A stretch of DNA of 64,000 nucleotides from Capnocytophaga bilenii (GTDB lineage: Bacteria; Bacteroidota; Bacteroidia; Flavobacteriales; Flavobacteriaceae): positions 372,001-436,000 of the forward strand of contig NZ_JAGDYP010000002.1 of assembly GCF_017565765.1 (NCBI RefSeq). Reading direction: 5' to 3'. Below are positions 1 through 64,000 of this stretch, one piece after another. The position numbers were made by a program, and so were the translations under genes. Positions within the stretch are counted from its first letter, which is position 1, and every line of letters starts with the position of its first letter. The notes beneath the pieces were generated by a model. The model searched no databases. It saw only the letters and a list, made by a program, of their open reading frames with translations, and was not told where the DNA came from.

Positions 1-1026
1 ACTACCTATACCTATAATGAGCCCTGCAAACGTCCAAATAGCTATGATAAGTGCCTTTTTAGGCTTAGTACGCTCATTGGGTACACTTACAGGTTCTATA
101 ATGGTAAAAATAGGTTGATCTTCTTTTAGTTTGATACGTTTGGTTTCCAACTGTTTGGCTAACTCTGTATAAACGCTAAAAGCGAGGTTGTATTCCGCTT
201 GCAGTTGTTGTAGCCTTGTTTGTGGTAAATTACTAAACAAGTTGCGGTTTTGGTCTTGAAACTGAGCTACAGCATATTGTTTAGATTTGAAGTCTTTTTC
301 AGCTTCTATACAACGTTTTGCTACAAAATCATATTCCTCTTTGGCTTTTTGCAGTTTAAAGCTGGTTACTACTTCTTGCAACAGTCGCTGAGCATTTTGT
401 AACATCTGTGCAGCGGGCAAGGCTTCAGGCATCCTAAACGATAGATTTATATAACCATCCTTCTCGTTTATATCTAAACTTATATGCCCTCCGATACTAT
501 TGAGGATACCTCTTTCTTCAGGAGTGAGGGTTGTAATAATAGTGTCATTTACTCCAGTAGTAGGAGCTGTTGTTGCTGCTGGTTTGCTTCTAAATATACC
601 CATAATACGTCCCATTAGGCTGGGTTTGCTATATTTAGTGAGGTACTCTTCATAGGTAATGTCATTAGGCAAATCTTTAAATGTAAGCTTGGTTTGTACT
701 AATTGCTTCCTAAAAGGGATACTTGCTATAATTTTATCGTAACTTTTTAAAGGTATAGCCTCTGAAGAACTACCACTTAAGTTAATACCTGCTAAAGCCG
801 CCAAGCCTCCTAAACCACCACTACCTCCTTTGTCAGAAGTTTGTGGAAGCATAATAGTAGTAGCTGTATATTCGTTGTCGGCAGTGAGGGCTGCTACCAC
901 TCCTATTATCAGGAATAGTAAGGTGAATATAGCTATTCGTTTTTTTGCTTTTAATATCTTATTGAGCAGAGCCAACAAGTCTATTTCGTCTTCTTTATCA
1001 GTGAGTTGTTCGTTTGTTACTGCCAT
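1..1026 (-). CDS. Wzz/chain-length-determinant family protein (partial, C-terminus outside window)
   Basis: The reading frame is open from the ATG at 1026 down to base 1, giving 342 codons with the C-terminal end beyond the window. An N-terminal hydrophobic segment (near residues 33-52) follows a charged cytoplasmic start. A long, largely hydrophilic region with coiled-coil character comes next, and a second hydrophobic segment (ALIIAIWTFAGLIIGI) starts just before the cut. This two-helix periplasmic-loop layout is that of polysaccharide co-polymerases, which set chain length during capsule, O-antigen or exopolysaccharide export. Its start lies 5 bases after the stop of the SLBB export gene, so the two form a tight operon of an outer-membrane channel and an inner-membrane co-polymerase. 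No kinase domain is visible in the part seen. Family call is confident; the polymer is unknown. Confidence 0.8.
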   Translation of the reverse strand, partial: MAVTNEQLTDKEDEIDLLALLNKILKAKKRIAIFTLLFLIIGVVAALTADNEYTATTIMLPQTSDKGGSGGLGGLAALAGINLSGSSSEAIPLKSYDKIIASIPFRKQLVQTKLTFKDLPNDITYEEYLTKYSKPSLMGRIMGIFRSKPAATTAPTTGVNDTIITTLTPEERGILNSIGGHISLDINEKDGYINLSFRMPEALPAAQMLQNAQRLLQEVVTSFKLQKAKEEYDFVAKRCIEAEKDFKSKQYAVAQFQDQNRNLFSNLPQTRLQQLQAEYNLAFSVYTELAKQLETKRIKLKEDQPIFTIIEPVSVPNERTKPKKALIIAIWTFAGLIIGIGS

Positions 1027-1031
1027 ACTAT

Positions 1032-3515
1032 TTATTTTATTACATTGTAAATTAATACACCCATAGTAGTGATTGCCGAGATAATACCAATAGTTTCACC
1101 AGTAGTCATTTGTTTGCGTTCTGGTTTGGTAGGAACTATGATAATAGCTCCTGGTTCCAATTTAGGATAGTTGTTAAAGAACAATGATCTACGTGTAGAT
1201 TTAATACTTCCGTTGGCATAGAGTACATAGATAGCATTTCGTTTAGAAAGATTAGAAAAACCACCCGCTTGGTCTATATACTGCCTAAGAGAGGTGCCTT
1301 TTTGGTAGCGCACCATTGAAGGTGCTAATACTTCTCCACGTATTTCTACTGTTTGCTTTTCTGAAGGTACTAATATTTTATCACCTTCGCTAAGTAACAA
1401 GTCGTACTTGCTGTGTTTGTTTTTTAGTATTTTATTTATGTTTAAGCCTATGCGGTATTCATTGGTGGTCTTAACTATCTTTTTTAATGATTTACCTTTA
1501 GCATCGCTCGCATCACTCTCAGCATCTACTAAATCTTCCAAGAAATCTTCTTGTTGTAAATCTCCTTCATCTGTTTTTTTGCGCACCAAAGTCACTCCCT
1601 GCTTATAAGCAAACGGCGTAAAACCTCCAGCTCGTTCCAACAAGTCTGAAATGCGTTCGCTTTTAGACTCTATGCTATATATACCAGGGTATAATACCTC
1701 GCCCATCACAGATACCGTCTGCATTGGGGTAAAACCTTTTTGGTAACGCACCGATACCAAGTCATTGGGTTGTAGAGCCATTCCTTCACCTTGAGGTATC
1801 AATTCATTGTTAGTAGATACCTTAAACGTCTGGCTTAGTTTTGTAAAACTGCCGTCATTAAGTTCTCGAAACACCTCTATTGTTGAAGGGTCAGCACCAT
1901 TAGAGAGCCCTCCTGCTAAGAGTATCGCATCTTCTACGGTCATATTCTCCATATAAGGCAATTCTTTAGGAGTATTTACAGCTCCATCTACCTTTACAAA
2001 GCGTTTGTATTGTAAGGCATCTTTGTAGAAAATATGAATACTATCATTGTCTTTTAGGGGTATTTCGGTATTCTTTTCTAATAATTCTTTTACTGAGAAG
2101 CTCAGTGTTTGGTAATCTGTTTTGTTTTCGGTACGGAAGATGAGTCCTTTGTTGAGCGAAGCATCTTTTTTCACACCATTAGCTCTGTTGATAAGGTCAA
2201 GGGCAGTCATTCCGTCTTTAAACTCATATACCCCAGGTTGATACACAGCACCGCCTATGCTCAGTCTGTTTTGGTATTCTTTAGTGATAGAATGCACTTT
2301 TAGCCTATCCCCATTTTCCATTTTCAGTTTTGATATTTCTGAAAAAGCAATTTCTTTTACTTCGCGTTTAGCGTTGTTTATACGTTCTAGCACAAGTGTA
2401 TTGGTGAAAGCATCCGAAGTAAACCCTCCAAAAAAGCTTACCAAATTAGCTAAAGTTTCACTATCTAAAGTTTCATAGAAACCTTGTCGTTTTACTTCGC
2501 CTTCCACCCATATACGGTTTTTGTAAGGCGGCACTATCAGCACGTCTTGGTCTTGCAATCCTAAATTGCCTTTTTCAGAACCATTGAGAAGAAATTGGTA
2601 AATATCAAAAGTAGCTATTTTCTTGCCCCCTCTGAAAAGGTTTACTTCCCTAAACGATCCATTTTGCGAAGGACCCCCACAAGCATATAAAGCGTTAAGC
2701 ACTGTTGAAAGCGAACTTAGTGAATAAGTTCCTGGTACTACCACCTCGCCTATGATATTAACCTTCACGGTACGTACCTGACTGATGGTTACCCCTGTAT
2801 ATATCTTGGCATAGCTGCCATCAGGAGCAGAGATACCCGAATAGATACGTTTTAAGGCACTGTTTATTTTTGCTTTAGTGTCTGAGAATGAAAGTCCACC
2901 TACGTGTATACGTCCTACTCCGTTCAAGAAAATGTTCCCTTCAGCATCTACTTTTTGTCTAAAGTTCCCTTCGGTAGCACCCCACACTTCTACTAATAAC
3001 TCATCGCCAGGACCTATTTGGTAGTTGTCAGGGGTGGGCATATTAAGGTTAGGAGTAAATGATATTTTAGGGTTTTTAAAGAAATCTAAGCCAAAGATTG
3101 CCTTATTTTTATCGTCCCCTTTAGTCGCAAGTTTTCTTTTATCTTCATTACCTGTATAGCCAAAAATGTCTTCTTCATCAGCAGGTTTTCTCATTTTATC
3201 AGTAGCAGCAGTAGGAGCATTGTTTTTTACATTGCTAAGTTGCATAATGCGCTGCCTTAGTTTCATAGCTTGCATCTCTTGCATACCACGAGCGCGAGCC
3301 ATAGCTATAAGCTGATCTACAGTGTAGCCCTGAGCTTGCGCTCGTGCCCACATAGTCTGTACTTGTGTATCCGACAAGTTGTCTACATTCACCTGTGTGA
3401 TGTCTACATTGTTAGCAGCTGCTTTCTCATCTACTTGAGCAATAACTATAGAAAAACCTAATAGAAAGCAACTTAAAAGAAATTTTAATCTCAACATTTT
3501 CTTGAACAAAAACAA
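1032..3515 (-). CDS. SLBB-domain polysaccharide export outer-membrane protein (Wza-like)
   Basis: An 827-residue secreted protein with an N-terminal signal sequence (FLLSCFLLGFSIVIAQ). The Poly_export (Wza N-terminal) motif NYQIGPGDELLVEVWG is near residue 165. Several SLBB repeats follow, recognisable as repeated V-x-GEVxxPGxY blocks (IGEVVVPGTYSL, MGEVLYPGIYSI, RGEVLAPSMV). A short hydrophobic segment near the C-terminus (TIGIISAITTMGVLIYNV) ends the protein. It is longer than E. coli Wza (about 380 residues) because of the extra SLBB repeats, which is common in Bacteroidota. It probably forms the export channel working with the Wzz-like protein downstream. A TAnnTTTG element lies just upstream of its start. 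Confidence 0.85.
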   Translation of the reverse strand: MFLFKKMLRLKFLLSCFLLGFSIVIAQVDEKAAANNVDITQVNVDNLSDTQVQTMWARAQAQGYTVDQLIAMARARGMQEMQAMKLRQRIMQLSNVKNNAPTAATDKMRKPADEEDIFGYTGNEDKRKLATKGDDKNKAIFGLDFFKNPKISFTPNLNMPTPDNYQIGPGDELLVEVWGATEGNFRQKVDAEGNIFLNGVGRIHVGGLSFSDTKAKINSALKRIYSGISAPDGSYAKIYTGVTISQVRTVKVNIIGEVVVPGTYSLSSLSTVLNALYACGGPSQNGSFREVNLFRGGKKIATFDIYQFLLNGSEKGNLGLQDQDVLIVPPYKNRIWVEGEVKRQGFYETLDSETLANLVSFFGGFTSDAFTNTLVLERINNAKREVKEIAFSEISKLKMENGDRLKVHSITKEYQNRLSIGGAVYQPGVYEFKDGMTALDLINRANGVKKDASLNKGLIFRTENKTDYQTLSFSVKELLEKNTEIPLKDNDSIHIFYKDALQYKRFVKVDGAVNTPKELPYMENMTVEDAILLAGGLSNGADPSTIEVFRELNDGSFTKLSQTFKVSTNNELIPQGEGMALQPNDLVSVRYQKGFTPMQTVSVMGEVLYPGIYSIESKSERISDLLERAGGFTPFAYKQGVTLVRKKTDEGDLQQEDFLEDLVDAESDASDAKGKSLKKIVKTTNEYRIGLNINKILKNKHSKYDLLLSEGDKILVPSEKQTVEIRGEVLAPSMVRYQKGTSLRQYIDQAGGFSNLSKRNAIYVLYANGSIKSTRRSLFFNNYPKLEPGAIIIVPTKPERKQMTTGETIGIISAITTMGVLIYNVIK

Positions 3516-3524
3516 TTACGGCTG

Positions 3525-3532
3525 CAAAATTA
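3525..3532 (-). promoter_or_regulatory. Bacteroidota-type -7 element for the polysaccharide export operon
   Basis: On the minus strand this reads TAATTTTG followed by C, matching the flavobacterial sigma-A -7 consensus TAnnTTTG. It lies about 10 bases upstream of the annotated ATG at 3515, so the leader would be very short, or the true start may be the next in-frame ATG (MLRLKFLL, seven codons in). Confidence 0.5.
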
Positions 3533-3574
3533 CATCTTTTTTTGCAATTAACTGCTATACTTTATCTTTTTTAT

Positions 3575-4768
3575 TTATTTTTTAGTATTATTCACATTTT
3601 CAGTTTGATACTTTGCTTTTTTGCTACCCTCATACATTCTGTATTGTAGCAAGCGGCTTTCTAGCTTGCCGTTGTATAGCTTTATTTTGCGTGAAGGGCG
3701 CAAGCCTACGAACTTCATTCCCTCAAGGTTTGAGGTGATAAACCACGCATCAGTGTTGGGGTAATGGTTTTTCAGTGTATCGCCTATTGAGGCGTATAGT
3801 TTTTCGGTATCAATAGGCAATCGCTCATTGTAGGGCGGATTGAAAACGATGTGCAAAGGAGCTTCTTTGTTTTCTTTTTTGGTGGTAAAAAAGTCTTTTT
3901 GTTCAATGGTTACATATTGAGCCAAATCGGCATTGCGTAGGTTATCTTTAGCTTTCATCACTGCCGAAGGAGCTTTGTCGTACCCCACTATGCGATGGTG
4001 AAACTCACGCATTTTCTTGATACAACTATTGAAGATTACATCAAAAAGTTTCTGGTCGAAGTCGTTCCAGCGTTCAAAAGCAAATTCTTTGCGATGGATA
4101 TTAGCAGGAATATTGCAAGCTATCATAGCAGCCTCTATCAGGAAAGTGCCGCTACCACACATCGGGTCTAAAAAGTCACACTGCCCATCCCAGCCACTCA
4201 TTAAGAGGATGCCAGCAGCAAGTACCTCGTTGATAGGTGCGATATTAGTAGCCATACGATAGCCCCGTTGGTGCAGCGAATTGCCTGAACTATCAAGAGA
4301 GACGATTACCTCGTTGCGCTGAATATGGATATGCAACTGCACATCGGGGTGGTGTATATCTACATTAGGACGCTTGCCTGTACGCGCTCTAAAAGCATCA
4401 ACTATGGCATCTTTAGCTTTCAGTGCTACGTATTGAGTATGATTGAAAAGCTCTGTTTGCAAAGTTGCCGAAATAGCAAAAGTTTGGTTAACCCCCAAAT
4501 ATTCTTCCCAATCAAATTCGTAAAGTTTGCGGTAGTATTCCTCTTCCGAACGCACGTAGAAAGAAGCAATAGGCTTGAGTATCTTCAGAGCTGTACGTAG
4601 GCACAAATTGGCTTTATACATAAAACCTTTATCGCCTACAAACTCTACACTACGAACGCCCTTTACTACTTTCATAGCTCCTAAATTCTGCAATTCTTCT
4701 GCCAATATATCTTCAAAACCAAAGAAGGTCTTGGCTAACATTTTATAATTTTTATCCATAAACTTCAA
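3575..4768 (-). CDS. THUMP-domain class I rRNA methyltransferase (RlmL N-terminal-like)
   Basis: A 397-residue protein. The N-terminal third resembles a ferredoxin-like plus THUMP RNA-binding region, with the typical opening AKTFFGFEDILAEELQNLG. The C-terminal half is a Rossmann methyltransferase with the SAM motif DPMCGSGTFLIEAA and the catalytic FNPPYNERL motif, which marks exocyclic-amine N-methylation of guanine. By family it corresponds to the m2G2445-forming half of E. coli RlmL (23S rRNA); the second RlmK-like domain is absent, as is usual for the shorter enzymes of this group. A -7 promoter element at 4777-4784 is so close that translation may begin at the internal Met 4 (MDKNYKM, 4759) instead. 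Substrate position is inferred from family only. Confidence 0.85.
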   Translation of the reverse strand: MKFMDKNYKMLAKTFFGFEDILAEELQNLGAMKVVKGVRSVEFVGDKGFMYKANLCLRTALKILKPIASFYVRSEEEYYRKLYEFDWEEYLGVNQTFAISATLQTELFNHTQYVALKAKDAIVDAFRARTGKRPNVDIHHPDVQLHIHIQRNEVIVSLDSSGNSLHQRGYRMATNIAPINEVLAAGILLMSGWDGQCDFLDPMCGSGTFLIEAAMIACNIPANIHRKEFAFERWNDFDQKLFDVIFNSCIKKMREFHHRIVGYDKAPSAVMKAKDNLRNADLAQYVTIEQKDFFTTKKENKEAPLHIVFNPPYNERLPIDTEKLYASIGDTLKNHYPNTDAWFITSNLEGMKFVGLRPSRKIKLYNGKLESRLLQYRMYEGSKKAKYQTENVNNTKK

Positions 4769-4776
4769 ATTTACCG

Positions 4777-4784
4777 CAAATATA
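4777..4784 (-). promoter_or_regulatory. -7 element for the rRNA methyltransferase gene
   Basis: The minus strand reads TATATTTG then C, a match to TAnnTTTG. Transcription would begin near 4770, almost at the annotated ATG (4768), which argues for the internal start at 4759. Confidence 0.5.
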
Positions 4785-4823
4785 TATTATTTTTGTCAGC
4801 TGAAAAAATAAAAATAATAAAAA

Positions 4824-6056
4824 ATGAATTTACTACATACTGCCGATTGGCATTTAGGGCAAACCTTTTACCAATACGACCGCTATCACGAGCACGAGCA
4901 TTTTCTCAATTGGTTATTACAAACTATTGAAAATCAGAAGATAGACGTGTTGCTCATCAGCGGTGATGTATTTGATACGGCAAACCCTGCGGTAGAGTCG
5001 CTTAGGTTGTTTTATCATTTTTTGCATCGGGCAATCACTCGTTTTCCTCAGCTACAAATTATTGCTACCGCAGGCAACCACGATTCGCCTGTGCGTTTAG
5101 AGATGCCTCAGCCACTTTTAGAGGATACACGTGTGCACCTCATCGGACACGTAAGGCGCAATCTCCAAAAGCAGATAGATTACGATTCGCTTATCATTCC
5201 GCTTTACAAAGGTGATACTATTGTTGCTTACTGCCTTGCTGTTCCCTTTTTGCGTTTGGGCGACTATCCTAAAAACGAAGAGCAAACTCCCAATTACGCC
5301 AAAGGGGTTACGCTTTTTTACAACCAAATTACCCAACGAGCTTTGACAATAGCACAAGACAAACCGCTGATAGCTATGGGGCATTTGCACGCCACAGGTG
5401 CTGAAGTGAGCGATGACGATACTGCCGAACGCCCTATTATCGGTGGGATAGAAGGGGTGCAGACAACCGCTTTCCCTACTCAATTGCAGTACGTAGCATT
5501 GGGGCATATTCACAAGGCACAGGCTTTAGGAGGCAAAGAGTATATTCGCTATAGTGGAAGTCCGTTGCCTCTTTCTTTTGCCGAACGCAATTACAATCAT
5601 CAGGTAGTGTGTATACAGCTGATAGAGAATAAAATACAGCACATACAACCCCTTGCCGTGCCATTACACACCCCGTTACTCAGTGTTCCTGCACAACATC
5701 AAAACCCCGAAAAGGTACTCCAAGCACTTCAAGCACTGCCTGAAAGTGCCGTTACAAATAGTGAGCCTCTGCCTTTTTTAGAAGTGAAAGTACTCCTTAA
5801 CGAACCTTCACCGGAACTCAAAAGTGAAATACTAAAAGCCATCGGCAACAAACACGTACGTTTGGCACGCATAGATGTACGTTTGCAGCAAGGTGAAAAC
5901 GATGCTGAAGCTCCATTGCAAAGCGAACTCGCCCTCAACGACTTACAGCCCATAGACGTGCTAAAACAAATTTATGAAAAGAAGTTTCATACTTCTCTTC
6001 CAGAACGCTATGAAGCCCTTTTTGAAGAAGCATTGGCGTTGGTACTTAGTAGTTAG
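4824..6056 (+). CDS. sbcD: Exonuclease SbcCD subunit D
   Basis: A 410-residue metallophosphoesterase. All Mre11/SbcD motifs are visible in order: HTADWHLGQ (residues 5-13), SGDVFDTA (about 47-54), AGNHDSPVRLE (about 82-92), MGHLHATG (about 188) and LGHIHKAQ (about 226), which together bind two Mn ions. SbcD with the ATPase SbcC opens DNA hairpins and trims protein-blocked ends. In most genomes sbcC follows directly. Here it does not: the next 250 bases are repeats, then a small antitoxin and a terC-like gene. So sbcC must be elsewhere or lost. Start ATG is the only sensible one, as the first motif begins at residue 5. Confidence 0.93.
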   Translation: MNLLHTADWHLGQTFYQYDRYHEHEHFLNWLLQTIENQKIDVLLISGDVFDTANPAVESLRLFYHFLHRAITRFPQLQIIATAGNHDSPVRLEMPQPLLEDTRVHLIGHVRRNLQKQIDYDSLIIPLYKGDTIVAYCLAVPFLRLGDYPKNEEQTPNYAKGVTLFYNQITQRALTIAQDKPLIAMGHLHATGAEVSDDDTAERPIIGGIEGVQTTAFPTQLQYVALGHIHKAQALGGKEYIRYSGSPLPLSFAERNYNHQVVCIQLIENKIQHIQPLAVPLHTPLLSVPAQHQNPEKVLQALQALPESAVTNSEPLPFLEVKVLLNEPSPELKSEILKAIGNKHVRLARIDVRLQQGENDAEAPLQSELALNDLQPIDVLKQIYEKKFHTSLPERYEALFEEALALVLSS

Positions 6057-6274
6057 CTCGCTCGGTGCGAGCCGCACAAACTTTTATTTTTCGGTGCGAG
6101 CCGCACGAGCTTATCCTTCGTCACATACTCGGCTGCACCAGCCCGCCGACTTTCCTTCGCTTATCCTTCGCTTATCCTTCGCTCAACCTTCGCTCAAGAT
6201 TCGGGGGAGCTTGTCAGGGAATTGGCGTGGGAACGAAATTAATCATTAAACATTGATAATTAAACATTATTTTG
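6057..6274. repeat. Intergenic short repeats (cggtgcgagccgcac and cttatccttcg units)
   Basis: Downstream of sbcD the sequence cggtgcgagccgcac appears twice (about 6063 and 6095), and a relative recurs at 60068 (gtacgagccgcacgggct). From about 6105 to 6195 the unit (ct)tatccttcg is repeated several times, merging into ctcaaccttcgctcaag. The same tatccttcgctt word is seen again at about 48650. No reading frame here looks coding. This is the place where sbcC would normally start. Confidence 0.6.
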
Positions 6275-6282
6275 TACCTTTG
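6275..6282 (+). promoter_or_regulatory. -7 element upstream of the orphan antitoxin
   Basis: TACCTTTG followed by C matches TAnnTTTG and lies 24 bases before the ATG at 6307, an ordinary spacing in Flavobacteriia. Confidence 0.55.
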
Positions 6283-6306
6283 CCCTGTAAATAAAGATAA
6301 TAGAAA

Positions 6307-6537
6307 ATGAATGCAATTTTAACCTCACCTCCACAAGGAATTTCTATAGAAAATGCTTTAAATATACTCAGAAGCCTTAACTTTAATATTCTTAATGTTG
6401 AAGAACTAAATACAAAAAAAGATATTCCCAACCAAGAAACAAAAGAAGCTATGGCTGAGGCTGAAAAATTGATAAAGGATAAAGAAACGCCTTTCTATGA
6501 TAATGTTGATGATTTTTTTGCATTCTTAAAAAACTAA
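6307..6537 (+). CDS. Orphan RelB/DinJ-like antitoxin (76 aa)
   Basis: A small protein whose second half is typical of type II antitoxins of the RelB/DinJ kind: IPNQETKEAMAEAEKLI followed by a short linker and an acidic-aromatic tail, NVDDFFAFLKN. Such tails wrap a RelE-fold toxin. No toxin reading frame follows: only 17 bases separate the stop from the terC-like gene. It has its own -7 element. Either the toxin has been lost, or the protein acts alone or against a toxin encoded elsewhere. Assignment rests on motif resemblance only. Confidence 0.55.
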   Translation: MNAILTSPPQGISIENALNILRSLNFNILNVEELNTKKDIPNQETKEAMAEAEKLIKDKETPFYDNVDDFFAFLKN

Positions 6538-6554
6538 ACTTAAACACTAATTAA

Positions 6555-7334
6555 ATGGAAGTACTTTTTACTGCCGATGCCCTTGTGGCTCTTATTACCC
6601 TTACTTTTCTTGAAATTGTATTAGGGATTGATAATGTGATATTTATATCAATAGTAACGGGAAAATTACCCGAAAATAAACGCAAACGCGCTACTCGTAT
6701 AGGGTTATTCTTAGCAATGTTTTTGCGTATTGCCCTGCTGTTGGGTATCTCGGTGTTAGTAAAACTTAAAGACCCTCTGTTTTCTATTGATTGGGGGTGG
6801 TTCTCGGCACACTTCAACGGGCAAGCTCTTATTTTATTAAGTGGAGGTATCTTTTTGCTCTACAAATCTACCAAAGAAATACACGCTAAAGTTAATCACA
6901 TTGAGCATGTTACCGAATCGGATGCTCCAAAAGCAAATCAACACGCTTCTTTAGGAGGGGTTATTGCCCAAATATTGCTCATAGACCTTATTTTTTCGTT
7001 AGATAGTATCCTCACTGCGGTAGGTATGACCAATGGTTTGGGCGGGGCTATTTATATAATGATTGCTGCAGTAGTGCTTTCAGTAGCTATAATGATGCAG
7101 TTTGCTACTCCAGTAGGCAACTTCGTAAATCGCAACCCATCTATCCAAATATTAGCTCTTTCGTTTTTGATACTTATCGGCTTTATGTTAGTAACCGAAA
7201 GTATGCACCTTTCAGAAGCTGTATTGGCAGGACAAACTGTAGGAGCTGTACCTAAAGGATATTTGTATTTTGCCATAGCCTTCTCTTTAGGGGTAGAATT
7301 TTTGAATATGAGAATGAGGAAGAAAGGACAGTAA
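6555..7334 (+). CDS. TerC-family integral membrane protein
   Basis: A 259-residue polytopic protein with about seven membrane segments. It shows the TerC-family acidic membrane motifs LEIVLGIDNVIFISI (about residues 20-34) and LLIDLIFSLDSILTAVGM (about 139-156), in which Asp, Glu and Asn residues lie inside helices and are thought to bind metal ions. TerC-family proteins are linked to metal efflux (Mn), often as helpers of secreted metalloenzymes; tellurite resistance in the strict sense needs other ter genes, which are not here. It lies between the orphan antitoxin and a toxin-antitoxin pair, with 17 bases to each side. Confidence 0.88.
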   Translation: MEVLFTADALVALITLTFLEIVLGIDNVIFISIVTGKLPENKRKRATRIGLFLAMFLRIALLLGISVLVKLKDPLFSIDWGWFSAHFNGQALILLSGGIFLLYKSTKEIHAKVNHIEHVTESDAPKANQHASLGGVIAQILLIDLIFSLDSILTAVGMTNGLGGAIYIMIAAVVLSVAIMMQFATPVGNFVNRNPSIQILALSFLILIGFMLVTESMHLSEAVLAGQTVGAVPKGYLYFAIAFSLGVEFLNMRMRKKGQ

Positions 7335-7350
7335 TAAAAAATAATGTTTT

Positions 7351-7560
7351 ATGAATGCAATAGAAATTGAAGAAACAATAGTTTCAAAAGAAGTAAGAAA
7401 TATAAAAAGTGTATTTAATGATGATACACTTACTGAAAAAGAGCTTTTAGAAATAGAACTTTCTAAAAAAGAGACACGTGCGGGTTTGTGGTTTAGTCAT
7501 TCAGAAGTACAAAAAGATGCAAGGGAGCGTTATGGAAGTGAGATGGTCGTTAAGGGCTAG
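7351..7560 (+). CDS. Antitoxin of a RelE/ParE-type toxin-antitoxin pair (69 aa)
   Basis: An acidic-basic 69-residue protein directly upstream of, and overlapping by 29 bases, a RelE/ParE-fold toxin gene. Order (antitoxin first), size and overlap are those of type II toxin-antitoxin operons. It begins 16 bases after the terC-like stop. I see no recognisable DNA-binding fold signature, so the antitoxin family is not assigned; the call leans on the toxin partner. Confidence 0.6.
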   Translation: MNAIEIEETIVSKEVRNIKSVFNDDTLTEKELLEIELSKKETRAGLWFSHSEVQKDARERYGSEMVVKG

Positions 7561-7822
7561 AATAAATTATCTTGACACCCTTGATTTTTGGTATAGACAT
7601 AATAAATCATATGCTTATTCTCAGAAAATTATAGACGCTGTAGACGCTCTTGAAAAAGAACTGAAAGAAACTCCTTATTTCTTAGCAAATTATATAGAGC
7701 ATTTAGAATTATATAAGAAGAGCTTTCTTAATTATAAATTTGCAGTATATTATGAAGTTTTGGAAGAGGAAGGGGTTATATCAATTATACATTTCAGAAG
7801 TAATAAACAAGAGCCTTTGTAA
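7532..7822 (+). CDS. RelE/ParE-family toxin (96 aa)
   Basis: I chose the ATG at 7532 (MEVRWSLRARINYLDTL) rather than the upstream in-frame ATG at 7478, because the RelE/ParE fold begins with this strand and the first 18 codons of the longer frame merely shadow the antitoxin. Family features are the initial beta strand plus helix (VRWSLRARINYLDTLDFW), the long helix IIDAVDALEKELKETP and the final strand IISI-type tail IIHFRSNKQEPL. Toxins of this family either cleave ribosome-bound mRNA or poison gyrase; the sequence alone does not decide which. This is the only apparently intact pair in the window. Confidence 0.72.
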   Translation: MEVRWSLRARINYLDTLDFWYRHNKSYAYSQKIIDAVDALEKELKETPYFLANYIEHLELYKKSFLNYKFAVYYEVLEEEGVISIIHFRSNKQEPL

Positions 7823-7839
7823 TTAAGAAAAGGACAATA

Positions 7840-8970
7840 ATGGAATTTAAAGATATTTTAGGATACGACCACATTAAAGGGTATTTAAAAGCAAGTGTGG
7901 AGGCAGGGCGCATACCACACGCTCAGCTTTTTGTAGCTGCCGAAGGGCAGGGTGCATTGCCTATGGCGATAGCTTATGCCTCACTTCTCTTAGCGGCGAA
8001 TAATCCTAAAGCACAAGCCCAGTGTGCCCAATTAGCACACCCCGATTTGCACTTCGTTTTCCCCACCGCTGCTAACGACAAGGTGAAAAAAGACCCTGTA
8101 AGTTCCTTGTTTATGACCGAGTGGCGTGCTTTTCTGCAAGCGCAACCCTATGGTACTTTGTTTGATTGGCTTACTTATTTGGGGGTAGAAAAAAAACAAG
8201 CTAACATAGGCGTAAACGAAGCCAAAGAAATAACAAGCAAGCTCGCTCTAAAATCATTTGAAGGAGGCTATAAGGTGATGATTATCTGGATGGCTGAAAA
8301 GATGAACGTGCAAACGGCTAATAAACTACTGAAACTTTTAGAAGAACCTCCTGAAAAAACATTGTTTCTGTTGGTTGTTGAAGACGAAAATGCACTGTTG
8401 GACACCATCAAATCGCGCTGCCAGCTACTGCGATTTCCTCCGCTGAGCGAACAGGCTATTAAAGAAGGTATTTTAGCACGAGGGGTCAGTGAAAATAAAG
8501 CTACCCAAATAGCTATCCGCTCACAAGGCAACTTCAACAAAGCTTTGCTACTAATGCAAGACAAAGAAGATGAAGAGGTGGTGTTTGAGCGTTGGTTTAT
8601 AGCGTGGGTGCGAACGGCTTATCGTGCTAAAGGCAATAAAGCCTCTATACACGGACTTTTGCAGTGGAGCGAAGAGGTGAGTGCTACAGGGCGCGAAACT
8701 CAAAAACAATTCTTGCAGTATTGTGCCGAAGTGTTTAGACAAGCATTCTTGTTAAACTATACCGCTACGGGCTTGGTGTATATGCAATTCACCGACCCTA
8801 CTTTCCAGTTACAAAAGTTTGCCCCTTTCATACACGGCAATAATATTGAAAAAATACATAACCTAATAGAAGAAGCTACCTATCACGTAGAGCGTAATGG
8901 CAATGGCAAACTCATCTTTACCGATTTGGCTATCAAGCTAACACGCCTACTACACACTAAAAATAACTAA
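7840..8970 (+). CDS. holB: DNA polymerase III delta-prime subunit (clamp loader)
   Basis: A 376-residue AAA+ clamp-loader subunit. Features are the N-terminal GYDHIKGYLKASVEAGRIPHA block, the loss of a functional Walker A loop (EGQGALPMA in its place, normal for delta-prime), the region with MIIWMAEKMNVQTANKLLKLLEEPPE, and the SRC motif IKSRCQLLRFPPL that carries the arginine finger for the neighbouring ATPase subunit. It helps load the sliding clamp at the replication fork. It lies 17 bases after the toxin gene and 18 bases before purB. The Bacteroidota enzymes lack the zinc-binding Cys cluster of DnaX, as here. Confidence 0.88.
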   Translation: MEFKDILGYDHIKGYLKASVEAGRIPHAQLFVAAEGQGALPMAIAYASLLLAANNPKAQAQCAQLAHPDLHFVFPTAANDKVKKDPVSSLFMTEWRAFLQAQPYGTLFDWLTYLGVEKKQANIGVNEAKEITSKLALKSFEGGYKVMIIWMAEKMNVQTANKLLKLLEEPPEKTLFLLVVEDENALLDTIKSRCQLLRFPPLSEQAIKEGILARGVSENKATQIAIRSQGNFNKALLLMQDKEDEEVVFERWFIAWVRTAYRAKGNKASIHGLLQWSEEVSATGRETQKQFLQYCAEVFRQAFLLNYTATGLVYMQFTDPTFQLQKFAPFIHGNNIEKIHNLIEEATYHVERNGNGKLIFTDLAIKLTRLLHTKNN

Positions 8971-8988
8971 AAAATTAAGATTATAATT

Positions 8989-10323
8989 ATGAGCTTACAC
9001 GCAATATCACCTATTGATGGCAGATACGCCGACAAAACAGCTGCTTTGGTGCCTTTTTTCTCGGAAGGAGCACTCATTCGCTATCGTATATTGGTGGAAA
9101 TAGAGTATTTTATTGCTTTATGCGAACAGAAATTACCACAACTGAAAGATTTTCCTAAAGAACGCTATGACGAGCTGAGAACTATTTATCAGATTTTTAC
9201 TACAGATGAGGTTCTTGAAATTAAAGGTATAGAAAAGGTTACCAACCACGATGTAAAAGCGGTGGAATACTATATCAAAAAAGTATTTGATAAGCTACTG
9301 CTGAAGGGCTACAAAGAGTTTATTCACTTCGGGCTTACTTCACAAGATATCAATAATACAGCCATCCCACTGAGCATCAAAGAGGCAATGGAACAGGTGT
9401 ATTACCCATCATTGGAGCAGCTTACCGAAAAGCTAGCGCTATTGGCAGAAGATTGGGCTGATGTACCCCTATTGGCACGCACACACGGGCAACCTGCATC
9501 GCCTACGCGCTTAGGCAAAGAACTACAAGTATTTGTAGTGCGTATCAAAGAGCAATTGCGCTTGCTCAAACAAGTGCCTTTTGCAGCTAAATTCGGAGGG
9601 GCTACGGGTAATTACAATGCCCATAAAGTAGCTTATCCTCAAATAGATTGGAAAGCTTTTGGCACACACTTCGTGGAAGATGTTTTGGGGCTACATCATT
9701 CATTCCCCACTACTCAAATAGAGCATTACGACCATTTAGCAGCCCTTTTTGACGGACTAAAACGTATCAATACGATACTAATAGACCTCAATAGAGACAT
9801 CTGGACATACATCTCTATGGATTACTTCAAACAGCAGATAAAAGCAGGCGAAGTAGGTTCATCGGCGATGCCTCATAAGGTGAATCCGATAGATTTTGAA
9901 AATTCCGAAGGTAATTTGGGGATTGCGAATGCTTTGTTAGAGCATTTAGCCTCAAAACTTCCTATTTCGCGCTTGCAACGCGACCTTACTGATAGTACCG
10001 TATTGCGCAATGTAGGGGTGCCTTTTGGGCATACACTCATTGCTTTGCAATCTACCCTCAAAGGACTAAATAAGTTGCTGCTAAATGAGGCTAAAATACG
10101 CCAAGACCTCAATGAACATTGGGCTGTAGTAGCCGAAGCTATACAAACTATATTGCGCCGAGAGGGTTACCCCAATCCGTATGAAGCACTCAAAGGGCTT
10201 ACCCGTACCAATGCCGCTATCACTGCCGAAACTATTGCGCAATTTATAGATACTTTGGAGGTAAGTGAAGCTATAAAAGCCGAACTAAAAGCTATTACTC
10301 CTGAAAACTATACAGGGATATAA
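8989..10323 (+). CDS. purB: Adenylosuccinate lyase
   Basis: 444 residues of the fumarase/aspartase superfamily. It opens with the PurB-specific LHAISPIDGRYADKTAALVPFFSEGALIRYR region, has the substrate-binding loop THGQPASPTRLGKE, and the family signature GSSAMPHKVNPIDFENSEGN with the catalytic Ser. It catalyses two steps of purine synthesis, splitting SAICAR and adenylosuccinate with release of fumarate. The length fits the long E. coli-like PurB group (about 450 residues). A strong bidirectional terminator follows at 10342-10384. Confidence 0.95.
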   Translation: MSLHAISPIDGRYADKTAALVPFFSEGALIRYRILVEIEYFIALCEQKLPQLKDFPKERYDELRTIYQIFTTDEVLEIKGIEKVTNHDVKAVEYYIKKVFDKLLLKGYKEFIHFGLTSQDINNTAIPLSIKEAMEQVYYPSLEQLTEKLALLAEDWADVPLLARTHGQPASPTRLGKELQVFVVRIKEQLRLLKQVPFAAKFGGATGNYNAHKVAYPQIDWKAFGTHFVEDVLGLHHSFPTTQIEHYDHLAALFDGLKRINTILIDLNRDIWTYISMDYFKQQIKAGEVGSSAMPHKVNPIDFENSEGNLGIANALLEHLASKLPISRLQRDLTDSTVLRNVGVPFGHTLIALQSTLKGLNKLLLNEAKIRQDLNEHWAVVAEAIQTILRREGYPNPYEALKGLTRTNAAITAETIAQFIDTLEVSEAIKAELKAITPENYTGI

Positions 10324-10341
10324 CACAAATCATAACAACAA

Positions 10342-10384
10342 TAAAATAGGCTATCTGAAAACTTTCTTCAGGTAGCCTATTTTA
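10342..10384. terminator. Bidirectional rho-independent terminator between purB and secA
   Basis: A 17-bp stem (taaaataggctatctga pairing with its near-perfect complement, one G-T pair) encloses a 9-base loop. The A-rich foot on one side and T-rich foot on the other allow use from both strands, which fits the convergent purB and secA genes. Confidence 0.88.
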
Positions 10385-10404
10385 GTGTCTATGAAAAAAA
10401 CTTA

Positions 10405-13400
10405 CTATTTAGGAACGATAATCCAATCTCCGCTATCAATAAGCGAAGTAGCTTGTTTGTACTTCATTTCTTTGCGCTCACCGTTACGGATATTTTGCAC
10501 AATAACTTTATCATTACGCCCCACTTTAGGTTGCTCACGCACTATGGTTTCTACTACCGAGCGGCGTTGCGAAGCCTGTTCACCCACCTCGCGAGCGCGT
10601 TGTGCCATCTCATCACTATTGAGAGTTTCTTCCTTATTAGTTTGATAGTTGTCGCGTTGCCTTACAGGAGCGTGCGCTTCTTGTACAGGGGCGTTTTGAT
10701 TAGGCAATTCGGCTTTGAACAAGAATGATACGATTTCTTTATTCACCTTATCAATCATTGTTTTGAAAAGCTGGTAAGCCTCAAATTTGTAGATGAGTAG
10801 CGGGTCTTTCTGTTCGTGTACCGCCAATTGCACTGATTGTTTCAGTTCGTCCATTCGGCGCAAATGTGTTTTCCACTCTTCATCAATAATAGCTAAGGTG
10901 ATATTCTTCTCAAAATCACTGATGAGCTTCTTGCCTTGTGTTTCGTATGCCTCTTTTAGGTCGGTAACGATATTGAACATCTTTTGCCCATCGGTGAAAG
11001 GAACAACGATGCGCTCATAGGTATTTGAAGGGTTTTCATACACTTCTTTGATAACAGGGAAAGCCGTAGCCGCATTGCGTTCTGTTTTTTCCTGATAGTG
11101 GTTTAGCACCTCGTGGTAAAGTTTGAACGTTAAATCGTTGTTAGAACCTTTTGCAAATTCACTCTCACTGATTTGAGTCTTTAATGAGAAGTATTTAATA
11201 AGCTCAAACTCAAAGTTCTTGTAGTTATTACCACCTTTATTGTTTTCAACGATTACTTCGCAGGTATCAAATATCATATTTGCCAAATCCACCTTTAGGC
11301 GTTCGCCCTCTAAGGCGTGGCGGCGGCGTTTGTAAATCACCTCGCGTTGTGCGTTCATCACATCATCGTATTCCAACAAACGCTTACGGATACCGAAGTT
11401 GTTTTCTTCTACTTTTTTCTGAGCTGTTTCTATACGTTTGGTCATTATAGAGTGCTCTATTACATCACCTTCTTTGTGTCCTAATCTATCCATTAGGCGA
11501 GCGATGCGCTCAGAACCGAATAGGCGCATAAGGTTATCTTCCAACGACACGTAGAATAGCGAACTTCCTGGGTCACCTTGACGACCAGAACGACCACGTA
11601 ACTGACGGTCTACACGGCGTGAATCGTGTCGTTCGGTGCCTATGATAGCCAAACCGCCAGCAGCTTTCACCTCTGGGCTTAGCTTGATGTCGGTACCACG
11701 ACCCGCCATATTGGTAGCGATGGTTACTACTCCTGATTGCCCTGCTTCGGCTACAATTTCAGCTTCTTTTTTGTGTAACTTAGCGTTCAGTACATTGTGT
11801 TTTATTTTACGCATTGTAAGCATACGGCTAAGCAGTTCCGATACTTCTACAGAAGTAGTACCGATAAGCACTGGGCGACCAGCTACCGATAGTTCTACTA
11901 CTTTGTCAATTACAGCGTTGTATTTCTCGCGTTTAGTTTTATAGATAAGGTCGTTGTGGTCTTTGCGCGCAATAGGGCGGTTGGTTGGGATTTCCATTAC
12001 ATCCAACTTGTAGATTTCCCAAAACTCACCAGCCTCAGTAATCGCCGTACCTGTCATACCCGATAGCTTGCTGTACATACGGAAGTAGTTTTGCAAGGTG
12101 ATAGTAGCGTAGGTTTGGGTAGCCGCTTCAATCTTCACATTCTCTTTAGCTTCAATCGCTTGGTGCAATCCGTCAGAGTAACGTCTTCCGTCCATTATAC
12201 GACCTGTTTGCTCGTCTACGATAAGCACTTTATTGTCAATTACTACATACTCTACATCTTTTTCAAAGAGTGTGTAGGCTTTTAGCAGCTGGTTGAGGGT
12301 ATGAATACGCTCACTTTTTACGCTGAAGTCTTTAAAAAGTTTATCTTTAAGCGCGGCTTCTTCTTCAATAGGCAGTTTTTTGTTCTCTATTTCAGCAATT
12401 TCTACCCCTATATCAGGAAGTACAAAGAAATCTTTATCACCATCGTAGGCGATGTCCGCAAATCCTTTGTCGGTAAGTTCTATTTGGTTGTTCTTTTCGT
12501 CAATCACGAAGTACAATTCGGCATCCACCTTTGGCATTTCGCGATTGTTATCCTGCATATAGTAGTTTTCGGTTTTCTGTAGCAATTGTTTTACACCTTC
12601 TTCGCTAAGGAATTTGATAAGGGCATTGTTTTTAGGCAGCCCACGGTGTACGCGCAATAGGAGGAATCCCCCTTCTTTCGTATTTCCTTCAGCAATAAGT
12701 TTGCGGGCATCGGCAAGCACTTTAGTAAGATAAGTACGTTGTTTAGCTACCAAATCGGCTACTATAGGTTTAAGTTCGTTGAACTCGTGTAATTCGCCTT
12801 TAGGAGTAGGTCCTGAAATGATAAGCGGCGTACGCGCATCGTCAATAAGTACCGAGTCCACCTCATCGACAATGGCGTAGTTGTGAGCGCGTTGCACCAA
12901 GTCTTCAGAAGTGTGCGCCATATTGTCGCGCAGGTAGTCAAAACCAAATTCGTTATTAGTTCCGTAAGTGATATCGGCGTTATAAGCGTTGCGGCGAGCG
13001 GCAGAATTAGGCTGGTGATTGTCAATACAATCTACACGCAAACCGTGAAACTCAAATAGGGGTCCCATCCAAGCACTATCGCGGCGTGCGAGGTAGTCAT
13101 TGACGGTTACCAAGTGCACTCCATTGCCAGTAAGAGCGTTGAGGTATACAGGAAGCGTAGCCACGAGAGTTTTACCTTCCCCTGTTTGCATTTCGGCAAT
13201 TTTACCTTGGTGAAGCGCTATCCCCCCGATAAGTTGCACATCGTAATGCACCATATCCCAAGTAACATCTTTTCCAGCGGCATCCCAATGGTTTTTCCAG
13301 ATAGCTTTATCGCCATCAATTGATACGTAGTCGTGTGAGGCAGATAGCTCACGATCACGTTCAGTAGCTGTTACGGCAATAGTCTCGTTGTTGGCAAAGC

Positions 13401-13764
13401 GGCGTGCTGTTTCTTTCATAGTAGCAAACGCTTCAGGCAAAATTTCGTTTAGCACTTTTTCCGAAACCTGATAAGCCTCCTGACTTAGTTTGTCTATCTC
13501 CACATAGAGGTCTTCCTTAGCGTCTATGCTATCAGTAGCGTTAGCCTGCTCTTGTAAGGTAGCAATTTTGCTATCAAGAGCAGTGCGAGCTTCTTTTATT
13601 TTATTTTTAAACTCAATGGTTTTAGCTCGCAGCTCGTCATTGCTGATGTTTTCAAGTTGCCCTGCGTAAGTTTTAATTTTTTCTACTATGGGCTGAATCG
13701 CTTTTAAATCGTTTTTGGCTTTGTCGCCTACGAATATTTTTATTAGGGAATTGATAAGACTCAT
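10405..13764 (-). CDS. secA: Preprotein translocase ATPase SecA
   Basis: 1119 residues, longer than E. coli SecA (901) because of extra segments in the N-terminal half, as is typical of Bacteroidota SecA. Visible are Walker A ([14 protein letters not shown], near residue 190), the [20 protein letters not shown] Walker B region, the helicase motif [17 protein letters not shown] and the arginine-rich [14 protein letters not shown]. The C-terminus ([10 protein letters not shown]) lacks the zinc-binding Cys tail of E. coli SecA. It drives protein export through SecYEG. Its promoter is not obvious: the 5-prime region is made of the aattcaaaattcataattc repeat tract. Confidence 0.97.
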
Positions 13765-13866
13765 TTATATAATTATGAATTTTGAATTATGAATTATGAA
13801 ATGTCAATAAATATACCAAAGGGGGTAGAGCTGACAAATTGTCAGTTTGTTTTGTTATTTTGTTAA

Positions 13867-13899
13867 TTAAAAAAAGTCTCTCGTTGGAGACTTTTTTAA
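13867..13899 (-). terminator. Rho-independent terminator after the DUF2795 gene
   Basis: The stem ttaaaaaaagtctc / gagacttttttaa with a short loop overlaps the stop codon region of the DUF2795 gene (13896). The T-run serves the minus strand and, mirrored, the plus strand. Confidence 0.8.
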
Positions 13900-14117
13900 T
13901 ATTCATCTTCATTCCAAAGGAAATCTTCTTCAGAAGGATAATCAGGCCATATTTCATCAATAGATTCATACATATCGCCTTCGTCTTCCATTTCTTGCAG
14001 ATTTTCAACTACTTCCATAGGGGCTCCTGTACGGATAGCATAGTCTATAAGTTCGTCTTTGGTAGCAGGCCAAGGGGCATCACTTAGGTGTGAAGCGAGT
14101 TCTAACGTCCAGTACAT
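13896..14117 (-). CDS. DUF2795 family small protein (73 aa)
   Basis: A strongly acidic 73-residue protein. The first 45 residues (MYWTLELASHLSDAPWPATKDELIDYAIRTGAP...) match the short helical DUF2795 fold, in which the pattern PxPxTKxELIxYAxxxGA is conserved. In Flavobacteriia it is a single-domain protein of unknown function, commonly near secA or cobC-type genes. A -7 element lies 27 bases upstream of the ATG and a strong terminator at its end, so it is its own transcription unit. Confidence 0.8.
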   Translation of the reverse strand: MYWTLELASHLSDAPWPATKDELIDYAIRTGAPMEVVENLQEMEDEGDMYESIDEIWPDYPSEEDFLWNEDEY

Positions 14118-14143
14118 AAAGTTTGTATTTTGAAAATTTTCGG

Positions 14144-14151
14144 CAAAAGTA
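14144..14151 (-). promoter_or_regulatory. -7 element for the DUF2795 gene
   Basis: The minus strand reads TACTTTTG then C, matching TAnnTTTG, 27 bases upstream of the start codon. Confidence 0.55.
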
Positions 14152-14289
14152 ATATTTTTTATTGAGTATGCAAATTTTTCAGAAGAATTTTTTGTTTCTT
14201 GCCAAATCTCCCTATGCGCACCCCCTGCCCGTGCAGCTCACCTACCTTTCCGAACCTTCAGCGAACCTTCAGCGAAGGTTGAGAGAAGG

Positions 14290-14503
14290 ATAAGGGAAAG
14301 TAAGGAGAAAGTAAGGAGAAAGTAAGGAGAAAGTAAGGAGAAAGTAAGGAGAAAGTAAGGAGAAAGTAAGGAGAAAGTAAGGAGAAAGTAAGGGGAAGGT
14401 AAGGGGAAGGTAAGGGTAAGGGGAAGGTAAGGGGAAAGTAAGGGGAAAGTAAGGGGAAAGTAAGGGGAAAGTAAGGGGAAAGTAAGGGGAAAGTAAGGGG
14501 AAG
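14290..14503. repeat. Minisatellite: about 19 tandem 11-bp units (aaagtaaggRg)
   Basis: A purine-only run apart from one T per unit. About nine copies of aaagtaaggag pass into copies of aaggtaagggg and then aaagtaagggg, with one imperfect unit (ggtaagggtaag) near 14410. It is flanked upstream by a small repeat of ccttcagcgaa. No open frame of note crosses it. The strand asymmetry (G+A against C+T) and near-perfect units suggest recent expansion by slippage. Confidence 0.92.
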
Positions 14504-14879
14504 ATAGCCCCTTAAACCCCTTTAAATCAAAGAAACTTCAACGTTTAAAGACGTAACACCTACTTATGAAAAACTGTGTAATTAAACAATAATCGTATCC
14601 TTTATTAAGGTTTTTATAAGAAAGTATTAACAGCGTAATTTGTTGATAGTAAGTGCGTTTAAAAAAATATTTTTCTATTTGATATAGTTTGGCACGATTT
14701 TTTCATATTAAAATATGTAACGTTTGATTTACACTTGTGTATACTATAGAATAGATGAATGATGATTTCTAAATAAGATTGGTATAAAATTAAAATACTG
14801 AGAAGAAATTGCTAAAAGAAACATTGTTAGATAAGAAATCATTAAAGCGAAACATTCTGAAAAAACTAAATTACATTGT

Positions 14880-15031
14880 GTTGTTGGGAAACAACTCCTA
14901 TAGAGAACATTGCTAAAGTTTTTAATTGCTTACCAAGTCATTCATTGGGCAACTAACACGAAGTTAGTAGTAGTATTTATATTATATGCATTGAGAAAGG
15001 CTTCCTTTTTTGTGAAAGGAAGTCTTTTTTT
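14880..15031 (+). ncRNA. Candidate small RNA ending in a strong terminator
   Basis: A non-coding stretch upstream of the response regulator holds two compact hairpins, gttgtt-ggga-aacaac (about 14881-14896) and actaac-acgaa-gttagt (about 14951-14967), and then a 13-bp terminator stem with a seven-T tail (14996-15031). The terminator is not explained by any upstream protein gene on this strand: the nearest gene upstream is on the other strand. That implies a short RNA starting in the 14.7-14.9 kb region. A weak -7-like word, tacattgtg, sits just before the first hairpin. I cannot assign a family by eye. Confidence 0.45.
14996..15031 (+). terminator. Rho-independent terminator upstream of the response-regulator promoter
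   Basis: AAAGGCTTCCTTT pairs with AAAGGAAGTCTTT (one G-T pair) around a short loop, followed by T7. No protein gene upstream on this strand would need it. Confidence 0.8.
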
Positions 15032-15063
15032 ACGAATATTGTGTTTTGTATTGTTTTTTTTTG

Positions 15064-15071
15064 TACATTTG
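15064..15071 (+). promoter_or_regulatory. -7 element for the sigma-54 response regulator gene
   Basis: TACATTTG then C, a match to TAnnTTTG, with a TTTG-type -33 word (gttttgta) about 20 bases upstream. It lies inside the longer open frame starting at 15046 and so excludes that start in favour of the ATG at 15118. Confidence 0.6.
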
Positions 15072-15117
15072 CACGCTTTATAAACTTATAAATAATTTTA
15101 TTATACAACAAGCAATT

Positions 15118-16506
15118 ATGAAAAATTCCATTCTTTTAGTGGAGGACGATATAGTTTTCTCAAAGATGCTAAGTCGTTTTTTAGAACGTAATGGTTATGA
15201 TGTAATAGGGTGTTATACGCTAGAAGAAGCGGGAAAAAACCTTGATATGTCAATAAAAATGGTTTTTACAGACCTTAGATTACCCGATGGAGATGGTATC
15301 AGCTTCCTCAAACGTGTAAAAAACGCTTACCCTACAATGCCTGTAGTGGTAATGACAAGTTATGCCGAAGTATCTACAGCGGTAGAAGCTATGAAATTAG
15401 GAGCTTTTGATTATATATCGAAACCTTTTCAGCAAGAAGACGTGCTGAATGTAATAAAAAACGCCCAAAATAGTATGCACAATATAGCTACAGCGGGCAC
15501 TATTTTTACCGAAAAACCAGCCGATAATAGCGTACCTGCTAAAGTAGCCAAACTACCTGTTATAGATGACGATAACCCTTATATAGAAGGGGTAAGTGCC
15601 GCTTCTAAAAAGTTAAGCAAGTTTATCAACCTCGTAGCGCCCACCGATATGTCTGTTTTGATAATGGGTGAAAGTGGTACAGGTAAAGAAGTGGTTGCAA
15701 AATCTATCCATATGAAGAGTAGCCGCCGCAATAAGCCTTTTATACCGGTAGATTGTGGTGCTATTCCTAAAGAAATAGCAGCAAGTGAGTTTTTTGGACA
15801 CGTAAAAGGTTCGTTTACAGGAGCTATTACCGATAAAAAAGGTCATTTTGAGGAGGCTAATGGCGGTACTATCTTCCTTGATGAAGTGGGTAACCTAAGC
15901 TATGAGAACCAAATACAGCTACTGCGCGCTTTGCAAGAACGCCGTATAAAACCAATAGGTAGCTCTAAAGAAATAGAGGTAGATATCAGAGTGTTGGCAG
16001 CTACCAATGAAGATTTGTTGGAGGCTGTGAAAAAAGGCGAATTTCGCGAAGATTTGTACCATCGCTTGAATGAGTTTTCTATCAACGTGCCTTCATTGAA
16101 TGAGCGAAAAGACGACTTGATGATTTTTGCATCTTACTTTTTAGAAAAAGCGAACCAAAAATTGCATAAAAACGTGCAAGGCTTTACTGAAAAAGCAGTA
16201 CAAAAGATGTCGATGTACACTTGGGGGGGTAACTTGCGCGAACTTTCAAATATGGTGAAACGTGCCGCACTACTTGCTACGGGCAATTATATTACAGAAA
16301 ATGAGTTGCCCGATATGGTGATACACGAAACGCGTCATTTCCCTACCGAGCGATTTACTTTTTCGACTAAAGAAAATGAACGCGAACTCATTATAGGGGC
16401 ATTGCACGAAACGCAAAACAATAAGACGGAGGCTGCCAAACTATTGGGCTTTACGCGTAAGACACTTTACAACAAGCTAAAAGCGTATAATATTGACGAA
16501 TTTTAG
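15118..16506 (+). CDS. Sigma-54-dependent response regulator (NtrC family)
   Basis: 462 residues from ATG 15118; an in-frame ATG at 15046 exists but precedes the promoter. Domains: receiver (1-120) with acidic pair E9 D10 and phospho-acceptor D52 in FTDLRLPDGDG; AAA+ sigma-54 activator domain with Walker A GESGTGKE (about 184-191), the sigma-54 contact loop as GSFTGA (about 231-236, Ser in place of the usual Ala), Walker B TIFLDE; and a C-terminal Fis-type helix-turn-helix (NKTEAAKLLGFTRKTLYNKL). It activates sigma-54 promoters after phosphorylation. No histidine kinase is adjacent, so the input is unknown. A terminator follows at once. Confidence 0.93.
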   Translation: MKNSILLVEDDIVFSKMLSRFLERNGYDVIGCYTLEEAGKNLDMSIKMVFTDLRLPDGDGISFLKRVKNAYPTMPVVVMTSYAEVSTAVEAMKLGAFDYISKPFQQEDVLNVIKNAQNSMHNIATAGTIFTEKPADNSVPAKVAKLPVIDDDNPYIEGVSAASKKLSKFINLVAPTDMSVLIMGESGTGKEVVAKSIHMKSSRRNKPFIPVDCGAIPKEIAASEFFGHVKGSFTGAITDKKGHFEEANGGTIFLDEVGNLSYENQIQLLRALQERRIKPIGSSKEIEVDIRVLAATNEDLLEAVKKGEFREDLYHRLNEFSINVPSLNERKDDLMIFASYFLEKANQKLHKNVQGFTEKAVQKMSMYTWGGNLRELSNMVKRAALLATGNYITENELPDMVIHETRHFPTERFTFSTKENERELIIGALHETQNNKTEAAKLLGFTRKTLYNKLKAYNIDEF

Positions 16507-16527
16507 TATAAGACAAATAACAAATGA

Positions 16528-16575
16528 GAAATAGTAACATTGCCAAAGTTTTTTGAACTTTGGCAATGCTATTTC
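16528..16575 (+). terminator. Rho-independent terminator after the response regulator
   Basis: A long stem (gaaatag-t-aacattgccaaagtt against aactttggcaatgctatttc) with a tttt(g) loop, starting 21 bases after the stop codon. Confidence 0.8.
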
Positions 16576-16595
16576 ATTACCTTAGTAAAAAGAGA

Positions 16596-16627
16596 GAATT
16601 ATGAATTTTGAATTTTGAATTTTGAAT
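16596..16627. repeat. aattcaaaattcataattc-type tract
   Basis: Here read as gaattatgaattttgaattttgaattttgaattgg. The same tract, in either orientation, recurs next to the REP-like hairpin or at broken gene ends at about 13770, 17100, 45200, 46800, 47465, 47675, 48350, 48420 and 53320. Confidence 0.7.
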
Positions 16628-16667
16628 TGGTGGGGCGAGCAGTGATTGATTATCAGAGCGATTAAGA

Positions 16668-16826
16668 GGGTGTCCGAAAAGTTTTGTTTCGTGAGGGCGA
16701 TTTGCCAATCGCCCCTACAATGTGAATAAAAGTGATTGATTATCAGAGTAATTAACTTTGGCAAACTCTGAAAGTTTGCCAAAGTGTATGGCGCAATCAT
16801 ACTTTTAAAAACTTTTCGGACAGCTT
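16668..16826. mobile_element. MITE-like element with tgtccgaaaagtttt inverted ends
   Basis: About 160 bp. The ends gggtgtccgaaaagtttt and aaaacttttcggacagc are inverted repeats. Inside is the hairpin gggcgatttgccaatcgccc, an inverted repeat made of actttggcaaactctgaaagtttgccaaagt, and the word gtgattgattatcagag, which also occurs just outside at 16641. It has no coding capacity. Relatives are at 26294, 56757 and 58581, with partial copies at 48495 and 55925. Confidence 0.75.
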
Positions 16827-16834
16827 CTTTTTAT

Positions 16835-16880
16835 ATAGAACCTAAATTAATTGACATAGGGGAAGCCAATCAAGAATATG
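16835..16880 (+). pseudogene. Short coding relic sharing its sequence with the one at 20360-20462
   Basis: In frame this reads IEPKLIDIGEANQEYA, directly after the MITE and running into a REP-like hairpin. The same words (IEPKLIDIGEANQKYAPPFDN, then stop) end the fragment at 20360-20462. Both are C-terminal ends of the same unidentified gene. The parent protein is not recognised. Confidence 0.5.
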
Positions 16881-16882
16881 CA

Positions 16883-16914
16883 GCCCCCGCTGGCGCGAGC
16901 TTGTAGCTCGTGCC
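16883..16914. repeat. REP-like hairpin (copy 1)
   Basis: gcccccgctggcgcgagcttgtagctcgtgcc; the core gcgcgagcttgtagctcgtgc is self-complementary. Sister copies at 17128, 46764, 47431, 48317 and 48457 read gcgcaagcttgtagcttgtgc (or gcttgcagc), so base changes in one arm are matched in the other. Confidence 0.75.
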
Positions 16915-16934
16915 TATGATATTAAGAGCTTGGG

Positions 16935-17102
16935 TAATGTAGGTAATATATCAGATGGGTTGTTAAAATTTCAATAGCTTTACAATCAATACAATACAAA
17001 AGAACTGCCCTGCTATTTTCCTTTACCCATCATAGAGAAAAGAGTTTTTCAAGCAAGCCTATAAAGCGCTATAAATAGTGCGAGGGGAATTGGCAAATTA
17101 TG
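16935..17102 (+). repeat. Dispersed 165-bp non-coding repeat (copy A; copy B at 47698-47862, inverted)
   Basis: From ggtaatatatcagat to aggggaattggcaaattat this stretch aligns along its whole length with the reverse complement of 47698-47862, with scattered substitutions and a few small gaps (for example both contain catagagaaaagagtttttcaag and agtgcgaggggaattgg). Both copies lie between a REP-like hairpin or aattcaaaa tract and a broken accessory gene. No open frame is shared. Confidence 0.8.
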
Positions 17103-17127
17103 AATTTTGAATTATGAATTTTGAATT

Positions 17128-17160
17128 GGGCACAAGCTACAAGCTTGCGCCAGCGGGGGG
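17128..17160. repeat. REP-like hairpin (copy 2)
   Basis: gggcacaagctacaagcttgcgccagcggggg, the reverse complement of the consensus, preceded by a gaattttgaattatgaattttgaattg tract. It forms the broken 5-prime edge of the gene fragment that follows. Confidence 0.75.
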
Positions 17161-17456
17161 ATTATGACAACAAAATAAGAATATTTAAAGATGATTCAGA
17201 GTTAAGAAGACAATGGTTGATACGAAATGAAAGAATAGCTAACATATATCAAGTAAAATTTGAGAAACATCACATGAAAAGATCTGAAAATATACAAAAA
17301 TCTTATGAAAAGATTAAAGAGTATGATATTTTTAGATTTGAAAAATCAAAAACTGATAATATATTAGATTATCATAATAAAAGAATCTCTTTTACTCAAT
17401 GGCAAATAAAAATTATGCAGAATGAAATTGAAAAATATTACAATGATAAGGAATAA
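17159..17456 (+). pseudogene. C-terminal fragment of an unidentified protein, cut 5-prime by a REP-like repeat
   Basis: An open frame of about 98 codons, rich in Lys, Glu, Ile and Tyr, follows directly on the REP-like hairpin. Codons upstream of 17159 that keep the frame open are repeat sequence, so the nominal ATG at 17121 is not a real start. The protein ends in a charged helix (ISFTQWQIKIMQNEIEKYYNDKE). Its stop overlaps the start of the next gene by 14 bases, so the two were one operon. The pairing with a small secreted protein recalls effector-immunity pairs, but no toxin fold is recognisable. Function unknown. Confidence 0.5.
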
Positions 17457-18111
17457 AATAATATACATTGGTTGTTTATTTATATTTTTTATGGAGGGAT
17501 ATGCTCAAAAAATTGAACCTATTCCTTATAATTATCATTTGTATAAAAAAATAGATTCATCAGATGTAGTAAGCCCTTTTGATGAAATAGAAATTGCCTC
17601 TTTTGTAAAGAGGCATAAAATAAATAAAAAAGGGCAAATTTTAGAAATCCGTTTGGATGATAAACCTCAATATATAATTGAACATAATATTTCTCTTTTA
17701 AATAATTATTTTTCTAAAAAAGTAACGATTGGATTAGAAAAAGTAACAATCTTAAATGGTTATTCTGTAGAATATGAAGTGTTCTATTATCAAAAAGACA
17801 AAAGGTTAACACTGAAAAAAATAAGCTATAAAAAAGGGACGATAAATGGGGTATATATAACAAAAGATATGAACGACAATCTTTTATATAAAACCCAATT
17901 TACAGATGGTTCTGGTTACTGGAAAGATTTTTATTATGAAAGTGGAAATATAAAAGAAGAAGGCAAAGTAGAGAACAATTGCAAGGTAGGAGAGTGGAAA
18001 TACTACAACAAAAATGGCACTATTGATAGCCTAAAAATCTATTCTATAAAAGATAGTGTAGATGTCCGCTTTCCTCATTGCTTATTTAATAAAAATGAAC
18101 CTTGCTATTGA
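17443..18111 (+). CDS. Secreted protein with MORN/YwqK-like repeats (222 aa)
   Basis: The start is taken at ATG 17443, where a signal peptide begins (MIRNKIIYIGCLFIFFMEGYAQ), rather than the upstream in-frame ATG at 17422. The C-terminal half has MORN_2-type repeats of the form found in proteins named YwqK-family antitoxin: GVYITKDMNDNLLYKT, GYWKDFYYESGNIKEEGK, GEWKYYNKNGTIDSLK. Such proteins are common in Bacteroidota near polymorphic toxins, where they are suspected immunity proteins. Here it overlaps a truncated gene. Base composition is more AT-rich than the housekeeping genes. A hairpin terminator follows at 18121-18152. Confidence 0.6.
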   Translation: MIRNKIIYIGCLFIFFMEGYAQKIEPIPYNYHLYKKIDSSDVVSPFDEIEIASFVKRHKINKKGQILEIRLDDKPQYIIEHNISLLNNYFSKKVTIGLEKVTILNGYSVEYEVFYYQKDKRLTLKKISYKKGTINGVYITKDMNDNLLYKTQFTDGSGYWKDFYYESGNIKEEGKVENNCKVGEWKYYNKNGTIDSLKIYSIKDSVDVRFPHCLFNKNEPCY

Positions 18112-18120
18112 GAGAACATA

Positions 18121-18152
18121 GCTATCCAATTTTCAAGCGGATAGCCTTTTTT
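18121..18152 (+). terminator. Rho-independent terminator after the MORN-repeat gene
   Basis: gctatcc pairs with ggatagc around an 11-base loop, followed by cttttttg. Confidence 0.65.
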
Positions 18153-18154
18153 GT

Positions 18155-18658
18155 TTATTCTCCTTCTTTCTCCATCAAATGTCTTAGCTCAGGGTCGTTG
18201 GTGATGCGTTCTTTTTCGCGTTCAATAATTTCAATGATATCTAACTTTATTTGGCGGTAATTGGCTTCTACCTGTTCTTTGGTGGTGTCGTTACCGTTGG
18301 CATCGGTAAAGGATAGGACTTCAGGTATTTTCTGGTAGGTTTTAGTCTCTGCGGCTACTTTGGCGTTGTCTACAACTATCTGCGCGTGGAATATCTTCTG
18401 CTCGATGCGTTCATCAAAATTGTCGGAAACAGCTCCTACAAACATCCCTTGAGTAAGATTGGATATTTTGCTGGCAGGAATTAAACTATCCAGTTGTGTA
18501 GATATGGAGGTAGAGGTGTCATTGCGGTTGATAGTAGTAGATTGCCTTTTCTGTAATACCTTTCCAAACCGTTCAGAAAGAGTTTTAGCAGTTTTCCCTA
18601 CTACTTGTCCGCTAAAGATATTTCCTACCGTATTTTGTATTACTTTACTTTCTTTTTG
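18155..18658 (-). pseudogene. C-terminal relic of a MobC/TraG-type mobilisation coupling protein
   Basis: On the minus strand the frame is open from the edge of the IS remnant (18658) to the stop at 18155, about 167 codons with no plausible start at the upstream end. Reading in, the pieces VGKTAKTLSERFGKVLQKR, STQLDSLIPASKISNLTQG and MFVGAVSDNFDERIEQKIFH match my memory of the C-terminal region of MobC/TraG-type type IV coupling proteins of Bacteroides conjugative and mobilisable elements. The ATPase core is gone; the break is exactly at the IS left end. It marks a lost integrative element. The family call is from recall and needs a search. Confidence 0.6.
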
Positions 18659-18677
18659 AGGTGTCTAAATAATTTCA

Positions 18678-18685
18678 TATATTTG
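18678..18685 (+). promoter_or_regulatory. Transposase promoter -7 element
   Basis: TATATTTG then C inside the left end of the IS1595-like copy. Copies C and D carry degenerate forms (tatatctgc, tacatttac). Confidence 0.45.
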
Positions 18686-18706
18686 CACTCTGAAAATGAA
18701 TGTATT

Positions 18707-19108
18707 ATGGAATTATTTAAGGGACAAAGCCTCTTAGAGTTTACTGAACGCTTTAAAACAGACTTAGATTGCGAAGAATACTTAGCTTCCATAAAATGGG
18801 AAAAAGGGTATTGTTGCCGTAAATGTGGTCATAAAAAATACCAAGTTCGCAAAGATTTTTCACGTACTTGTAATATCTGTGGAGATACGGAAAGTCCTAC
18901 TGCTGGAACACTATTTCATAGACTAAAATTTGGGTTACGTAAAGCATTTTTTATATGTTTTGAAATGACAACTACAACTAAAGGGTTATCAGCCTCACAA
19001 GTTGCTCGTCGTTATGATATTAGTCGACAAACTGCACATTATTTTATGCAAAAAGTCCGTGAAGCTATGAAATCCAGTGAGTCACACAAAATGAATGATA
19101 GCGTTTAG
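18707..19108 (+). pseudogene. IS1595-family transposase, truncated by in-frame TAG
   Basis: 133 residues from ATG 18707. It has the N-terminal zinc ribbon with CCRKCGH and CNICGD cysteine pairs, a central helix-turn-helix-like region (LSASQVARRYDISRQTAHYF), and stops at TAG just before the first catalytic Asp motif, whose codons VDEFTIGGKEEGK follow directly. A single GAG to TAG change explains it. The same TAG is present in copies B (20314) and C (26577). The longer open frame from 18605 only adds leftward sequence outside the IS. Confidence 0.8.
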
Positions 19109-19295
19109 GTTGATGAATTTACCATAGGAGGAAAAGAGGAAGGAAAACAGTTTTAGAATCAATCGCTCACAAAATAAAGATACTATCTTTAACAGTTTAA
19201 TAAAAAGAATGCTTGAAAGAGAACCTATTTTCCAACCTCTGTTAATATGCCATTAACTTGATACCTCAATGGTAAAATTTAAAAGTAATAAAAAA

Positions 19296-19877
19296 ATGAA
19301 AATACTATACATTTTATTAGCAGTAATATTCTTTTCCTGTAAAACAGAAAACAAGCAAAAAGTTGTTTATGCAGATGCTATTATAAAAACCAACGACACA
19401 GTTGTCATAGATTTTGAGGCATTTAATGAGGCAAAATTTATAGGAAAAACATATCAATATTTAGATGAGTTCAACGAATTTAAAGATTGTAGATATGGTG
19501 GCTTTGAGTTATTACCAGAATGTGGAGAAAAGAAAATAGATATAGTAAAGATATACCCCAATGGGAGTGAAAATCCGCAGCTCCTCCTATTGATTGAGAA
19601 TGAGGAAAACGGGAAAAACAAGATTACAGATATTTTAAATCTATCGAAAGAAAACTTATTAAAAACTGGAGAGAATTTTGTCCTCATTTCGGATAGATAT
19701 ATAAATAGTGGAAAGACAATCAATAAACCTATTGCAGCCATCACAAGAATAGAATCTGAAAAAGAATATTTTACAGCTATACACAAAGTTTGGAGCGTAG
19801 ACTGTAAGTCAGGTAAATTTGTAGAAATTTCCACAAAAAACATAAAGGTTGAAAATGAAGAATATTATGGCATTTAA
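19296..19877 (+). CDS. Hypothetical lipoprotein (193 aa)
   Basis: The start is taken at ATG 19296, where a lipoprotein signal begins (MKILYILLAVIFFSCKTEN, lipobox FFSC), not at 19269, which adds nine polar residues reading out of the IS right end. The mature part contains several Cys (GGFELLPECGEKK, VDCKSG) and is rich in Lys and Glu. No family recognised. It lies between IS1595-like copy A and the promoter of the tssK-like relic, in the decayed accessory region. A role as an immunity lipoprotein is possible by context only. Confidence 0.55.
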   Translation: MKILYILLAVIFFSCKTENKQKVVYADAIIKTNDTVVIDFEAFNEAKFIGKTYQYLDEFNEFKDCRYGGFELLPECGEKKIDIVKIYPNGSENPQLLLLIENEENGKNKITDILNLSKENLLKTGENFVLISDRYINSGKTINKPIAAITRIESEKEYFTAIHKVWSVDCKSGKFVEISTKNIKVENEEYYGI

Positions 19878-19923
19878 AATTCATAATAAATATAAATATT
19901 TCATACATTTCTCTAAAAACCCT

Positions 19924-19931
19924 TACCTTTG
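19924..19931 (+). promoter_or_regulatory. -7 element of the tssK-like relic
   Basis: TACCTTTG then C, 22 bases before the ATG of the broken tssK-like gene; a promoter that has outlived its gene. Confidence 0.5.
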
Positions 19932-19952
19932 CAAAACAAACAAGATAGAACA

Positions 19953-20113
19953 ATGAACAATCTACTCACCCATTATCCTATAAATTGGATAGACGGAATG
20001 AAGCTAAGCAGCAGCCATTTTACTGCTGTGCGACAGCGTTAGAGATGCCATAGCCCTGCAAACCACAGACCTTAACTATGGCTGGTGATTCGGTAAAGAT
20101 GCACGTGCTGATG
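19953..20113 (+). pseudogene. 5-prime relic of a probable type VI secretion baseplate gene (TssK-like)
   Basis: From ATG 19953 the frame reads LTHYPINWIDGMKLSSSHF, which resembles the N-terminal block of Bacteroidota TssK proteins (INW-DGMK-x-x-x-HF). A one-base frameshift near 20028 then moves the reading to DSVRDAIALQTTDLNYGW, which continues the same family pattern. The gene is then cut by the IS1595-like copy B at about 20114. It has its own promoter. TssK links the type VI baseplate to the membrane complex, so this would be the mark of a lost T6SS. The assignment is from recall of the motif and is moderate. Confidence 0.5.
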
Positions 20114-20359
20114 GATCACTATTTCATAGACTAAAATTTGGGTTGCGTAAAGCATTTTTTATATGTTTTGAAATGACAACTACAACTAAAGGGTTATCAG
20201 CCTCACAAGTTGCTCGTCGTTATGATATTAGTCGACAAACAGCACATTATTTTATGAAAAAAGTCCGTGAAGCTATGAAATCCAGTGAATCGCACAAAAT
20301 GAATGATAGCGTTTAGGTTGATGAATTTACCATAGGAGGAAAAGAGGAAGGAAAACAGT
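20114..20359 (+). mobile_element. IS1595-family remnant (copy B, central part only)
   Basis: Nearly identical to copy A from ctatttcatagactaaaatttggg through the HTH region and the shared TAG (20314-20316) to ggaaggaaaacag. Both ends of the element are missing. It sits inside the tssK-like relic on the left and joins an unidentified coding fragment on the right. Confidence 0.75.
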
Positions 20360-20462
20360 CAGTTCGTTTAGTGGGAGATAATGGGAAAGAGGCTTTTATA
20401 GAGCCTAAATTAATTGACATAGGGGAAGCTAATCAAAAATATGCACCACCTTTTGATAACTA
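20360..20462 (+). pseudogene. C-terminal fragment of an unidentified gene, related to 16835-16880
   Basis: The frame reads SVRLVGDNGKEAFIEPKLID and then IGEANQKYAPPFDN followed by stop. It is fused to the IS fragment in the same frame as the transposase, so a readthrough chimera is conceivable, but the duplicate at 16835 shows it is an independent sequence. No family recognised. Confidence 0.45.
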
Positions 20463-20501
20463 AAATATAAGGCTAAAGGAAACATAATTATAAATATTTT
20501 G

Positions 20502-20509
20502 TACCTTTG
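20502..20509 (+). promoter_or_regulatory. -7 element for the GH3/serine hydrolase gene
   Basis: TACCTTTG then C. It overlaps the TTG start codon (20507) of the longest open frame, which rules out that start; translation begins at ATG 20525. Confidence 0.6.
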
Positions 20510-20524
20510 CCGAAAATACTAACA

Positions 20525-23437
20525 ATGAAACGTATATTATCACTTTTTTTAATTTTTGTAACTATAACTACTTGGGCTCAAAACCCTTTAACTGCCTCTA
20601 ACGCTAAGGCTCAACAACAATGGGTAGAGGATACTTATGCCAAAATGACACTCGATGAGAAAATAGGTCAGCTGTTTATGGTATCGGTGTTTTCGAGTCA
20701 TATAGGTACCAAGCGTGCTGACGAAATTACAGATTGGATAAAAAAATATCATATAGGAGGGATTATCTTCTCTAAAGGAGGTCCTAAACGTCAGGCTAAA
20801 CTGACTAACAAATGGCAGCCACTGAGCAAAATACCAATGTTTATGGCTATGGATGCTGAATGGGGTTTGGCGATGCGCTTGGACTCTACTTACGCTTATC
20901 CGTGGAATATGACAATGGGTGCTGTAAAAGATAATGCGCTGATAGAATATGCGGGCAAACGAATAGGAGCACACTGCAAAGCTTTGGGGATGCAATTTAA
21001 CTTTGCTCCTGATATAGATATCAATACCAATGCTCAAAACCCTATCATTGGCAATCGCTCATTTGGTGAGGACAAAGAAAACGTAGCCCAAAAGGGGCTT
21101 GCTTTTACGCGAGGTATGCAATCGGTGGGGGTGTTGGGCAGTGCAAAACACTTTCCTGGTCACGGTGATACGGCTAAGGATTCGCACAAAACGTTGCCTA
21201 CTATCAACTTTACTGCGAATAGGCTAAATGAGGTGGAGCTTTATCCTTTTAGGATACTCTCTAAAGAGGTGGCGAGTGTGATGGTGGGGCATCTCAACGT
21301 TCCTTCGTTGGAGCCTAAACAGGGCTTGCCTTCATCGTTATCAAAAGCTATTATCACTGATTTACTAAAAACGAAGATGCACTACCAAGGGCTTATTTTT
21401 ACCGATGCGCTTGGTATGAAAGGGGTATCGGAATACTTGCCTGTGGGCGAAGTGGAGGTAGAGGCGTTTTTGGCAGGAAATGATATACTGCTGATGCCGG
21501 CTAACTTGCCCAAGGGCTTTGAAGCAATGAAAAAGGCGTATGAAAAGAAACGCATTAGTGAAGAGCGATTGGCGCACTCGGTAAAAAAGATATTGGCGGC
21601 GAAATACAAAGTGGGGCTTACGAGTTTTAAGCCTATTGATGAGGCTACGCTAAAAGAACAATTGCATACTGAAGAAGATGATTTGCTAACAGAGGTGTTG
21701 TTTGAAAACGCTTTGACAGTGGCACAGAACAAAGATCGTATTTTGCCTATAAAAGATTTGGAAAAGCGCCGCATTGCTTATGTGAAATTTGGTAATGATA
21801 GTGGTTGGACTTTCTATACAACTTTGCGAAAATATGCAGATGTAACGCTTATAGAGCCTCAGAATGACCAACAGCTTTACAATGCAATAGCACCTTATGA
21901 CACGGTTATTATTGGCTTGCACAAGCCAGACAAAACGCCTTGGGATGCTTATAAATTTACGGCAGATGAATTGCGTTGGTTAGAACAATTGGGCAAGAAA
22001 AAGAAGGTGATTTTGACTATATTTACCCGACCTTATGCGATGCTTGATGTGAAGCACATTGAGCAATTGGAAGGGATTGTATTTGCGTATCAGAATCACA
22101 AAGTGGCACAAGATAAGGCTGCCCAGCTTATTTTTGGAGCACTTGAAGGGAAAGGGGTATTGCCTGTAACGGCTCACCCTGATTTGCCTGTGGGTACGGG
22201 TATCAATACGCCTTTTATAGGGCGATTGGCTTATGGACTGCCAGAGAGTGTGGGGCTGAAAAGTAGTGAATTGGCAAGAATAGATACGATAGCAGCTGAA
22301 GCTATTAACGAAAAAATGGCGCCAGGGATGCAGATAGTGGTTGCTAAAAAAGGGAAAGTGGTGTATCAGAAGAATTTTGGTACTTTAGATTACGATACTG
22401 CTCACCCTGTGAAAGATTACACTATTTACGACTTGGCTTCGCTGACGAAAATATTGGCGACGCTGCCAGAGCTGATGCGCTTATACACTAAGGGGGATTT
22501 TAAGCCTACGGATAACTTTGAAAAGCTATTGCCACAGCTGAAAGAGACTAATAAGGGGGGTATGGTGATGAAGGATGTATTGTCGCACTACGCTCAGTTT
22601 CAGGCGTGGATTCCTTTTTTTAACCGTACTTTGACGGCAGAAAAGCGACCTTCGCCCGAGTATTACCGCACGGTGGCGAGTGATTCGTTTCCTACGCCCG
22701 TAGCTAAGGATATGTATTTGCGCGAGGGCTACACCGATACGATTTATAAACGTATAGACGAGAGCGAACTAAAAAAAGACCGCAAATACTTATACAGTGA
22801 TTTACCTTATTATTACTTTAAGAAGTATATAGAAAAAAAAAACAAGAAACCTTTGGAAATTGCAGTGCAAGAGCACTTTTATAAGCAGCTGGGAGCGTAT
22901 AAGTTAGGCTACTTGCCTTTGGAGCGTTTTTCAGTAGATAGTATTGCCCCTGCCGAGATAGAAAAAACATTTCGCTGCCAGAAGATACAAGGCTACGTGC
23001 ACGACCAAGGCGCTGCTATGCTGGGAGGCGTAGGTGGACACGCGGGTTTGTTTGGTACGGCTAATGATGTTGCCAAGATGATGCAACTTTATTTGCAACA
23101 GGGCTATTACGGAGGTGATTGGCTTTTGCAACCACAAGCAGTACAGCTGTTTAACACTTGCCACTATTGCAATGAGGGCAACCGTCGAGGATTGGGTTTT
23201 GATAAGCCACAGTTGGGTAAAGCAGGTCCTACGTGTGGCTGTACGCCTATGGAGAGCTTTGGGCATTTGGGCTTTACGGGTACTTTTGCATGGGCAGACC
23301 CTGTAAATGAAATTGTGATAGTGTTGCTCTCTAATCGTACCTACCCAACGGCTGATAATAAGCTACTTATCAGTAGAAATATCAGGCAAAGAGTGCAAGG
23401 TGTGGTGTATAGCGCAATGACAAAAACTGAAAATTGA
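20525..23437 (+). CDS. Glycoside hydrolase family 3 (NagZ-like) fused to a beta-lactamase-fold serine hydrolase
   Basis: 970 residues from ATG 20525 with a signal peptide ending near WAQ. N-terminal GH3 domain: the signature KHFPGHGDTAKDSH (Asp-His pair of bacterial NagZ) and the likely nucleophile Asp in IFTDALGMKG. A middle GH3 C-terminal-like region follows. C-terminal domain is a class C beta-lactamase/penicillin-binding fold with SLTK (the SxxK Ser and Lys), a YSD-type Tyr motif in KYLYSDLPYY, and HLGFTGT (the HxG equivalent). This fusion is common in Bacteroidota and is thought to act on peptidoglycan muropeptides in the periplasm, cleaving N-acetylglucosaminides and possibly D-amino acid or ester bonds. 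It lies just upstream of murD-ftsW. Confidence 0.9.
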   Translation: MKRILSLFLIFVTITTWAQNPLTASNAKAQQQWVEDTYAKMTLDEKIGQLFMVSVFSSHIGTKRADEITDWIKKYHIGGIIFSKGGPKRQAKLTNKWQPLSKIPMFMAMDAEWGLAMRLDSTYAYPWNMTMGAVKDNALIEYAGKRIGAHCKALGMQFNFAPDIDINTNAQNPIIGNRSFGEDKENVAQKGLAFTRGMQSVGVLGSAKHFPGHGDTAKDSHKTLPTINFTANRLNEVELYPFRILSKEVASVMVGHLNVPSLEPKQGLPSSLSKAIITDLLKTKMHYQGLIFTDALGMKGVSEYLPVGEVEVEAFLAGNDILLMPANLPKGFEAMKKAYEKKRISEERLAHSVKKILAAKYKVGLTSFKPIDEATLKEQLHTEEDDLLTEVLFENALTVAQNKDRILPIKDLEKRRIAYVKFGNDSGWTFYTTLRKYADVTLIEPQNDQQLYNAIAPYDTVIIGLHKPDKTPWDAYKFTADELRWLEQLGKKKKVILTIFTRPYAMLDVKHIEQLEGIVFAYQNHKVAQDKAAQLIFGALEGKGVLPVTAHPDLPVGTGINTPFIGRLAYGLPESVGLKSSELARIDTIAAEAINEKMAPGMQIVVAKKGKVVYQKNFGTLDYDTAHPVKDYTIYDLASLTKILATLPELMRLYTKGDFKPTDNFEKLLPQLKETNKGGMVMKDVLSHYAQFQAWIPFFNRTLTAEKRPSPEYYRTVASDSFPTPVAKDMYLREGYTDTIYKRIDESELKKDRKYLYSDLPYYYFKKYIEKKNKKPLEIAVQEHFYKQLGAYKLGYLPLERFSVDSIAPAEIEKTFRCQKIQGYVHDQGAAMLGGVGGHAGLFGTANDVAKMMQLYLQQGYYGGDWLLQPQAVQLFNTCHYCNEGNRRGLGFDKPQLGKAGPTCGCTPMESFGHLGFTGTFAWADPVNEIVIVLLSNRTYPTADNKLLISRNIRQRVQGVVYSAMTKTEN

Positions 23438-23477
23438 ATTGTGAATAAAAAAAATTGCTTGTTTGAGAAATTATTTA

Positions 23478-23485
23478 TACTTTTG
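23478..23485 (+). promoter_or_regulatory. -7 element for murD-ftsW
   Basis: TACTTTTG then C, 28 bases before the murD ATG, so murD and ftsW have their own promoter here. Confidence 0.55.
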
Positions 23486-23512
23486 CAGAATGAATGTAAC
23501 TGCTGAAAACTA

Positions 23513-24850
23513 ATGAAACGATTAGCTATATTAGGAGGTGGCGAGAGTGGCGTAGGTACCGCTATTCTTGCAAAACAAAAAGGGTGGGAGGTGTTTTTAT
23601 CCGATAGAGGAAACCTAAAGGCTGAATACCGAAAACAACTTGATGATGAGGGGATTGCCTACGAAGAAGGAAAGCATACCGAAGATAAAATATTAGGGGC
23701 AGATTGTATAATGAAAAGCCCAGGGATACCTGATAAAGCACCTATAGTGGTGAAAGCTCGTGAGCGAGGTATTGCGGTGATTTCGGAAATAGAATTTGCA
23801 GCACAATATACTGACAAGCCGATTATTGCTATTACGGGTAGCAATGGCAAAACAACCACTACGATGCTTACCTATCACTTGCTGAAAGAAGCGGGCTTAT
23901 CGGTAGGCTTGGGCGGTAATATAGGTTATAGTTTTGCCGAGCTGGTAGCACATAGCAATCCTGACTATTATGTATTGGAAATAAGTAGTTTTCAGTTAGA
24001 CGGTATTGCGACCCATTTTGCGCCTCATATAGCAATGTTGCTGAATATTACGCCTGACCACTTAGACCGCTATAACTATCAGTTTGAGAACTATATAGCC
24101 TCTAAATTCAGGATAGCGATGAACCAAACGGCTAACGATTACCTAATATATGATGCAGATGATGAGGTGATTGCAGATTGGCTTCGCCATCATAAGGTAG
24201 CTGCAAAATTATTGCCCTTTACGGTGAAGAAAGAAGTAGCAGAAGGGGCTTACCTGAAAGATAATAAGATATATATGAAAATAGACGAAAAGACTACTGA
24301 AATAGAAGTAGATGAAATAAGCCTAAAAGGGATACACAATGTTAAAAATACTATGGCAGCGACCATAGCGGCGCGCTTATTGGCAGTGCGAGACCAATCG
24401 TTGCGCCAAAGTCTTAAGGGCTTTAAAGGAGCAGACCATCGCTTGGAGGAAGTGAAGGTAGTAGATGGGGTTACTTATGTGAATGACTCAAAAGCTACCA
24501 ATGTAAATTCGGTATTTTTTGCACTCGATACAATAAAAACACCTATAGTGTGGATTGTAGGCGGACAAGATAAAGGAAACGACTACCAATCGCTGATGCC
24601 TTATGTACAGGAGAAAGTGAAAGCGATTGTGTGCTTGGGGGTAGATAATACGCCGCTGTTGCGCTCGTTTGCAAGTGTGATGCCTAATCTTGTAGAAACG
24701 CGCTCGATGGAAGAGGCAGTGCGCTTGGCTAAACATTTTGCTGCTTCGGGAGATACGGTGCTTCTATCGCCTGCTTGTGCAAGTTTCGATTTGTTTGACA
24801 ACTATGAGCACAGAGGTAATATGTTTAAAGAGGCGGTAGCTAAGCTTTAA
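23513..24850 (+). CDS. murD: UDP-N-acetylmuramoyl-L-alanine:D-glutamate ligase
   Basis: 445 residues. N-terminal Rossmann domain (LAILGGGESGVGTAILAKQKG), ATP-binding GSNGKTTTTML (near residue 110), the HLDRY motif (PDHLDRYNYQFENY) and the C-terminal DSKATN motif (YVNDSKATNVNSV) that closes over ATP. It adds D-Glu to UDP-MurNAc-Ala in the cytoplasm. It is followed after 32 bases by ftsW, the normal dcw-cluster neighbour. However mraY/murE are not directly upstream; the GH3 fusion and IS remnants are there instead. Confidence 0.96.
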   Translation: MKRLAILGGGESGVGTAILAKQKGWEVFLSDRGNLKAEYRKQLDDEGIAYEEGKHTEDKILGADCIMKSPGIPDKAPIVVKARERGIAVISEIEFAAQYTDKPIIAITGSNGKTTTTMLTYHLLKEAGLSVGLGGNIGYSFAELVAHSNPDYYVLEISSFQLDGIATHFAPHIAMLLNITPDHLDRYNYQFENYIASKFRIAMNQTANDYLIYDADDEVIADWLRHHKVAAKLLPFTVKKEVAEGAYLKDNKIYMKIDEKTTEIEVDEISLKGIHNVKNTMAATIAARLLAVRDQSLRQSLKGFKGADHRLEEVKVVDGVTYVNDSKATNVNSVFFALDTIKTPIVWIVGGQDKGNDYQSLMPYVQEKVKAIVCLGVDNTPLLRSFASVMPNLVETRSMEEAVRLAKHFAASGDTVLLSPACASFDLFDNYEHRGNMFKEAVAKL

Positions 24851-24882
24851 AAAATAGTTAGGCTTTATTCATCTAAAAAAAT

Positions 24883-26139
24883 ATGAAAGAATTTCTTGAT
24901 AAGTATCTCAGGGGTGATCGCTACCTTTGGGGTATAACATTGTTCTTTACACTCTTCTCGCTGGTGGTTGTGTTTAGCGCAGTTACCAATTTGCGCGATA
25001 ATAGTACCCCCACACAATACCTTTGGCGACATCTTGGGTTTATTGTTACGGGGCTTGCAGTAATGTGGGTAGCTCACGCCTTTGCTTATAGGTATCACGC
25101 TTTGTTTTTTGCTGTAGCCGTATGGATAACAATCTTCTTACTTTTTTATGCGGCTTTTTTTACTACCGGAAGTGCTGAAAATACGATGGAAGCCCTCAAT
25201 GAAAGGGTTACTAATGATAGGCGCTGGGTGCGATTATTCAATACTTTTACAATACAACCTGCCTTATTTGCGTGGATAGCTTTTGTGGGCTATGCGGCTC
25301 ACTTCTTTGCTATTAACTACCAAAAGAAGATTACGCGCAAGCGAATGATGTTCTTTTCACTTTACTTTTTTCTAATTGTGATGCTGGTGGTTCTAGCAAA
25401 CTTTTCGACTGCATTTTTGATTTTTTCTTCGGTAGTGCTGTTGGCATTCTTGGCTTACTTTCCTATGCGTTATATATTTTGGGCAGTAGGAGCTATTATT
25501 GCTGCCTTTGCTCTTTTTGTGCTAATAGCCAAAGCAGCTCCCGACTTGTTTCCCAACCGTGTGGATACTTGGGCGAAGCGTATAGAAAATTATGTAGCAA
25601 TCATAAAACCTGATATGCTTACGGAAGAACAAAGGGAAAAAGTGGATGACTACCAAGTGGAACGTTCCAAAATGGCAATAGCTAAAGGGTACTGGCTGGG
25701 GCAGGGTCCTGGGGAAAGCACAATGAAAAACTTCTTACCACAAAGTTCTTCCGACTTTATTTATGCAATTCTTACTGAAGAATACGGAATGGTAGGTGCG
25801 CTGTTCCTGATGGGCTTATATGTGCTATTGTGTTATCGTATTTTTTTGATAGCTAAAAATGCAAATAGTTTTTTTGGGAAGCTACTGGTGCTGGGCTTTG
25901 GAGCTGTGATAATGCTACAAGCGGTGGTAAATATGGCAGTAGCCGTGGCGTTTATCCCTGTTACGGGGCAGAACTTGCCTTTTATTAGCAATGGGGGTAC
26001 TTCACTCATTACTACTTATTTTATGATGGGGTGTATCCTATCGGTAAGCGCACAACCCCGCAAAGGTGAGGAGATGGCAAAAGATATGACCATTGTAGAA
26101 ACTTTTGAAGATATGCAAAAGCAATACGACAAATTGTAG
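24883..26139 (+). CDS. ftsW: FtsW/RodA-type SEDS glycosyltransferase, probably FtsW
   Basis: 418 residues, about ten membrane segments. SEDS family marks include GQGPGESTMKNFLPQSSSDFIYAI followed by EEYGMVGAL and the C-terminal PVTGQNLPFISNGGTSL block. SEDS proteins polymerise glycan strands from lipid II with a partner class B PBP; pairing with murD points to the septal FtsW rather than RodA. In Bacteroidota murG and murC normally follow; here the next feature is an IS1595-like remnant. Confidence 0.9.
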   Translation: MKEFLDKYLRGDRYLWGITLFFTLFSLVVVFSAVTNLRDNSTPTQYLWRHLGFIVTGLAVMWVAHAFAYRYHALFFAVAVWITIFLLFYAAFFTTGSAENTMEALNERVTNDRRWVRLFNTFTIQPALFAWIAFVGYAAHFFAINYQKKITRKRMMFFSLYFFLIVMLVVLANFSTAFLIFSSVVLLAFLAYFPMRYIFWAVGAIIAAFALFVLIAKAAPDLFPNRVDTWAKRIENYVAIIKPDMLTEEQREKVDDYQVERSKMAIAKGYWLGQGPGESTMKNFLPQSSSDFIYAILTEEYGMVGALFLMGLYVLLCYRIFLIAKNANSFFGKLLVLGFGAVIMLQAVVNMAVAVAFIPVTGQNLPFISNGGTSLITTYFMMGCILSVSAQPRKGEEMAKDMTIVETFEDMQKQYDKL

Positions 26140-26178
26140 CGGTAGTAAATTGTAAATCAGGGGTTAAAAATAAATAAT

Positions 26179-26735
26179 TGAGGTGTTTAAATAATTTCAT
26201 ATATCTGCGCTCTGAAAATTAATGTATTATGGAATTATTTAAGGGACAAAGCCTCTTAGAGTTTACTGAACGCTTTAAAACAGACTTAGATTGAGGGTGT
26301 CCAAAAAGTTTTATTTTAGCTTAAAACAAGCTTATTAATGAACAGAATATTTTTGTAACTAATTGATTATTAACATCCCTCCTTCCCCCCTTTTGAAGGG
26401 GGGAGATGCCGAATAGTACTATTAAAGACTTTTTGGACAGCTTCTTCCATAAAATGGGAAAAAGGGTATTGTTGCCGTAAAGTTATGAAATTAGTCGTCA
26501 GACTGCACATTATTTTATGCAAAAAGTCCGTGAAGCTATGAAATCCAGTGAATCGCACAAAATGAATGATAGCGTTTAGGTTGATGAATTTACCATAGGA
26601 GGAAAAGAGGAATACAGTTTTAGAATTAATCGTTCACAAAATAAAGATACTATCTTTAACAAATTAATGAAAAGAATTGTAGAGCGTTCTCCCGTTTCCC
26701 AAAGTCAATTAGTATGTAGCTAAATAGACGCCTCA
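26179..26735 (+). mobile_element. IS1595-family remnant (copy C) with internal MITE and deletions
   Basis: Left end tgaggtgtttaaataatttcat and right end gctaaatagacgcctca are inverted relatives. Internally the transposase starts (MELFKGQSLLEFTERFKTDL), is interrupted after the word gacttagattg by a MITE (26294-26446), resumes for a few codons, is deleted up to the HTH, carries the shared TAG at 26577-26579, lacks most of the DDE domain and ends with the C-terminal tail (SFRINRSQNKDTIFNKLM, then VERSPVSQSQLVCS). Confidence 0.8.
26294..26446. mobile_element. MITE-like element nested in IS1595-like copy C
   Basis: Ends gggtgtccaaaaagtttt and aaagactttttggacagcttc are inverted repeats, as in the element at 16668. 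The interior differs: it contains an aagctt palindrome (ttaaaacaagcttattaa) and cccccttttgaagggggg. Insertion replaced about 15-20 bases of the transposase gene rather than leaving a simple duplication. Confidence 0.75.
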
Positions 26736-26740
26736 ATTCT

Positions 26741-26838
26741 TTTTTTTCTTCCTCTTGTGAAGGATTTACCTCTATTTTTTCCATTTTATACGCCGTGATT
26801 AGGAAAAATACACTTATTATATATAATACGTATTTCAT
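26741..26838 (-). pseudogene. Truncated small membrane-anchored protein, cut by the IS right end
   Basis: From ATG 26838 the minus-strand frame gives a hydrophobic N-terminus (MKYVLYIISVFFLITAYK) and then a charged stretch (MEKIEVNPSQEEEKKEL), after which it enters the right end of IS1595-like copy C. The codons beyond 26741 are IS sequence. It lies 13 bases downstream of the lipoprotein gene and so was the next gene of that operon. Confidence 0.5.
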
Positions 26839-26851
26839 TATATGGTACATT

Positions 26852-27961
26852 TTAGTGTCTATTATCTATTAATACTTCAATGATAGGTTCTTTATTGCTT
26901 ACAAATTCAATAATATCTCTCCCAAAGGCAGGACTAAAGAAACCATATAATACCATAGGTTTCCCCTTTAATATTTCTCCTGCCCATTGGTGAAAATAAT
27001 AGTCTACATCTTCTACACCTTCTGCATTTAGAGGGAAAAGTTCTTCTTCAAATTCATAGTAAGTATATGCTTTTTCAAAAATAATCTTTTTCTTTTGAAT
27101 GTCTTCAATAATAACATAATAAGCAGTAATTTCCATCTCTTTTTTAAAGGTCTGTACATAAAAATTATAGTTTCCCTTGGAGAAGGAATAGGCTTTTGAG
27201 AAAGGAAAACAGTCTGTACGAACTGCCAGCAAGTTAGGATTTATTTTATAAGGAAACTTACTCTGGGGGATTTCTTTCCATTTTATTTCAAATTTCTTCC
27301 CTACTTGGAAAGGGTTTTCCTGCCCTACAAAAGTATAATTAAATCCATTAGACCCTTTATAGGATTTATCTTGATTATCTACAATTAACCCATATTCAAA
27401 ACTATCTACTTGTTCATCTCCTTCGTTGTAAGCATTAACATAGGCTTTTGCTTTCATATTTTTTACTGGGAATCTCATAATAGAGTCAGTATCTATTTGA
27501 TAAATAAAAATACTATCCGTTTCTTTGATACCAGCCTTTTTTAAAATAAAATCTCTTCTCTTACTATCAAGAGGGAAGCTATTTTTTTTCTTTTCGCTTG
27601 CCGTAATAAATGAATCAGGCAAACCATCTCCTTCAAAGACACTCTCCGATAGGTTAAGAAAAAATCCAGATGTTCTATACATTTTCATATTAGAGATTTT
27701 CGGGTTAATTATTGAAAGAGAGTCATATACAGTACATAGAATTTTACCATTTTTGGTATTATTAATTCTTGTAGCAGTGATGGTATCATTATAATTTTTA
27801 TATGTATCCTCTGAATTTTCTTGTTGATTATCTTTTTCATTTGAATAGTGTATATTCTCATTACCATCTTCGTCATTATCTATTTTACTTGGATCTTTCT
27901 TTGATAGTTCACAAGAGAATAAAAATAGAATTACCATTAATAATGTAAATGAATATTTCAT
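26852..27961 (-). CDS. Hypothetical lipoprotein (369 aa)
   Basis: A lipoprotein signal (MKYSFTLLMVILFLFSCELSKKD; lipobox LFSC) is followed by a low-complexity Asp/Asn/Glu-rich linker to about residue 65, then a globular region with no motif I recognise. Residues such as FYVQTFKKEMEITAYYVIIED suggest a mixed beta structure. It is more AT-rich than the core genes. A -7 element lies 33 bases upstream. Together with the truncated gene after it, it is an operon left between two IS1595-like copies. A role as a surface or immunity lipoprotein is guesswork. Confidence 0.6.
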   Translation of the reverse strand: MKYSFTLLMVILFLFSCELSKKDPSKIDNDEDGNENIHYSNEKDNQQENSEDTYKNYNDTITATRINNTKNGKILCTVYDSLSIINPKISNMKMYRTSGFFLNLSESVFEGDGLPDSFITASEKKKNSFPLDSKRRDFILKKAGIKETDSIFIYQIDTDSIMRFPVKNMKAKAYVNAYNEGDEQVDSFEYGLIVDNQDKSYKGSNGFNYTFVGQENPFQVGKKFEIKWKEIPQSKFPYKINPNLLAVRTDCFPFSKAYSFSKGNYNFYVQTFKKEMEITAYYVIIEDIQKKKIIFEKAYTYYEFEEELFPLNAEGVEDVDYYFHQWAGEILKGKPMVLYGFFSPAFGRDIIEFVSNKEPIIEVLIDNRH

Positions 27962-27993
27962 AAATAAAATGGAATTAGTATAAAATTGACCTG

Positions 27994-28001
27994 CAAAGAT
28001 A
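27994..28001 (-). promoter_or_regulatory. -7 element for the 369-aa lipoprotein gene
   Basis: The minus strand reads TATCTTTG then C, matching TAnnTTTG. Confidence 0.55.
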
Positions 28002-28011
28002 AATATATTTT

Positions 28012-28303
28012 TTGAGGTATCAAAATAATTTCATACATTTACACTCTGAAAATTAATGTATTATGGAATTATTTAAAGGACAAAGCCTCTTAGAGTTTAC
28101 TGAACGCTTTAAAACAGACTTAGATTGCGAAGAATATCTAGCTTCTTTAAAGTGGGAAAAAGGGTATTGTTGCCGTAAATGTGGACATACAAAATACCAA
28201 GTCAGAAAAGATTTTTCACGTACTTGTAATATCTGTGGAGATATTGTAGAACGTTCTCCCGTTTCCCAAAGTCAATTAGTATGTAGCTAAATAGACGTCT
28301 CAA
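28012..28303 (+). mobile_element. IS1595-family internal-deletion derivative (copy D, 292 bp)
   Basis: Both ends are present (ttgaggtatcaaaataatttcat and gctaaatagacgtctcaa). Between them the transposase start is joined in frame to its extreme C-terminus: a 75-residue frame (28063-28290) keeps the zinc ribbon (CCRKCGH, CNICGD) and ends with VERSPVSQSQLVCS. The DDE domain and HTH are gone. This is the structure of a non-autonomous element that could be moved in trans. Confidence 0.75.
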
Positions 28304-28402
28304 TTTTTTTATTTGATGGTCATTTGATAGAAAAGCCCTTTTAAAAATTAAATCACTGATAATCAATTAGTTTTTATTTGATGGTTATTTGATAGAAATG
28401 TA
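28304..28402. repeat. Short direct repeat (tttttatttgatggtcatttgatagaaa)
   Basis: The word occurs at about 28309-28335 and again, with one change, at about 28370-28397, just before the next gene. The intervening part includes cactgataatcaattag, a relative of the gattgattatcagag word of the MITEs. Confidence 0.6.
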
Positions 28403-28409
28403 AAAATAT

Positions 28410-28871
28410 ATGAAACTAACATTTATCTTTACTCTTGCTTGTATTGTTAATACCTTTGCTCAACTCTCACCACAAGCCTTAGACTCCTTACAGCAAGTGA
28501 GATATATCAAAGCAAAGTACGTATTGCACGCCGACCAAAACATCTCTTTAGCCCCAAGCAGACTCTATACGTTAAAAGGTGAAAAATATTATGGCGAATA
28601 TGTAACCAAATACGACCACCAAGGCAGCGCTCTTGAGTTTTACAACGCAGGTTCAGAAGGTTATATCCTTTACAAACGCTACAGCACCTATGGCAAAGAC
28701 CTGCCTTTTGAAGCCGATATGTACGAATTCCATATCAAAATAGACAAAAAGCACGGCACTATCATCGACAATGGGGAAACAAGGCGCAATTTTCACTTCA
28801 TCAAAGGCGAAAAGAAAATAAAAGTCCCCACCAACTCCCAAGGTCGCTTTATCATTTATGAGTATTTATAG
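28410..28871 (+). CDS. Hypothetical secreted protein (153 aa)
   Basis: A signal peptide (MKLTFIFTLACIVNTFAQ) precedes a 135-residue mature part rich in Tyr and Lys (KGEKYYGEYVTKYDHQGSAL, KKHGTIIDNGETRRNFHF), probably all-beta. I do not recognise a family. It lies between IS1595-like copies D and E. No -7 element is clear upstream; the upstream region is the direct repeat. Confidence 0.6.
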   Translation: MKLTFIFTLACIVNTFAQLSPQALDSLQQVRYIKAKYVLHADQNISLAPSRLYTLKGEKYYGEYVTKYDHQGSALEFYNAGSEGYILYKRYSTYGKDLPFEADMYEFHIKIDKKHGTIIDNGETRRNFHFIKGEKKIKVPTNSQGRFIIYEYL

Positions 28872-28882
28872 AAATTATTTCT

Positions 28883-28890
28883 TATCTTTG
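28883..28890 (+). promoter_or_regulatory. Orphan -7 element whose gene has been lost
   Basis: TATCTTTG, a good TAnnTTTG match, but only 28 bases further on the sequence turns into the right end of an IS1595-like element (28919) and no gene follows. Confidence 0.4.
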
Positions 28891-28918
28891 TACGCTGGAT
28901 AAGAGGAATTAAAAGATT

Positions 28919-28974
28919 GGAACGTTCTCCCGTTTTCCAAAGTCAATTAGTATGTAGCTAAATAGACACCTCAA
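28919..28974 (+). mobile_element. IS1595-family right-end fragment (copy E)
   Basis: gaacgttctcccgttttccaaag continuing to gctaaatagacacctcaa: the last codons of the transposase and the terminal inverted repeat, nearly identical to copies C and D. No left end is present. Confidence 0.75.
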
Positions 28975-29038
28975 TTAAAATAATTACTACATTAGTTTTT
29001 TTTATATAAATAGTATTGGCAATAGTGGGAAAAAGTAG

Positions 29039-29046
29039 TATCTTTG
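29039..29046 (+). promoter_or_regulatory. -7 element for hemH-hemJ-dxs
   Basis: TATCTTTG then C, 21 bases before the hemH ATG. Confidence 0.6.
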
Positions 29047-29066
29047 CCCGCTATTAATAAAAAGAA

Positions 29067-30086
29067 ATGCCAAAAAGAGGAGTACTGTTGGTGAATTTGG
29101 GTTCGCCCGATTCATACGAAATAAAAGATATAAAGCGCTATCTGAAAGAGTTTTTGATGGATGAACGAGTGATAGATTATCCGTATTGGTTGCGCTACTT
29201 AATTGTATGTGGGATTATATTGCGTGTACGTCCGCCAAAGACGAGTCGTGCCTACCAAAAAATATGGTGGGAAGGAGGTTCGCCGCTGATTGTTATTACA
29301 GAGCGTTTTACGCAAAAGCTACAATCATTGCTTTCAGAACCTGTAGCGATGGCGATGCGTTACGGAAATCCTTCAATTACCTACGGGCTGGAACAGCTTG
29401 AGAAACAGGGGGTAGAGGAGGTGCTTTTAGTACCATTATACCCACAATATGCAATGGCTACTACTGAAACGATTGAGGTACTTGCTGAAAAATTGGTAGC
29501 CAAACGCTTTAAAGGAATGAAACTGACAAAAATGCCTCCTTTTTTTGGTAAGCCACAATACATAGCGGCACTTGCCGATGTGGTACAGAAGCATACGGCT
29601 CATTATCAGTATGACCATTTGTTGTTTTCGTATCACGGGGTGCCAGAGCGGCATCTGTATAAAACAACGCCTACAAAGGCTCATAAACATATTACTGAAA
29701 ATACCGATTGTTGCGACCCTTATACTGCTGAAGGGGCACATTGCTACCGCAGCCAATGTTTTGAAACAACCCGTTTGCTAGTAGCCGAATTGGGATTGCC
29801 TTCAGATAAATATTCGATATCATTTCAATCGCGATTGGGGTACGATAAATGGTTACAACCTTTTACCGATAGTACAGTTGCAGCACTTGCACAACAAGGG
29901 GTGAAGAAATTGGCAGTGATTACTCCTGCTTTTGTATCGGATTGTGTAGAAACGCTTGAAGAGATACAAATAGAAGGTAAAAAAGTATTTACGGCTAACG
30001 GAGGAGAGGAATTTGTGATGATACCTTGCCTGAACGATAGCGACTTATGGGTGCAGGCTATGGCACAAATGATTGATGAGTTGTAA
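29067..30086 (+). CDS. hemH: Ferrochelatase
   Basis: 339 residues. The N-terminus GVLLVNLGSPDSYEIKDIKRYL, the SPL loop GGSPLIVITERFTQKL, the active-site His in FSYHGVPERHL and the late signature SISFQSRLGYDKWLQP are all ferrochelatase (or coproporphyrin ferrochelatase) family marks. It inserts Fe into the porphyrin at the end of haem synthesis. Followed by hemJ after 36 bases, which supports the protoporphyrin route. Confidence 0.95.
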   Translation: MPKRGVLLVNLGSPDSYEIKDIKRYLKEFLMDERVIDYPYWLRYLIVCGIILRVRPPKTSRAYQKIWWEGGSPLIVITERFTQKLQSLLSEPVAMAMRYGNPSITYGLEQLEKQGVEEVLLVPLYPQYAMATTETIEVLAEKLVAKRFKGMKLTKMPPFFGKPQYIAALADVVQKHTAHYQYDHLLFSYHGVPERHLYKTTPTKAHKHITENTDCCDPYTAEGAHCYRSQCFETTRLLVAELGLPSDKYSISFQSRLGYDKWLQPFTDSTVAALAQQGVKKLAVITPAFVSDCVETLEEIQIEGKKVFTANGGEEFVMIPCLNDSDLWVQAMAQMIDEL

Positions 30087-30122
30087 AAGAAAATATTTCT
30101 AACGAACTAAAAACTAAGAACT

Positions 30123-30665
30123 ATGCTGGACTTTGGGATTGCTAAATCGATACACATTATTTTTGTAGTGAGCTATTTTGCGGGGCTTTTTTATATGGTG
30201 AGGCTTTTTATCTATCATACTGAGGCGTTAGAAAAAGACGAACCCGAACGCTCTATTCTTCACAAGCAATTTAGCTTTATGGAAGAACGTTTATGGAACA
30301 TTATTACAGTGCCTGCACTTGTACTGATGACGGTATCGGGTATTTATATGTTCTACACTATGGATTGGGCTTACTTCACTCAGGGCTGGATGCACGTGAA
30401 GTTGCTGTTTGTATTCTTCTTATATATCTATCATTATTATTCTTGGAAACTGATGCGTACCTTGCAAGGGGGTAAAACGGTACTTACATCGGTGAAGCTT
30501 CGTATGCTAAACGAGGTGGCAACGCTTATTCTTTTTGCGGTAGTATTTGCGGTAGTGCTTAAAAATCAGTTTGTTGATTTTTGGTATATAGCTCTTACAG
30601 CATTTATAGCTATGGGAGCTTTGATAATGCTAATCGTAAAATTGGTGAATGCAGGAAAACGATAA
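30123..30665 (+). CDS. hemJ: HemJ-type protoporphyrinogen IX oxidase (CopD-like membrane protein)
   Basis: 180 residues with about five membrane helices. It starts AKSIHIIFVVSYFAGLFYMVRLFIYH, containing the conserved His and Arg of HemJ, and has the H-W/Y pattern WMHVKLLFVFFLYIYHYY. HemJ oxidises protoporphyrinogen IX in the membrane, the step just before ferrochelatase, and the gene follows hemH. Most Bacteroidota use either HemJ or HemG/Y; the presence here next to hemH supports HemJ. Confidence 0.85.
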   Translation: MLDFGIAKSIHIIFVVSYFAGLFYMVRLFIYHTEALEKDEPERSILHKQFSFMEERLWNIITVPALVLMTVSGIYMFYTMDWAYFTQGWMHVKLLFVFFLYIYHYYSWKLMRTLQGGKTVLTSVKLRMLNEVATLILFAVVFAVVLKNQFVDFWYIALTAFIAMGALIMLIVKLVNAGKR

Positions 30666-30683
30666 CACCTAAACAATCTGCTG

Positions 30684-32399
30684 ATGATAGAGTTGCTTAG
30701 AAAAACACCAGTTGAAGAACTACCTGCTATCGCAGCACAAATACGCAAACGTATTATAGAAGTAGTAGCGATGCGGGGGGGACACTTAGGCGCAAGCTTG
30801 GGGGTAGTGGATCTTACCATTGCGCTGCATTACGTGTTTAATACTCCTGATGATGTGTTGGTGTGGGATGTAGGTCACCAATGTTATGCACATAAAATAC
30901 TCACGGGTAGGGCAGAGGCTTTTGACGAACTACGTGCAATAGGGGGTATTAGTGGTTTTCCTAAACGCGATGAGAGTGTGTATGATGCTTTTGGTACGGG
31001 ACATTCTTCTACTTCGCTTTCGGCAGTATTAGCAATGGCAATGGCTTCGGCATTAGAAGGGAACACTACAAGGCAACATATAGCTGTTATAGGTGATGCT
31101 TCAATAGTTAGCGGAATGGCATTTGAGGCGCTAAATCACGCAGGTACTACCACTGCTAATATGCTTATTGTACTGAACGATAACCAAATGGCTATAGACC
31201 CTACAGTGGGGGCACTACACTACTATTTGCAACGACTACAGCATCATAATAAAGATACTTTTTTTACGGACTTAAATATTCGCTATAAAGGGGTAGTGGA
31301 TGGACACGACCTGAAGGCGCTCGTTGAGACTCTGGAGGCAGAGAAAAACGAAACGGGGGTGCGCTTGCTGCATATACGTACTACCAAGGGCAAGGGTTTC
31401 AGAAAGGCTGAAGATGAGCAGGTAACTTTTCACGCTCCTCCTCAGTTTGACAAAATAACGGGTGAGGCTTTGCCTAATAATACGCAATTACCTGCTAAAT
31501 ACCAAGAGGTTGTGGGGGAAACGCTGTTGCAATTGGCTACTGAAAATCCTAAGATTGTGGCTATTACTCCTGCAATGAGCAGTGGTAGTGGCTTGCACAA
31601 TATGCAACTGGTTTTTCCTGATAGGGTGTTTGACGTAGGCATTGCCGAACAGCACGCTGTTACTTTTGCGGCAGGCTGGGCAGCTCGTGGTTTTGTACCT
31701 TATTGTGTGATTTACGCTACATTCTTACAGCGTGCTTACGACCAGCTTATACACGATGTTGCCTTACAACAACTGCCTGTAGTGTTTTGTATAGACCGTG
31801 CCGGCTTGGTAGGCGATGACGGGGCTACCCATCACGGGGTGTTTGATATAGCTTCCTTGCGACCTATTCCTAATTTGATAATTGCAGCTCCGCGCAATGC
31901 TATTCAGTTACGCAACTTGCTATATACCGCTCAGCTACCCTTGCAGCAGCCTATAGCGATACGCTATCCTCGTGGCAGATGTAATGATACTAATTGGAAA
32001 GACCAGCCTTTTGAGGCTATTGCTATAGGCAAAGGGGAACAAATAAAAAAAGGCACCGAAATAGCAATAATTACTATTGGTGCCCTTACTGATACGGTAC
32101 TAAAATGTATAGAAGCTACTAAAAATCCTTTGCGTTATGCTTTGTATGATGCTCGCTTTGTAAAGCCGCTTGACGAGGAACTACTACACAATATATTCTC
32201 TTGCTACCAGCGAGTTATATCGGTAGAAGAAGGGGTAGGCAAAGGAGGTTTTGGCAGTGCTTTAGCTGAGTTTGCTTGTGCTAATGGCTATACTACTCCT
32301 TTAGAAATTGTAGCTCTTCCCGATACGTTTATCGGTGTTTCTTCATCAGATTATATGAGTAACCTTATTCTTAGTCATCTTCGTGATCCTCTATTCTAA
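30684..32399 (+). CDS. dxs: 1-Deoxy-D-xylulose-5-phosphate synthase
   Basis: 571 residues, shorter than E. coli Dxs (620). Thiamine-diphosphate enzyme. Visible are the GGHLGASLGVVDLTIALHYV start, DVGHQCYAHKILTGR, the TPP-Mg motif region GDASIVSGMAFEALN (Asp-Ala-Ser in place of the usual Asp-Gly-Ala), the transketolase Glu in GIAEQHAVTFAAGWA and DRAGLVGDDGATHHGVFD. It makes DXP for the non-mevalonate isoprenoid pathway. The last 29 bases overlap, tail to tail, the end of the lipoprotein gene on the other strand. Confidence 0.94.
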   Translation: MIELLRKTPVEELPAIAAQIRKRIIEVVAMRGGHLGASLGVVDLTIALHYVFNTPDDVLVWDVGHQCYAHKILTGRAEAFDELRAIGGISGFPKRDESVYDAFGTGHSSTSLSAVLAMAMASALEGNTTRQHIAVIGDASIVSGMAFEALNHAGTTTANMLIVLNDNQMAIDPTVGALHYYLQRLQHHNKDTFFTDLNIRYKGVVDGHDLKALVETLEAEKNETGVRLLHIRTTKGKGFRKAEDEQVTFHAPPQFDKITGEALPNNTQLPAKYQEVVGETLLQLATENPKIVAITPAMSSGSGLHNMQLVFPDRVFDVGIAEQHAVTFAAGWAARGFVPYCVIYATFLQRAYDQLIHDVALQQLPVVFCIDRAGLVGDDGATHHGVFDIASLRPIPNLIIAAPRNAIQLRNLLYTAQLPLQQPIAIRYPRGRCNDTNWKDQPFEAIAIGKGEQIKKGTEIAIITIGALTDTVLKCIEATKNPLRYALYDARFVKPLDEELLHNIFSCYQRVISVEEGVGKGGFGSALAEFACANGYTTPLEIVALPDTFIGVSSSDYMSNLILSHLRDPLF

Positions 32400-33681
32400 T
32401 GTTGAAACTGTCATTCCAACTATTGCCGTAATCATCAACGATAGCAATATTGATAGGAATTGTGGCACCAGCAGGAGCATTAGCATCTACCGTGAAATTT
32501 AATACAGCTCTGTAAGTCTTCGGAAGTCCTTCTTGCCAAGCAGTAGTATGAGCGCGTATGATGTCGTACGAAATAGCGGGCGTACTATTATAGTCTATTA
32601 CATAAGGACTATTGGTAGTGAAAGTAGCCTTTACCTTGCGTGCTTCACTACTGCCTATATTTTTGAGGGCTACATTCACTTTTGCCTTCTTGCCTCGTAA
32701 TACCTTACCATCGGGGGTTTCAATGTCTTTTATTACATAATATTCGGCAAAAGCTATATGCGCAGCGGTAGCTTTTACCACTACTTGAAAGTCAGCCTGC
32801 CATTGGTTGTTGAAGGCATCGGTAATGGCTATCTGTATGGGAATTACAGTGTTATTGGGTGTATCGCGTTTCACTTCAAACGACAATACGTAATCACTTT
32901 CTTTGCTGAGTTTGTACTTATAAGCACTGCTGTTGCCTGCAATGTTGCGGTAGGAGGCTTCAGGAGCATTTACGTTGATTACGTATGCACTATTGATAGT
33001 AAAGGTAGCTTTTACATCTTGAGCAGTACTACTACCGCTATTTTTGAGGGCTACATTCAGCTTGATGCGTTCTCCTTTATTCACTTCTTTGTCGTTGTTG
33101 TCGTCTTCTTTTATATAGTATTCGTGAAAACCTATAGTAGCATCAAGAGCTTCAACAGTAACTGTGAAAGTAGCTTGCCAACTATCGTTGCCGTTAGTCA
33201 TCAATACATTTACGGGTATGAGCGTACCTGCAGGCGTAGTATTGCTCACCGTAAAACCAACGGCATAGTCGCTGTCTTTTTCTCCCTGACCCTTATAGGC
33301 AGTCATACCTATAGGCATAGTGCCGTAAAGAACGGGAGTGGTAGGGTGAAAATCAATTACATAAGCACTATTGGTGCTAAAAGTAGCTTTTACATCGGTA
33401 GCAGTAGCGGTACCTGTGTTTTTGAGCGCTACGTTTAGGCGTACTTTTTCTCCTTTGCTGATGTGCTTATCGTTATTGCTGTCGGCATATAAGTACACAT
33501 CTTGTAGTACAATAGTAGCTTTACCCTCCTCTTTAGGTTTAGGCTCAGGTTGTGGTACGGGTTGTTCGGGAGTAGGTGCTGGAGGAGTAGGGGAGGGGGT
33601 AGGCTTTTGCGGTTGTTCTTTTTCTTTGCAAGCAATACAGATAAAACTTGCGAGTAAGCTAATAAGTAAGTATTTTTTCAT
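32371..33681 (-). CDS. Surface lipoprotein with three CARDB-like repeats and calcium-loop motifs
   Basis: 436 residues. Lipoprotein signal ending in ICIAC followed by KEKEQ, an acidic-Lys stretch of the kind reported as a surface-export signal in Capnocytophaga. A Pro-rich linker (about residues 25-50) leads to three homologous domains of about 120 residues, each starting with a Ca-loop-like segment (DSNNDKHISKGEKV, DDNNDKEVNKGERI, and a degenerate ETPDGKVLRGKKA) and then LNVALKNxGxxxAxDVKATFxxNSAYVI. This is the pattern of CARDB or APHP-type beta domains. It ends by overlapping dxs. Ligand unknown; cell-surface adhesion or glycan contact is plausible. Confidence 0.7.
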   Translation of the reverse strand: MKKYLLISLLASFICIACKEKEQPQKPTPSPTPPAPTPEQPVPQPEPKPKEEGKATIVLQDVYLYADSNNDKHISKGEKVRLNVALKNTGTATATDVKATFSTNSAYVIDFHPTTPVLYGTMPIGMTAYKGQGEKDSDYAVGFTVSNTTPAGTLIPVNVLMTNGNDSWQATFTVTVEALDATIGFHEYYIKEDDNNDKEVNKGERIKLNVALKNSGSSTAQDVKATFTINSAYVINVNAPEASYRNIAGNSSAYKYKLSKESDYVLSFEVKRDTPNNTVIPIQIAITDAFNNQWQADFQVVVKATAAHIAFAEYYVIKDIETPDGKVLRGKKAKVNVALKNIGSSEARKVKATFTTNSPYVIDYNSTPAISYDIIRAHTTAWQEGLPKTYRAVLNFTVDANAPAGATIPINIAIVDDYGNSWNDSFNIRIEDHEDD

Positions 33682-33708
33682 ATTGAATAGTATTTAAAGG
33701 GTTAACAA

Positions 33709-34509
33709 TCAAGATAGTAAGACTGCTATGTTGAGGTATTGTCCTAATAAAACCGATACGGCTACGGCTATCAGCCATTTAGGGTTACGCTTGTTGTGGG
33801 CACTCATCAATCCTACGAAAGGCACTACAAAAGTCAATGCCAACATTAGCAATACTGTTGGAGCATAGCCATTAGTCCACCATCGTTGGTAGTAGGCAGT
33901 TTCTTCAGGAATATTAGTGTACCATATCAGCATATATTGCGAAAACCACAAGTATGCCCATACAAAAGCAAAAGCAAAGAGGTATTTACCTAAATCGTGC
34001 CAGTGTTGCGGTTTTACTTCGGGCAAATATCCCTTTCGCTGTGCATATACAGCCGCAACAATAAGCAAGGCAACCCCCGAAAGAAGAAAACTACTAAATA
34101 CATACCAGCCCAACAAGCTACTATACCAATGCACTGCAGGAGGCACCAACCAGTCGTAGGCTATAGGGGTAATGCTAATAAAGCTAAATATCAGCAATAG
34201 TATCTCATATCGTTTTGATTTCTGAAACAAAGCGTATCTATATAAAGCATAGCCTGCCATATATAGCAACGAGCGCCCCAATAGCCATAAAGGTTGAGAA
34301 TAGCCACTATCGGCTTGCAAGGTTATGAAAGCAAGTACCCCCCATAGCGTAGCCATACACATCCACAACGGAGCCGTAAGCACACGTGTTAGTGGGTATA
34401 AAGGGGCAAACCATTCGGCATTGCAAACTCTGTTGATAGCTCCAAACACCAACAACCCTACTAATGTAAGGCTACAAAATACCGTTGTTATGTACAGATA
34501 ACTTATCAT
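33709..34509 (-). CDS. Alternative complex III subunit ActF (short form)
   Basis: 266 residues with about seven membrane helices. The conserved ActF segment KYLFAFAFVWAYLWFSQYMLIWY followed by TNIPEETAYY is clear. Typical ActF proteins are around 400 residues or more, so this is a short form, missing part of the N-terminal helix bundle. It overlaps the stop of the upstream ActCDE fusion by 4 bases (ATGA type), so translation is coupled. ActF forms part of the membrane arm of the quinol:electron-carrier oxidoreductase. Confidence 0.8.
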   Translation of the reverse strand: MISYLYITTVFCSLTLVGLLVFGAINRVCNAEWFAPLYPLTRVLTAPLWMCMATLWGVLAFITLQADSGYSQPLWLLGRSLLYMAGYALYRYALFQKSKRYEILLLIFSFISITPIAYDWLVPPAVHWYSSLLGWYVFSSFLLSGVALLIVAAVYAQRKGYLPEVKPQHWHDLGKYLFAFAFVWAYLWFSQYMLIWYTNIPEETAYYQRWWTNGYAPTVLLMLALTFVVPFVGLMSAHNKRNPKWLIAVAVSVLLGQYLNIAVLLS

Positions 34510-36779
34510 TGTGGGGCAGCTATTTGTTCTACATATAATGTTACTTGCCAGCGTTCTTTTTCGGTAAGCTGGGTAGCGAAGTCGTTCATTGCATTTCTTC
34601 CGTAGTAGATAACGTGATAGATACTTCCAGCGGTAATATCAATATTTTTATAGTTGGGTACTCCAAATATTTTTCCTCGTTCTATCAATATCCCTTTTCC
34701 GTCTCCCTTTTCGCCGTGGCATAGCGCACAATAGATGTCGTATAGCACTTTGCCCTGTGTAAGGTGTTGGCTGCGCTGTAGGCTATCGGCTGCCAAAGGA
34801 TTTTGTAGCTGTTTTTTAGCCTGCTCGTAGCCTTCTAAAGTGTTGGGGTAGGGGTAAGGAAGGTCGCCGCGTTTTATTGTATTGGCAGGAGGTGCTAAAG
34901 GGGGAAGTTCGTAAGCCTCGTAGGCAGCACTTTCGTACATATCGGGGGCAAATGTAGCTGTAGGAAGCTCATTGTTCCTGCACGAAGCCAATAGCAACAA
35001 GCCTACTAAAGGCAGCACCCGCGTGATAACAAATTTATTATCAGTACTTTTTCTGATAGGATTAGTAGCTTTTTGAAATGGGAATAACCTACTTCGCCAT
35101 AAGAAACTAAGTACTAATAAATGAGCTGAAAAATACACTATAAATTCAAAAATAATAGGTACGAACGAAGGTAAGTTCTGCCAAAAAGTTTCGTTAGGTT
35201 TGCCGCCAAAGTTTTGAGGCCAGCTCTCTATCATAGTATAGTAACACAGCCAGCTGCCAAAGAGCAAGCCCAAGCAACCATATACAAAAGTAGCCTTGCC
35301 CAATCTACTCTCTTTTATTCCTAACGCCTTATCCAACCCTTCTACAGCAAAAGGCGTATATACTTCTTTTATAGCAACTTTCTCTTTTTTTAATTGACTT
35401 ACTGTCAATAGCAATTCTTCTGCTGTTGCACATTCTATCGTCTCGCTATTGGTGTTGCTTGCTGCTTCTTTATCTCCAATTACGGGTGTTACAGCTTTTA
35501 TTTCCCATTGAGCTATCATCGGGAAAGTACGTGCGTATAACAAGAAAAGAGCTAAAAAGAGTCCCAAAGTACCTATAAATATGCCAATATCAATGTACGA
35601 AGGACTAAAAAGTGTCCAAGATGAGGGTAAATAATCCTTGTGCAACGAACCTACTATGATTACAAAACGCTCAAACCACATTCCCACACACACTACAATA
35701 GCTATAAATACAGAAAAAGCAATACTTTGGCGCAGTTTTTTCAGCCATAATAGTTGTGGTAAACACACATTACAAACCACCATCAACCAAAAAGCCCAAG
35801 CATAAGCCCCTGTAGCGCGGTTGCTGAATACGAATAACTCGTGAGGGTTGCCCGATAGCAGCGCCACAAATAATTCGGTGAGATAAGCTACAGCCACAAG
35901 GCTCCCCGTTACTAATATGATACTATTGATAAGGTTAATGTGTTGTAGTGTAATATATTGTTGCAATTTGCATACTTTTCGTAAGATAATCAGTAGCAGG
36001 CTCACCATTGCAAAGCCCGAAAAGATAGCACCAGCCACAAAGTAAGGCGGGAAGATAGTAGTGTGCCAACCCGGTATTACCGAAGTAGCAAAATCAAAAG
36101 ACACGATGGTGTGTACCGAAATTACTAAAGGCGTAGCAATGCCCGCAAGCAGTAGCATCACTAGCTCCAAGCGTTGCCAGTCTTTGGCTCGCCCGCTCCA
36201 TCCAAAGCTCAAGATGCCGTAAATATGCCGTTGCAAAGGTTTTACAGCTCGGTCGCGCAGCATAGCAAAGTCGGGGAGTAACCCTACCCACCAAAATACC
36301 AACGATACCGAAAAGTAAGTAGCTATGGCAAAAACGTCCCATAGCAGGGGTGAGTTCATATTATCCCACAACGACCCATATTGGTTGGGCACAGGCAGCA
36401 TAAAGTGCAACAGCCAAGGTCTGCCCATATGCAGTATGGGGTAAATACCCGCTTGTATTACTGCAAATATAGTCATGGCTTCTGCCGAGCGGTTGATGGC
36501 TACGCGCCATCGTTGTCTGAAAAGCAGTAATATAGCCGAAATAAATGTTCCTGCGTGTCCTATGCCTATCCACCATACAAAGTTTGTGATATCCCACGCC
36601 CATTGCACCGTGTTGTTCAGCCCCCACACACCTATCCCTTGGCTTACGGTCAACCACATACACCAGCCTCCCCAAGCAGCAGCACTACAAGCTATTGCAA
36701 AGGCAAGCCACCAACCTTTAGTAGCTTTGCGCTCTATAGGGCGTGCTATATCATTGCTGATGTTGTGATAGGTATTCAT
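34506..36779 (-). CDS. Alternative complex III ActC-ActD-ActE fusion protein
   Basis: One uninterrupted 757-codon frame covering three subunits usually made separately. Residues about 1-430: NrfD/PsrC-like quinol-binding protein ActC with about ten helices (VWWIGIGHAGTFISAILLL, FPPYFVAGAIFSGFAMVSLL). About 440-590: ActD (DUF3341) with ATAEELLLTVSQLKKEKV, the PFAVEGLDKAL segment and two helices. About 600-757: ActE monohaem cytochrome c with one CALCH haem motif and a Met ligand candidate in NAMNDF. A hydrophobic stretch that would be ActE's lipoprotein signal (LPLVGLLLLASC) is now an internal membrane segment. Works with ActB and ActF to pass electrons from quinol to the periplasm. Confidence 0.85.
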   Translation of the reverse strand: MNTYHNISNDIARPIERKATKGWWLAFAIACSAAAWGGWCMWLTVSQGIGVWGLNNTVQWAWDITNFVWWIGIGHAGTFISAILLLFRQRWRVAINRSAEAMTIFAVIQAGIYPILHMGRPWLLHFMLPVPNQYGSLWDNMNSPLLWDVFAIATYFSVSLVFWWVGLLPDFAMLRDRAVKPLQRHIYGILSFGWSGRAKDWQRLELVMLLLAGIATPLVISVHTIVSFDFATSVIPGWHTTIFPPYFVAGAIFSGFAMVSLLLIILRKVCKLQQYITLQHINLINSIILVTGSLVAVAYLTELFVALLSGNPHELFVFSNRATGAYAWAFWLMVVCNVCLPQLLWLKKLRQSIAFSVFIAIVVCVGMWFERFVIIVGSLHKDYLPSSWTLFSPSYIDIGIFIGTLGLFLALFLLYARTFPMIAQWEIKAVTPVIGDKEAASNTNSETIECATAEELLLTVSQLKKEKVAIKEVYTPFAVEGLDKALGIKESRLGKATFVYGCLGLLFGSWLCYYTMIESWPQNFGGKPNETFWQNLPSFVPIIFEFIVYFSAHLLVLSFLWRSRLFPFQKATNPIRKSTDNKFVITRVLPLVGLLLLASCRNNELPTATFAPDMYESAAYEAYELPPLAPPANTIKRGDLPYPYPNTLEGYEQAKKQLQNPLAADSLQRSQHLTQGKVLYDIYCALCHGEKGDGKGILIERGKIFGVPNYKNIDITAGSIYHVIYYGRNAMNDFATQLTEKERWQVTLYVEQIAAPQ

Positions 36780-36801
36780 TTATTATAGATATTCAAAGTT
36801 A

Positions 36802-39612
36802 TTAATTCACCACCAATGTTTGGTACACCACATTAGGGTCTGTTCCTATTTCTGCCAATAATTGGTACATACGGTCGCTGGCTGTTGCGGCAGCAATATC
36901 GCTTTCGGGGTCGTTGGCATCGCCAAATACCATTGCGCCACTATTGCAGGCAGCGGCGCAAGCCACTACATTCTTAAAGCCGTCTTTGCCTATAGCCTTG
37001 CCTTCTTTTTTAGCCTTGAGTATCACCTCTTGGGTGCGTTGTATGCACAGCGAACATTTCTCCATTACCCCACGCGAACGCACGGTTACATCGGGGTTCA
37101 GTACCATACGCCCTATATCGTTGTTCATATGGTAGTTGAAAGCATCGTTTTGGCTATAGTCAAACCAGTTGAAACGCCTCACTTTATACGGGCAGTTGTT
37201 CGCACAATAGCGCGTACCCACACAGCGGCTATACGCCATCTGGTTTTGCCCTTGGGCACCGTGCATTGTTGCCCCTACAGGACATACATTTTCGCAAGGT
37301 GCATTTTCGCAATGCTGACAGAGCATTGGCTGGAACCCTACATTCTCGCCCTCAGCTTCATAGCGGTCTATGCGCAGCCAATGCATATCGCGTTGTTTGG
37401 CTACTTCTTCTTTGCCCACTACGGGGATATTGTTTTCAGCATTACAAGCAATCACACAAGCAGCACAACCTGTGCAAGCATTCAGGTCTATAGATAGCTT
37501 GAAATGATGTGGCGAAGGTGTTTTTTTTGTGTTGGGAGCTATTTTGGGGCGAGGATTCCACTGCTCGGCAGGCGAGTTGAGAAAATCATTTAACGAAACA
37601 CGCCTCAGTAGGTCAGTTTTGCCTGCCAAGTCTTTTTGTACTTGCACGCAGGCAAAAGTGTGGGTACCTTCAGCCTTTTTTATCGTTACCCGTAGTACCT
37701 GATCTTCTGCCTCGTAAAAAGGATAACCATTCACGCCCACTTGCAGTTCGGCAGGCAAGCCTATGTTACGCCCGTAGCCCAAAGCCATAGCAGCACTGCC
37801 TGCGGCTTGTCCTTGTTGTATAAGTACAGGTACTTCAACGCTGATGTCTTTAGGGTTAGTAATACACACCTTGTCCGCCATTAAAGCACCATTGCTGTCT
37901 TGCCAATTACGCACCCCTAAGCGCTGCGCATCAGAGGGCGAAAGGCTGAGGTAGTTATCCCAGCTAATGCGACTGATAGGGTCGGGAAGCTCTTGCAGCC
38001 AAGGGTTGCTCGCTTGCTGCCCATCGCCCATTGCTACCGATGAATATAGTGTAAGTTCTACCTTATGAGCAGGTATTTCAGTATTTACAAAAGTAAGCCC
38101 CAATAGGGGAGTCGCAACTCCCTCTTCTTCCACCCATTGGCGAGGTTTCAGTGCTGCGGTAGCCGCTTCTTGCACATAAGTGCCATTTTGCAAAGCCTCT
38201 TCCCAGCGTTTGCCTTTTAGTAGGTTATTTTCCCAATAGGCTTTTATATAATCGTAATAGGTTTGCGCACTGCCCATCCATTGCAACATACAGTCCTGCC
38301 ATTGGCGCGTACCAAAAAGCGGACGTATCACAGGCTGCATCAGTCCGTAATGATGTTTTTTAAAGACAACATCACCCCACGATTCTAAATAGTGTGAGGT
38401 AGGAACAAAATATTTCGTTAGTACGCTTGTTTCATTAGGTTTTAAGCCGAAAGTAGCCGTAAAAGGTACCTCTTGTAGCTCGTTGGCAAACCGCTTACCC
38501 ATAGAAGAACTAAAAATAGGATTTAGCTCGTTGATAAGTAGCACCCCCACCTTGTTGTCGCGCATCAGGTAAGTGAGCTCGTATAGGGCTTGGGGGTTAC
38601 CTTGCTTTGTCAGTACGGGGGTAGCTGTGCTATAAGCTTCGCTGCGCAATTGTTCATTGATACAATAGGTGATATAATGTGCCTGCCACGAAGACATTCC
38701 TGTAACCACTACCGCTTGGCTGCCAGCTTGTTTCAGCTCCTGTGCCAGCTGTTGCATACGGCGGTCTATAGTTGCCGATAGCTTGTATTCGGTATCAACG
38801 TTTTCGCCCGTAAGGTAGCTGTAAAGTTTAGCTAAGGCTATGTATTGCGAGCTGGGGGCAAGGGCAATGCGTTCATCAGCTTTGGCTCCCGTGATAGTCA
38901 TAGCCGCTTCTATTTGAATATGGCGCGACATCCCATTTTCTTTATTCGGGATACGTCCTTGCGCATAACCTGCTTCATAGCCCCCTGCGTACCAGTCGCC
39001 CAAAAAGTCGGCTGCAAATGAAACGATAAGCGAGGCTTTGCCAAAATTGTAGTCAGGCAAAGCGCGCTCACCATAAAGTTTTTCAAAAGCATCTAGAGCG
39101 TGATGTTCAGTAACAGCATCATACTCTATAAGTCTAAAAGTAGGATATTTTTCTTTAAAGGCAGCCAGCAGAGCGTAGGCTGATGGGCTTGCCAAAGTGT
39201 GGCTCAATAGCACAATCTCTTTGCCCTCTTCTTTGGCTTTGTTTAGGGCAGCTATGGTTTCTTGGTTTAGCTTATCCCATTGGGCAGGTTCGCTGTTAGG
39301 GTGCTTCCTGCCCTCGTCATACAAGCCCAACACCGAAGCCAATACCCGCGCATTGGTTCCCTTGCCTGCTAAGGCTTCGGGGTTGTTCCCTACAAAAATA
39401 GGTCTGCCTTCACGCGTCTTTACCAATACGCTGGCAAAGTCCTGTCCGTTAGCTATACAAGTAGCGTAATAGCTCGCTTCACCAGGTACGATAGTTTCTG
39501 GTTGAATAAGGTAAGGGATAGTTTTATGCACAACCCCTTCACAGCTCGCCAATGCCGCAGCTGCAGTACCAAAACCTAAGTATTTCAAGAAATCACGCCT
39601 TGTGGTAGCCAT
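36802..39612 (-). CDS. Alternative complex III ActB: molybdopterin-oxidoreductase-like Fe-S subunit
   Basis: 936 residues. Twin-arginine signal (TRRDFLKYLGFGTAAAALASC) starts right at the N-terminus, without the extension of about 50-60 residues often seen before it in Bacteroidota. A large molybdopterin-oxidoreductase-like domain lacking cofactor is followed by a ferredoxin-like domain with Cys clusters CTGCAACVIAC, CQHCENAPCENVCP, CVGTRYCANNCP and CSLCIQR, plus CAAACNSGAMVFGD where the usual Pro is replaced by Asn. It carries the Fe-S chain of the quinol oxidoreductase. Upstream (39624) is a peptidase gene, where ActA, the pentahaem cytochrome, would normally be. Spacing to the ActCDE gene is 22 bases. 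Confidence 0.88.
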   Translation of the reverse strand: MATTRRDFLKYLGFGTAAAALASCEGVVHKTIPYLIQPETIVPGEASYYATCIANGQDFASVLVKTREGRPIFVGNNPEALAGKGTNARVLASVLGLYDEGRKHPNSEPAQWDKLNQETIAALNKAKEEGKEIVLLSHTLASPSAYALLAAFKEKYPTFRLIEYDAVTEHHALDAFEKLYGERALPDYNFGKASLIVSFAADFLGDWYAGGYEAGYAQGRIPNKENGMSRHIQIEAAMTITGAKADERIALAPSSQYIALAKLYSYLTGENVDTEYKLSATIDRRMQQLAQELKQAGSQAVVVTGMSSWQAHYITYCINEQLRSEAYSTATPVLTKQGNPQALYELTYLMRDNKVGVLLINELNPIFSSSMGKRFANELQEVPFTATFGLKPNETSVLTKYFVPTSHYLESWGDVVFKKHHYGLMQPVIRPLFGTRQWQDCMLQWMGSAQTYYDYIKAYWENNLLKGKRWEEALQNGTYVQEAATAALKPRQWVEEEGVATPLLGLTFVNTEIPAHKVELTLYSSVAMGDGQQASNPWLQELPDPISRISWDNYLSLSPSDAQRLGVRNWQDSNGALMADKVCITNPKDISVEVPVLIQQGQAAGSAAMALGYGRNIGLPAELQVGVNGYPFYEAEDQVLRVTIKKAEGTHTFACVQVQKDLAGKTDLLRRVSLNDFLNSPAEQWNPRPKIAPNTKKTPSPHHFKLSIDLNACTGCAACVIACNAENNIPVVGKEEVAKQRDMHWLRIDRYEAEGENVGFQPMLCQHCENAPCENVCPVGATMHGAQGQNQMAYSRCVGTRYCANNCPYKVRRFNWFDYSQNDAFNYHMNNDIGRMVLNPDVTVRSRGVMEKCSLCIQRTQEVILKAKKEGKAIGKDGFKNVVACAAACNSGAMVFGDANDPESDIAAATASDRMYQLLAEIGTDPNVVYQTLVVN

Positions 39613-39623
39613 TTTGTTGTATG

Positions 39624-41759
39624 TTATTTTATAATCTTCATTTCATCTATCAGATAACTTGCATCGGCATATTTATCAATGATAAAAAGTATATACCGGA
39701 TGTCCACCATTATATTACGACATATTTTAGGGTCGTAATACACATCGCTCATTGTGCCTTCCCACACACGGTCAAAGTTTAAGCCTATCAAGTTCCCTTT
39801 AGCATCAATCGCTGGGCTACCTGAGTTGCCTCCGGTAGTGTGATTAGTAGCTATAAAGCATACAGGCATCTTGCCATCTTTGCCATAAATGCCATATTCT
39901 TTCCGCTCGTATAAGTAGCGCAGCTTTGCAGGTACATCAAATTCGTAGTCGTTAGGTATGTATTTTTCCATTACCCCGTCCAAATAAGTAAAAGGTTCGT
40001 ATTTTACAGCATCAGCAGGCGAATAACCTTCCACCTTGCCATAAGTAACCCGCAAAGTACTATTAGCATCGGGGAAAATACGGTCTTCAGGTGTAGCAAA
40101 TTCCAAGATACCTTTCATATACTTGCGCTGCAACCCTGCCAATTTATCAGTAATTTCCTGATAAGGCGAGGCAACCTCTACAAAGTAATATTCTACAATT
40201 TGCTGTATAAACTGCATACCCACATCTTTCTTCAAGATACCTTTAAAAGCCGATTCAGGCAGCTGTAGTGTCTTTTCAATTCCTTCATAAGAAGCCAAAA
40301 ATGAATTGTTGTACAATTTGCCTGTTAGCAGTTTAGCGTTGAAGTTTTGTAAGTTAGGAGGTAAAAACTGTTTAGGCATATTTTTAGCGTAGTAAGCCAC
40401 TGCCTTTTCAAAAACAGCCTTGTCCACTGCTTTGTCATAGTTTTTGTATGAGGTTTTAAAACTTTGCAACAATTCAGCTTTTTTCTCGTTAAAAGCTTCC
40501 TCACCGCGTTGCAAAAGCACGTTTTGCAGCTGCATAATTTTATAACCATTGTTTAGCAAGTCTATATGCCGCATAAATTCCGAAAACAAATCACTCGCTA
40601 CCGAATAGTCAAGCGCTTGGGCGTAGAGTTTTTCCATTTCCGGCAATACAGTTCCGTATTCTGCCTTTCGGCTGTGAGATTCTATATCTTTTTTAAACTC
40701 CTCTTCTTGCTTTTGCTTTATCGCTACAGCCCCCGATTTTTTAAGCCCTTGTGCTTCACCTATCCATTTTTTCCAATAATTGGCAATACTAGCGTATTTA
40801 GAGGCGTATTTTATCTTTATTTCAGGATCGTTACGCATAAAGCTGTCTTGTGTTTTCAGTATCACATCGCGTATCCCTATTTTCATAGGGTTTATCACAT
40901 CTGCCATTTGTGCCACAGCTATAGCAGGCAAATACTCTTGGGTGCGACCAGGGTAGCCAAACACCATTGTAAAATCACCCTCTTTTACCCCTTTTAATGA
41001 TATAGGGAAATAATGCTTAGGTTTGTAAGGTACATTATCTTTAGAGTAAGCCGCAGGGCGATTGTTTTTATCAGCGTATACCCTGAAAAGAGCAAAGTCG
41101 CCCGTGTGCCTTGGCCATACCCAGTTGTCCGTATCCGAACCAAATTTGCCAATAGAGGATGGAGGAGCCCCTACCAAACGCACATCTTTAAACGTTTCTA
41201 CGATAAACAATAAGTACTGATTGCCCTCGTAAAAAGCACGAACTCTACACTCTTGCCACGCCTCTTTAGGTGTGTTGCGCAATACATTATTGATATTACT
41301 CTCTATTTTTGCGGTACGCGCCTCCTCATTCACCAAAGCTTCGGTATCTACTAGTACTTTAGAGGTAATATCCTCTACCCGAACGATAAAAGTAACTCTC
41401 AGGTTTTCATTAGGTAGTTCTTCTTCTTGTTTTTTAGCCCAAAAACCGTAAGTAAGGTAATCATTAGCCAGTGTAGAATGTGATTGTATTTGCGAATACC
41501 CACAATGGTGATTAGTAAGCAGTAAGCCCTTGTTGGAAATCATTTCAGCAGTACAGCCCCCATTAAAGTGAGGTACAGCATCCTTTAGGCTCGATTTGTT
41601 TACTTCGTAAATATCCTTTACCGACATTTTCATTCCCAAGGATTTCATTTCCTTAGCGTTCATACCTTCCAACAGCGAAGGTAACCACATACCGCCTTGC
41701 TGGGCAAAGCCACTTAGCCAAAATAGTAGTAATGCAAAAAGTAATGTAATTTTTCTCAT
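39624..41759 (-). CDS. S46-family dipeptidyl-peptidase, Asp/Glu-specific (DPP11 type)
   Basis: 711 residues from ATG 41759, chosen because a signal peptide (MRKITLLFALLLFWLSGFAQ) begins there; the longer frame from 41813 precedes the promoter. Catalytic His in LLTNHHCGY (about H85), Asp in WPRHTGDFALFRVY, and Ser in TTGGNSGSPAID (about S646). The residue 18 positions after the Ser is Arg (LNFDRVWEG), which matches the Arg673 that gives DPP11 its preference for Asp/Glu at P1; DPP7 has Gly there. It removes dipeptides from periplasmic oligopeptides for amino-acid feeding, as in Porphyromonas and Capnocytophaga. Own -7 element at 41784-41791. Close linkage to actB (11 bases) may give co-transcription. 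Confidence 0.9.
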   Translation of the reverse strand: MRKITLLFALLLFWLSGFAQQGGMWLPSLLEGMNAKEMKSLGMKMSVKDIYEVNKSSLKDAVPHFNGGCTAEMISNKGLLLTNHHCGYSQIQSHSTLANDYLTYGFWAKKQEEELPNENLRVTFIVRVEDITSKVLVDTEALVNEEARTAKIESNINNVLRNTPKEAWQECRVRAFYEGNQYLLFIVETFKDVRLVGAPPSSIGKFGSDTDNWVWPRHTGDFALFRVYADKNNRPAAYSKDNVPYKPKHYFPISLKGVKEGDFTMVFGYPGRTQEYLPAIAVAQMADVINPMKIGIRDVILKTQDSFMRNDPEIKIKYASKYASIANYWKKWIGEAQGLKKSGAVAIKQKQEEEFKKDIESHSRKAEYGTVLPEMEKLYAQALDYSVASDLFSEFMRHIDLLNNGYKIMQLQNVLLQRGEEAFNEKKAELLQSFKTSYKNYDKAVDKAVFEKAVAYYAKNMPKQFLPPNLQNFNAKLLTGKLYNNSFLASYEGIEKTLQLPESAFKGILKKDVGMQFIQQIVEYYFVEVASPYQEITDKLAGLQRKYMKGILEFATPEDRIFPDANSTLRVTYGKVEGYSPADAVKYEPFTYLDGVMEKYIPNDYEFDVPAKLRYLYERKEYGIYGKDGKMPVCFIATNHTTGGNSGSPAIDAKGNLIGLNFDRVWEGTMSDVYYDPKICRNIMVDIRYILFIIDKYADASYLIDEMKIIK

Positions 41760-41783
41760 TTCTTCATAAAAAGTTAATCGGTG

Positions 41784-41791
41784 CAAAGGTA
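41784..41791 (-). promoter_or_regulatory. -7 element for the DPP11 gene
   Basis: The minus strand reads TACCTTTG then C; 25 bases upstream of ATG 41759. Confidence 0.6.
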
Positions 41792-41853
41792 CGAAATAAT
41801 GTTTAATAGTCAATGATTAATGATTAATTCTTTAGAACTATATAATACTCAAC

Positions 41854-41887
41854 AAAAAAGAACTGCCGTTGTGAGCAGTTCTTTTTT
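41854..41887 (-). terminator. Rho-independent terminator after the Sel1-repeat gene
   Basis: aaaaaagaactgc pairs perfectly with gcagttctttttt around an 8-base loop, 21 bases past the stop codon (41908) of the Sel1-repeat gene. Confidence 0.88.
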
Positions 41888-41907
41888 CTTAATTTATTAT
41901 GAAAAAC

Positions 41908-44262
41908 TTATTTTTTAGTTACTACTTTCAGCATTTCGCAACCACGTTGTTCACCATTGTCGCAAGCTTGCTCAAACCAATCAGCAGCACGACTATCCGA
42001 TTGTTTTAAGCCTTCGCCGTGGAAGTAGCAGTGTCCTAAACGATATTGAGCCAATGCGTAACCTTGTCGCGCTGATTTTTTGTACAATTCTGCTGCACGC
42101 TCAAAAGAACGTTCAGTACCTGTACCATTATAGTAACAATTAGCCAATTTGAAACAACCTATAGCAGAATTGTTGTTAGCTGCTTTTTGGTAAAAGTTGA
42201 ATGCTTGTGCATACTCTTGTTTGTCGTTGTAGAAATTGCCTAATTCATCTTGAGCCTCTACGTAGTTTTGTTCAGATGCTTTATTAAGCCATAGCAAACC
42301 TTTTGTTTCATTCAAACGTTTCATAGGTGTTTTTGGCTTAGCTATAGGTTTCAAACCTGTTTTAACAGCCGAACGGTGTGATGGCATACCGCGATGAGTA
42401 GCTGTAGTAGTGCTTGCTACTGCAGTTGTAGCTGTGTTTGTTTTAGCTTGGGAGGCTTGTGCTTTGCCTTTTTCAGTTGTATTAGTATTGGTATCGGGTA
42501 CCATAGTCATATAGTATTTACCCAAGTTGTATTGTGTTTCAGCATCGCCTTTTTTAGCTACTTTTTCTTGCCAAGCAATTGCTTTTTCTTGGTCTTTTTG
42601 TGGGTTTTTAGCGTCTAAATAAAACTCTATCAATCGTTTTTGAGCTGTTGTATTTTCTTGTTTTGCTAATTTTTCGTATAGTGCAAAAGCTTTTTCAGTT
42701 GATTTTCTAACCAATTTGCCGTAGTAATAACCATCGGCTACTGCCAAAATCATTTCAGGAGTTGGTGGGTCTTTAGGGTCATTAGCTTCTACTCTCTTCA
42801 ACAAATAATCAAATGCTGTTTGATTACCTAAATTAGCAGCTTTTACAGCCCATTCAGCGGCATCTTTTTCTGATTTTTTCACACCTTTACCATTGGCATA
42901 ACATTGCGACAGTAGGTATAACACCTCAGCATAGGCTTCGTTTTCTTGTTGATAGAAATACTCTAGCGACTCGTTTTGTTGTAGGGGTTCTTTTTGAGCA
43001 GCTTTCAGATAGTACTCAAAAGCACGAGTGTGTGATATATTAGTATATCTACCATTGTAGTGCAAATCACCTAGTTTTTTGAGAGCCAACAAATTGTTTT
43101 TGCTAGCGGCTTTTTCAAGGTATTCAAATCCTTTTCTTACATCTAAAGTAGCCTCTTCTAAAAATATAGCCCCTAAATTGTACTGGGCCATTACATCTCC
43201 TTCATCGGCTGCTTTTTGGAAAAGGTCTATAGCTTGTTGTGGTGAAGGACGTGTACCATTACCAGTAGCGTAGCACACACCTAAGTTGTTTTCGCTCACA
43301 GGGGTAGGGCTGCTGTTTACTGATTTTGATATCCAGTTAAACGCATCGCGGAAAGATTGAGATTCGCCTATACCATTATATAAGCATACAGCCAGCTGGC
43401 GTTGCGCATCGGCATTGCCTTTAATAGCAGCGCGAGTGTAGTACTCTATTGCTTTTTTATAAAATTTAGGTATTAGCGGACTGTTGCCATAAAAATAATA
43501 ATTACCCAATTTGTAAGCTGCATCAGGATTGCCTTTAGCAGCTGCTTTTTCAAACCATTCTATTGCTTTTTCTTCAGATTTTTGTACGCCTTTTCCTTCC
43601 AAGTAAGCCATCCCTATTGTATATTGAGCATCGGGGTTTCCTTTTTCAGCTACTTTCATCAATTGTTGCAAAGCGTCTCCACTATTAGGATTAGCTTCGT
43701 ACGCCCAAGAAGCCACAAGGTATTCAGCTTCTAAATTTCCTTTAGCGGCAGCTTTTTGTGCCCAAGAACGTGCTTTTTGCAAGTCTTTAGCAACACCATC
43801 GCCAGTTTGGTAAGCTTTAGCGAGAGCCAATTGTACTTCGGGGCTTTCTTTATCTGCATTTTTTTCAATCCACTGGTAGTATTTTTCAGTAGATTGAGCT
43901 ACTCCTTTACCATCACGGTAGCACAATGCCAATTGGCGTTGCGCATCTACATTACCGCCATTTGCAGCTTTTTCAAACCATTCAGCTGCTTTTTCTTCAG
44001 ATTTTGCTACTCCTTGTCCTATAAAATAGCATTGTCCTAATTGATATTGTGCTTTAGCATCACCACTCTCGGCTACTTTTTCTAACCACACTACTGCATC
44101 CTGATAAGAGCGATTCACCCCCTTACCATTAAAATAGGCATCAGCCAATTCCGCCTGAGCTTGTACATCGCCTTTCTCGGCGAGTTTCGTTAACTTTTTT
44201 ATGTCTTGCGAGTAGGTGCTCACTGCTAGCAAGACCGAAAACATTAAAATGAAGTTTTTCAT
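41908..44262 (-). CDS. Secreted Sel1-repeat protein (784 aa)
   Basis: After a signal peptide (MKNFILMFSVLLAVSTYSQ) almost the whole protein is a solenoid of Sel1-like repeats of about 36 residues, recognisable from recurring AQYxLGxCYxxGxGVxKSxEKAxxWFEKAAxxG words. A Thr/Ala/Pro/Lys-rich non-repeat linker of about 60 residues interrupts it near residues 615-675. Sel1 solenoids mediate protein-protein contacts. In Bacteroidota such proteins are periplasmic scaffolds of unknown partners. It has its own promoter (44305) and terminator, so it is monocistronic. Confidence 0.85.
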   Translation of the reverse strand: MKNFILMFSVLLAVSTYSQDIKKLTKLAEKGDVQAQAELADAYFNGKGVNRSYQDAVVWLEKVAESGDAKAQYQLGQCYFIGQGVAKSEEKAAEWFEKAANGGNVDAQRQLALCYRDGKGVAQSTEKYYQWIEKNADKESPEVQLALAKAYQTGDGVAKDLQKARSWAQKAAAKGNLEAEYLVASWAYEANPNSGDALQQLMKVAEKGNPDAQYTIGMAYLEGKGVQKSEEKAIEWFEKAAAKGNPDAAYKLGNYYFYGNSPLIPKFYKKAIEYYTRAAIKGNADAQRQLAVCLYNGIGESQSFRDAFNWISKSVNSSPTPVSENNLGVCYATGNGTRPSPQQAIDLFQKAADEGDVMAQYNLGAIFLEEATLDVRKGFEYLEKAASKNNLLALKKLGDLHYNGRYTNISHTRAFEYYLKAAQKEPLQQNESLEYFYQQENEAYAEVLYLLSQCYANGKGVKKSEKDAAEWAVKAANLGNQTAFDYLLKRVEANDPKDPPTPEMILAVADGYYYGKLVRKSTEKAFALYEKLAKQENTTAQKRLIEFYLDAKNPQKDQEKAIAWQEKVAKKGDAETQYNLGKYYMTMVPDTNTNTTEKGKAQASQAKTNTATTAVASTTTATHRGMPSHRSAVKTGLKPIAKPKTPMKRLNETKGLLWLNKASEQNYVEAQDELGNFYNDKQEYAQAFNFYQKAANNNSAIGCFKLANCYYNGTGTERSFERAAELYKKSARQGYALAQYRLGHCYFHGEGLKQSDSRAADWFEQACDNGEQRGCEMLKVVTKK

Positions 44263-44304
44263 AGCGTTATATTTTTTACGGATAAAATATTATATTTTGG
44301 ACTG

Positions 44305-44312
44305 CAAATATA
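44305..44312 (-). promoter_or_regulatory. -7 element for the Sel1-repeat gene
   Basis: The minus strand reads TATATTTG then C, matching TAnnTTTG. Confidence 0.55.
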
Positions 44313-44344
44313 CGTATTTTTTTTATATTACCTAATATTTCTTC

Positions 44345-45130
44345 TTATTTTTTTAAATTTGTTTCGTATTTCAAATAATTAAAACCGTCCAGCTCGGCAG
44401 TCATAGAACCTACACGCAAGGCTGCTTTTAGCTTCACGGGTATTTTATTTTTGTCGTCTGTTATCCACATTGTGATGCCTTCTTCTTCTCTAAACACGCG
44501 TCCGTCTTGCACTATAGGGCAGAATTTCAGTGTTTTAACACTACCAAATTCAGTGCTTATCGTTTCGCGACCTAATAGTTTTAGTTTGAATTTGTAAATT
44601 TCGTCATCGTCAAAAATAACGTCCAGCACAATTTGGTCGCCTGCTTTCATTTTATCCACATTGGGATAATTGCGCAATGCATAAAATGCCGAAATTACAT
44701 CTTGCAATCCCGGTTGGAAAGCTATTTCGGTGCTTTGTCCATTTTCTACATTGTCTATTTTTACTTTATTGTTGCTGTGGTTGAAGTACATTTTGAGGTG
44801 CTTGGTATAGCCTCCTTCGTAAATATTTCGCACAAAAAGGCGAGGTTTGCCATCGGTGATGCCAAAATAACTTTCATAAAAATCTTCCACCTTGAAGAAT
44901 ACCCGCGCCAACCCTGTAGTTTTGCCATAGCCCACTGCGTGAAATACCTTTTCGCCGTTGTACATTTCTTCTTTTACGTGCAAAGTAGCCACGCTTGCAT
45001 TGAAAATGCTATACTTTACCTTAAAGCGAAGCCATTCACCATTTTTAAAAGGCAATTCGTTGTTTTGCCCTACGGCTACACTACTTATTAACGTTACTAA
45101 AATTGCTGCTAAAATACTTAATTGTTTCAT
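44345..45130 (-). CDS. DUF3108 domain-containing periplasmic protein
   Basis: 261 residues with a signal peptide (LSILAAILVTLISSVAVGQ). The body has the DUF3108 pattern: GEWLRFKVKYSIFNASVATL near the N-terminus, GKTTGLARVFFKVEDFYESYF, and PGLQDVISAFYALRNYP. The domain is a beta-rich fold of unknown function in many Gram-negative envelopes, and in Bacteroidota is near-universal. It stands alone here: 130 bases of repeat tract separate it from rsgA. Confidence 0.8.
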   Translation of the reverse strand: MKQLSILAAILVTLISSVAVGQNNELPFKNGEWLRFKVKYSIFNASVATLHVKEEMYNGEKVFHAVGYGKTTGLARVFFKVEDFYESYFGITDGKPRLFVRNIYEGGYTKHLKMYFNHSNNKVKIDNVENGQSTEIAFQPGLQDVISAFYALRNYPNVDKMKAGDQIVLDVIFDDDEIYKFKLKLLGRETISTEFGSVKTLKFCPIVQDGRVFREEEGITMWITDDKNKIPVKLKAALRVGSMTAELDGFNYLKYETNLKK

Positions 45131-45262
45131 TCTATGTTAGTTATTAGTCTTTAGTTATTAGATTGCCCCATACCTTTTCACAAAATTTCAGAACCTACCA
45201 AATTCAAAATTCAAAATTCATAATTCATAATTTCTTTAGGCACAAAAACTTTGCCAAATTCA
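45131..45262. repeat. aattcaaaattcataattc tract upstream of the DUF3108 gene
   Basis: About 45197-45235 reads ccaaattcaaaattcaaaattcataattcataatttc and a second short piece follows at about 45256-45280, running into the last codons of rsgA (IMNYE stop). The tract therefore provides the end of that gene. Confidence 0.55.
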
Positions 45263-46201
45263 TCATTCGTAATTCATAATTCTGTAACTCTCCTCGTCCC
45301 CTTCCAATATTTGCAGGTAGCTTTTGTAGCGTGACCAAGCAATTTCGTCATTTTCTAATGCCTCTTTCACGGCGCAATGAGGTTCATCGGTATGCAAGCA
45401 GTTGTTGAACTTGCAGTCTTCTTTTAGGGCGAAGAATTCTGGAAAGTAATCGGTGAGCTCGTGTTTGTCTATTTCTACCATACCAAAGCCTTTAATGCCG
45501 GGGGTATCGATGATGTGAGCTCCAAAGGGAAGGTCGAACATTTCGGCAAAGGTGGTAGTGTGTTGTCCTTGCTGGTGTTGTAGAGATATTTCGCCTGTTT
45601 TGAGTGCCAATTGGGGCGCAATAGCGTTGATGAGTGTAGATTTTCCTGCCCCAGAATGTCCCGATACCACACAGGTTTTGCCCCGCATCGTTTCTTTTAC
45701 TTTTTCTATATTTTTGCCTGTAGTAGCCGAAATGCCTATACATTCATAGCCCACCTTGCGGTACAACTGTGCCAAGTACTTCACTTCTGCCAATTCATCG
45801 GGGGTGTAGGTATCTACTTTGTTGAATAGCAAAACAGTTTTGATGCTATAAGCCTCAGCGGTAACCAAAAAGCGGTCTATAAAAGTAGTGGAAGTAGGCG
45901 GATTATTAAGCGTAACAACCAAGAAAGCAAGGTCTATATTGGCAGCGATAATATGCGTTTGCTTAGATAAGTTTACAGACTTGCGAATGATGTAGTTTTG
46001 TCGTTCCTCAACGGCTGTAATCACCCCTTGCAGTCCTTCTTCTTGCTGAAAAGCTACATAGTCGCCCACTGCCACAGGATTGGTATTTTTGATACCTTTT
46101 AGGCGCATTTTTCCTTTGATGCGGCACTGGTAAAACACTCCGCTATTTTCTTCTTTTACGGTATACCAGCTCCCTGTAGATTTATACACAAGTCCTCTCA
46201 T
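45263..46201 (-). CDS. rsgA: Small-ribosomal-subunit biogenesis GTPase RsgA
   Basis: 312 residues with a circularly permuted GTPase: G4 LLFNKVDTYTPDE comes before G1 SGHSGAGKSTLINAI and G3 IDTPGIKGFG. An OB-fold N-terminal domain (MRGLVYKSTGSWYTVKEE) precedes it, and the C-terminal zinc motif is CKFNNCLHTDEPHC. It checks late 30S assembly. The final few residues (RIMNYE) are encoded in the aattcat repeat tract, so the original C-terminus may have been slightly altered. 21 bases separate it from the CvpA gene. Confidence 0.95.
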   Translation of the reverse strand: MRGLVYKSTGSWYTVKEENSGVFYQCRIKGKMRLKGIKNTNPVAVGDYVAFQQEEGLQGVITAVEERQNYIIRKSVNLSKQTHIIAANIDLAFLVVTLNNPPTSTTFIDRFLVTAEAYSIKTVLLFNKVDTYTPDELAEVKYLAQLYRKVGYECIGISATTGKNIEKVKETMRGKTCVVSGHSGAGKSTLINAIAPQLALKTGEISLQHQQGQHTTTFAEMFDLPFGAHIIDTPGIKGFGMVEIDKHELTDYFPEFFALKEDCKFNNCLHTDEPHCAVKEALENDEIAWSRYKSYLQILEGDEESYRIMNYE

Positions 46202-46221
46202 TCAAAAATAAGTATTTTAAA

Positions 46222-46704
46222 TTATTTAGGAAACACCTTATCATACACCATATTGCTTATGCCTTTTACGGGGGCATAGAGCACAGATTCGGTTAGCAAA
46301 CTTCCCGACAGCCATTTGTCGGTTTGCAAAGTACGTTCTAAGAACAAAAACAAAGAGCCTATAATGACGGCAGCTTTGAGCATACCAAAGAGTGCCCCTG
46401 CCAAGCGGTTTAGGAAGCCTAATTCGGCATCTTTGAGCATTTTAGTAATAATTTTGGCGAGAGTCATCAGCAGTAGCATCATTACCAAGAGGGTAATGAC
46501 AAAGGCGATGACCTCTAAGGTTTGTTTTTCTACAGAAAATATATTACTTAACAGATTAGCGGTATAGAACGAAAAGTGTATTGCCCCATAAATACCTACT
46601 ACAATAGCCAGTAGCGAAGCCATTTCTATAATAAGTCCTCGCATATAGCCCCTTACTAAGCCAAAACCCAAGATTACTGCTAATATAATGTCTATTTTAT
46701 TCAT
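46222..46704 (-). CDS. CvpA family inner-membrane protein
   Basis: 160 residues with four hydrophobic helices. The start IDIILAVILGFGLVRGYMRGLIIE is the CvpA signature; the helices after it contain GIYGAIHFSFYTANLL and NRLAGALFGMLKAAVIIGSLF. CvpA proteins were named for colicin V production but their general role is in envelope integrity and is not settled. Probably co-transcribed with rsgA. Confidence 0.82.
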   Translation of the reverse strand: MNKIDIILAVILGFGLVRGYMRGLIIEMASLLAIVVGIYGAIHFSFYTANLLSNIFSVEKQTLEVIAFVITLLVMMLLLMTLAKIITKMLKDAELGFLNRLAGALFGMLKAAVIIGSLFLFLERTLQTDKWLSGSLLTESVLYAPVKGISNMVYDKVFPK

Positions 46705-46763
46705 ATTCGTTATTTTGCTGATTTAAAGGGTATCATATCTTTTCTTTATTATGATTGTGCCAC

Positions 46764-46829
46764 ACCCCCGCTGGCGCAAGCTTGCAGCTTGTGCCCAATT
46801 CAAAATTCAAAATTCATAATTCATAATTC
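46764..46829. repeat. REP-like hairpin (copy 3) with aattcaaaa tract
   Basis: acccccgctggcgcaagcttgcagcttgtgccc followed by aattcaaaattcaaaattcataattcataattcc. Its right edge supplies the stop codon that truncates the toxin gene next to it. Confidence 0.75.
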
Positions 46830-47033
46830 CCTTGACCATACATCTCTTACTCCATATCCTTTTAAGGCTTCAGGTTTTCCTGTACCTTTCTTAGGTGTTT
46901 TTCTAAGTTCTTTTAGAAAATCTGCTATTTTAGAAAGTATTTGCTTATTACCTCCTTTGGTAAATTTCTTTATATCTTTTAAATACTCTTCAGAATAGGT
47001 TGTTATATAGTTTTTTTCCTCTTGTATTTCCAT
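46821..47033 (-). pseudogene. YoeB/Txe-like toxin, C-terminus cut by repeat
   Basis: 70 residues. The frame shows a RelE-superfamily toxin of the YoeB/Txe kind: YLKDIKKFTKGGNKQILSKI, FLKELRKTPKKGTGKPE, then ALKGYGVRDVWSREL and stop. In intact members the text around WSR continues with an Arg/His-rich strand and the HxxHxY-type C-terminus that cleaves mRNA. Here the frame enters the aattcataattc tract right after WSR, so catalytic C-terminal residues are missing. The antitoxin start lies one base overlapped upstream. Confidence 0.7.
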
Positions 47034-47254
47034 TATCCTAACAACATTTTATCCATTTCTTCATCACTAATTATTTTTCCCTCTTGGGAGCGTGCTTTAT
47101 CTATTCTTGCAAAAAATGTTTCTTTGGAAATTCTTGTATTATTTTTTTTAGCTGCAATATCCTGATATTTTACCTTAAACTTTTTAAATAGCTCTTCAAA
47201 CAGATGAAAATCAGCTTCTTTTATTTCTACTTTTTCTAATATTATGGTGCTCAT
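47033..47254 (-). CDS. Antitoxin partner of the truncated YoeB-like toxin (73 aa)
   Basis: 73 residues, first gene of the pair, its stop overlapping the toxin start. It shares a C-terminal pattern (TFFARIDKARSQ ... SDEEMDKMLLG) with the antitoxin at 58666-58884 (NFFTMIDDARAS ... SKQELLDMLYE), so both belong to one family. A N-terminal beta-like segment (STIILEKVEIKEADFHLFEELFKKF) precedes it. With the toxin truncated, the antitoxin is probably an unneeded survivor. Confidence 0.65.
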   Translation of the reverse strand: MSTIILEKVEIKEADFHLFEELFKKFKVKYQDIAAKKNNTRISKETFFARIDKARSQEGKIISDEEMDKMLLG

Positions 47255-47430
47255 AATGATTTATTTTTCTGAATACTTATTGTTATTAAAAATCAATTTG
47301 TGTGATATGTTTAACTTTGACGACAATGTGTGTGCCACAATCGTACTTTTAAATAGATTGCGGCAAAAATACAGAAAAATAATTATCTTTGCAATCTATC
47401 ACTCAATTTCTTTTTATACTTAGCAAAAAT
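47255..47430. other. Intergenic: MITE fragment and orphan promoter
   Basis: Contains gtgtgccacaatcgtacttttaaatag (about 47330-47357), which matches the right-hand inner part of the MITEs (compare gtggcacaattgtactattaaa at 58613), and a plus-strand TATCTTTG -7 element (47384-47391) with no gene after it: the REP-like hairpin begins 40 bases on. Confidence 0.5.
47384..47391 (+). promoter_or_regulatory. Orphan -7 element
   Basis: TATCTTTG then C on the plus strand; the gene it served has been replaced by a REP-like hairpin and low-complexity sequence. Confidence 0.4.
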
Positions 47431-47490
47431 CCCCCCGCAGGCGCAAGCTTGCAGCTTGTGCCCAATTCAAAATTCAGAATTCATAATTCC
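47431..47490. repeat. REP-like hairpin (copy 4) with aattcaaaa tract
   Basis: ccccccgcaggcgcaagcttgcagcttgtgccc followed by aattcaaaattcagaattcataattcc. The next 180 bases (47491-47670) are low-complexity, C-rich words such as cccattactcccatagctcccata and a gaaaggggggtaggggggaatg stretch, with no gene. Confidence 0.75.
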
Positions 47491-47671
47491 CTTTGCCGCC
47501 CGCACTCTCACCCATCCCATTACTCCCATAGCTCCCATAATTGCCCGTGTAGCTCACACCCCATTATTCCCATTGCTCCCACAATCGCTCCTCACAAATA
47601 GCACAACTGCAGCATTTTCCCCTTTTGAAAGGGGGGTAGGGGGGAATGTTACTTTATTTCCATCCCCGTCC

Positions 47672-47706
47672 CACAATTCAAAATTCAGAATTCAAAATTC
47701 ATAATT
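47672..47706. repeat. aattcaaaattcagaattc tract
   Basis: caattcaaaattcagaattcaaaattcataattt, directly abutting the dispersed 165-bp repeat copy B. Confidence 0.65.
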
Positions 47707-47862
47707 TGCCAATTCCCCTCGCACTATTTAGAGCGCATTATAGGCTTGAAAAACTCTTTTCTCTATGGTGTATAAAGAAAAATAGTAGGGCAATTCTTTT
47801 GTATTATACTGATTAGTAAGTTGTTGTAATTTTAACAACATATCTGATACATTACCCTTTAT
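47698..47862 (-). repeat. Dispersed 165-bp non-coding repeat (copy B)
   Basis: The reverse complement matches 16935-17102 along its length. Its end overlaps the stop codon of the 121-aa gene, so it forms that gene's 3-prime flank. An imperfect inverted repeat (ttgttgtaattttaacaacat, about 47820-47841) inside could act as a terminator for that gene. Confidence 0.8.
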
Positions 47863-48217
47863 GGTGATTTTTAAAATCAGTTGTTACCTCACACTCTCTT
47901 AGAAGGTAAGAACGTCCATCTGATAGAATAAAAGACTCCTTATCAATCCAGCCTACCAATATATGTAATAATTCAGCACTTCTTTTTAGTTGGTTTCGCC
48001 ATCCTTCTATATCCAAATGATATTGGACAGAGAAAAACATATCTCCTTCAGGTGTTATTATGAAACAGCCATCTTCAACAACTCCCCCTTTTGTCGCTAA
48101 TAAAGGCTTTTGTGCATTTACTATTTTGAAAAAATCATACTTCTCTGTTTTTTGTAAATATAGTATTTCTACACCTTCAATCTTTTCAAAACCTGATATT
48201 TTTACATAGTCATTCAT
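47852..48217 (-). CDS. Hypothetical protein (121 aa), possible immunity protein
   Basis: A soluble 121-residue protein with no signal peptide: KISGFEKIEGVEILYLQKTE, then GDMFFSVQYHLDIEGWRN and LLRECEVTTDF. Not recognised as a family by eye. Its ATG is one base after the TAG that ends a 32-codon C-terminal fragment of another protein (48219-48317). Tight coupling of a small cytoplasmic protein behind the C-terminus of a larger one is the standard layout of polymorphic toxin-immunity pairs. The immunity role is inference from context only. Confidence 0.5.
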   Translation of the reverse strand: MNDYVKISGFEKIEGVEILYLQKTEKYDFFKIVNAQKPLLATKGGVVEDGCFIITPEGDMFFSVQYHLDIEGWRNQLKRSAELLHILVGWIDKESFILSDGRSYLLRECEVTTDFKNHHKG

Positions 48218-48218
48218 A

Positions 48219-48317
48219 CTATTTTGTTATTTTAAATTGAAAATTAGTAATTCCTGCTTCTTCAAAAATCTTTATATAATGATCTCTTAATTCTTCGGAG
48301 TTAGTATGATATATTAC
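48219..48317 (-). pseudogene. 32-codon C-terminal fragment of a lost (possibly toxin) gene
   Basis: On the minus strand the frame VIYHTNSEELRDHYIKIFEE then AGITNFQFKITK ends at TAG 48219-48221, one base before the next ATG. Upstream the frame runs straight into the REP-like hairpin at 48317-48349, so everything N-terminal has been lost. Residue content is normal for a globular C-terminal helix and strand. The parent could be a polymorphic toxin, given the gene after it. Confidence 0.5.
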
Positions 48318-48366
48318 CCCCCGCTGGCGCAAGCTTGTAGCTTGTGCCCAATTCACAATTCACAAT
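48317..48366. repeat. REP-like hairpin (copy 5) with aattcacaattcacaattc tract
   Basis: ccccgctggcgcaagcttgtagcttgtgcccaattcacaattcacaattc; the left edge truncates the 32-codon fragment. Confidence 0.75.
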
Positions 48367-48456
48367 TCTCTCCCCCGTCCTACCTGTCCCATTTGTCCCA
48401 TTTGTCGCACCCGTCCCACAATTCAAAATTCAGAATTCAAAATTCAAAATTCTCTC
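48367..48456. repeat. Low-complexity C-rich words and aattcaaaa tract
   Basis: Tandem cccatttgtcccatttgtc then a caattcaaaattcagaattcaaaattcaaaattc run. Confidence 0.55.
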
Positions 48457-48490
48457 CCCTCCGCTGGCGCAAGCTTGTAGCTTGTGCCCA
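48457..48490. repeat. REP-like hairpin (copy 6)
   Basis: ccctccgctggcgcaagcttgtagcttgtgccca, the second copy within 150 bases and in the same orientation as copy 5. Confidence 0.75.
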
Positions 48491-48580
48491 ATAATCACTT
48501 CTATTCATATTGTAGGGGCGATTAGCAAATCGCCCTCACAAAACAAAACCTTTCAAACAACCTCTTTTATTTTTTGGCAA
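48491..48580 (-). repeat. Partial MITE (gggcgat hairpin part)
   Basis: Reverse complement of the MITE interior: cacttctattcatattgtaggggcgattagcaaatcgccctcacaaaacaaaacc, matching 16690-16740 and 55930-55985. Its outer inverted end has decayed (tttcaaacaacctctttt). Confidence 0.65.
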
Positions 48581-48600
48581 AGATAGTAAAATAATAACAA

Positions 48601-48660
48601 ATAGCAAGTGCTATCTTGGTGCTACTTTGGTGCTACCTTGGTGCCATTTTTATCCTTCGC
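48601..48660. repeat. Short 12-bp tandem repeat (ttggtgctacct)
   Basis: ctatcttggtgctactttggtgctaccttggtgccat: three or four degenerate copies of a 12-bp word, followed by tatccttcgctta as at 6140-6180. Confidence 0.6.
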
Positions 48661-48711
48661 TTATCTATGACTTTTGATTGGTAAGATGATTTGTCATTTA
48701 TCATTATTTCG

Positions 48712-48719
48712 TATCTTTG
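48712..48719 (+). promoter_or_regulatory. -7 element for uvrB
   Basis: TATCTTTG then C, 20 bases before the ATG at 48739. It lies inside the longer open frame that starts at 48691 and so excludes that start. Confidence 0.6.
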
Positions 48720-48738
48720 CACCAAATTATCAACACCG

Positions 48739-50733
48739 ATGAAATTCTCTATAGTCTCTGAGTTTGCCCCTACAGGCGACCAGCCTCAAGCTATCAAACA
48801 ATTAGTAGAAGGCATAGAAAAAAACGACAAATACCAAGTGCTATTAGGCGTTACGGGTTCTGGTAAAACTTTTACCATTGCCAATGTGGTAGAGCAGGTA
48901 CAACGCCCTACCCTTGTGCTGGCTCATAACAAAACGCTTGCCGCCCAACTGTATTCGGAATTTAAGGCGTTTTTTCCTAATAATGCGGTAGAATACTTTG
49001 TATCGTACTACGACTATTACCAGCCTGAAGCTTATATCCCTACTACGGGTACTTATATTGAAAAAGACCTTTCTATCAACGATGAGATTGAAAAACTGCG
49101 CCTTAGCACTACTTCTGCCTTACTATCGGGCAGGCGCGATGTGCTCGTGGTAGCCTCTGTATCTTGCCTCTATGGTATTGGTAACCCTGTGGAATTTCAG
49201 AAGAATGTGATTACCATTAAACGGGGTGATACAATGCCCCGCACTAAACTGATGCATCGGCTTGTACAAAGTCTCTACGCTCGCACTACTGCCGATTTCA
49301 GGCACGGCAATTTCCGCATCAAAGGCGATGTGCTGGATGTGTTCCCAGGGTATGATGATAACGCTTTTCGCATTCACTTCTTTGGCAATGAAATTGAAGA
49401 AATAGAACAATTTGACCCTACTACCAACCATATTTTAGACCATTACGACAGTCTGAACATTTATCCTGCTAATATGTTTGTTACTTCGCCTGATATTCTG
49501 CAAAAGGCGATATGGAACATTCAGCAAGACCTGACCAAACAGGTGGAATTCTTTGAAGCATCGGGGAAACCCTTAGAGGCTAAACGGCTAAAAGAGCGCA
49601 CTGAATTTGACCTTGAGATGATACGCGAACTGGGCTATTGTTCGGGTATTGAAAACTACTCGCGCTATTTAGATGGGCGTGAGGCTGGTACGCGCCCTTT
49701 CTGCCTTATAGACTATTTTCCTGATGATTTTTTGATGGTAATAGACGAAAGCCACGTAACGGTGCCCCAAGTGCACGCTATGTATGGCGGCGACCGCAGT
49801 AGGAAAGAAAACTTGGTGGAATACGGCTTTAGGTTGCCCGCAGCTATGGACAACCGTCCGCTGAAATTTGAAGAGTTTGAAGCCTTGCAGCGCCAAGTGA
49901 TATACGTGAGTGCTACCCCTGCTGATTACGAGCTACAGAAAGCACAAGGGGTATACGTGGAACAAGTGATACGCCCTACAGGACTACTTGACCCCGAAAT
50001 AGAAGTGCGCCCAAGCCAAAATCAGATAGACGACCTTGTAGAAGAAATACAAGTGCGCGTAGAGAAAGACGAGCGCATACTCGTAACAACCCTTACCAAG
50101 CGTATGGCTGAGGAACTCACCAAATACCTTACCCGCATAGGGGTACGATGCCGCTATATCCACAGCGATGTGGATACTTTGGAACGCGTAGAGATTATGC
50201 AAGACCTCCGCAAAGGGCTCTTTGATGTACTCATTGGGGTAAACCTGCTACGTGAGGGGTTAGACCTGCCCGAAGTGTCGCTTGTGGCTATCCTTGATGC
50301 TGATAAAGAAGGCTTCTTACGCTCTACCCGCTCGCTTACCCAAACCGTAGGACGGGCAGCACGTAACGTGAACGGCAAAGCCATAATGTACGCCGACAAG
50401 ATAACTGACAGTATGCAGCGCACTATTGATGATACTAACTATAGGCGTGAAAAACAAATGAACTACAACAAGGCTCACGGCATCACACCACAGCCACTGC
50501 ACAAGAAGATAGAGAACAGCCTTAGCAAGAGCCCCATCAGTGAATTTCATTACGACCCTACCTTTGCCACCACTAAAGCCGCTGAACCCAAAGCTGAATA
50601 TTATAGTGCTAAAGAATTGGAGAAAAAAATTAAAGAAACTCGCAAACTAATGGAAGCTGCAGCTAAAGAGCTCGATTTTATGAAGGCTGCCCAATACCGC
50701 GATGAGATAAAGCGATTGGAGGCTATGAAGTAA
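48739..50733 (+). CDS. uvrB: Excinuclease ABC subunit B
   Basis: 664 residues from ATG 48739 ([19 protein letters not shown]). Walker [17 protein letters not shown] (about residues 35-50), the beta-hairpin region [21 protein letters not shown] that clamps damaged DNA, helicase motif [14 protein letters not shown], motif [12 protein letters not shown] and the C-terminal UVR motif ([20 protein letters not shown]) that contacts UvrC. It verifies lesions in nucleotide excision repair. The remaining uvr genes are not in the window. Confidence 0.96.
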
Positions 50734-50771
50734 AATTATGAATTTTGGATTCTGATTTCAGAATTATTTTA

Positions 50772-50779
50772 TATCTTTG
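50772..50779 (+). promoter_or_regulatory. -7 element for the antitoxin-glyS region
   Basis: TATCTTTG then C, 22 bases before the antitoxin ATG. With no other promoter seen before glyS (51106), it may also drive glyS. Confidence 0.55.
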
Positions 50780-50800
50780 CAAATAAAAACATAAAGAAAT

Positions 50801-51034
50801 ATGAATGCAACATTACAAAATATACCTATACCGCAAATTTTAACAGATAGTAATGGCGATGGAATTGCAATTATTTCGGCAGATGAATATAACTATTTGC
50901 TAAGTGCTACAGAAATGTATGAAGATATGATGGATATTCAAGAATTTGAAGCTGCTAAAGGACAGGAAAAAGTTCCTTTAGATATAGTTTTAAAACGATT
51001 AGAAGAGAAAAGAAAGAAAAATGGAATATCCTAA
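50801..51034 (+). CDS. Phd/YefM-like antitoxin with deleted toxin partner (77 aa)
   Basis: 77 residues: an N-terminal DNA-binding-like strand-helix (GDGIAIISADEYNYLLSATEMYEDM) typical of Phd/YefM antitoxins and an acidic-basic C-terminal tail (PLDIVLKRLEEKRKKNG). It is intact. Its partner toxin is represented only by the scar at 51021-51094. It lies between uvrB and glyS, with its own -7 element. Confidence 0.7.
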   Translation: MNATLQNIPIPQILTDSNGDGIAIISADEYNYLLSATEMYEDMMDIQEFEAAKGQEKVPLDIVLKRLEEKRKKNGIS

Positions 51035-51094
51035 AAAATAACTATAGAGGTTGTAACAATAGGACATCGGAAAGATGTATATAAAAAAAGATAA
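51021..51094 (+). pseudogene. RelE/ParE-type toxin reduced to its two ends by an internal deletion
   Basis: An ATG at 51021, overlapping the antitoxin stop in the normal way, starts MEYPKK and then meets TAA. Nine bases later, another frame reads IEVVTIGHRKDVYKKR and stop (51044-51094), which is the characteristic C-terminal strand of RelE/ParE toxins (VVTIGHRKDVY). All that lies between, about 80 residues, is missing. The scar is precise and still lies between antitoxin and glyS. Confidence 0.65.
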
Positions 51095-51105
51095 TTATAA
51101 TTACA

Positions 51106-52653
51106 ATGGCAAAAACTGAAGATTTGTTTAAAAAAGTAATCGCTCACGCTAAAGAATACGGTTTTATTTTTCCTTCGAGCGAAATATACGATGGGCTTAG
51201 TGCTGTGTATGACTACGGTCAGAATGGTGTAGAACTTAAAAAAAACATACGCGACTACTGGTGGCGCGCTATGGTGCAACTAAACGAAAATATCGTGGGT
51301 ATTGATGCCGCGATCTTTATGCACCCTACTACTTGGAAGGCTTCAGGACACGTAGACGCTTTCAACGACCCTCTGATTGACAATAAAGACTCTAAAAAAC
51401 GCTACCGCGCCGATGTGTTGGTAGAAGATTACGTAGCTAAATTGGACGAAAAAATTGAAAAAGAAGTTGCTAAAGCGCAAAAACGCTTTGGTGAGGCTTT
51501 TGACTTGGAACAATTTCTAGCTACTAACCCTCGCGTACTAGAATACAAACAACGCGGACAAGAAATTTTATCGCGCTTGGCTAAATCGTTAGAAACGGAT
51601 AACCTTGCCGATGTGAAAGCACTCATTGAAGAATTAGAAATCGCTGACCCCGAAACAGGTTCTCGCAATTGGACTGATGTAAAGCAATTCAACCTGATGT
51701 TTGGTACCAAAATAGGTGCTTCGGCTGATGCTTCAATGGATTTGTACCTTCGTCCTGAAACGGCTCAGGGTATTTTTGTAAACTTCCTGAACGTTCAAAA
51801 GTCAGGACGTATGAAAATACCTTTTGGAATTGCTCAAACAGGAAAGGCTTTCCGCAACGAAATCGTAGCACGCCAATTTATATTCCGTATGCGTGAGTTC
51901 GAACAAATGGAAATGCAGTTCTTCATCAAACCTGGTACGCAACAACAATGGTATGACTATTGGAAACAAACGCGCCTTGCGTGGCACCTTTCGTTGGGCT
52001 TGGGCGAAGAAAACTATCGTTTTCACCCTCACGAAAAATTAGCTCACTACGCCGATGCAGCTTGCGATATAGAATTCCGCTTCCCATTTGGCTTCAAAGA
52101 GCTTGAAGGTATCCATTCTCGTACTAACTTCGACTTGGGTAACCACGAAAAATATTCTGGACGAAAACTACAATATTTTGACCCTGAAACGAATGAAAGC
52201 TACACACCTTATGTGTTGGAAACTTCTATTGGCTTAGACCGTATGTTCTTGGCTATCTTCTCGAATGCTCTTCAGGAAGAAACATTAGAAAGTGGCGATA
52301 CACGTACATTGCTAAAATTGCCTTTTGTATTGGCTCCTACTAAAGTAGCTGTACTGCCGCTACTAAAGCGCGATGGATTACCTGAAAAAGCTGAAGAAAT
52401 TGTAAACGAACTGAAATACTACTTTACGGTGGCTTATGACGAAAAAGATGCGGTTGGTCGCCGCTATCGCCGTCAAGATGCGGTAGGTACGCCTTTCTGT
52501 ATCACTGTAGATCATCAAACCTTAGAAGACAATACGGTTACACTACGCCACCGCGATACTATGGAACAACAACGTATTGCTATACCTGAACTACAGGCAG
52601 TAATTGCCAAAGAGGTAGATATGAACCAATGGTTGCGTAGATTAGGGCGTTAG
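51106..52653 (+). CDS. glyS: Glycyl-tRNA synthetase (alpha2, eukaryote-like type)
   Basis: 515 residues of the class II, single-chain type. Marks are GFIFPSSEIYDGLSAVYDYG near the N-terminus, motif 2-type LRPETAQGIFVNFLNVQKSG, IPFGIAQTGKAFRNEI and the SIGLDRMFLAIF motif 3; a C-terminal anticodon-binding domain follows (VAVLPLLKRDGLPEKAEEI). It charges tRNA-Gly. The gene follows the toxin scar by 11 bases. Confidence 0.96.
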   Translation: MAKTEDLFKKVIAHAKEYGFIFPSSEIYDGLSAVYDYGQNGVELKKNIRDYWWRAMVQLNENIVGIDAAIFMHPTTWKASGHVDAFNDPLIDNKDSKKRYRADVLVEDYVAKLDEKIEKEVAKAQKRFGEAFDLEQFLATNPRVLEYKQRGQEILSRLAKSLETDNLADVKALIEELEIADPETGSRNWTDVKQFNLMFGTKIGASADASMDLYLRPETAQGIFVNFLNVQKSGRMKIPFGIAQTGKAFRNEIVARQFIFRMREFEQMEMQFFIKPGTQQQWYDYWKQTRLAWHLSLGLGEENYRFHPHEKLAHYADAACDIEFRFPFGFKELEGIHSRTNFDLGNHEKYSGRKLQYFDPETNESYTPYVLETSIGLDRMFLAIFSNALQEETLESGDTRTLLKLPFVLAPTKVAVLPLLKRDGLPEKAEEIVNELKYYFTVAYDEKDAVGRRYRRQDAVGTPFCITVDHQTLEDNTVTLRHRDTMEQQRIAIPELQAVIAKEVDMNQWLRRLGR

Positions 52654-52715
52654 TCATTACGGAAATAGAAGATGTTTACTAAAACTTTTACAAAGATTAC
52701 ACATAGCATTAGAGA

Positions 52716-53318
52716 ATGACAGAAACTCCTACAATAAAGCGTCCTACCCCTATAGACGAGGAGGTGATTTGGGACAAGCGCTCTACCTTGATGAGTCGCA
52801 CGAATAAACACGGGCATATTATGGCAAGTAATGAGGCTTTTCAGGAAGTATCGGGCTATACAGAAGCTGAACTATACGACCAGCCTCATAGCCTAATACG
52901 CCACCCCGATATGCCTAAAGTAGTGTTTAAAATACTGTGGGAAAACCTAAAAGGTAGGCAGAACTTTCACGCTATCATTAAGAACTTATCAAAAAGTGGT
53001 AAATACTATTGGGTAATTACTAATTTTGAGATTATTCGCAATGAGAAAGACGAAATTACAGCTTTTGTATCGTACCGCAAGGCTCTACCCAAAAGTCTTA
53101 TCAACGAACATATAGCGCCACTTTACGAGCGACTGCTGAAAATTGAAAAAGCTAATGGTATGGAGGTGAGTGAGCGTTATTTTAAAGGCTTTTTGGAAGA
53201 TCGCAAAACTACCTATGACAAGTTTATCAGAACGTTGCTAAAAGAAAACGCTGAAGAAATACGTGCTTTTTACAACAATAAAGATACAGATAGCTTTCTT
53301 ACCGAACTGATTGGGTAA
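52716..53318 (+). CDS. PAS-domain protein (Aer-like PAS, no output domain)
   Basis: 200 residues. The single PAS domain spans about 18-125 with the Aer-type pattern ASNEAFQEVSGYTEAELYDQ, PHSLIRHPDMPK and GKYYWVITNFEIIRN, which resembles PAS domains of the aerotaxis receptor Aer that bind FAD. The C-terminal 70 residues are helical (LLKIEKANGMEVSERYF) but show no methyl-accepting, kinase or GGDEF domain. It could act as a redox-sensing adaptor. No partner is adjacent; a 395-base non-coding stretch follows. Confidence 0.75.
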   Translation: MTETPTIKRPTPIDEEVIWDKRSTLMSRTNKHGHIMASNEAFQEVSGYTEAELYDQPHSLIRHPDMPKVVFKILWENLKGRQNFHAIIKNLSKSGKYYWVITNFEIIRNEKDEITAFVSYRKALPKSLINEHIAPLYERLLKIEKANGMEVSERYFKGFLEDRKTTYDKFIRTLLKENAEEIRAFYNNKDTDSFLTELIG

Positions 53319-53319
53319 A

Positions 53320-53345
53320 GGGAATTTTGAATTCTGAATTTTGAA
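53320..53345. repeat. aattttgaattctgaattttgaatt tract
   Basis: Same repeat family as elsewhere, starting two bases after the stop codon of the PAS gene. Confidence 0.55.
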
Positions 53346-53381
53346 TTAGTGGTTAGGTGCGAGCTGTAATCTAACCACTAA
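53346..53381. repeat. Perfect inverted repeat (ttagtggttag / ctaaccactaa)
   Basis: Two 11-base arms around a 14-base loop that contains gtgcgagctgtaat. It could act as a terminator-like hairpin but lacks a T-run. Confidence 0.6.
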
Positions 53382-53386
53382 TGCTT

Positions 53387-53446
53387 AATGACAATAGTTT
53401 TTAAAGGAGAGTAATTACAATTTTTATTTTAAAAACTATTGTCATT
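53387..53446. repeat. Perfect 19-bp inverted repeat (aatgacaatagtttttaaa)
   Basis: Arms 53387-53405 and 53428-53446 are exact reverse complements, separated by 22 bases. No coding sequence is inside or beside it. The remaining sequence up to 53650 shows no gene or repeat that I recognise. Confidence 0.75.
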
Positions 53447-53652
53447 GTTGTGGTGAAGAGAGAAAAGTAACTGTAGCTACACCTCTGTGTTATAGTTGTT
53501 ATACCAAATAATCGTAAAATAAAAGATATGACCCACTTGTTACTCAAAAAATAATGGAGTGATATTACATTAGCTACTAAAAGTGGTAAAGTAAATAATT
53601 GACTTTGTGATGAAAAATAACATTATTTTTTTGGTGTTTCAATAAAAAGTAT

Positions 53653-53660
53653 TAATTTTG
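53653..53660 (+). promoter_or_regulatory. -7 element for the PpiD/SurA-type gene
   Basis: TAATTTTG then C, 53 bases before the ATG. Confidence 0.5.
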
Positions 53661-53713
53661 CGGTTTGATTGATAACACTAAACAATTTTATACTTTTATA
53701 AATATTATAAACA

Positions 53714-55831
53714 ATGGCAGTACTTGAGAAAATTAGAAGTAAGACTGTATTCCTGATTGCGATTATAGGGCTTGCACTATTTGCTTTTATCATTTCAGAC
53801 TTTATAGGAAAAGGGAGGTTTAGCAGACTTCAACCTACCGAAATTGGTACGGTAAATGGCGAAGATGTGCCTATTGACGCTTTTCGTTTGCAAGTGGAAA
53901 ACGCTATTCACCAAGCTAATGGACAGGCGAGTAGCATTGAAGCAGCTAAATATGTATGGGAACAAAACGTTCAGCAAATATTGTTGAACCAACAGATTGA
54001 AAAATTGGGATTGAGCGTAGAGAAAGACCAAATCATCTCTATCTTGGAAAAAACGCCTTTGGCTAAAAATCCTCAATTTACCAATGAATACGGTGTGTTT
54101 GACGCTGTAAAATTTCAAACGTACTTGAGTACGCTAAAAACTCAGAATCCTGATGCTTACAGCCAGTGGAAAATACAAGAAAACGCTTTGATTGAAGGAG
54201 CTAAACAACAAATGTATATCAACCTTATCCGCGCTGGCTTAGGTGCTACTGATACTGAAGCTGAAATTGCTTATCACCAAGAAAAAGACTTGGCTGACAT
54301 TAACTATGTGGCTCTGCAATACAGCTCTATAGATGATAAAACTATACAAGTGAGCGATAGCGAGATAAAAGACTACATTAAAAAACACGAAAAACAATTT
54401 AAACAAGAGGCTTACCGCAATATTCAATATATTGTGATAAACGAAAAACCATCGGATGCTGACCTTGCTGAAGCAAAAAGTGGTATTGAAAAGCTTTTGC
54501 AACCTGAGGTGGTATACAACGTTAAAAAACAAAGTAACGATACGGTTCCTGGTTTTGCTACTACTAAAGAGATAAAAAGTTTTGTGGATAGATATTCTGA
54601 CAAGGCTTATGACAGTACTTTCGTAACTAAAGACAAAATCAATTCGGCTTATGCTGATACACTTTTTGCCTTGGGCGTAGGGAAAATTTATGGTCCTTAT
54701 GAAGAAGACGGTAGCATTAAAATAAGCCGTATGGTGGCTAAAGAACCGGCAGGAGCTGTAAAAGCAAGCCATATACTTATTGCTTACACAGGTAGCCAAG
54801 CTGCTACTCCTAATACTACACGCTCTAAAGAAGAAGCTAAAGCTAAGGCTGAAGAACTATTGGCACAAGCTAAAGCTGCTGGTGCTGACTTTGACCAATT
54901 GGCACGGGACAATTCGGAAGAACCTGGTGCAATGTATAGTGCTGGTGACCTTGGATTCTTTGTGAAAGGTACTATGGTTAAACCTTTTGAGACATTTGCT
55001 TTTTCTAACCCTGTAGGTACTATTGGTTTGGTGGAAACTGATTTTGGTTTTCACGTAGTAAAAGTAACTGACAAGGCTGAAGCGGTGAATATTGCTACTA
55101 TAAGTCGTAAGGTAGACCCTTCGGATGCTACTCTTAGTTCGCTATTCTCTAAAGCTACTACTTTCCAAATGAAGGCGAGTGAAAAACCTAAAGAATTTGG
55201 TAGTGTAGCAAAAGCTTCTGAACTATCGGTACTTCGTGCTGATAACTTGCACAAAAATGATGATCAAATTATCGGTTTGGGGGCTAATCGTCCTATTGTA
55301 CAATGGTTGTACGAAAAGGATACCAAAGTGGGTGATATTAAAATGTTTACTACTAATGGAAACTATGTAGTGGCTCAATTGGTAAAAAAAGGTGAAGAAG
55401 GATTGAGCGAAGTGCAAGATGTTGCTGCTTTTGTAAAACCTATCCTCATCAAGGAAAAGAAAGCTAAAATTCTAAAAGATAAAGCAAAAGGTGGCAGCTT
55501 AGAGGCTATCGCTTCGGCTAATGGTGCTACTGTAAAAACAGCTACAGGGTTAACAATGAGTAGCCCTATCATCATAGGTGAAGGTCGTGAGCCAAGAGTT
55601 GTGGGTACTGCCTTTGGACTAAAACAAGGTGCTATTTCTAAGCCTATAGAAGGTGAAAACGCAGTGTATGTAATACAACTTACTTCGGCTACAGTAGCTC
55701 CTGCTACTAATGATTATAAAGTGTATGCTGAGACAATAGAAAAAATACGTACCGAACGCGCTGCTCAGTCTATACTTAAATCATTAGAAAACAACGCTAA
55801 GATAAAAGAAAATATCAGTACTTTCTATTAA
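53714..55831 (+). CDS. Membrane-anchored peptidyl-prolyl isomerase (PpiD/SurA type)
   Basis: 705 residues. One N-terminal membrane anchor (VFLIAIIGLALFAFIISDFI), a SurA_N-like chaperone region, and a central parvulin (PpiC) domain starting KASHILIAYTG and containing GADFDQLARDNSEEPG, GDLGFFVKGTMVKPFE and FGFHVVKVTDK. A second, degenerate PpiC-like region follows near 430-600. It folds exported proteins at the outer face of the inner membrane. A terminator follows at 55861. Confidence 0.9.
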   Translation: MAVLEKIRSKTVFLIAIIGLALFAFIISDFIGKGRFSRLQPTEIGTVNGEDVPIDAFRLQVENAIHQANGQASSIEAAKYVWEQNVQQILLNQQIEKLGLSVEKDQIISILEKTPLAKNPQFTNEYGVFDAVKFQTYLSTLKTQNPDAYSQWKIQENALIEGAKQQMYINLIRAGLGATDTEAEIAYHQEKDLADINYVALQYSSIDDKTIQVSDSEIKDYIKKHEKQFKQEAYRNIQYIVINEKPSDADLAEAKSGIEKLLQPEVVYNVKKQSNDTVPGFATTKEIKSFVDRYSDKAYDSTFVTKDKINSAYADTLFALGVGKIYGPYEEDGSIKISRMVAKEPAGAVKASHILIAYTGSQAATPNTTRSKEEAKAKAEELLAQAKAAGADFDQLARDNSEEPGAMYSAGDLGFFVKGTMVKPFETFAFSNPVGTIGLVETDFGFHVVKVTDKAEAVNIATISRKVDPSDATLSSLFSKATTFQMKASEKPKEFGSVAKASELSVLRADNLHKNDDQIIGLGANRPIVQWLYEKDTKVGDIKMFTTNGNYVVAQLVKKGEEGLSEVQDVAAFVKPILIKEKKAKILKDKAKGGSLEAIASANGATVKTATGLTMSSPIIIGEGREPRVVGTAFGLKQGAISKPIEGENAVYVIQLTSATVAPATNDYKVYAETIEKIRTERAAQSILKSLENNAKIKENISTFY

Positions 55832-55860
55832 TAGTAGCAACTTACACCCAAAAAATCTAT

Positions 55861-55893
55861 AAAGAGGTAAGAGGAAACTCTTGCCTCTTTTTT
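55861..55893 (+). terminator. Rho-independent terminator after the PpiD/SurA gene
   Basis: aaagaggtaagag / ctcttgcctcttt (one T-G pair) with a gaaa tetraloop and a T-run, 30 bases past the stop codon. Confidence 0.85.
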
Positions 55894-55924
55894 CTGATGA
55901 TTGATAAATCAAGAGGTATTTTTA

Positions 55925-55992
55925 AGAAGTTTTGTTTTGTGAGGGCGATTTGCTAATCGCCCCTACAATATGAATAAAAGTGCTTGATTATT
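55925..55992. repeat. Partial MITE with gggcgatttgctaatcgccc hairpin
   Basis: aagaagttttgttttgtgagggcgatttgctaatcgcccctacaatatgaataaaagtgcttgattat: the left two-thirds of the MITE at 16668 without its right inverted end. Confidence 0.7.
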
Positions 55993-56037
55993 TGTTTTGT
56001 AATAGACTCTTGAATTTAGAACTAAAAATATAAAAAT

Positions 56038-56676
56038 ATGGATTTAAGTAATTACCGAAAGACATACGAAAAGCGAGAACTCTTGGAGAGTGATGTACCC
56101 GAAAACCCTATGCAGCTATTCCAAACGTGGTTTTATGAAGCTGATGAGGCTGATAGTGTGGAGGAAGCGAATGCAATGTCGGTAGCAACAATAGGCTTGG
56201 ACGGATTTCCCAAAACACGGGTGGTACTACTAAAAGAATACACTTATGAGGGATTTATATTCTACACCAATTACGAAAGCGAAAAAGGGAGAGCTATTGC
56301 TGCAAATCCGCACTTGTGTTTGTCGTTTTTTTGGCCTTCATTGGAACGGCAGATTATCATTAAAGGGATTGCTGAACGTGTAGAGGCACTAACATCGGAT
56401 AATTACTTTCATTCGCGCCCAGTGGGCAGTCAGTTAGGGGCTGTGGTATCGCGCCAGAGTGAGGTGGTAACACGTGCACATCTGGAAGAGGAACTAAAAC
56501 GCCTTGAGGGACTATATGAGGGAAAGGAAATACCCCGACCTGACTATTGGGGGGGCTTCTTGGTACGCCCTGTATCAATGGAGTTTTGGCAAGGACGCCC
56601 TAACCGCTTGCACGACCGCTTGCGCTATCGGCTGACTGATGAGTATGACTGGATATTGGAACGAATGTCTCCGTAA
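56038..56676 (+). CDS. pdxH: Pyridoxamine 5-phosphate oxidase
   Basis: 212 residues, standard length. Marks are MDLSNYRKTYEKRELLESDV, the FMN-binding stretch ATIGLDGFPKTRVVLLKEY, FFWPSLERQIIIKG and the C-terminal MEFWQGRPNRLHDRLRYR signature. It makes pyridoxal 5-phosphate using FMN and oxygen. Ends a transcription unit next to a MITE; no clear terminator of its own. Confidence 0.95.
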   Translation: MDLSNYRKTYEKRELLESDVPENPMQLFQTWFYEADEADSVEEANAMSVATIGLDGFPKTRVVLLKEYTYEGFIFYTNYESEKGRAIAANPHLCLSFFWPSLERQIIIKGIAERVEALTSDNYFHSRPVGSQLGAVVSRQSEVVTRAHLEEELKRLEGLYEGKEIPRPDYWGGFLVRPVSMEFWQGRPNRLHDRLRYRLTDEYDWILERMSP

Positions 56677-56756
56677 TACGAGCTACACGAAACTGACAGT
56701 GCGTGCCATTTTGTCATATATTGTAATATGGCAAAGATTTTGTAATAAATAAGCGG

Positions 56757-56858
56757 AGATTGTTCGGAAAGTTTTGTTTTGTGAGGGCGATTTGCCAATC
56801 GCCCGTACCAGCCTCTGTGCGGTGCAATTGTTACTATTAAAGACTTTTGGACAGCATC
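56757..56858. mobile_element. MITE-like element between pdxH and grpE
   Basis: About 100 bp with ends ttgttcggaaagtttt and aaagacttttggacagcat and the gggcgatttgccaatcgccc hairpin inside. It lies 35 bases before the grpE start, so the grpE-dnaJ promoter must lie within or beside it. Confidence 0.7.
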
Positions 56859-56892
56859 AACATAAAAAAAACTCAAAATAAAATATAATATA

Positions 56893-57438
56893 ATGAATAC
56901 AGAAGATAACAAAGATAAGGACTTGCAGGCTGAAGGCACAAGTGCTGAGACTGCTGAAAACGCTACTAATACAGGTAATACAATTGGTAATGAAACGGAA
57001 GATTGTGAAGATCTTTTGGCAAAAGAACGCGACAGATATTTGCGTTTGTTTGCTGAATTTGAAAACTATAAAAAGCGTACGAGCCGTGAGCGTATAGAGC
57101 TTTTTAAAACAGCAGGGCAGGACATTTTGTCGGCTTTGTTACCTGTAGTAGATGATTTTGATAGAGCTTTGGCAGATTTGGCGACTTCGGCTGATGAGCA
57201 GACGCGCAAAGGGGTGGAACTTATCTACAATAAACTGATAGGCATCTTGAAAAACAAAGGTTTGGAAAGAATAGAAGTGGCTGCAAACGATGCGTTTGAC
57301 AGTGAGCTACACGATGCTATTACGCAAATTCCTGCTCCTACCCCTGAAATGAGTGGAAAAATTATTGACGTAGTGCAACAGGGCTATAAATTGGGAGATA
57401 AAATTATTCGTTTCCCCAGAGTGGTAGTAGCCCAATAA
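56893..57438 (+). CDS. grpE: Nucleotide exchange factor GrpE
   Basis: 181 residues with an acidic, disordered N-terminus of about 50 residues, a coiled-coil (LLAKERDRYLRLFAEFENYKKR) and the C-terminal beta domain ending in GYKLGDKIIRFPRVVVAQ. It drives ADP release from DnaK. dnaJ follows after 12 bases. No -7 consensus is clear upstream, where the MITE lies. Confidence 0.94.
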   Translation: MNTEDNKDKDLQAEGTSAETAENATNTGNTIGNETEDCEDLLAKERDRYLRLFAEFENYKKRTSRERIELFKTAGQDILSALLPVVDDFDRALADLATSADEQTRKGVELIYNKLIGILKNKGLERIEVAANDAFDSELHDAITQIPAPTPEMSGKIIDVVQQGYKLGDKIIRFPRVVVAQ

Positions 57439-57450
57439 CAATACGAAAAG

Positions 57451-58575
57451 ATGAAAAGAGATTATTACGAAATATTAGAGATTTCCAAAACAGCTACGAC
57501 TGCTGAAATAAAAAAAGCATATAGAAAGCAAGCACTTAAATATCACCCAGATAAGAACCCTGGCGACAAAGAGGCAGAAGAGAATTTTAAGCTGGCTGCA
57601 GAGGCTTACGAGGTGCTAAGCGATGAAAATAAACGCGCTACTTATGACCGCTATGGACACGCTGCCTTTGAAGGTGGTATGGGTGGTGGCGGTGCTACAA
57701 TGGAAGATATTTTTGAGCGTTTTGGTGACCTTTTTGGTGGTCATTTTTCGGGATTTAGTGGCTTCGGAGGCTTTGGGGGCTTTGGAGGCGGTCAAACACA
57801 GTCTTATGTGAAAGGTGATAACCTTCGCATACGTGTGAAAGTTACCTTGGAAGAGATTGTAAAGGGGGTAGAGAAAAAGATAAAAGTACGCCGTAAAGTG
57901 AAAGGCGAAGATACAACCTATCATACTTGCCCTACTTGCCAAGGGCGCGGACAGACGGTTCAGCAAATGAATACTGCTTTTGGTGTGATACAAACAGCAA
58001 CGACTTGTCCCAAATGTGGCGGTGCTGGGGAAATTATTGATAAACGAGGCAAAGATACTGATAGCCAAGGGATGAAAACGGTAGAGGAAACTATTCCTAT
58101 CAATATTCCTGCTGGGGTAATGAATGGTATCCAACTAAAAGTGGCTAACAAAGGAAATGAGGCTCCTGTGAAAAACAGTGTTCCTGGTGATTTATTGGTG
58201 GTGATAGAAGAAGAAGAACACCCTACTCTAAAACGCGAAGGTGATAACTTGCATTACGATTTATACATCAGCTTCCCTGATGCGGTATTGGGGGCTAGCA
58301 AAGAGATAGAAACTGTTACGGGCAAGGTGCGTATAAAATTGGAAGAAGGGATACAATCGGGTAAAATACTGCGTTTGCGCAACAAAGGGGTGCCGAGTTT
58401 GCAAAACCATACTACTGGCGACTTGATTGTACACGTGAATGTATGGACACCGAAAAACCTTACTGATAAACAAAAGAATTTTTTCAAAGAAATGCAAAAT
58501 AATGAGAACTTCAATCCTAAGCCTGACAAGTGTGAGAAGTCGTTTTTTGAAAAAGTAAAAGAGATGTTTTCCTAA
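57451..58575 (+). CDS. dnaJ: Chaperone DnaJ (two-motif zinc-finger form)
   Basis: 374 residues. J domain (1-70) with the HPD motif ([14 protein letters not shown]), a Gly/Phe-rich region (about 75-115), substrate-binding C-terminal domains. The central zinc region holds only two CxxCxGxG motifs, CPTCQGRG and CPKCGGAG, instead of the usual four. The two-motif form is what I recall of flavobacterial DnaJ; it can hold one zinc site. The C-terminus ends in the charged [13 protein letters not shown]. It delivers unfolded proteins to DnaK. Confidence 0.94.
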
Positions 58576-58580
58576 TTGAT

Positions 58581-58651
58581 GAAGTAGCTGTCCAAAAAAA
58601 GTAGTGTTTGTGTGGCACAATTGTACTATTAAAGGCTTTTTGGACAGCTTC
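58581..58651. mobile_element. Short MITE (71 bp) between dnaJ and the antitoxin gene
   Basis: gaagtagctgtccaaaaa and tttttggacagcttc are inverted ends; the short middle reads gtgtggcacaattgtactattaaagg. With the ttttttatt after it, the hairpin can end dnaJ transcription, and mirrored can do the same for the antitoxin. It also cuts off the toxin reading frame that starts near 58669. Confidence 0.75.
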
Positions 58652-58665
58652 TTTTTTATTCATCA

Positions 58666-58884
58666 TCATTCATAAAGCATATCTAAAAGCTCTTGTTTAG
58701 AAGCTTTTATTTTTTTACTAGCTCTAGCATCATCTATCATTGTAAAAAAGTTCTCTTGTGTCATAGTAGTATTATCTTCTTTTTTATCTAAAATAGTAGT
58801 TTCTATTTTTAGCTTCTTAAAGAAATTTTGGATCATAGGAAAATCCACCTCATTAACTGTTGCTTGTATTGTTATTGCATTCAT
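58666..58884 (-). CDS. Antitoxin whose toxin is cut by a MITE (72 aa)
   Basis: 72 residues, same family as the antitoxin at 47033 (shared NFFTMIDDARAS / SKQELLDMLYE pattern). The stop codon is overlapped by an ATG that begins MMMNKK and then enters the MITE inverted end at 58651, so the toxin is reduced to six codons. A good -7 element stands upstream (58905). Confidence 0.65.
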   Translation of the reverse strand: MNAITIQATVNEVDFPMIQNFFKKLKIETTILDKKEDNTTMTQENFFTMIDDARASKKIKASKQELLDMLYE

Positions 58885-58904
58885 ACTTCTATTCTTTTGA
58901 ACTG

Positions 58905-58912
58905 CAAAGATA
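58905..58912 (-). promoter_or_regulatory. -7 element for the antitoxin gene at 58666
   Basis: The minus strand reads TATCTTTG then C, 21 bases upstream of the ATG. Confidence 0.55.
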
Positions 58913-59073
58913 CAAAATAATTATTAATATATAATGTTATAAATATCAATTTCCTACGAAAAAATTATTTACAACACTCTCACTTTTCTCTAATCTGTCA
59001 TTAATCAAATTATTTTTTCTATATTTTGACCTAAACAAATTTATAAAAGTTTTAGGAATTGAAAATTATTTTG

Positions 59074-59081
59074 TAACTTTG
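59074..59081 (+). promoter_or_regulatory. -7 element for manA
   Basis: TAACTTTG then C, 25 bases before ATG 59106; it overlaps the first codons of the longer frame from 59079 and so excludes that start. Confidence 0.6.
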
Positions 59082-59105
59082 CAACTCATTAATAACATTA
59101 CTAAA

Positions 59106-60068
59106 ATGTATCCAATAAAATTTAAGCCTATTCTCAAAGAACGTATTTGGGGTGGGCAACAACTGAAAACGTTATTTAACAAGCCTATAGTGAGTGATAC
59201 TACAGGTGAAAGCTGGGAGGTATCGGGGGTGCCTGGTGATATTTCGGTAGTAGCTGATGGGGCTCTGAAAGACAAAAGCCTAAACGATTTGATTGCTGAA
59301 TACCCTAATGAACTTTTAGGCAAACACGTACACGATAGATTTGGGAAGGATTTTCCTATTTTAATTAAATTTATTGATGCTCGCGAGGATTTATCAATAC
59401 AGGTACATCCTAACGATGCTCTTGCTAAAGAACGCCATAACTCGTTTGGAAAAACTGAAATGTGGTATGTAATGCACGCTGAACCTGATGCTAGCTTGAT
59501 TGTAGGCTTCAACCGCAGTGTGAGCAAGGAAACTTATCAGGAGTACTTGAGCAGTGGCAAACTTACTGAGCTGCTGAACTACGAAAAAGTGAATGATGGT
59601 GATGCTTTCTTTATCAACACTGGAAAAATACACGCTATTGGAAAGGGTATCTTGATTGCTGAAATACAACAAACAAGCGATATTACTTACCGCGTGTATG
59701 ACTTTGACAGACGTGATAAAAATGGCAACTTACGAGAACTGCACACCGAACTCGCCCTTGACGCTATTGACTACGAGCGCAAAAACGACTTCAAACTACA
59801 ATACAATCGCACTGAAAACCAAGTGAATAACGTGGCTAAATGTCCGTATTTTATTACTAATTACTTGAAATTGAACGGTGATTTCAAGAAGAACTTGGCA
59901 GCTGATGATTCTTTCCATATTTATATGTGTGTGAAAGGTAGTGCTGTACTGAGCGACGGCTCTACTGAAGTGTCGATTGCTCAGGGTGAAACTGTGCTTT
60001 TCCCTGCGTGCTTAGAGCAATTGGTGGTAAAAAGTAACGGTGTGGAATTATTGGAAGTGTATATTTAA
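59106..60068 (+). CDS. manA: Type I mannose-6-phosphate isomerase (phosphomannose isomerase)
   Basis: 320 residues from ATG 59106. Cupin-fold zinc enzyme with N-terminal KPILKERIWGGQQLKTLFN, the metal-site pattern LSIQVHPNDALAKERHNS, the KTEMWYVMHAEPDA motif, and FINTGKIHAIGKGILIAEIQ. It interconverts mannose-6-phosphate and fructose-6-phosphate, feeding GDP-mannose and GDP-fucose for glycans. The next gene is fabH after 41 bases, which includes a gtacgagccgcacgggct repeat. Confidence 0.92.
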   Translation: MYPIKFKPILKERIWGGQQLKTLFNKPIVSDTTGESWEVSGVPGDISVVADGALKDKSLNDLIAEYPNELLGKHVHDRFGKDFPILIKFIDAREDLSIQVHPNDALAKERHNSFGKTEMWYVMHAEPDASLIVGFNRSVSKETYQEYLSSGKLTELLNYEKVNDGDAFFINTGKIHAIGKGILIAEIQQTSDITYRVYDFDRRDKNGNLRELHTELALDAIDYERKNDFKLQYNRTENQVNNVAKCPYFITNYLKLNGDFKKNLAADDSFHIYMCVKGSAVLSDGSTEVSIAQGETVLFPACLEQLVVKSNGVELLEVYI

Positions 60069-60109
60069 GGTACGAGCCGCACGGGCTAATCACTAAAAAC
60101 TAAAGAGTT

Positions 60110-61114
60110 ATGTATCGTTCAAAAATAAAGGGTTTGGGTTACTATGTGCCTGAAAATGTAGTAACTAATGATGATTTATCGAAATTGATGGACACGAGTG
60201 ACGCTTGGATACAAGAGCGCACGGGCATCAAAGAAAGGCGACACGTGGTGAAAGGTACAGATACCACAACTACGATGGGTGCTAAAGCAGCTTTGAAAGC
60301 GTTGGAGGCTGCGGGCGTAAGCAAAGAGGAAGTGGATTTTGTTGTTTTTGCTACTTTAAGTCCGGATTATTATTTCCCTGGTTGTGGGGTATTGGTACAA
60401 AAGGAATTGGGACTAAAAACGGTGGGTGCATTGGATATTAGGAACCAATGTTCGGGATTTTTATATGCACTATCGGTAGCTGACCAATATATAAAAACGG
60501 GAATGTACTGCAATATACTTGTGATAGCTTCGGAAACGCAATCGCCTGCGCTTGATATGAGCACGCGAGGGCGTAATATGGCGGTATTATTTGGCGATGG
60601 AGCTGGTGCAGCGGTGGTATCGCGCTCGGAAGGTGAAAACGGGATTTTATCTACTCACCTGCACAGCGAAGGTGCTTATGCTGATGCCTTGGCAATGATA
60701 GCCCCAGGTGTGGGCACTAAATGGGTGCCTGAAATATTGGCTGAAAACGACCCTGACGATGTGTCGTACTACCCTAATATGAATGGTCAGTTTGTATTTA
60801 AGAATGCGGTAGTGCGCCTTGCAGAGGTTATCAATGAAGGATTGGAGGCTAATGGGCTGACAGTAGGCGATATTGATATGCTGGTGCCTCACCAAGCGAA
60901 CTTGCGTATCTCACAATTTGTACAACACCAATTTAAACTAAGTGATGCACAGGTATATAACAACATTATGAAATATGGTAATACTACTGCGGCATCGGTG
61001 CCTATTGCTTTGGCTGAGGCAGTGGGTGAAGGCAAAATAAAAGAAGGCGATGTGGTGGTATTGGCTGCTTTTGGTAGTGGTTTTACGTGGGCAAGTGCGA
61101 TTATTAGATGGTAA
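60110..61114 (+). CDS. fabH: 3-Oxoacyl-ACP synthase III
   Basis: 334 residues. Catalytic Cys114 in ALDIRNQCSGFLYAL, His261 in LVPHQANLRISQF and Asn291 in KYGNTTAASVPIAL form the KAS III triad. N-terminal ITGIxxYxPxxVxTNxD pattern appears as IKGLGYYVPENVVTNDDL. It starts fatty-acid synthesis by condensing acyl-CoA with malonyl-ACP. Six bases separate its stop from the DUF3078 gene (ATG 61121). Confidence 0.95.
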   Translation: MYRSKIKGLGYYVPENVVTNDDLSKLMDTSDAWIQERTGIKERRHVVKGTDTTTTMGAKAALKALEAAGVSKEEVDFVVFATLSPDYYFPGCGVLVQKELGLKTVGALDIRNQCSGFLYALSVADQYIKTGMYCNILVIASETQSPALDMSTRGRNMAVLFGDGAGAAVVSRSEGENGILSTHLHSEGAYADALAMIAPGVGTKWVPEILAENDPDDVSYYPNMNGQFVFKNAVVRLAEVINEGLEANGLTVGDIDMLVPHQANLRISQFVQHQFKLSDAQVYNNIMKYGNTTAASVPIALAEAVGEGKIKEGDVVVLAAFGSGFTWASAIIRW

Positions 61115-61120
61115 TGAGTG

Positions 61121-62107
61121 ATGAGAAAATGGATATTGGTAGCATTGTTACTATGTAGTGTTACGGCTTTGGCACAAGTACGCAAGGCTAAGGCTCAGAT
61201 AGTATCTGCAAAGGTGGAGCCTATAAAGATGCCTAAAGATACTACTACAATACGACTGACATTTAACCGAATGAAGCGTGCGGAGGAAAAATGGTTTAAA
61301 TTTAACCAAGTTACGCTGAATATGAGTGAGGTGGCGTTCTCTAACTGGAGTGCTGGAGGTGAAAACTCGGTATCGGGGCTTATGACGGGGCGTTTTAGGA
61401 GACGGTACAACGAACGTACTTTTTTTTGGGATAATATATTGGAGATTGATTATGGTATCAATGCACAAACGGGACGAGAATTGCGAAAAACGGACGATAA
61501 GTTTTTGATTGTATCATCGTTTGGCTATAGGGGGAACACTCAATCATATTGGTACTATACAGCTCGTTACCAGCTGCTTACACAGATGAGTAACGGATAT
61601 AAATACCCTGATACGGATCATCCTATTTCAAAATTATTTGCGCCTGCCTATATTACTTTTGGTTTGGGGGCGGAATATGCGCCACAACGGATAAAGCTCA
61701 ATTTATTTCTATCGCCTATGACGCTAAAAACGACTGTGGTGCTAAATAAGGCACTATCGGAACAGGGGGCTTTTGGGGTAGAACAAGGCAAGCGAACCAA
61801 TTCGGAACTGGGTTTTTCAATATCGGGCAGGTGGGATAAAAAGCTGATGGAGAATATGGATTTGAACACGAATTTCACGCTGTACGGTGATTATTTGAAG
61901 AACTTTGGGAATATAGATATAGACTGGGAGACGGGCTTGAACCTGAAGGTGAACAACTATGTACAAGCACGTATTGGGTTGCATATAAAATATGATGACG
62001 ATGTGAAGTTTGAGAGCTATAAAGACAATGCAGGCGTAACACATTCTTATGGGGCAAGGACGCAGTTTAAGCAGTTATTGGGGGTAGGTGTATTATATAC
62101 TTTTTAG
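61121..62107 (+). CDS. DUF3078 domain-containing outer-membrane-associated protein
   Basis: 328 residues from ATG 61121; a GTG one codon upstream is less likely. Signal peptide MRKWILVALLLCSVTALAQ. After a short basic linker, DUF3078 features are seen: WFKFNQVTLNMSEVAFSNWSAGGENSVSGL and NILEIDYGINAQ, then a run of beta strands and an aromatic terminus, GVGVLYTF, typical of outer-membrane beta-barrels. It is a conserved Bacteroidota barrel-like protein of unknown role. Confidence 0.82.
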   Translation: MRKWILVALLLCSVTALAQVRKAKAQIVSAKVEPIKMPKDTTTIRLTFNRMKRAEEKWFKFNQVTLNMSEVAFSNWSAGGENSVSGLMTGRFRRRYNERTFFWDNILEIDYGINAQTGRELRKTDDKFLIVSSFGYRGNTQSYWYYTARYQLLTQMSNGYKYPDTDHPISKLFAPAYITFGLGAEYAPQRIKLNLFLSPMTLKTTVVLNKALSEQGAFGVEQGKRTNSELGFSISGRWDKKLMENMDLNTNFTLYGDYLKNFGNIDIDWETGLNLKVNNYVQARIGLHIKYDDDVKFESYKDNAGVTHSYGARTQFKQLLGVGVLYTF

Positions 62108-62112
62108 AGCTG

Positions 62113-62715
62113 ATGTTTTTAGAAAATACAATCAATAATGCCGAAAAATCGGGGTGGATAGAGGTGATATGTGGTTCGATGTTTTCGGGGAAGACAGAGG
62201 AATTGATAAGGCGGTTGCGGCGGGCACAATTTGCCAAGCAACGGGTAGAGATATTCAAGCCTTCGTTTGACACTCGTTATGACGACACTAACATTGTATC
62301 GCACAATGCCAATGAGATACCCTCTACTCCTGTGGAGGCGGCAGCGAGTATACTGTTGCTTGCCGATGGTTGTGATGTGGTGGGAATAGATGAGGCGCAA
62401 TTTTTTGACGATGAGATAGTGAATGTGTGTAATGCTCTTGCTAACAGAGGGGTGCGGGTGATAGTTGCGGGTTTGGATATGGACTATAAAGGGAGACCAT
62501 TTGGGCCGATGCCAAACTTAATGGCTACAGCAGAATATGTTACTAAAGTGCACGCTGTGTGTACGCATACGGGGAATTTGGCACACTACAGTTATAGAAA
62601 AGTGGCTAATAATGAGCAACGTATGCTGGGTGAAGCTGATAGTTATGAACCTGTAAGCAGGGCTGCTTATATACGGCTGATAGAAGGTGAAGAAAAAAAA
62701 GTTGATAAAAAATAG
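62113..62715 (+). CDS. tdk: Thymidine kinase (type II)
   Basis: 200 residues. P-loop GSMFSGKTEELIRRL, Asp-Glu motif GIDEAQFFDDEIV, and the lasso region VTKVHAVCTHTGNLAHYSY. The usual four zinc Cys are largely missing: one Cys (AVCTH) remains and the C-terminal one is Ser (YEPVSRAAY). It phosphorylates thymidine in salvage. Its start is five bases after the DUF3078 stop. The tmRNA gene follows. Confidence 0.93.
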   Translation: MFLENTINNAEKSGWIEVICGSMFSGKTEELIRRLRRAQFAKQRVEIFKPSFDTRYDDTNIVSHNANEIPSTPVEAAASILLLADGCDVVGIDEAQFFDDEIVNVCNALANRGVRVIVAGLDMDYKGRPFGPMPNLMATAEYVTKVHAVCTHTGNLAHYSYRKVANNEQRMLGEADSYEPVSRAAYIRLIEGEEKKVDKK

Positions 62716-62736
62716 TGTTGATTAAAAAAGTTTTTG

Positions 62737-62744
62737 TACTTTTG
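62737..62744 (+). promoter_or_regulatory. -7 element for the tmRNA gene
   Basis: TACTTTTG then C, 20 bases before the tmRNA 5-prime end; a TTG -33 word (62718-62720) overlaps the end of tdk. Confidence 0.6.
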
Positions 62745-62763
62745 CAGCGTAAAAATGACACTT

Positions 62764-63163
62764 GGGGTCGACCGGTTTTGACAGTAAGTGACATTGAAGA
62801 GTAAGCATACCGAGCTGTGAAATGAATGCTCGATAAAATCTATTTCAAAAGTTTAAATGGCGAGAATAACTACGCTCTTGCTGCTTAATCTGAAGTAATA
62901 GTAGGATTTTAAGCTATATCCCTACAGGTAGGGAGGCGAGATGTCTCTAAAAAGCCCTTGTTGACGGCGTTTTGTACAGAGGCACCATAAAAGTCAACAT
63001 TGAGCCTGCGGTAAGCTTCTGCTAAGGGTTCGTGAATAGAGGAGGCTAGGCGTAAAGTGGGCGGTTTTTGGTCAGCTTTACGAAGAAAATGAAACAAAAA
63101 CTAAGTATGTAGAAAGCTTTTTGATGGCTTATTTGGACGAGAGTTCGATTCTCTCCGACTCCA
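62764..63163 (+). ncRNA. ssrA: Transfer-messenger RNA (tmRNA)
   Basis: About 400 bases. The 5-prime end ggggtcg pairs with the 3-prime cgactcc to form the acceptor stem (one G-T pair), with a T-arm gagagttcgattctctc. A discriminator A follows; CCA is not encoded. The tag frame starts at ggc (62859) and reads G-E-N-N-Y-A-L-A-A-stop, so with the Ala carried by the tmRNA the tag is AGENNYALAA, close to known Bacteroidota tags. It rescues stalled ribosomes and marks the nascent chain for degradation. smpB is not in the window. Confidence 0.95.
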
Positions 63164-63171
63164 CGGGGGAA

Positions 63172-63222
63172 GAAAGGGTTGCTTGGGGGTTCTTCGGAAC
63201 TTTTGGGCAGCCTTTTCTATTT
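63172..63222 (+). terminator. Terminator after the tmRNA gene
   Basis: aaagggttgc ... gggcagccttt with the inner hairpin gttc-ttcg-gaac (63189-63200) followed by tctattt. Confidence 0.75.
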
Positions 63223-63235
63223 GTATTTAGTAGAA

Positions 63236-64000
63236 TCAGGAGAAGATTTTGATGATGTTATCTACTATGCCATAATTGAGTTTTTTGGCTAATTGTTGTA
63301 ATTGTTCCTTTATGGCGTGACGTTGGGAAAGTTTGGTTTTCTTGGTGCGTTTTAGGGCAATGAGGTATTGTTGTATTTCTTCATAATATTGTGTTTTCCA
63401 ATGGGGTTGTCGTCTCGACTCTAAAAGAGGAATGCTATCGTCAAAAAGATGGAGCATTTCAACAGTTTGTGCTGCGAAATTGGTATCGCGTTCATAGACG
63501 AAATTTTTGGATTGATGTTCTACTGGGTCTTCTGACAGGAATAGTTCTTCACTAAAGCTGTTGTAAATTTCTATAGCAAAATCTATTCTACCCATCCAAA
63601 TGAGGGCGTTGCAGAGTTTGGAAATGAGTATATCGGGGGTATGGAAGTATTCGCCAAAAACGTGTAGAGGTTTGGCGATCAGGTTGCGATTGAGAGCAGC
63701 CTCGGCAATGCTCACTACTTGCTTTTCATTGCCGTGTAGGTGGGCTTGTATTACCTTGGCGATAGTGTAACGGGTTTCAGGGTAATGAAAGAAGCTGTCG
63801 GGGTACTCTTTGTATATGCTTTCTATGTATTTATCGGCGTTTTTAATGTACTTTTCTACTTTTTTGACCGTTTCTCTCCCCCCCCCGTTGCTGGCGAAAA
63901 ACGCTCCGTATGCAAGGAAAGAGTTTTGGCATACGCGGAGGTGTTCTAAGGGGTTGGTAGTGAGGTAATGTTCTATGAGTTGCACGTAGGACGGGTCTTT
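63236..64000 (-). CDS. Hypothetical helical protein (partial, N-terminus outside window)
   Basis: The frame is open to the window edge: five codons (KDPSY) precede the Met at 63985, so the true start is probably outside. The visible 254 residues are all helical with TPR-like spacing (SFLAYGAFFASNGGG, YTIAKVIQAHLHGNEKQVV, ALNRNLIAKPLHVF, LIWMGRIDFAIEIYNSF). No family recognised. A run of nine C (63878-63886; G9 on the coding strand, codons for Asn-Gly-Gly-Gly) is a likely slippage hot spot that would switch the frame. Confidence 0.7.
   Translation of the reverse strand, partial: KDPSYVQLIEHYLTTNPLEHLRVCQNSFLAYGAFFASNGGGRETVKKVEKYIKNADKYIESIYKEYPDSFFHYPETRYTIAKVIQAHLHGNEKQVVSIAEAALNRNLIAKPLHVFGEYFHTPDILISKLCNALIWMGRIDFAIEIYNSFSEELFLSEDPVEHQSKNFVYERDTNFAAQTVEMLHLFDDSIPLLESRRQPHWKTQYYEEIQQYLIALKRTKKTKLSQRHAIKEQLQQLAKKLNYGIVDNIIKIFS

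Follow-up and report, generated by a model that had tools for sequence, protein, structure and literature searches.

Three described forms of alternative complex III (ACIII) are closest to the locus reported here. The complex of Flavobacterium johnsoniae has been solved (6btm), and its ActC, ActD and ActE are separate chains. According to the available part of PMC8552683, its ActA carries six haems and a mobile N-terminal haem domain, and a figure legend gives its ActE a lipid anchor. The same part of that source describes the Rhodothermus marinus complex (6f0k) as having an ActA without the sixth-haem domain and an ActE that is the postulated donor to the caa3 oxidase, and it poses the question of whether electrons leave the complex through ActE or through the ActA head. 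In Melioribacter roseus, a fusion of ActD with ActE (Mros0042) has been proposed, with ActC listed under its own gene number (PMC3534657, available part). A literature search that covered few subscription papers returned nothing on ACIII together with Capnocytophaga and nothing under DUF3341; in the accessible text of work combining ACIII with the term “gene fusion”, the fusions reported are those of pufLM, not of ACIII.

The ACIII examined here, most of which is encoded in a 64,000-nucleotide stretch of DNA (the window) from what is probably an oral species of Capnocytophaga, is a novel variant of this already known complex in which ActC, ActD and ActE are joined. ActA, B, C, D, E and F of F. 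johnsoniae all have counterparts, and the order C, D, E is the same, whereas here these three are specified by one gene, ActF is short and actA is located elsewhere. As in M. roseus and in a further locus from our survey (L012), ActD and ActE share one frame; in contrast to both, where ActC stands apart, ActC is also part of the fusion. The preliminary description held that ACIII normally consists of six or seven separate subunits. This is too strict in view of the ActD-ActE fusions in M. roseus (PMC3534657, available part) and L012. Because such fusions exist, separate C, D and E polypeptides are a usual but variable feature of the complex, not a defining one, and here a single frame encodes all three.

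The fused gene, actCDE, is one open reading frame at positions 34506-36779 of the minus strand (757 codons, 757 aa, 85.5 kDa), just as had been proposed. Pfam places NrfD at residues 53-378, ActD (PF11821) at 452-585 and Cytochrome_CBB3 at 673-750. Alignment with the solved F. johnsoniae complex assigns residues 3-445 to 6btm_C, 460-586 to 6btm_D and 600-753 to 6btm_E. The matches separate into ActC, ActD and ActE, in agreement with the order first suggested, namely an NrfD-like protein, a DUF3341 domain and a monohaem CALCH cytochrome.

The NrfD-like ActC part (residues 1-445; 35445..36779, minus strand) matches 6btm_C with an E-value of 5e-214 and contains ten hydrophobic segments by hydropathy. 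When the published list of quinol-site and ion-channel residues of R. marinus ActC was transferred using offsets from the 6f0k_C alignment, 23 of the 23 residues were identical, and a quinol site is assigned on this sequence basis. The ActD part (residues 452-585; 35025..35426, minus strand) scores 128 bits against PF11821, for which the cut-off is 25.7, and spans profile positions 9-142 of 170. It has lost its C-terminal soluble part and ends in a short tail compared with three relatives (G001, G005 and G007). The ActE part (residues 600-757; 34509..34982, minus strand) is a monohaem cytochrome c that matches 6btm_E (E 5e-36) and PF13442. Its haem-binding motif, CALCH, lies at residues 684-688 (34716..34730, minus strand) as judged by position and alignment, and the Met region downstream of the motif is conserved in the alignment.

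On either side of actCDE are the genes that had been named as actB and a short actF, and both assignments agree with the solved chains. The actB gene (36802..39612, minus strand) encodes a 936-aa subunit with Fe-S centers and a molybdopterin fold whose match to 6btm_B (E 2.5e-283) includes the Fe-S region. Its N-terminus is that of a Tat-type lipoprotein (RRDFLK...ALASC), with matches to TAT_signal_seq and Fer4, and Cys24 pairs with residue 1 of the 6btm_B chain. The actF gene (33709..34509, minus strand) overlaps actCDE by 4 nt and encodes the second NrfD-like subunit, shortened to 266 aa in alignment with the 384-425 aa of three relatives. ActF had no Pfam or NCBIfam match and is assigned through 6btm_F (E 1e-32), with residues 95-261 aligned to 240-405 as the best stretch.

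No actA lies beside actB within the window, and the gene upstream of actB encodes an S46 peptidase (615 bits to the Dpp7 model, below its cut-off of 1200). The preliminary description was correct on this peptidase, while its statement that ActA is missing holds for the cluster only. A search of the rest of the same genome (G000) located an intact frame for a pentahaem ActA of 232 aa on another contig (G000:C17:22587-23285; E 3e-127). This multihaem cytochrome has five CxxCH motifs, compared with the six haems of F. johnsoniae ActA, and resembles R. marinus ActA in being without the sixth-haem domain. Its alignment to 6btm_A falls in the C-terminal part of that chain (residues 217-444; E 1e-90). 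A complex without ActA, in which the tethered ActE haem is reduced directly by the Fe-S subunit ActB, had been put forward on the strength of the cluster. The finding of this frame, of a kind that the preliminary description itself had named as a refutation, makes such a complex highly improbable; this candidate was rejected. In a second genome, G013, actA is likewise apart from actB, and the row of genes that follows actA is similar to that in G000 (ComF-, GldD- and YqeY-like, named by eye, with an equivalog match only for GldD of G000).

Among 20 genomes of the genus, C, D and E are separate in 14, C and D are fused in five, and all three are fused in G000 alone. This within-genus series illustrates how a respiratory complex becomes compacted, the fusion having arisen stepwise, from separate genes through C+D to C+D+E. 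The six genomes with joined C and D group together with a support of 100 in a tree of ActB plus ActC, a tree that does not recover the genus as a single clade. No further C+D fusion appeared among the family and phylum matches listed or the loci read, in a survey by frame length that covered part of the family matches (with 20 of the weakest, chosen by eye, checked) and the best phylum matches. The complete fusion is known from one genome, and one strain of the species was looked at, as would be expected of a sequencing or assembly artefact. Such an error is nevertheless very improbable. The fusion of C with D recurs in five other assemblies, and the junction between D and E measures 42 nt in G000 versus 85-169 nt in those five, so that it was made by deletion and not by a one-base error. 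At 43 to 127 nt shorter and with no ATG for ActE, the junction is beyond the reach of a single indel, and no run of more than five bases occurs near it; an artefact was rejected on these grounds.

The ActE part retains an internal lipoprotein signal, RVLPLVGLLLLAS (34980..35021, minus strand), whose LLLLASC ends at Cys600; in the 6btm_E match, this cysteine is aligned with the first residue of the chain. In the segment RKSTDNKFVITRVLPLVGLLLLASC, the lipobox is preceded by a basic and hydrophobic stretch, as judged by eye against the consensus, which we take to be matched in full by L-A-S-C at Cys600. The signal remnant first reported at this place is supported as an intact lipobox, and it suggests that ActE is cut free. 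Cleavage before Cys600, toward which we lean, would yield ActCD (67.8 kDa) and a lipid-anchored ActE (17.8 kDa). The ActE signal is probably a helix that crosses the membrane and so carries the cytochrome to the periplasm. The processed cytochrome b-c1 precursor encoded by fbcH of Bradyrhizobium is a precedent.

It is also quite possible that ActCDE stays an uncut chain of 85 kDa, in which the old signal is a permanent extra transmembrane helix that holds the cytochrome against ActC. The frame is continuous, and the absence of any ATG from the end of the ActD part to Cys600 makes a separately produced ActE unlikely. A structure model of low confidence places a helix at residues 582-601; this model, built from an alignment with rows for ActC only, has a mean pLDDT of 55.7, is poor outside ActC and falls mostly below 50 in ActD, the linker and ActE. 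Against an uncut chain are the complete lipobox and the pairing of residue 600 with the first residue of 6btm_E, which fits cleavage at that point in F. johnsoniae. In-frame GTG and TTG codons do remain in the junction, for example GTG at 588, and a start there would be without a basic N-region. Of note is that a lipobox would persist in a recent fusion anyway, which counts against reading cleavage from Cys600.

Taken as a whole, the genes probably specify a working ACIII, a menaquinol:cytochrome c oxidoreductase encoded by four genes (the distant actA, actB, actCDE and short actF) rather than six, with a route to a periplasmic acceptor. Menaquinol would be oxidized at the conserved ActC site, and electrons would most likely pass through the ActB Fe-S clusters, the five ActA haems and the ActE haem to that acceptor. 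We infer assembly, activity and electron order, as well as the acceptor in G000, from sequence. As an unlikely alternative, fusion, truncation and scattering would be signs of decay, and genomes that have no cytochrome c oxidase would be in the process of losing ACIII as a relic. Genomes with a fusion have a truncated ActD and ActF and a shorter ActB N-terminus, and the short ActA is without the N-terminal haem domain that the other 13 genomes have; this trimming, like the scattered genes, could reflect weakening function. On the other hand, ActD and ActA are present in 20 of 20 genomes, all five CxxCH motifs occur in each of the seven short ActA proteins read, and the listed ActC residues are intact in G000.

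A working complex raises the puzzle of which acceptor ACIII would use where a species has no cytochrome c oxidase. R. marinus ActE has caa3 as its proposed partner, whereas no haem-copper oxygen reductase was found in G000 or in any other of the seven genomes whose ActA is short and has five haems, a set that includes all six with fusions; bd oxidase was found in all seven. In G000, the one protein that matches COX1 is a nitric oxide reductase of the quinol type. The absence of the sixth ActA haem is linked to the absence of a haem-copper oxygen reductase, and this joint absence bears on the choice between ActE and the ActA head as electron exit. For G000, the strongest candidate is a NirK-cytochrome nitrite reductase (NirK-c; TIGR02376, 332 bits against a cut-off of 296), which may accept electrons from its ACIII. 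NirK-c occurs in only four of the seven genomes and so cannot serve all of them. NosZ (none of the seven) was rejected as an acceptor, as was cytochrome c peroxidase as a general one (three of the seven, and not found in G000). In G009 and G013, a point in favor of the relic, none of the four acceptor types searched for (haem-copper oxygen reductase, NosZ, NirK-c, cytochrome c peroxidase) was found. NrfA, present in all 20 genomes, need not be a client of ACIII; a four-CxxCH NrfH-like gene adjoins nrfA in the four genomes read (G000, G009, G013 and G007), with the NrfH profile applied to G000.

A broader scenario, which we hold as tentative and somewhat doubtful, is that ACIII of the bd-oxidase branch of the genus was uncoupled from oxygen respiration. 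After loss of cytochrome c oxidase and of the sixth, shuttling ActA haem domain, it would have been rebuilt as a compact reductase of nitrite or other acceptors, and in the G000 species signal peptidase II would free ActE, an internal lipoprotein, from a polytopic precursor. The term “complex III” is absent from the available text of PMC13228040 on Capnocytophaga clade II. In that clade, as described there, cbb3 and nosZ are missing, bd is present, and nrfA, nrfH and nirK are common; the seven genomes considered here, whose genus is probably Capnocytophaga, show much the same pattern.

The actCDE frame of Capnocytophaga bilenii (34506–36779, minus strand) runs for 757 residues without a stop. 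Pfam domains follow one another along it in the order NrfD, ActD and Cytochrome_CBB3, and a sequence search of solved structures aligned residues 3–445, 460–586 and 600–753 with chains C, D and E, respectively, of the F. johnsoniae alternative complex III (ACIII; 6btm). The frame therefore encodes a three-part protein, and the preliminary description of ActC, ActD and ActE in a single frame is borne out. The adjoining ActB (36802–39612) matches 6btm_B, with Cys24 paired with chain residue 1, and the short ActF (33709–34509) corresponds to the second half of 6btm_F. Immediately upstream of actB lies the gene of a Dpp7-like S46 peptidase (39624–41813; score under the Dpp7 model cut-off) that ends 11 nt before actB and is possibly co-transcribed with it.

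The same description also held that the genome has no ActA, a claim that is overturned because an actA frame lies elsewhere in the genome. A profile built from ten relatives found an ActA match in all 20 genus genomes, including that of C. bilenii, where the ORF (contig C17; L047:9588–10286) encodes 232 residues with five CxxCH motifs and aligns with 6btm_A 217–444. This actA shares 4 nt with the end of coaE; after it come a phosphoribosyltransferase-domain gene (called ComF-like) and gldD. In genome G013, too, actA is apart from actB: it lies downstream of actF at a distance of ~10 kb, and ComF-, GldD- and YqeY-like genes come after it (identified by eye from their N-termini; the domain scan covered the C. 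bilenii genes only). As judged from sequence, the actCDE fusion is real and represents a new form of an already known complex, with ActA present in the genome. The actA gene of G008 (L031:10095–10718) is situated downstream of actE, and its product is missing ~33 residues ahead of the last haem. In that genome actF (L053:2092–2877) adjoins a gene judged by eye to be coaE-like, the type of neighbour that actA has in C. bilenii. Two contigs of another genome (G016:C33 and G016:C73) carry equal-score matches for both ActD and ActA, perhaps an assembly duplicate.

Within the genus, ActD is a separate frame of 174–188 aa in 14 of the 20 genomes, shares a 598–607-aa frame with ActC in five, and is part of the 757-aa frame in C. 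bilenii only. ActB, C, D and E were found in all 19 relatives' loci, and ActF was whole in 18 of these; in the remaining locus (L031) it is cut by the locus end and completed in L053. A tree of ActB plus ActC from the 20 genomes and four outgroup loci unites the six genomes with fused C and D (support 100), the position of C. bilenii among them having a support of 63. Set against G001, G005 and G007, all six have an ActD shortened at its C-terminal end. The stretch from the ActD residues FVI to the lipobox cysteine measures 42 nt in C. bilenii, against 85, 95, 102, 162 and 169 nt in the other five genomes with fused C and D; the ATG start of ActE is absent in C. bilenii. The three-part fusion was evidently made by deletion. 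A single-base sequencing error as the source of the frame is ruled out by the shortened junction and the lost ATG. A ~645-aa gene sits between actB and actCD in G009, G013 and G018 (L032:11226–13157, L036:6240–8180 and L041:6401–8332), and the G013 copy, the one scanned, matches glycosyl hydrolase family 20.

In a family-wide sample, 215 of 219 genomes had ActD, in frames of 174–214 aa among the matches listed and of 142–298 aa in 20 genomes chosen from the weakest scorers; ActC was separate in the three of these whose loci were read (G167, G226 and G146). The fused protein as query matched 252 of 296 genomes in a phylum sample that did not contain the five relatives with fused C and D. Among the matches listed, only C. 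bilenii aligned over 1–757, and those spanning ActC and ActD held stops, as adjacent genes would. Frame lengths in both searches describe the matches listed, and a rare fusion elsewhere could exist. Of 26 loci read, including that of C. bilenii, none of the 25 from other genomes had C and D in one frame. An ActD-ActE fusion of 380 aa occurs in locus L012, and another has been proposed for M. roseus (PMC3534657).

The hit table places residue 600 of the fused protein opposite the first residue of the 6btm_E chain, and LLLLASC is a full match to the lipobox consensus. Of the 12 hydrophobic segments scored, ten belong to ActC and one to ActD, and the last is the old ActE signal. ActD has two hydrophobic segments, the second of which fell under the threshold used. 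With both counted, the old signal would be the thirteenth and the cytochrome would lie in the periplasm. Cleavage would yield products of 67.8 and 17.8 kDa; the structure model (mean pLDDT 55.7) is too weak to inform processing.

The more interesting part is that ACIII has been kept and compacted where no cytochrome c oxidase was detected. Thirteen of the 20 genomes combine a six-CxxCH ActA with a strong COX1 match in frames of 726–761 aa; the one scanned, in G019, proved to be a fused CcoN-CcoO of the cbb3 type. In the other seven, ActA has five CxxCH motifs and COX1 gives only a weaker match, which is a quinol nitric oxide reductase in C. bilenii, a 747-aa protein with the same start in G007, G009, G013 and G018, and assessed from score and frame alone in G008 and G010. 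Cytochrome bd occurs in 10 genomes, among them all seven; NosZ in nine, none of the seven; full-length NirK-c in eight, including four of the seven, C. bilenii among them (four more weak matches cover the cytochrome part only); CCP in 14, including three of the seven; and NrfA in all 20. CCP was not found in C. bilenii in this search, and searches for haem-copper oxygen reductase, NosZ, NirK-c and CCP found none of the four in G009 or G013. The two-branch pattern agrees with a split of Capnocytophaga published in PMC13228040. Traits common to the seven reflect one or two descent events, depending on the unsure placement of G007, and therefore do not amount to twenty independent tests; their "loss" is inferred. 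Outside the group of six, the ActB plus ActC tree is in places weak or odd: G007 falls with outgroups (support 65) and outgroup G167 with the 13 six-haem genomes (support 82), so that these two proteins fail to bring the genus together as a single clade. Two genomes have a second COX1 gene, in a 601-aa frame, near the act genes (G001:C1:1170535–1171971 and G017:C136:7142–8578).

All 23 quinol-site and channel residues listed for R. marinus ActC in PMC8076601 are identical in the fused protein, the residue numbers having been transferred with the offsets that the 6f0k_C alignment gives. According to PMC8552683, the sixth ActA haem of F. johnsoniae is believed to shuttle electrons to the aa3 oxidase, and actE deletion does not stop this transfer. 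ActA of that species has the sixth-haem domain, whereas that of C. bilenii does not, and ActE would be the likelier electron exit in the latter because this domain is missing. Electrons may pass from quinol through ActC, ActB, ActA and ActE to a periplasmic acceptor, for which NirK-c is the best candidate in C. bilenii; a monohaem lipoprotein-like cytochrome (L049:6824–7321) could serve as a shuttle.

According to PMC13228040, nitrate reductase genes are absent from all Capnocytophaga. On contig C16 of C. bilenii (L100:5578–13472, L050:5968–7404), the NirK-c gene is one of a same-strand group of closely spaced genes. The others encode two transporters of the NarK type, a NasC-like molybdenum reductase (whose 821 bits are under the cut-off of 1100), an Fe-S protein and a Rieske protein, as well as MoaA- and ModABC-like proteins assigned by eye.
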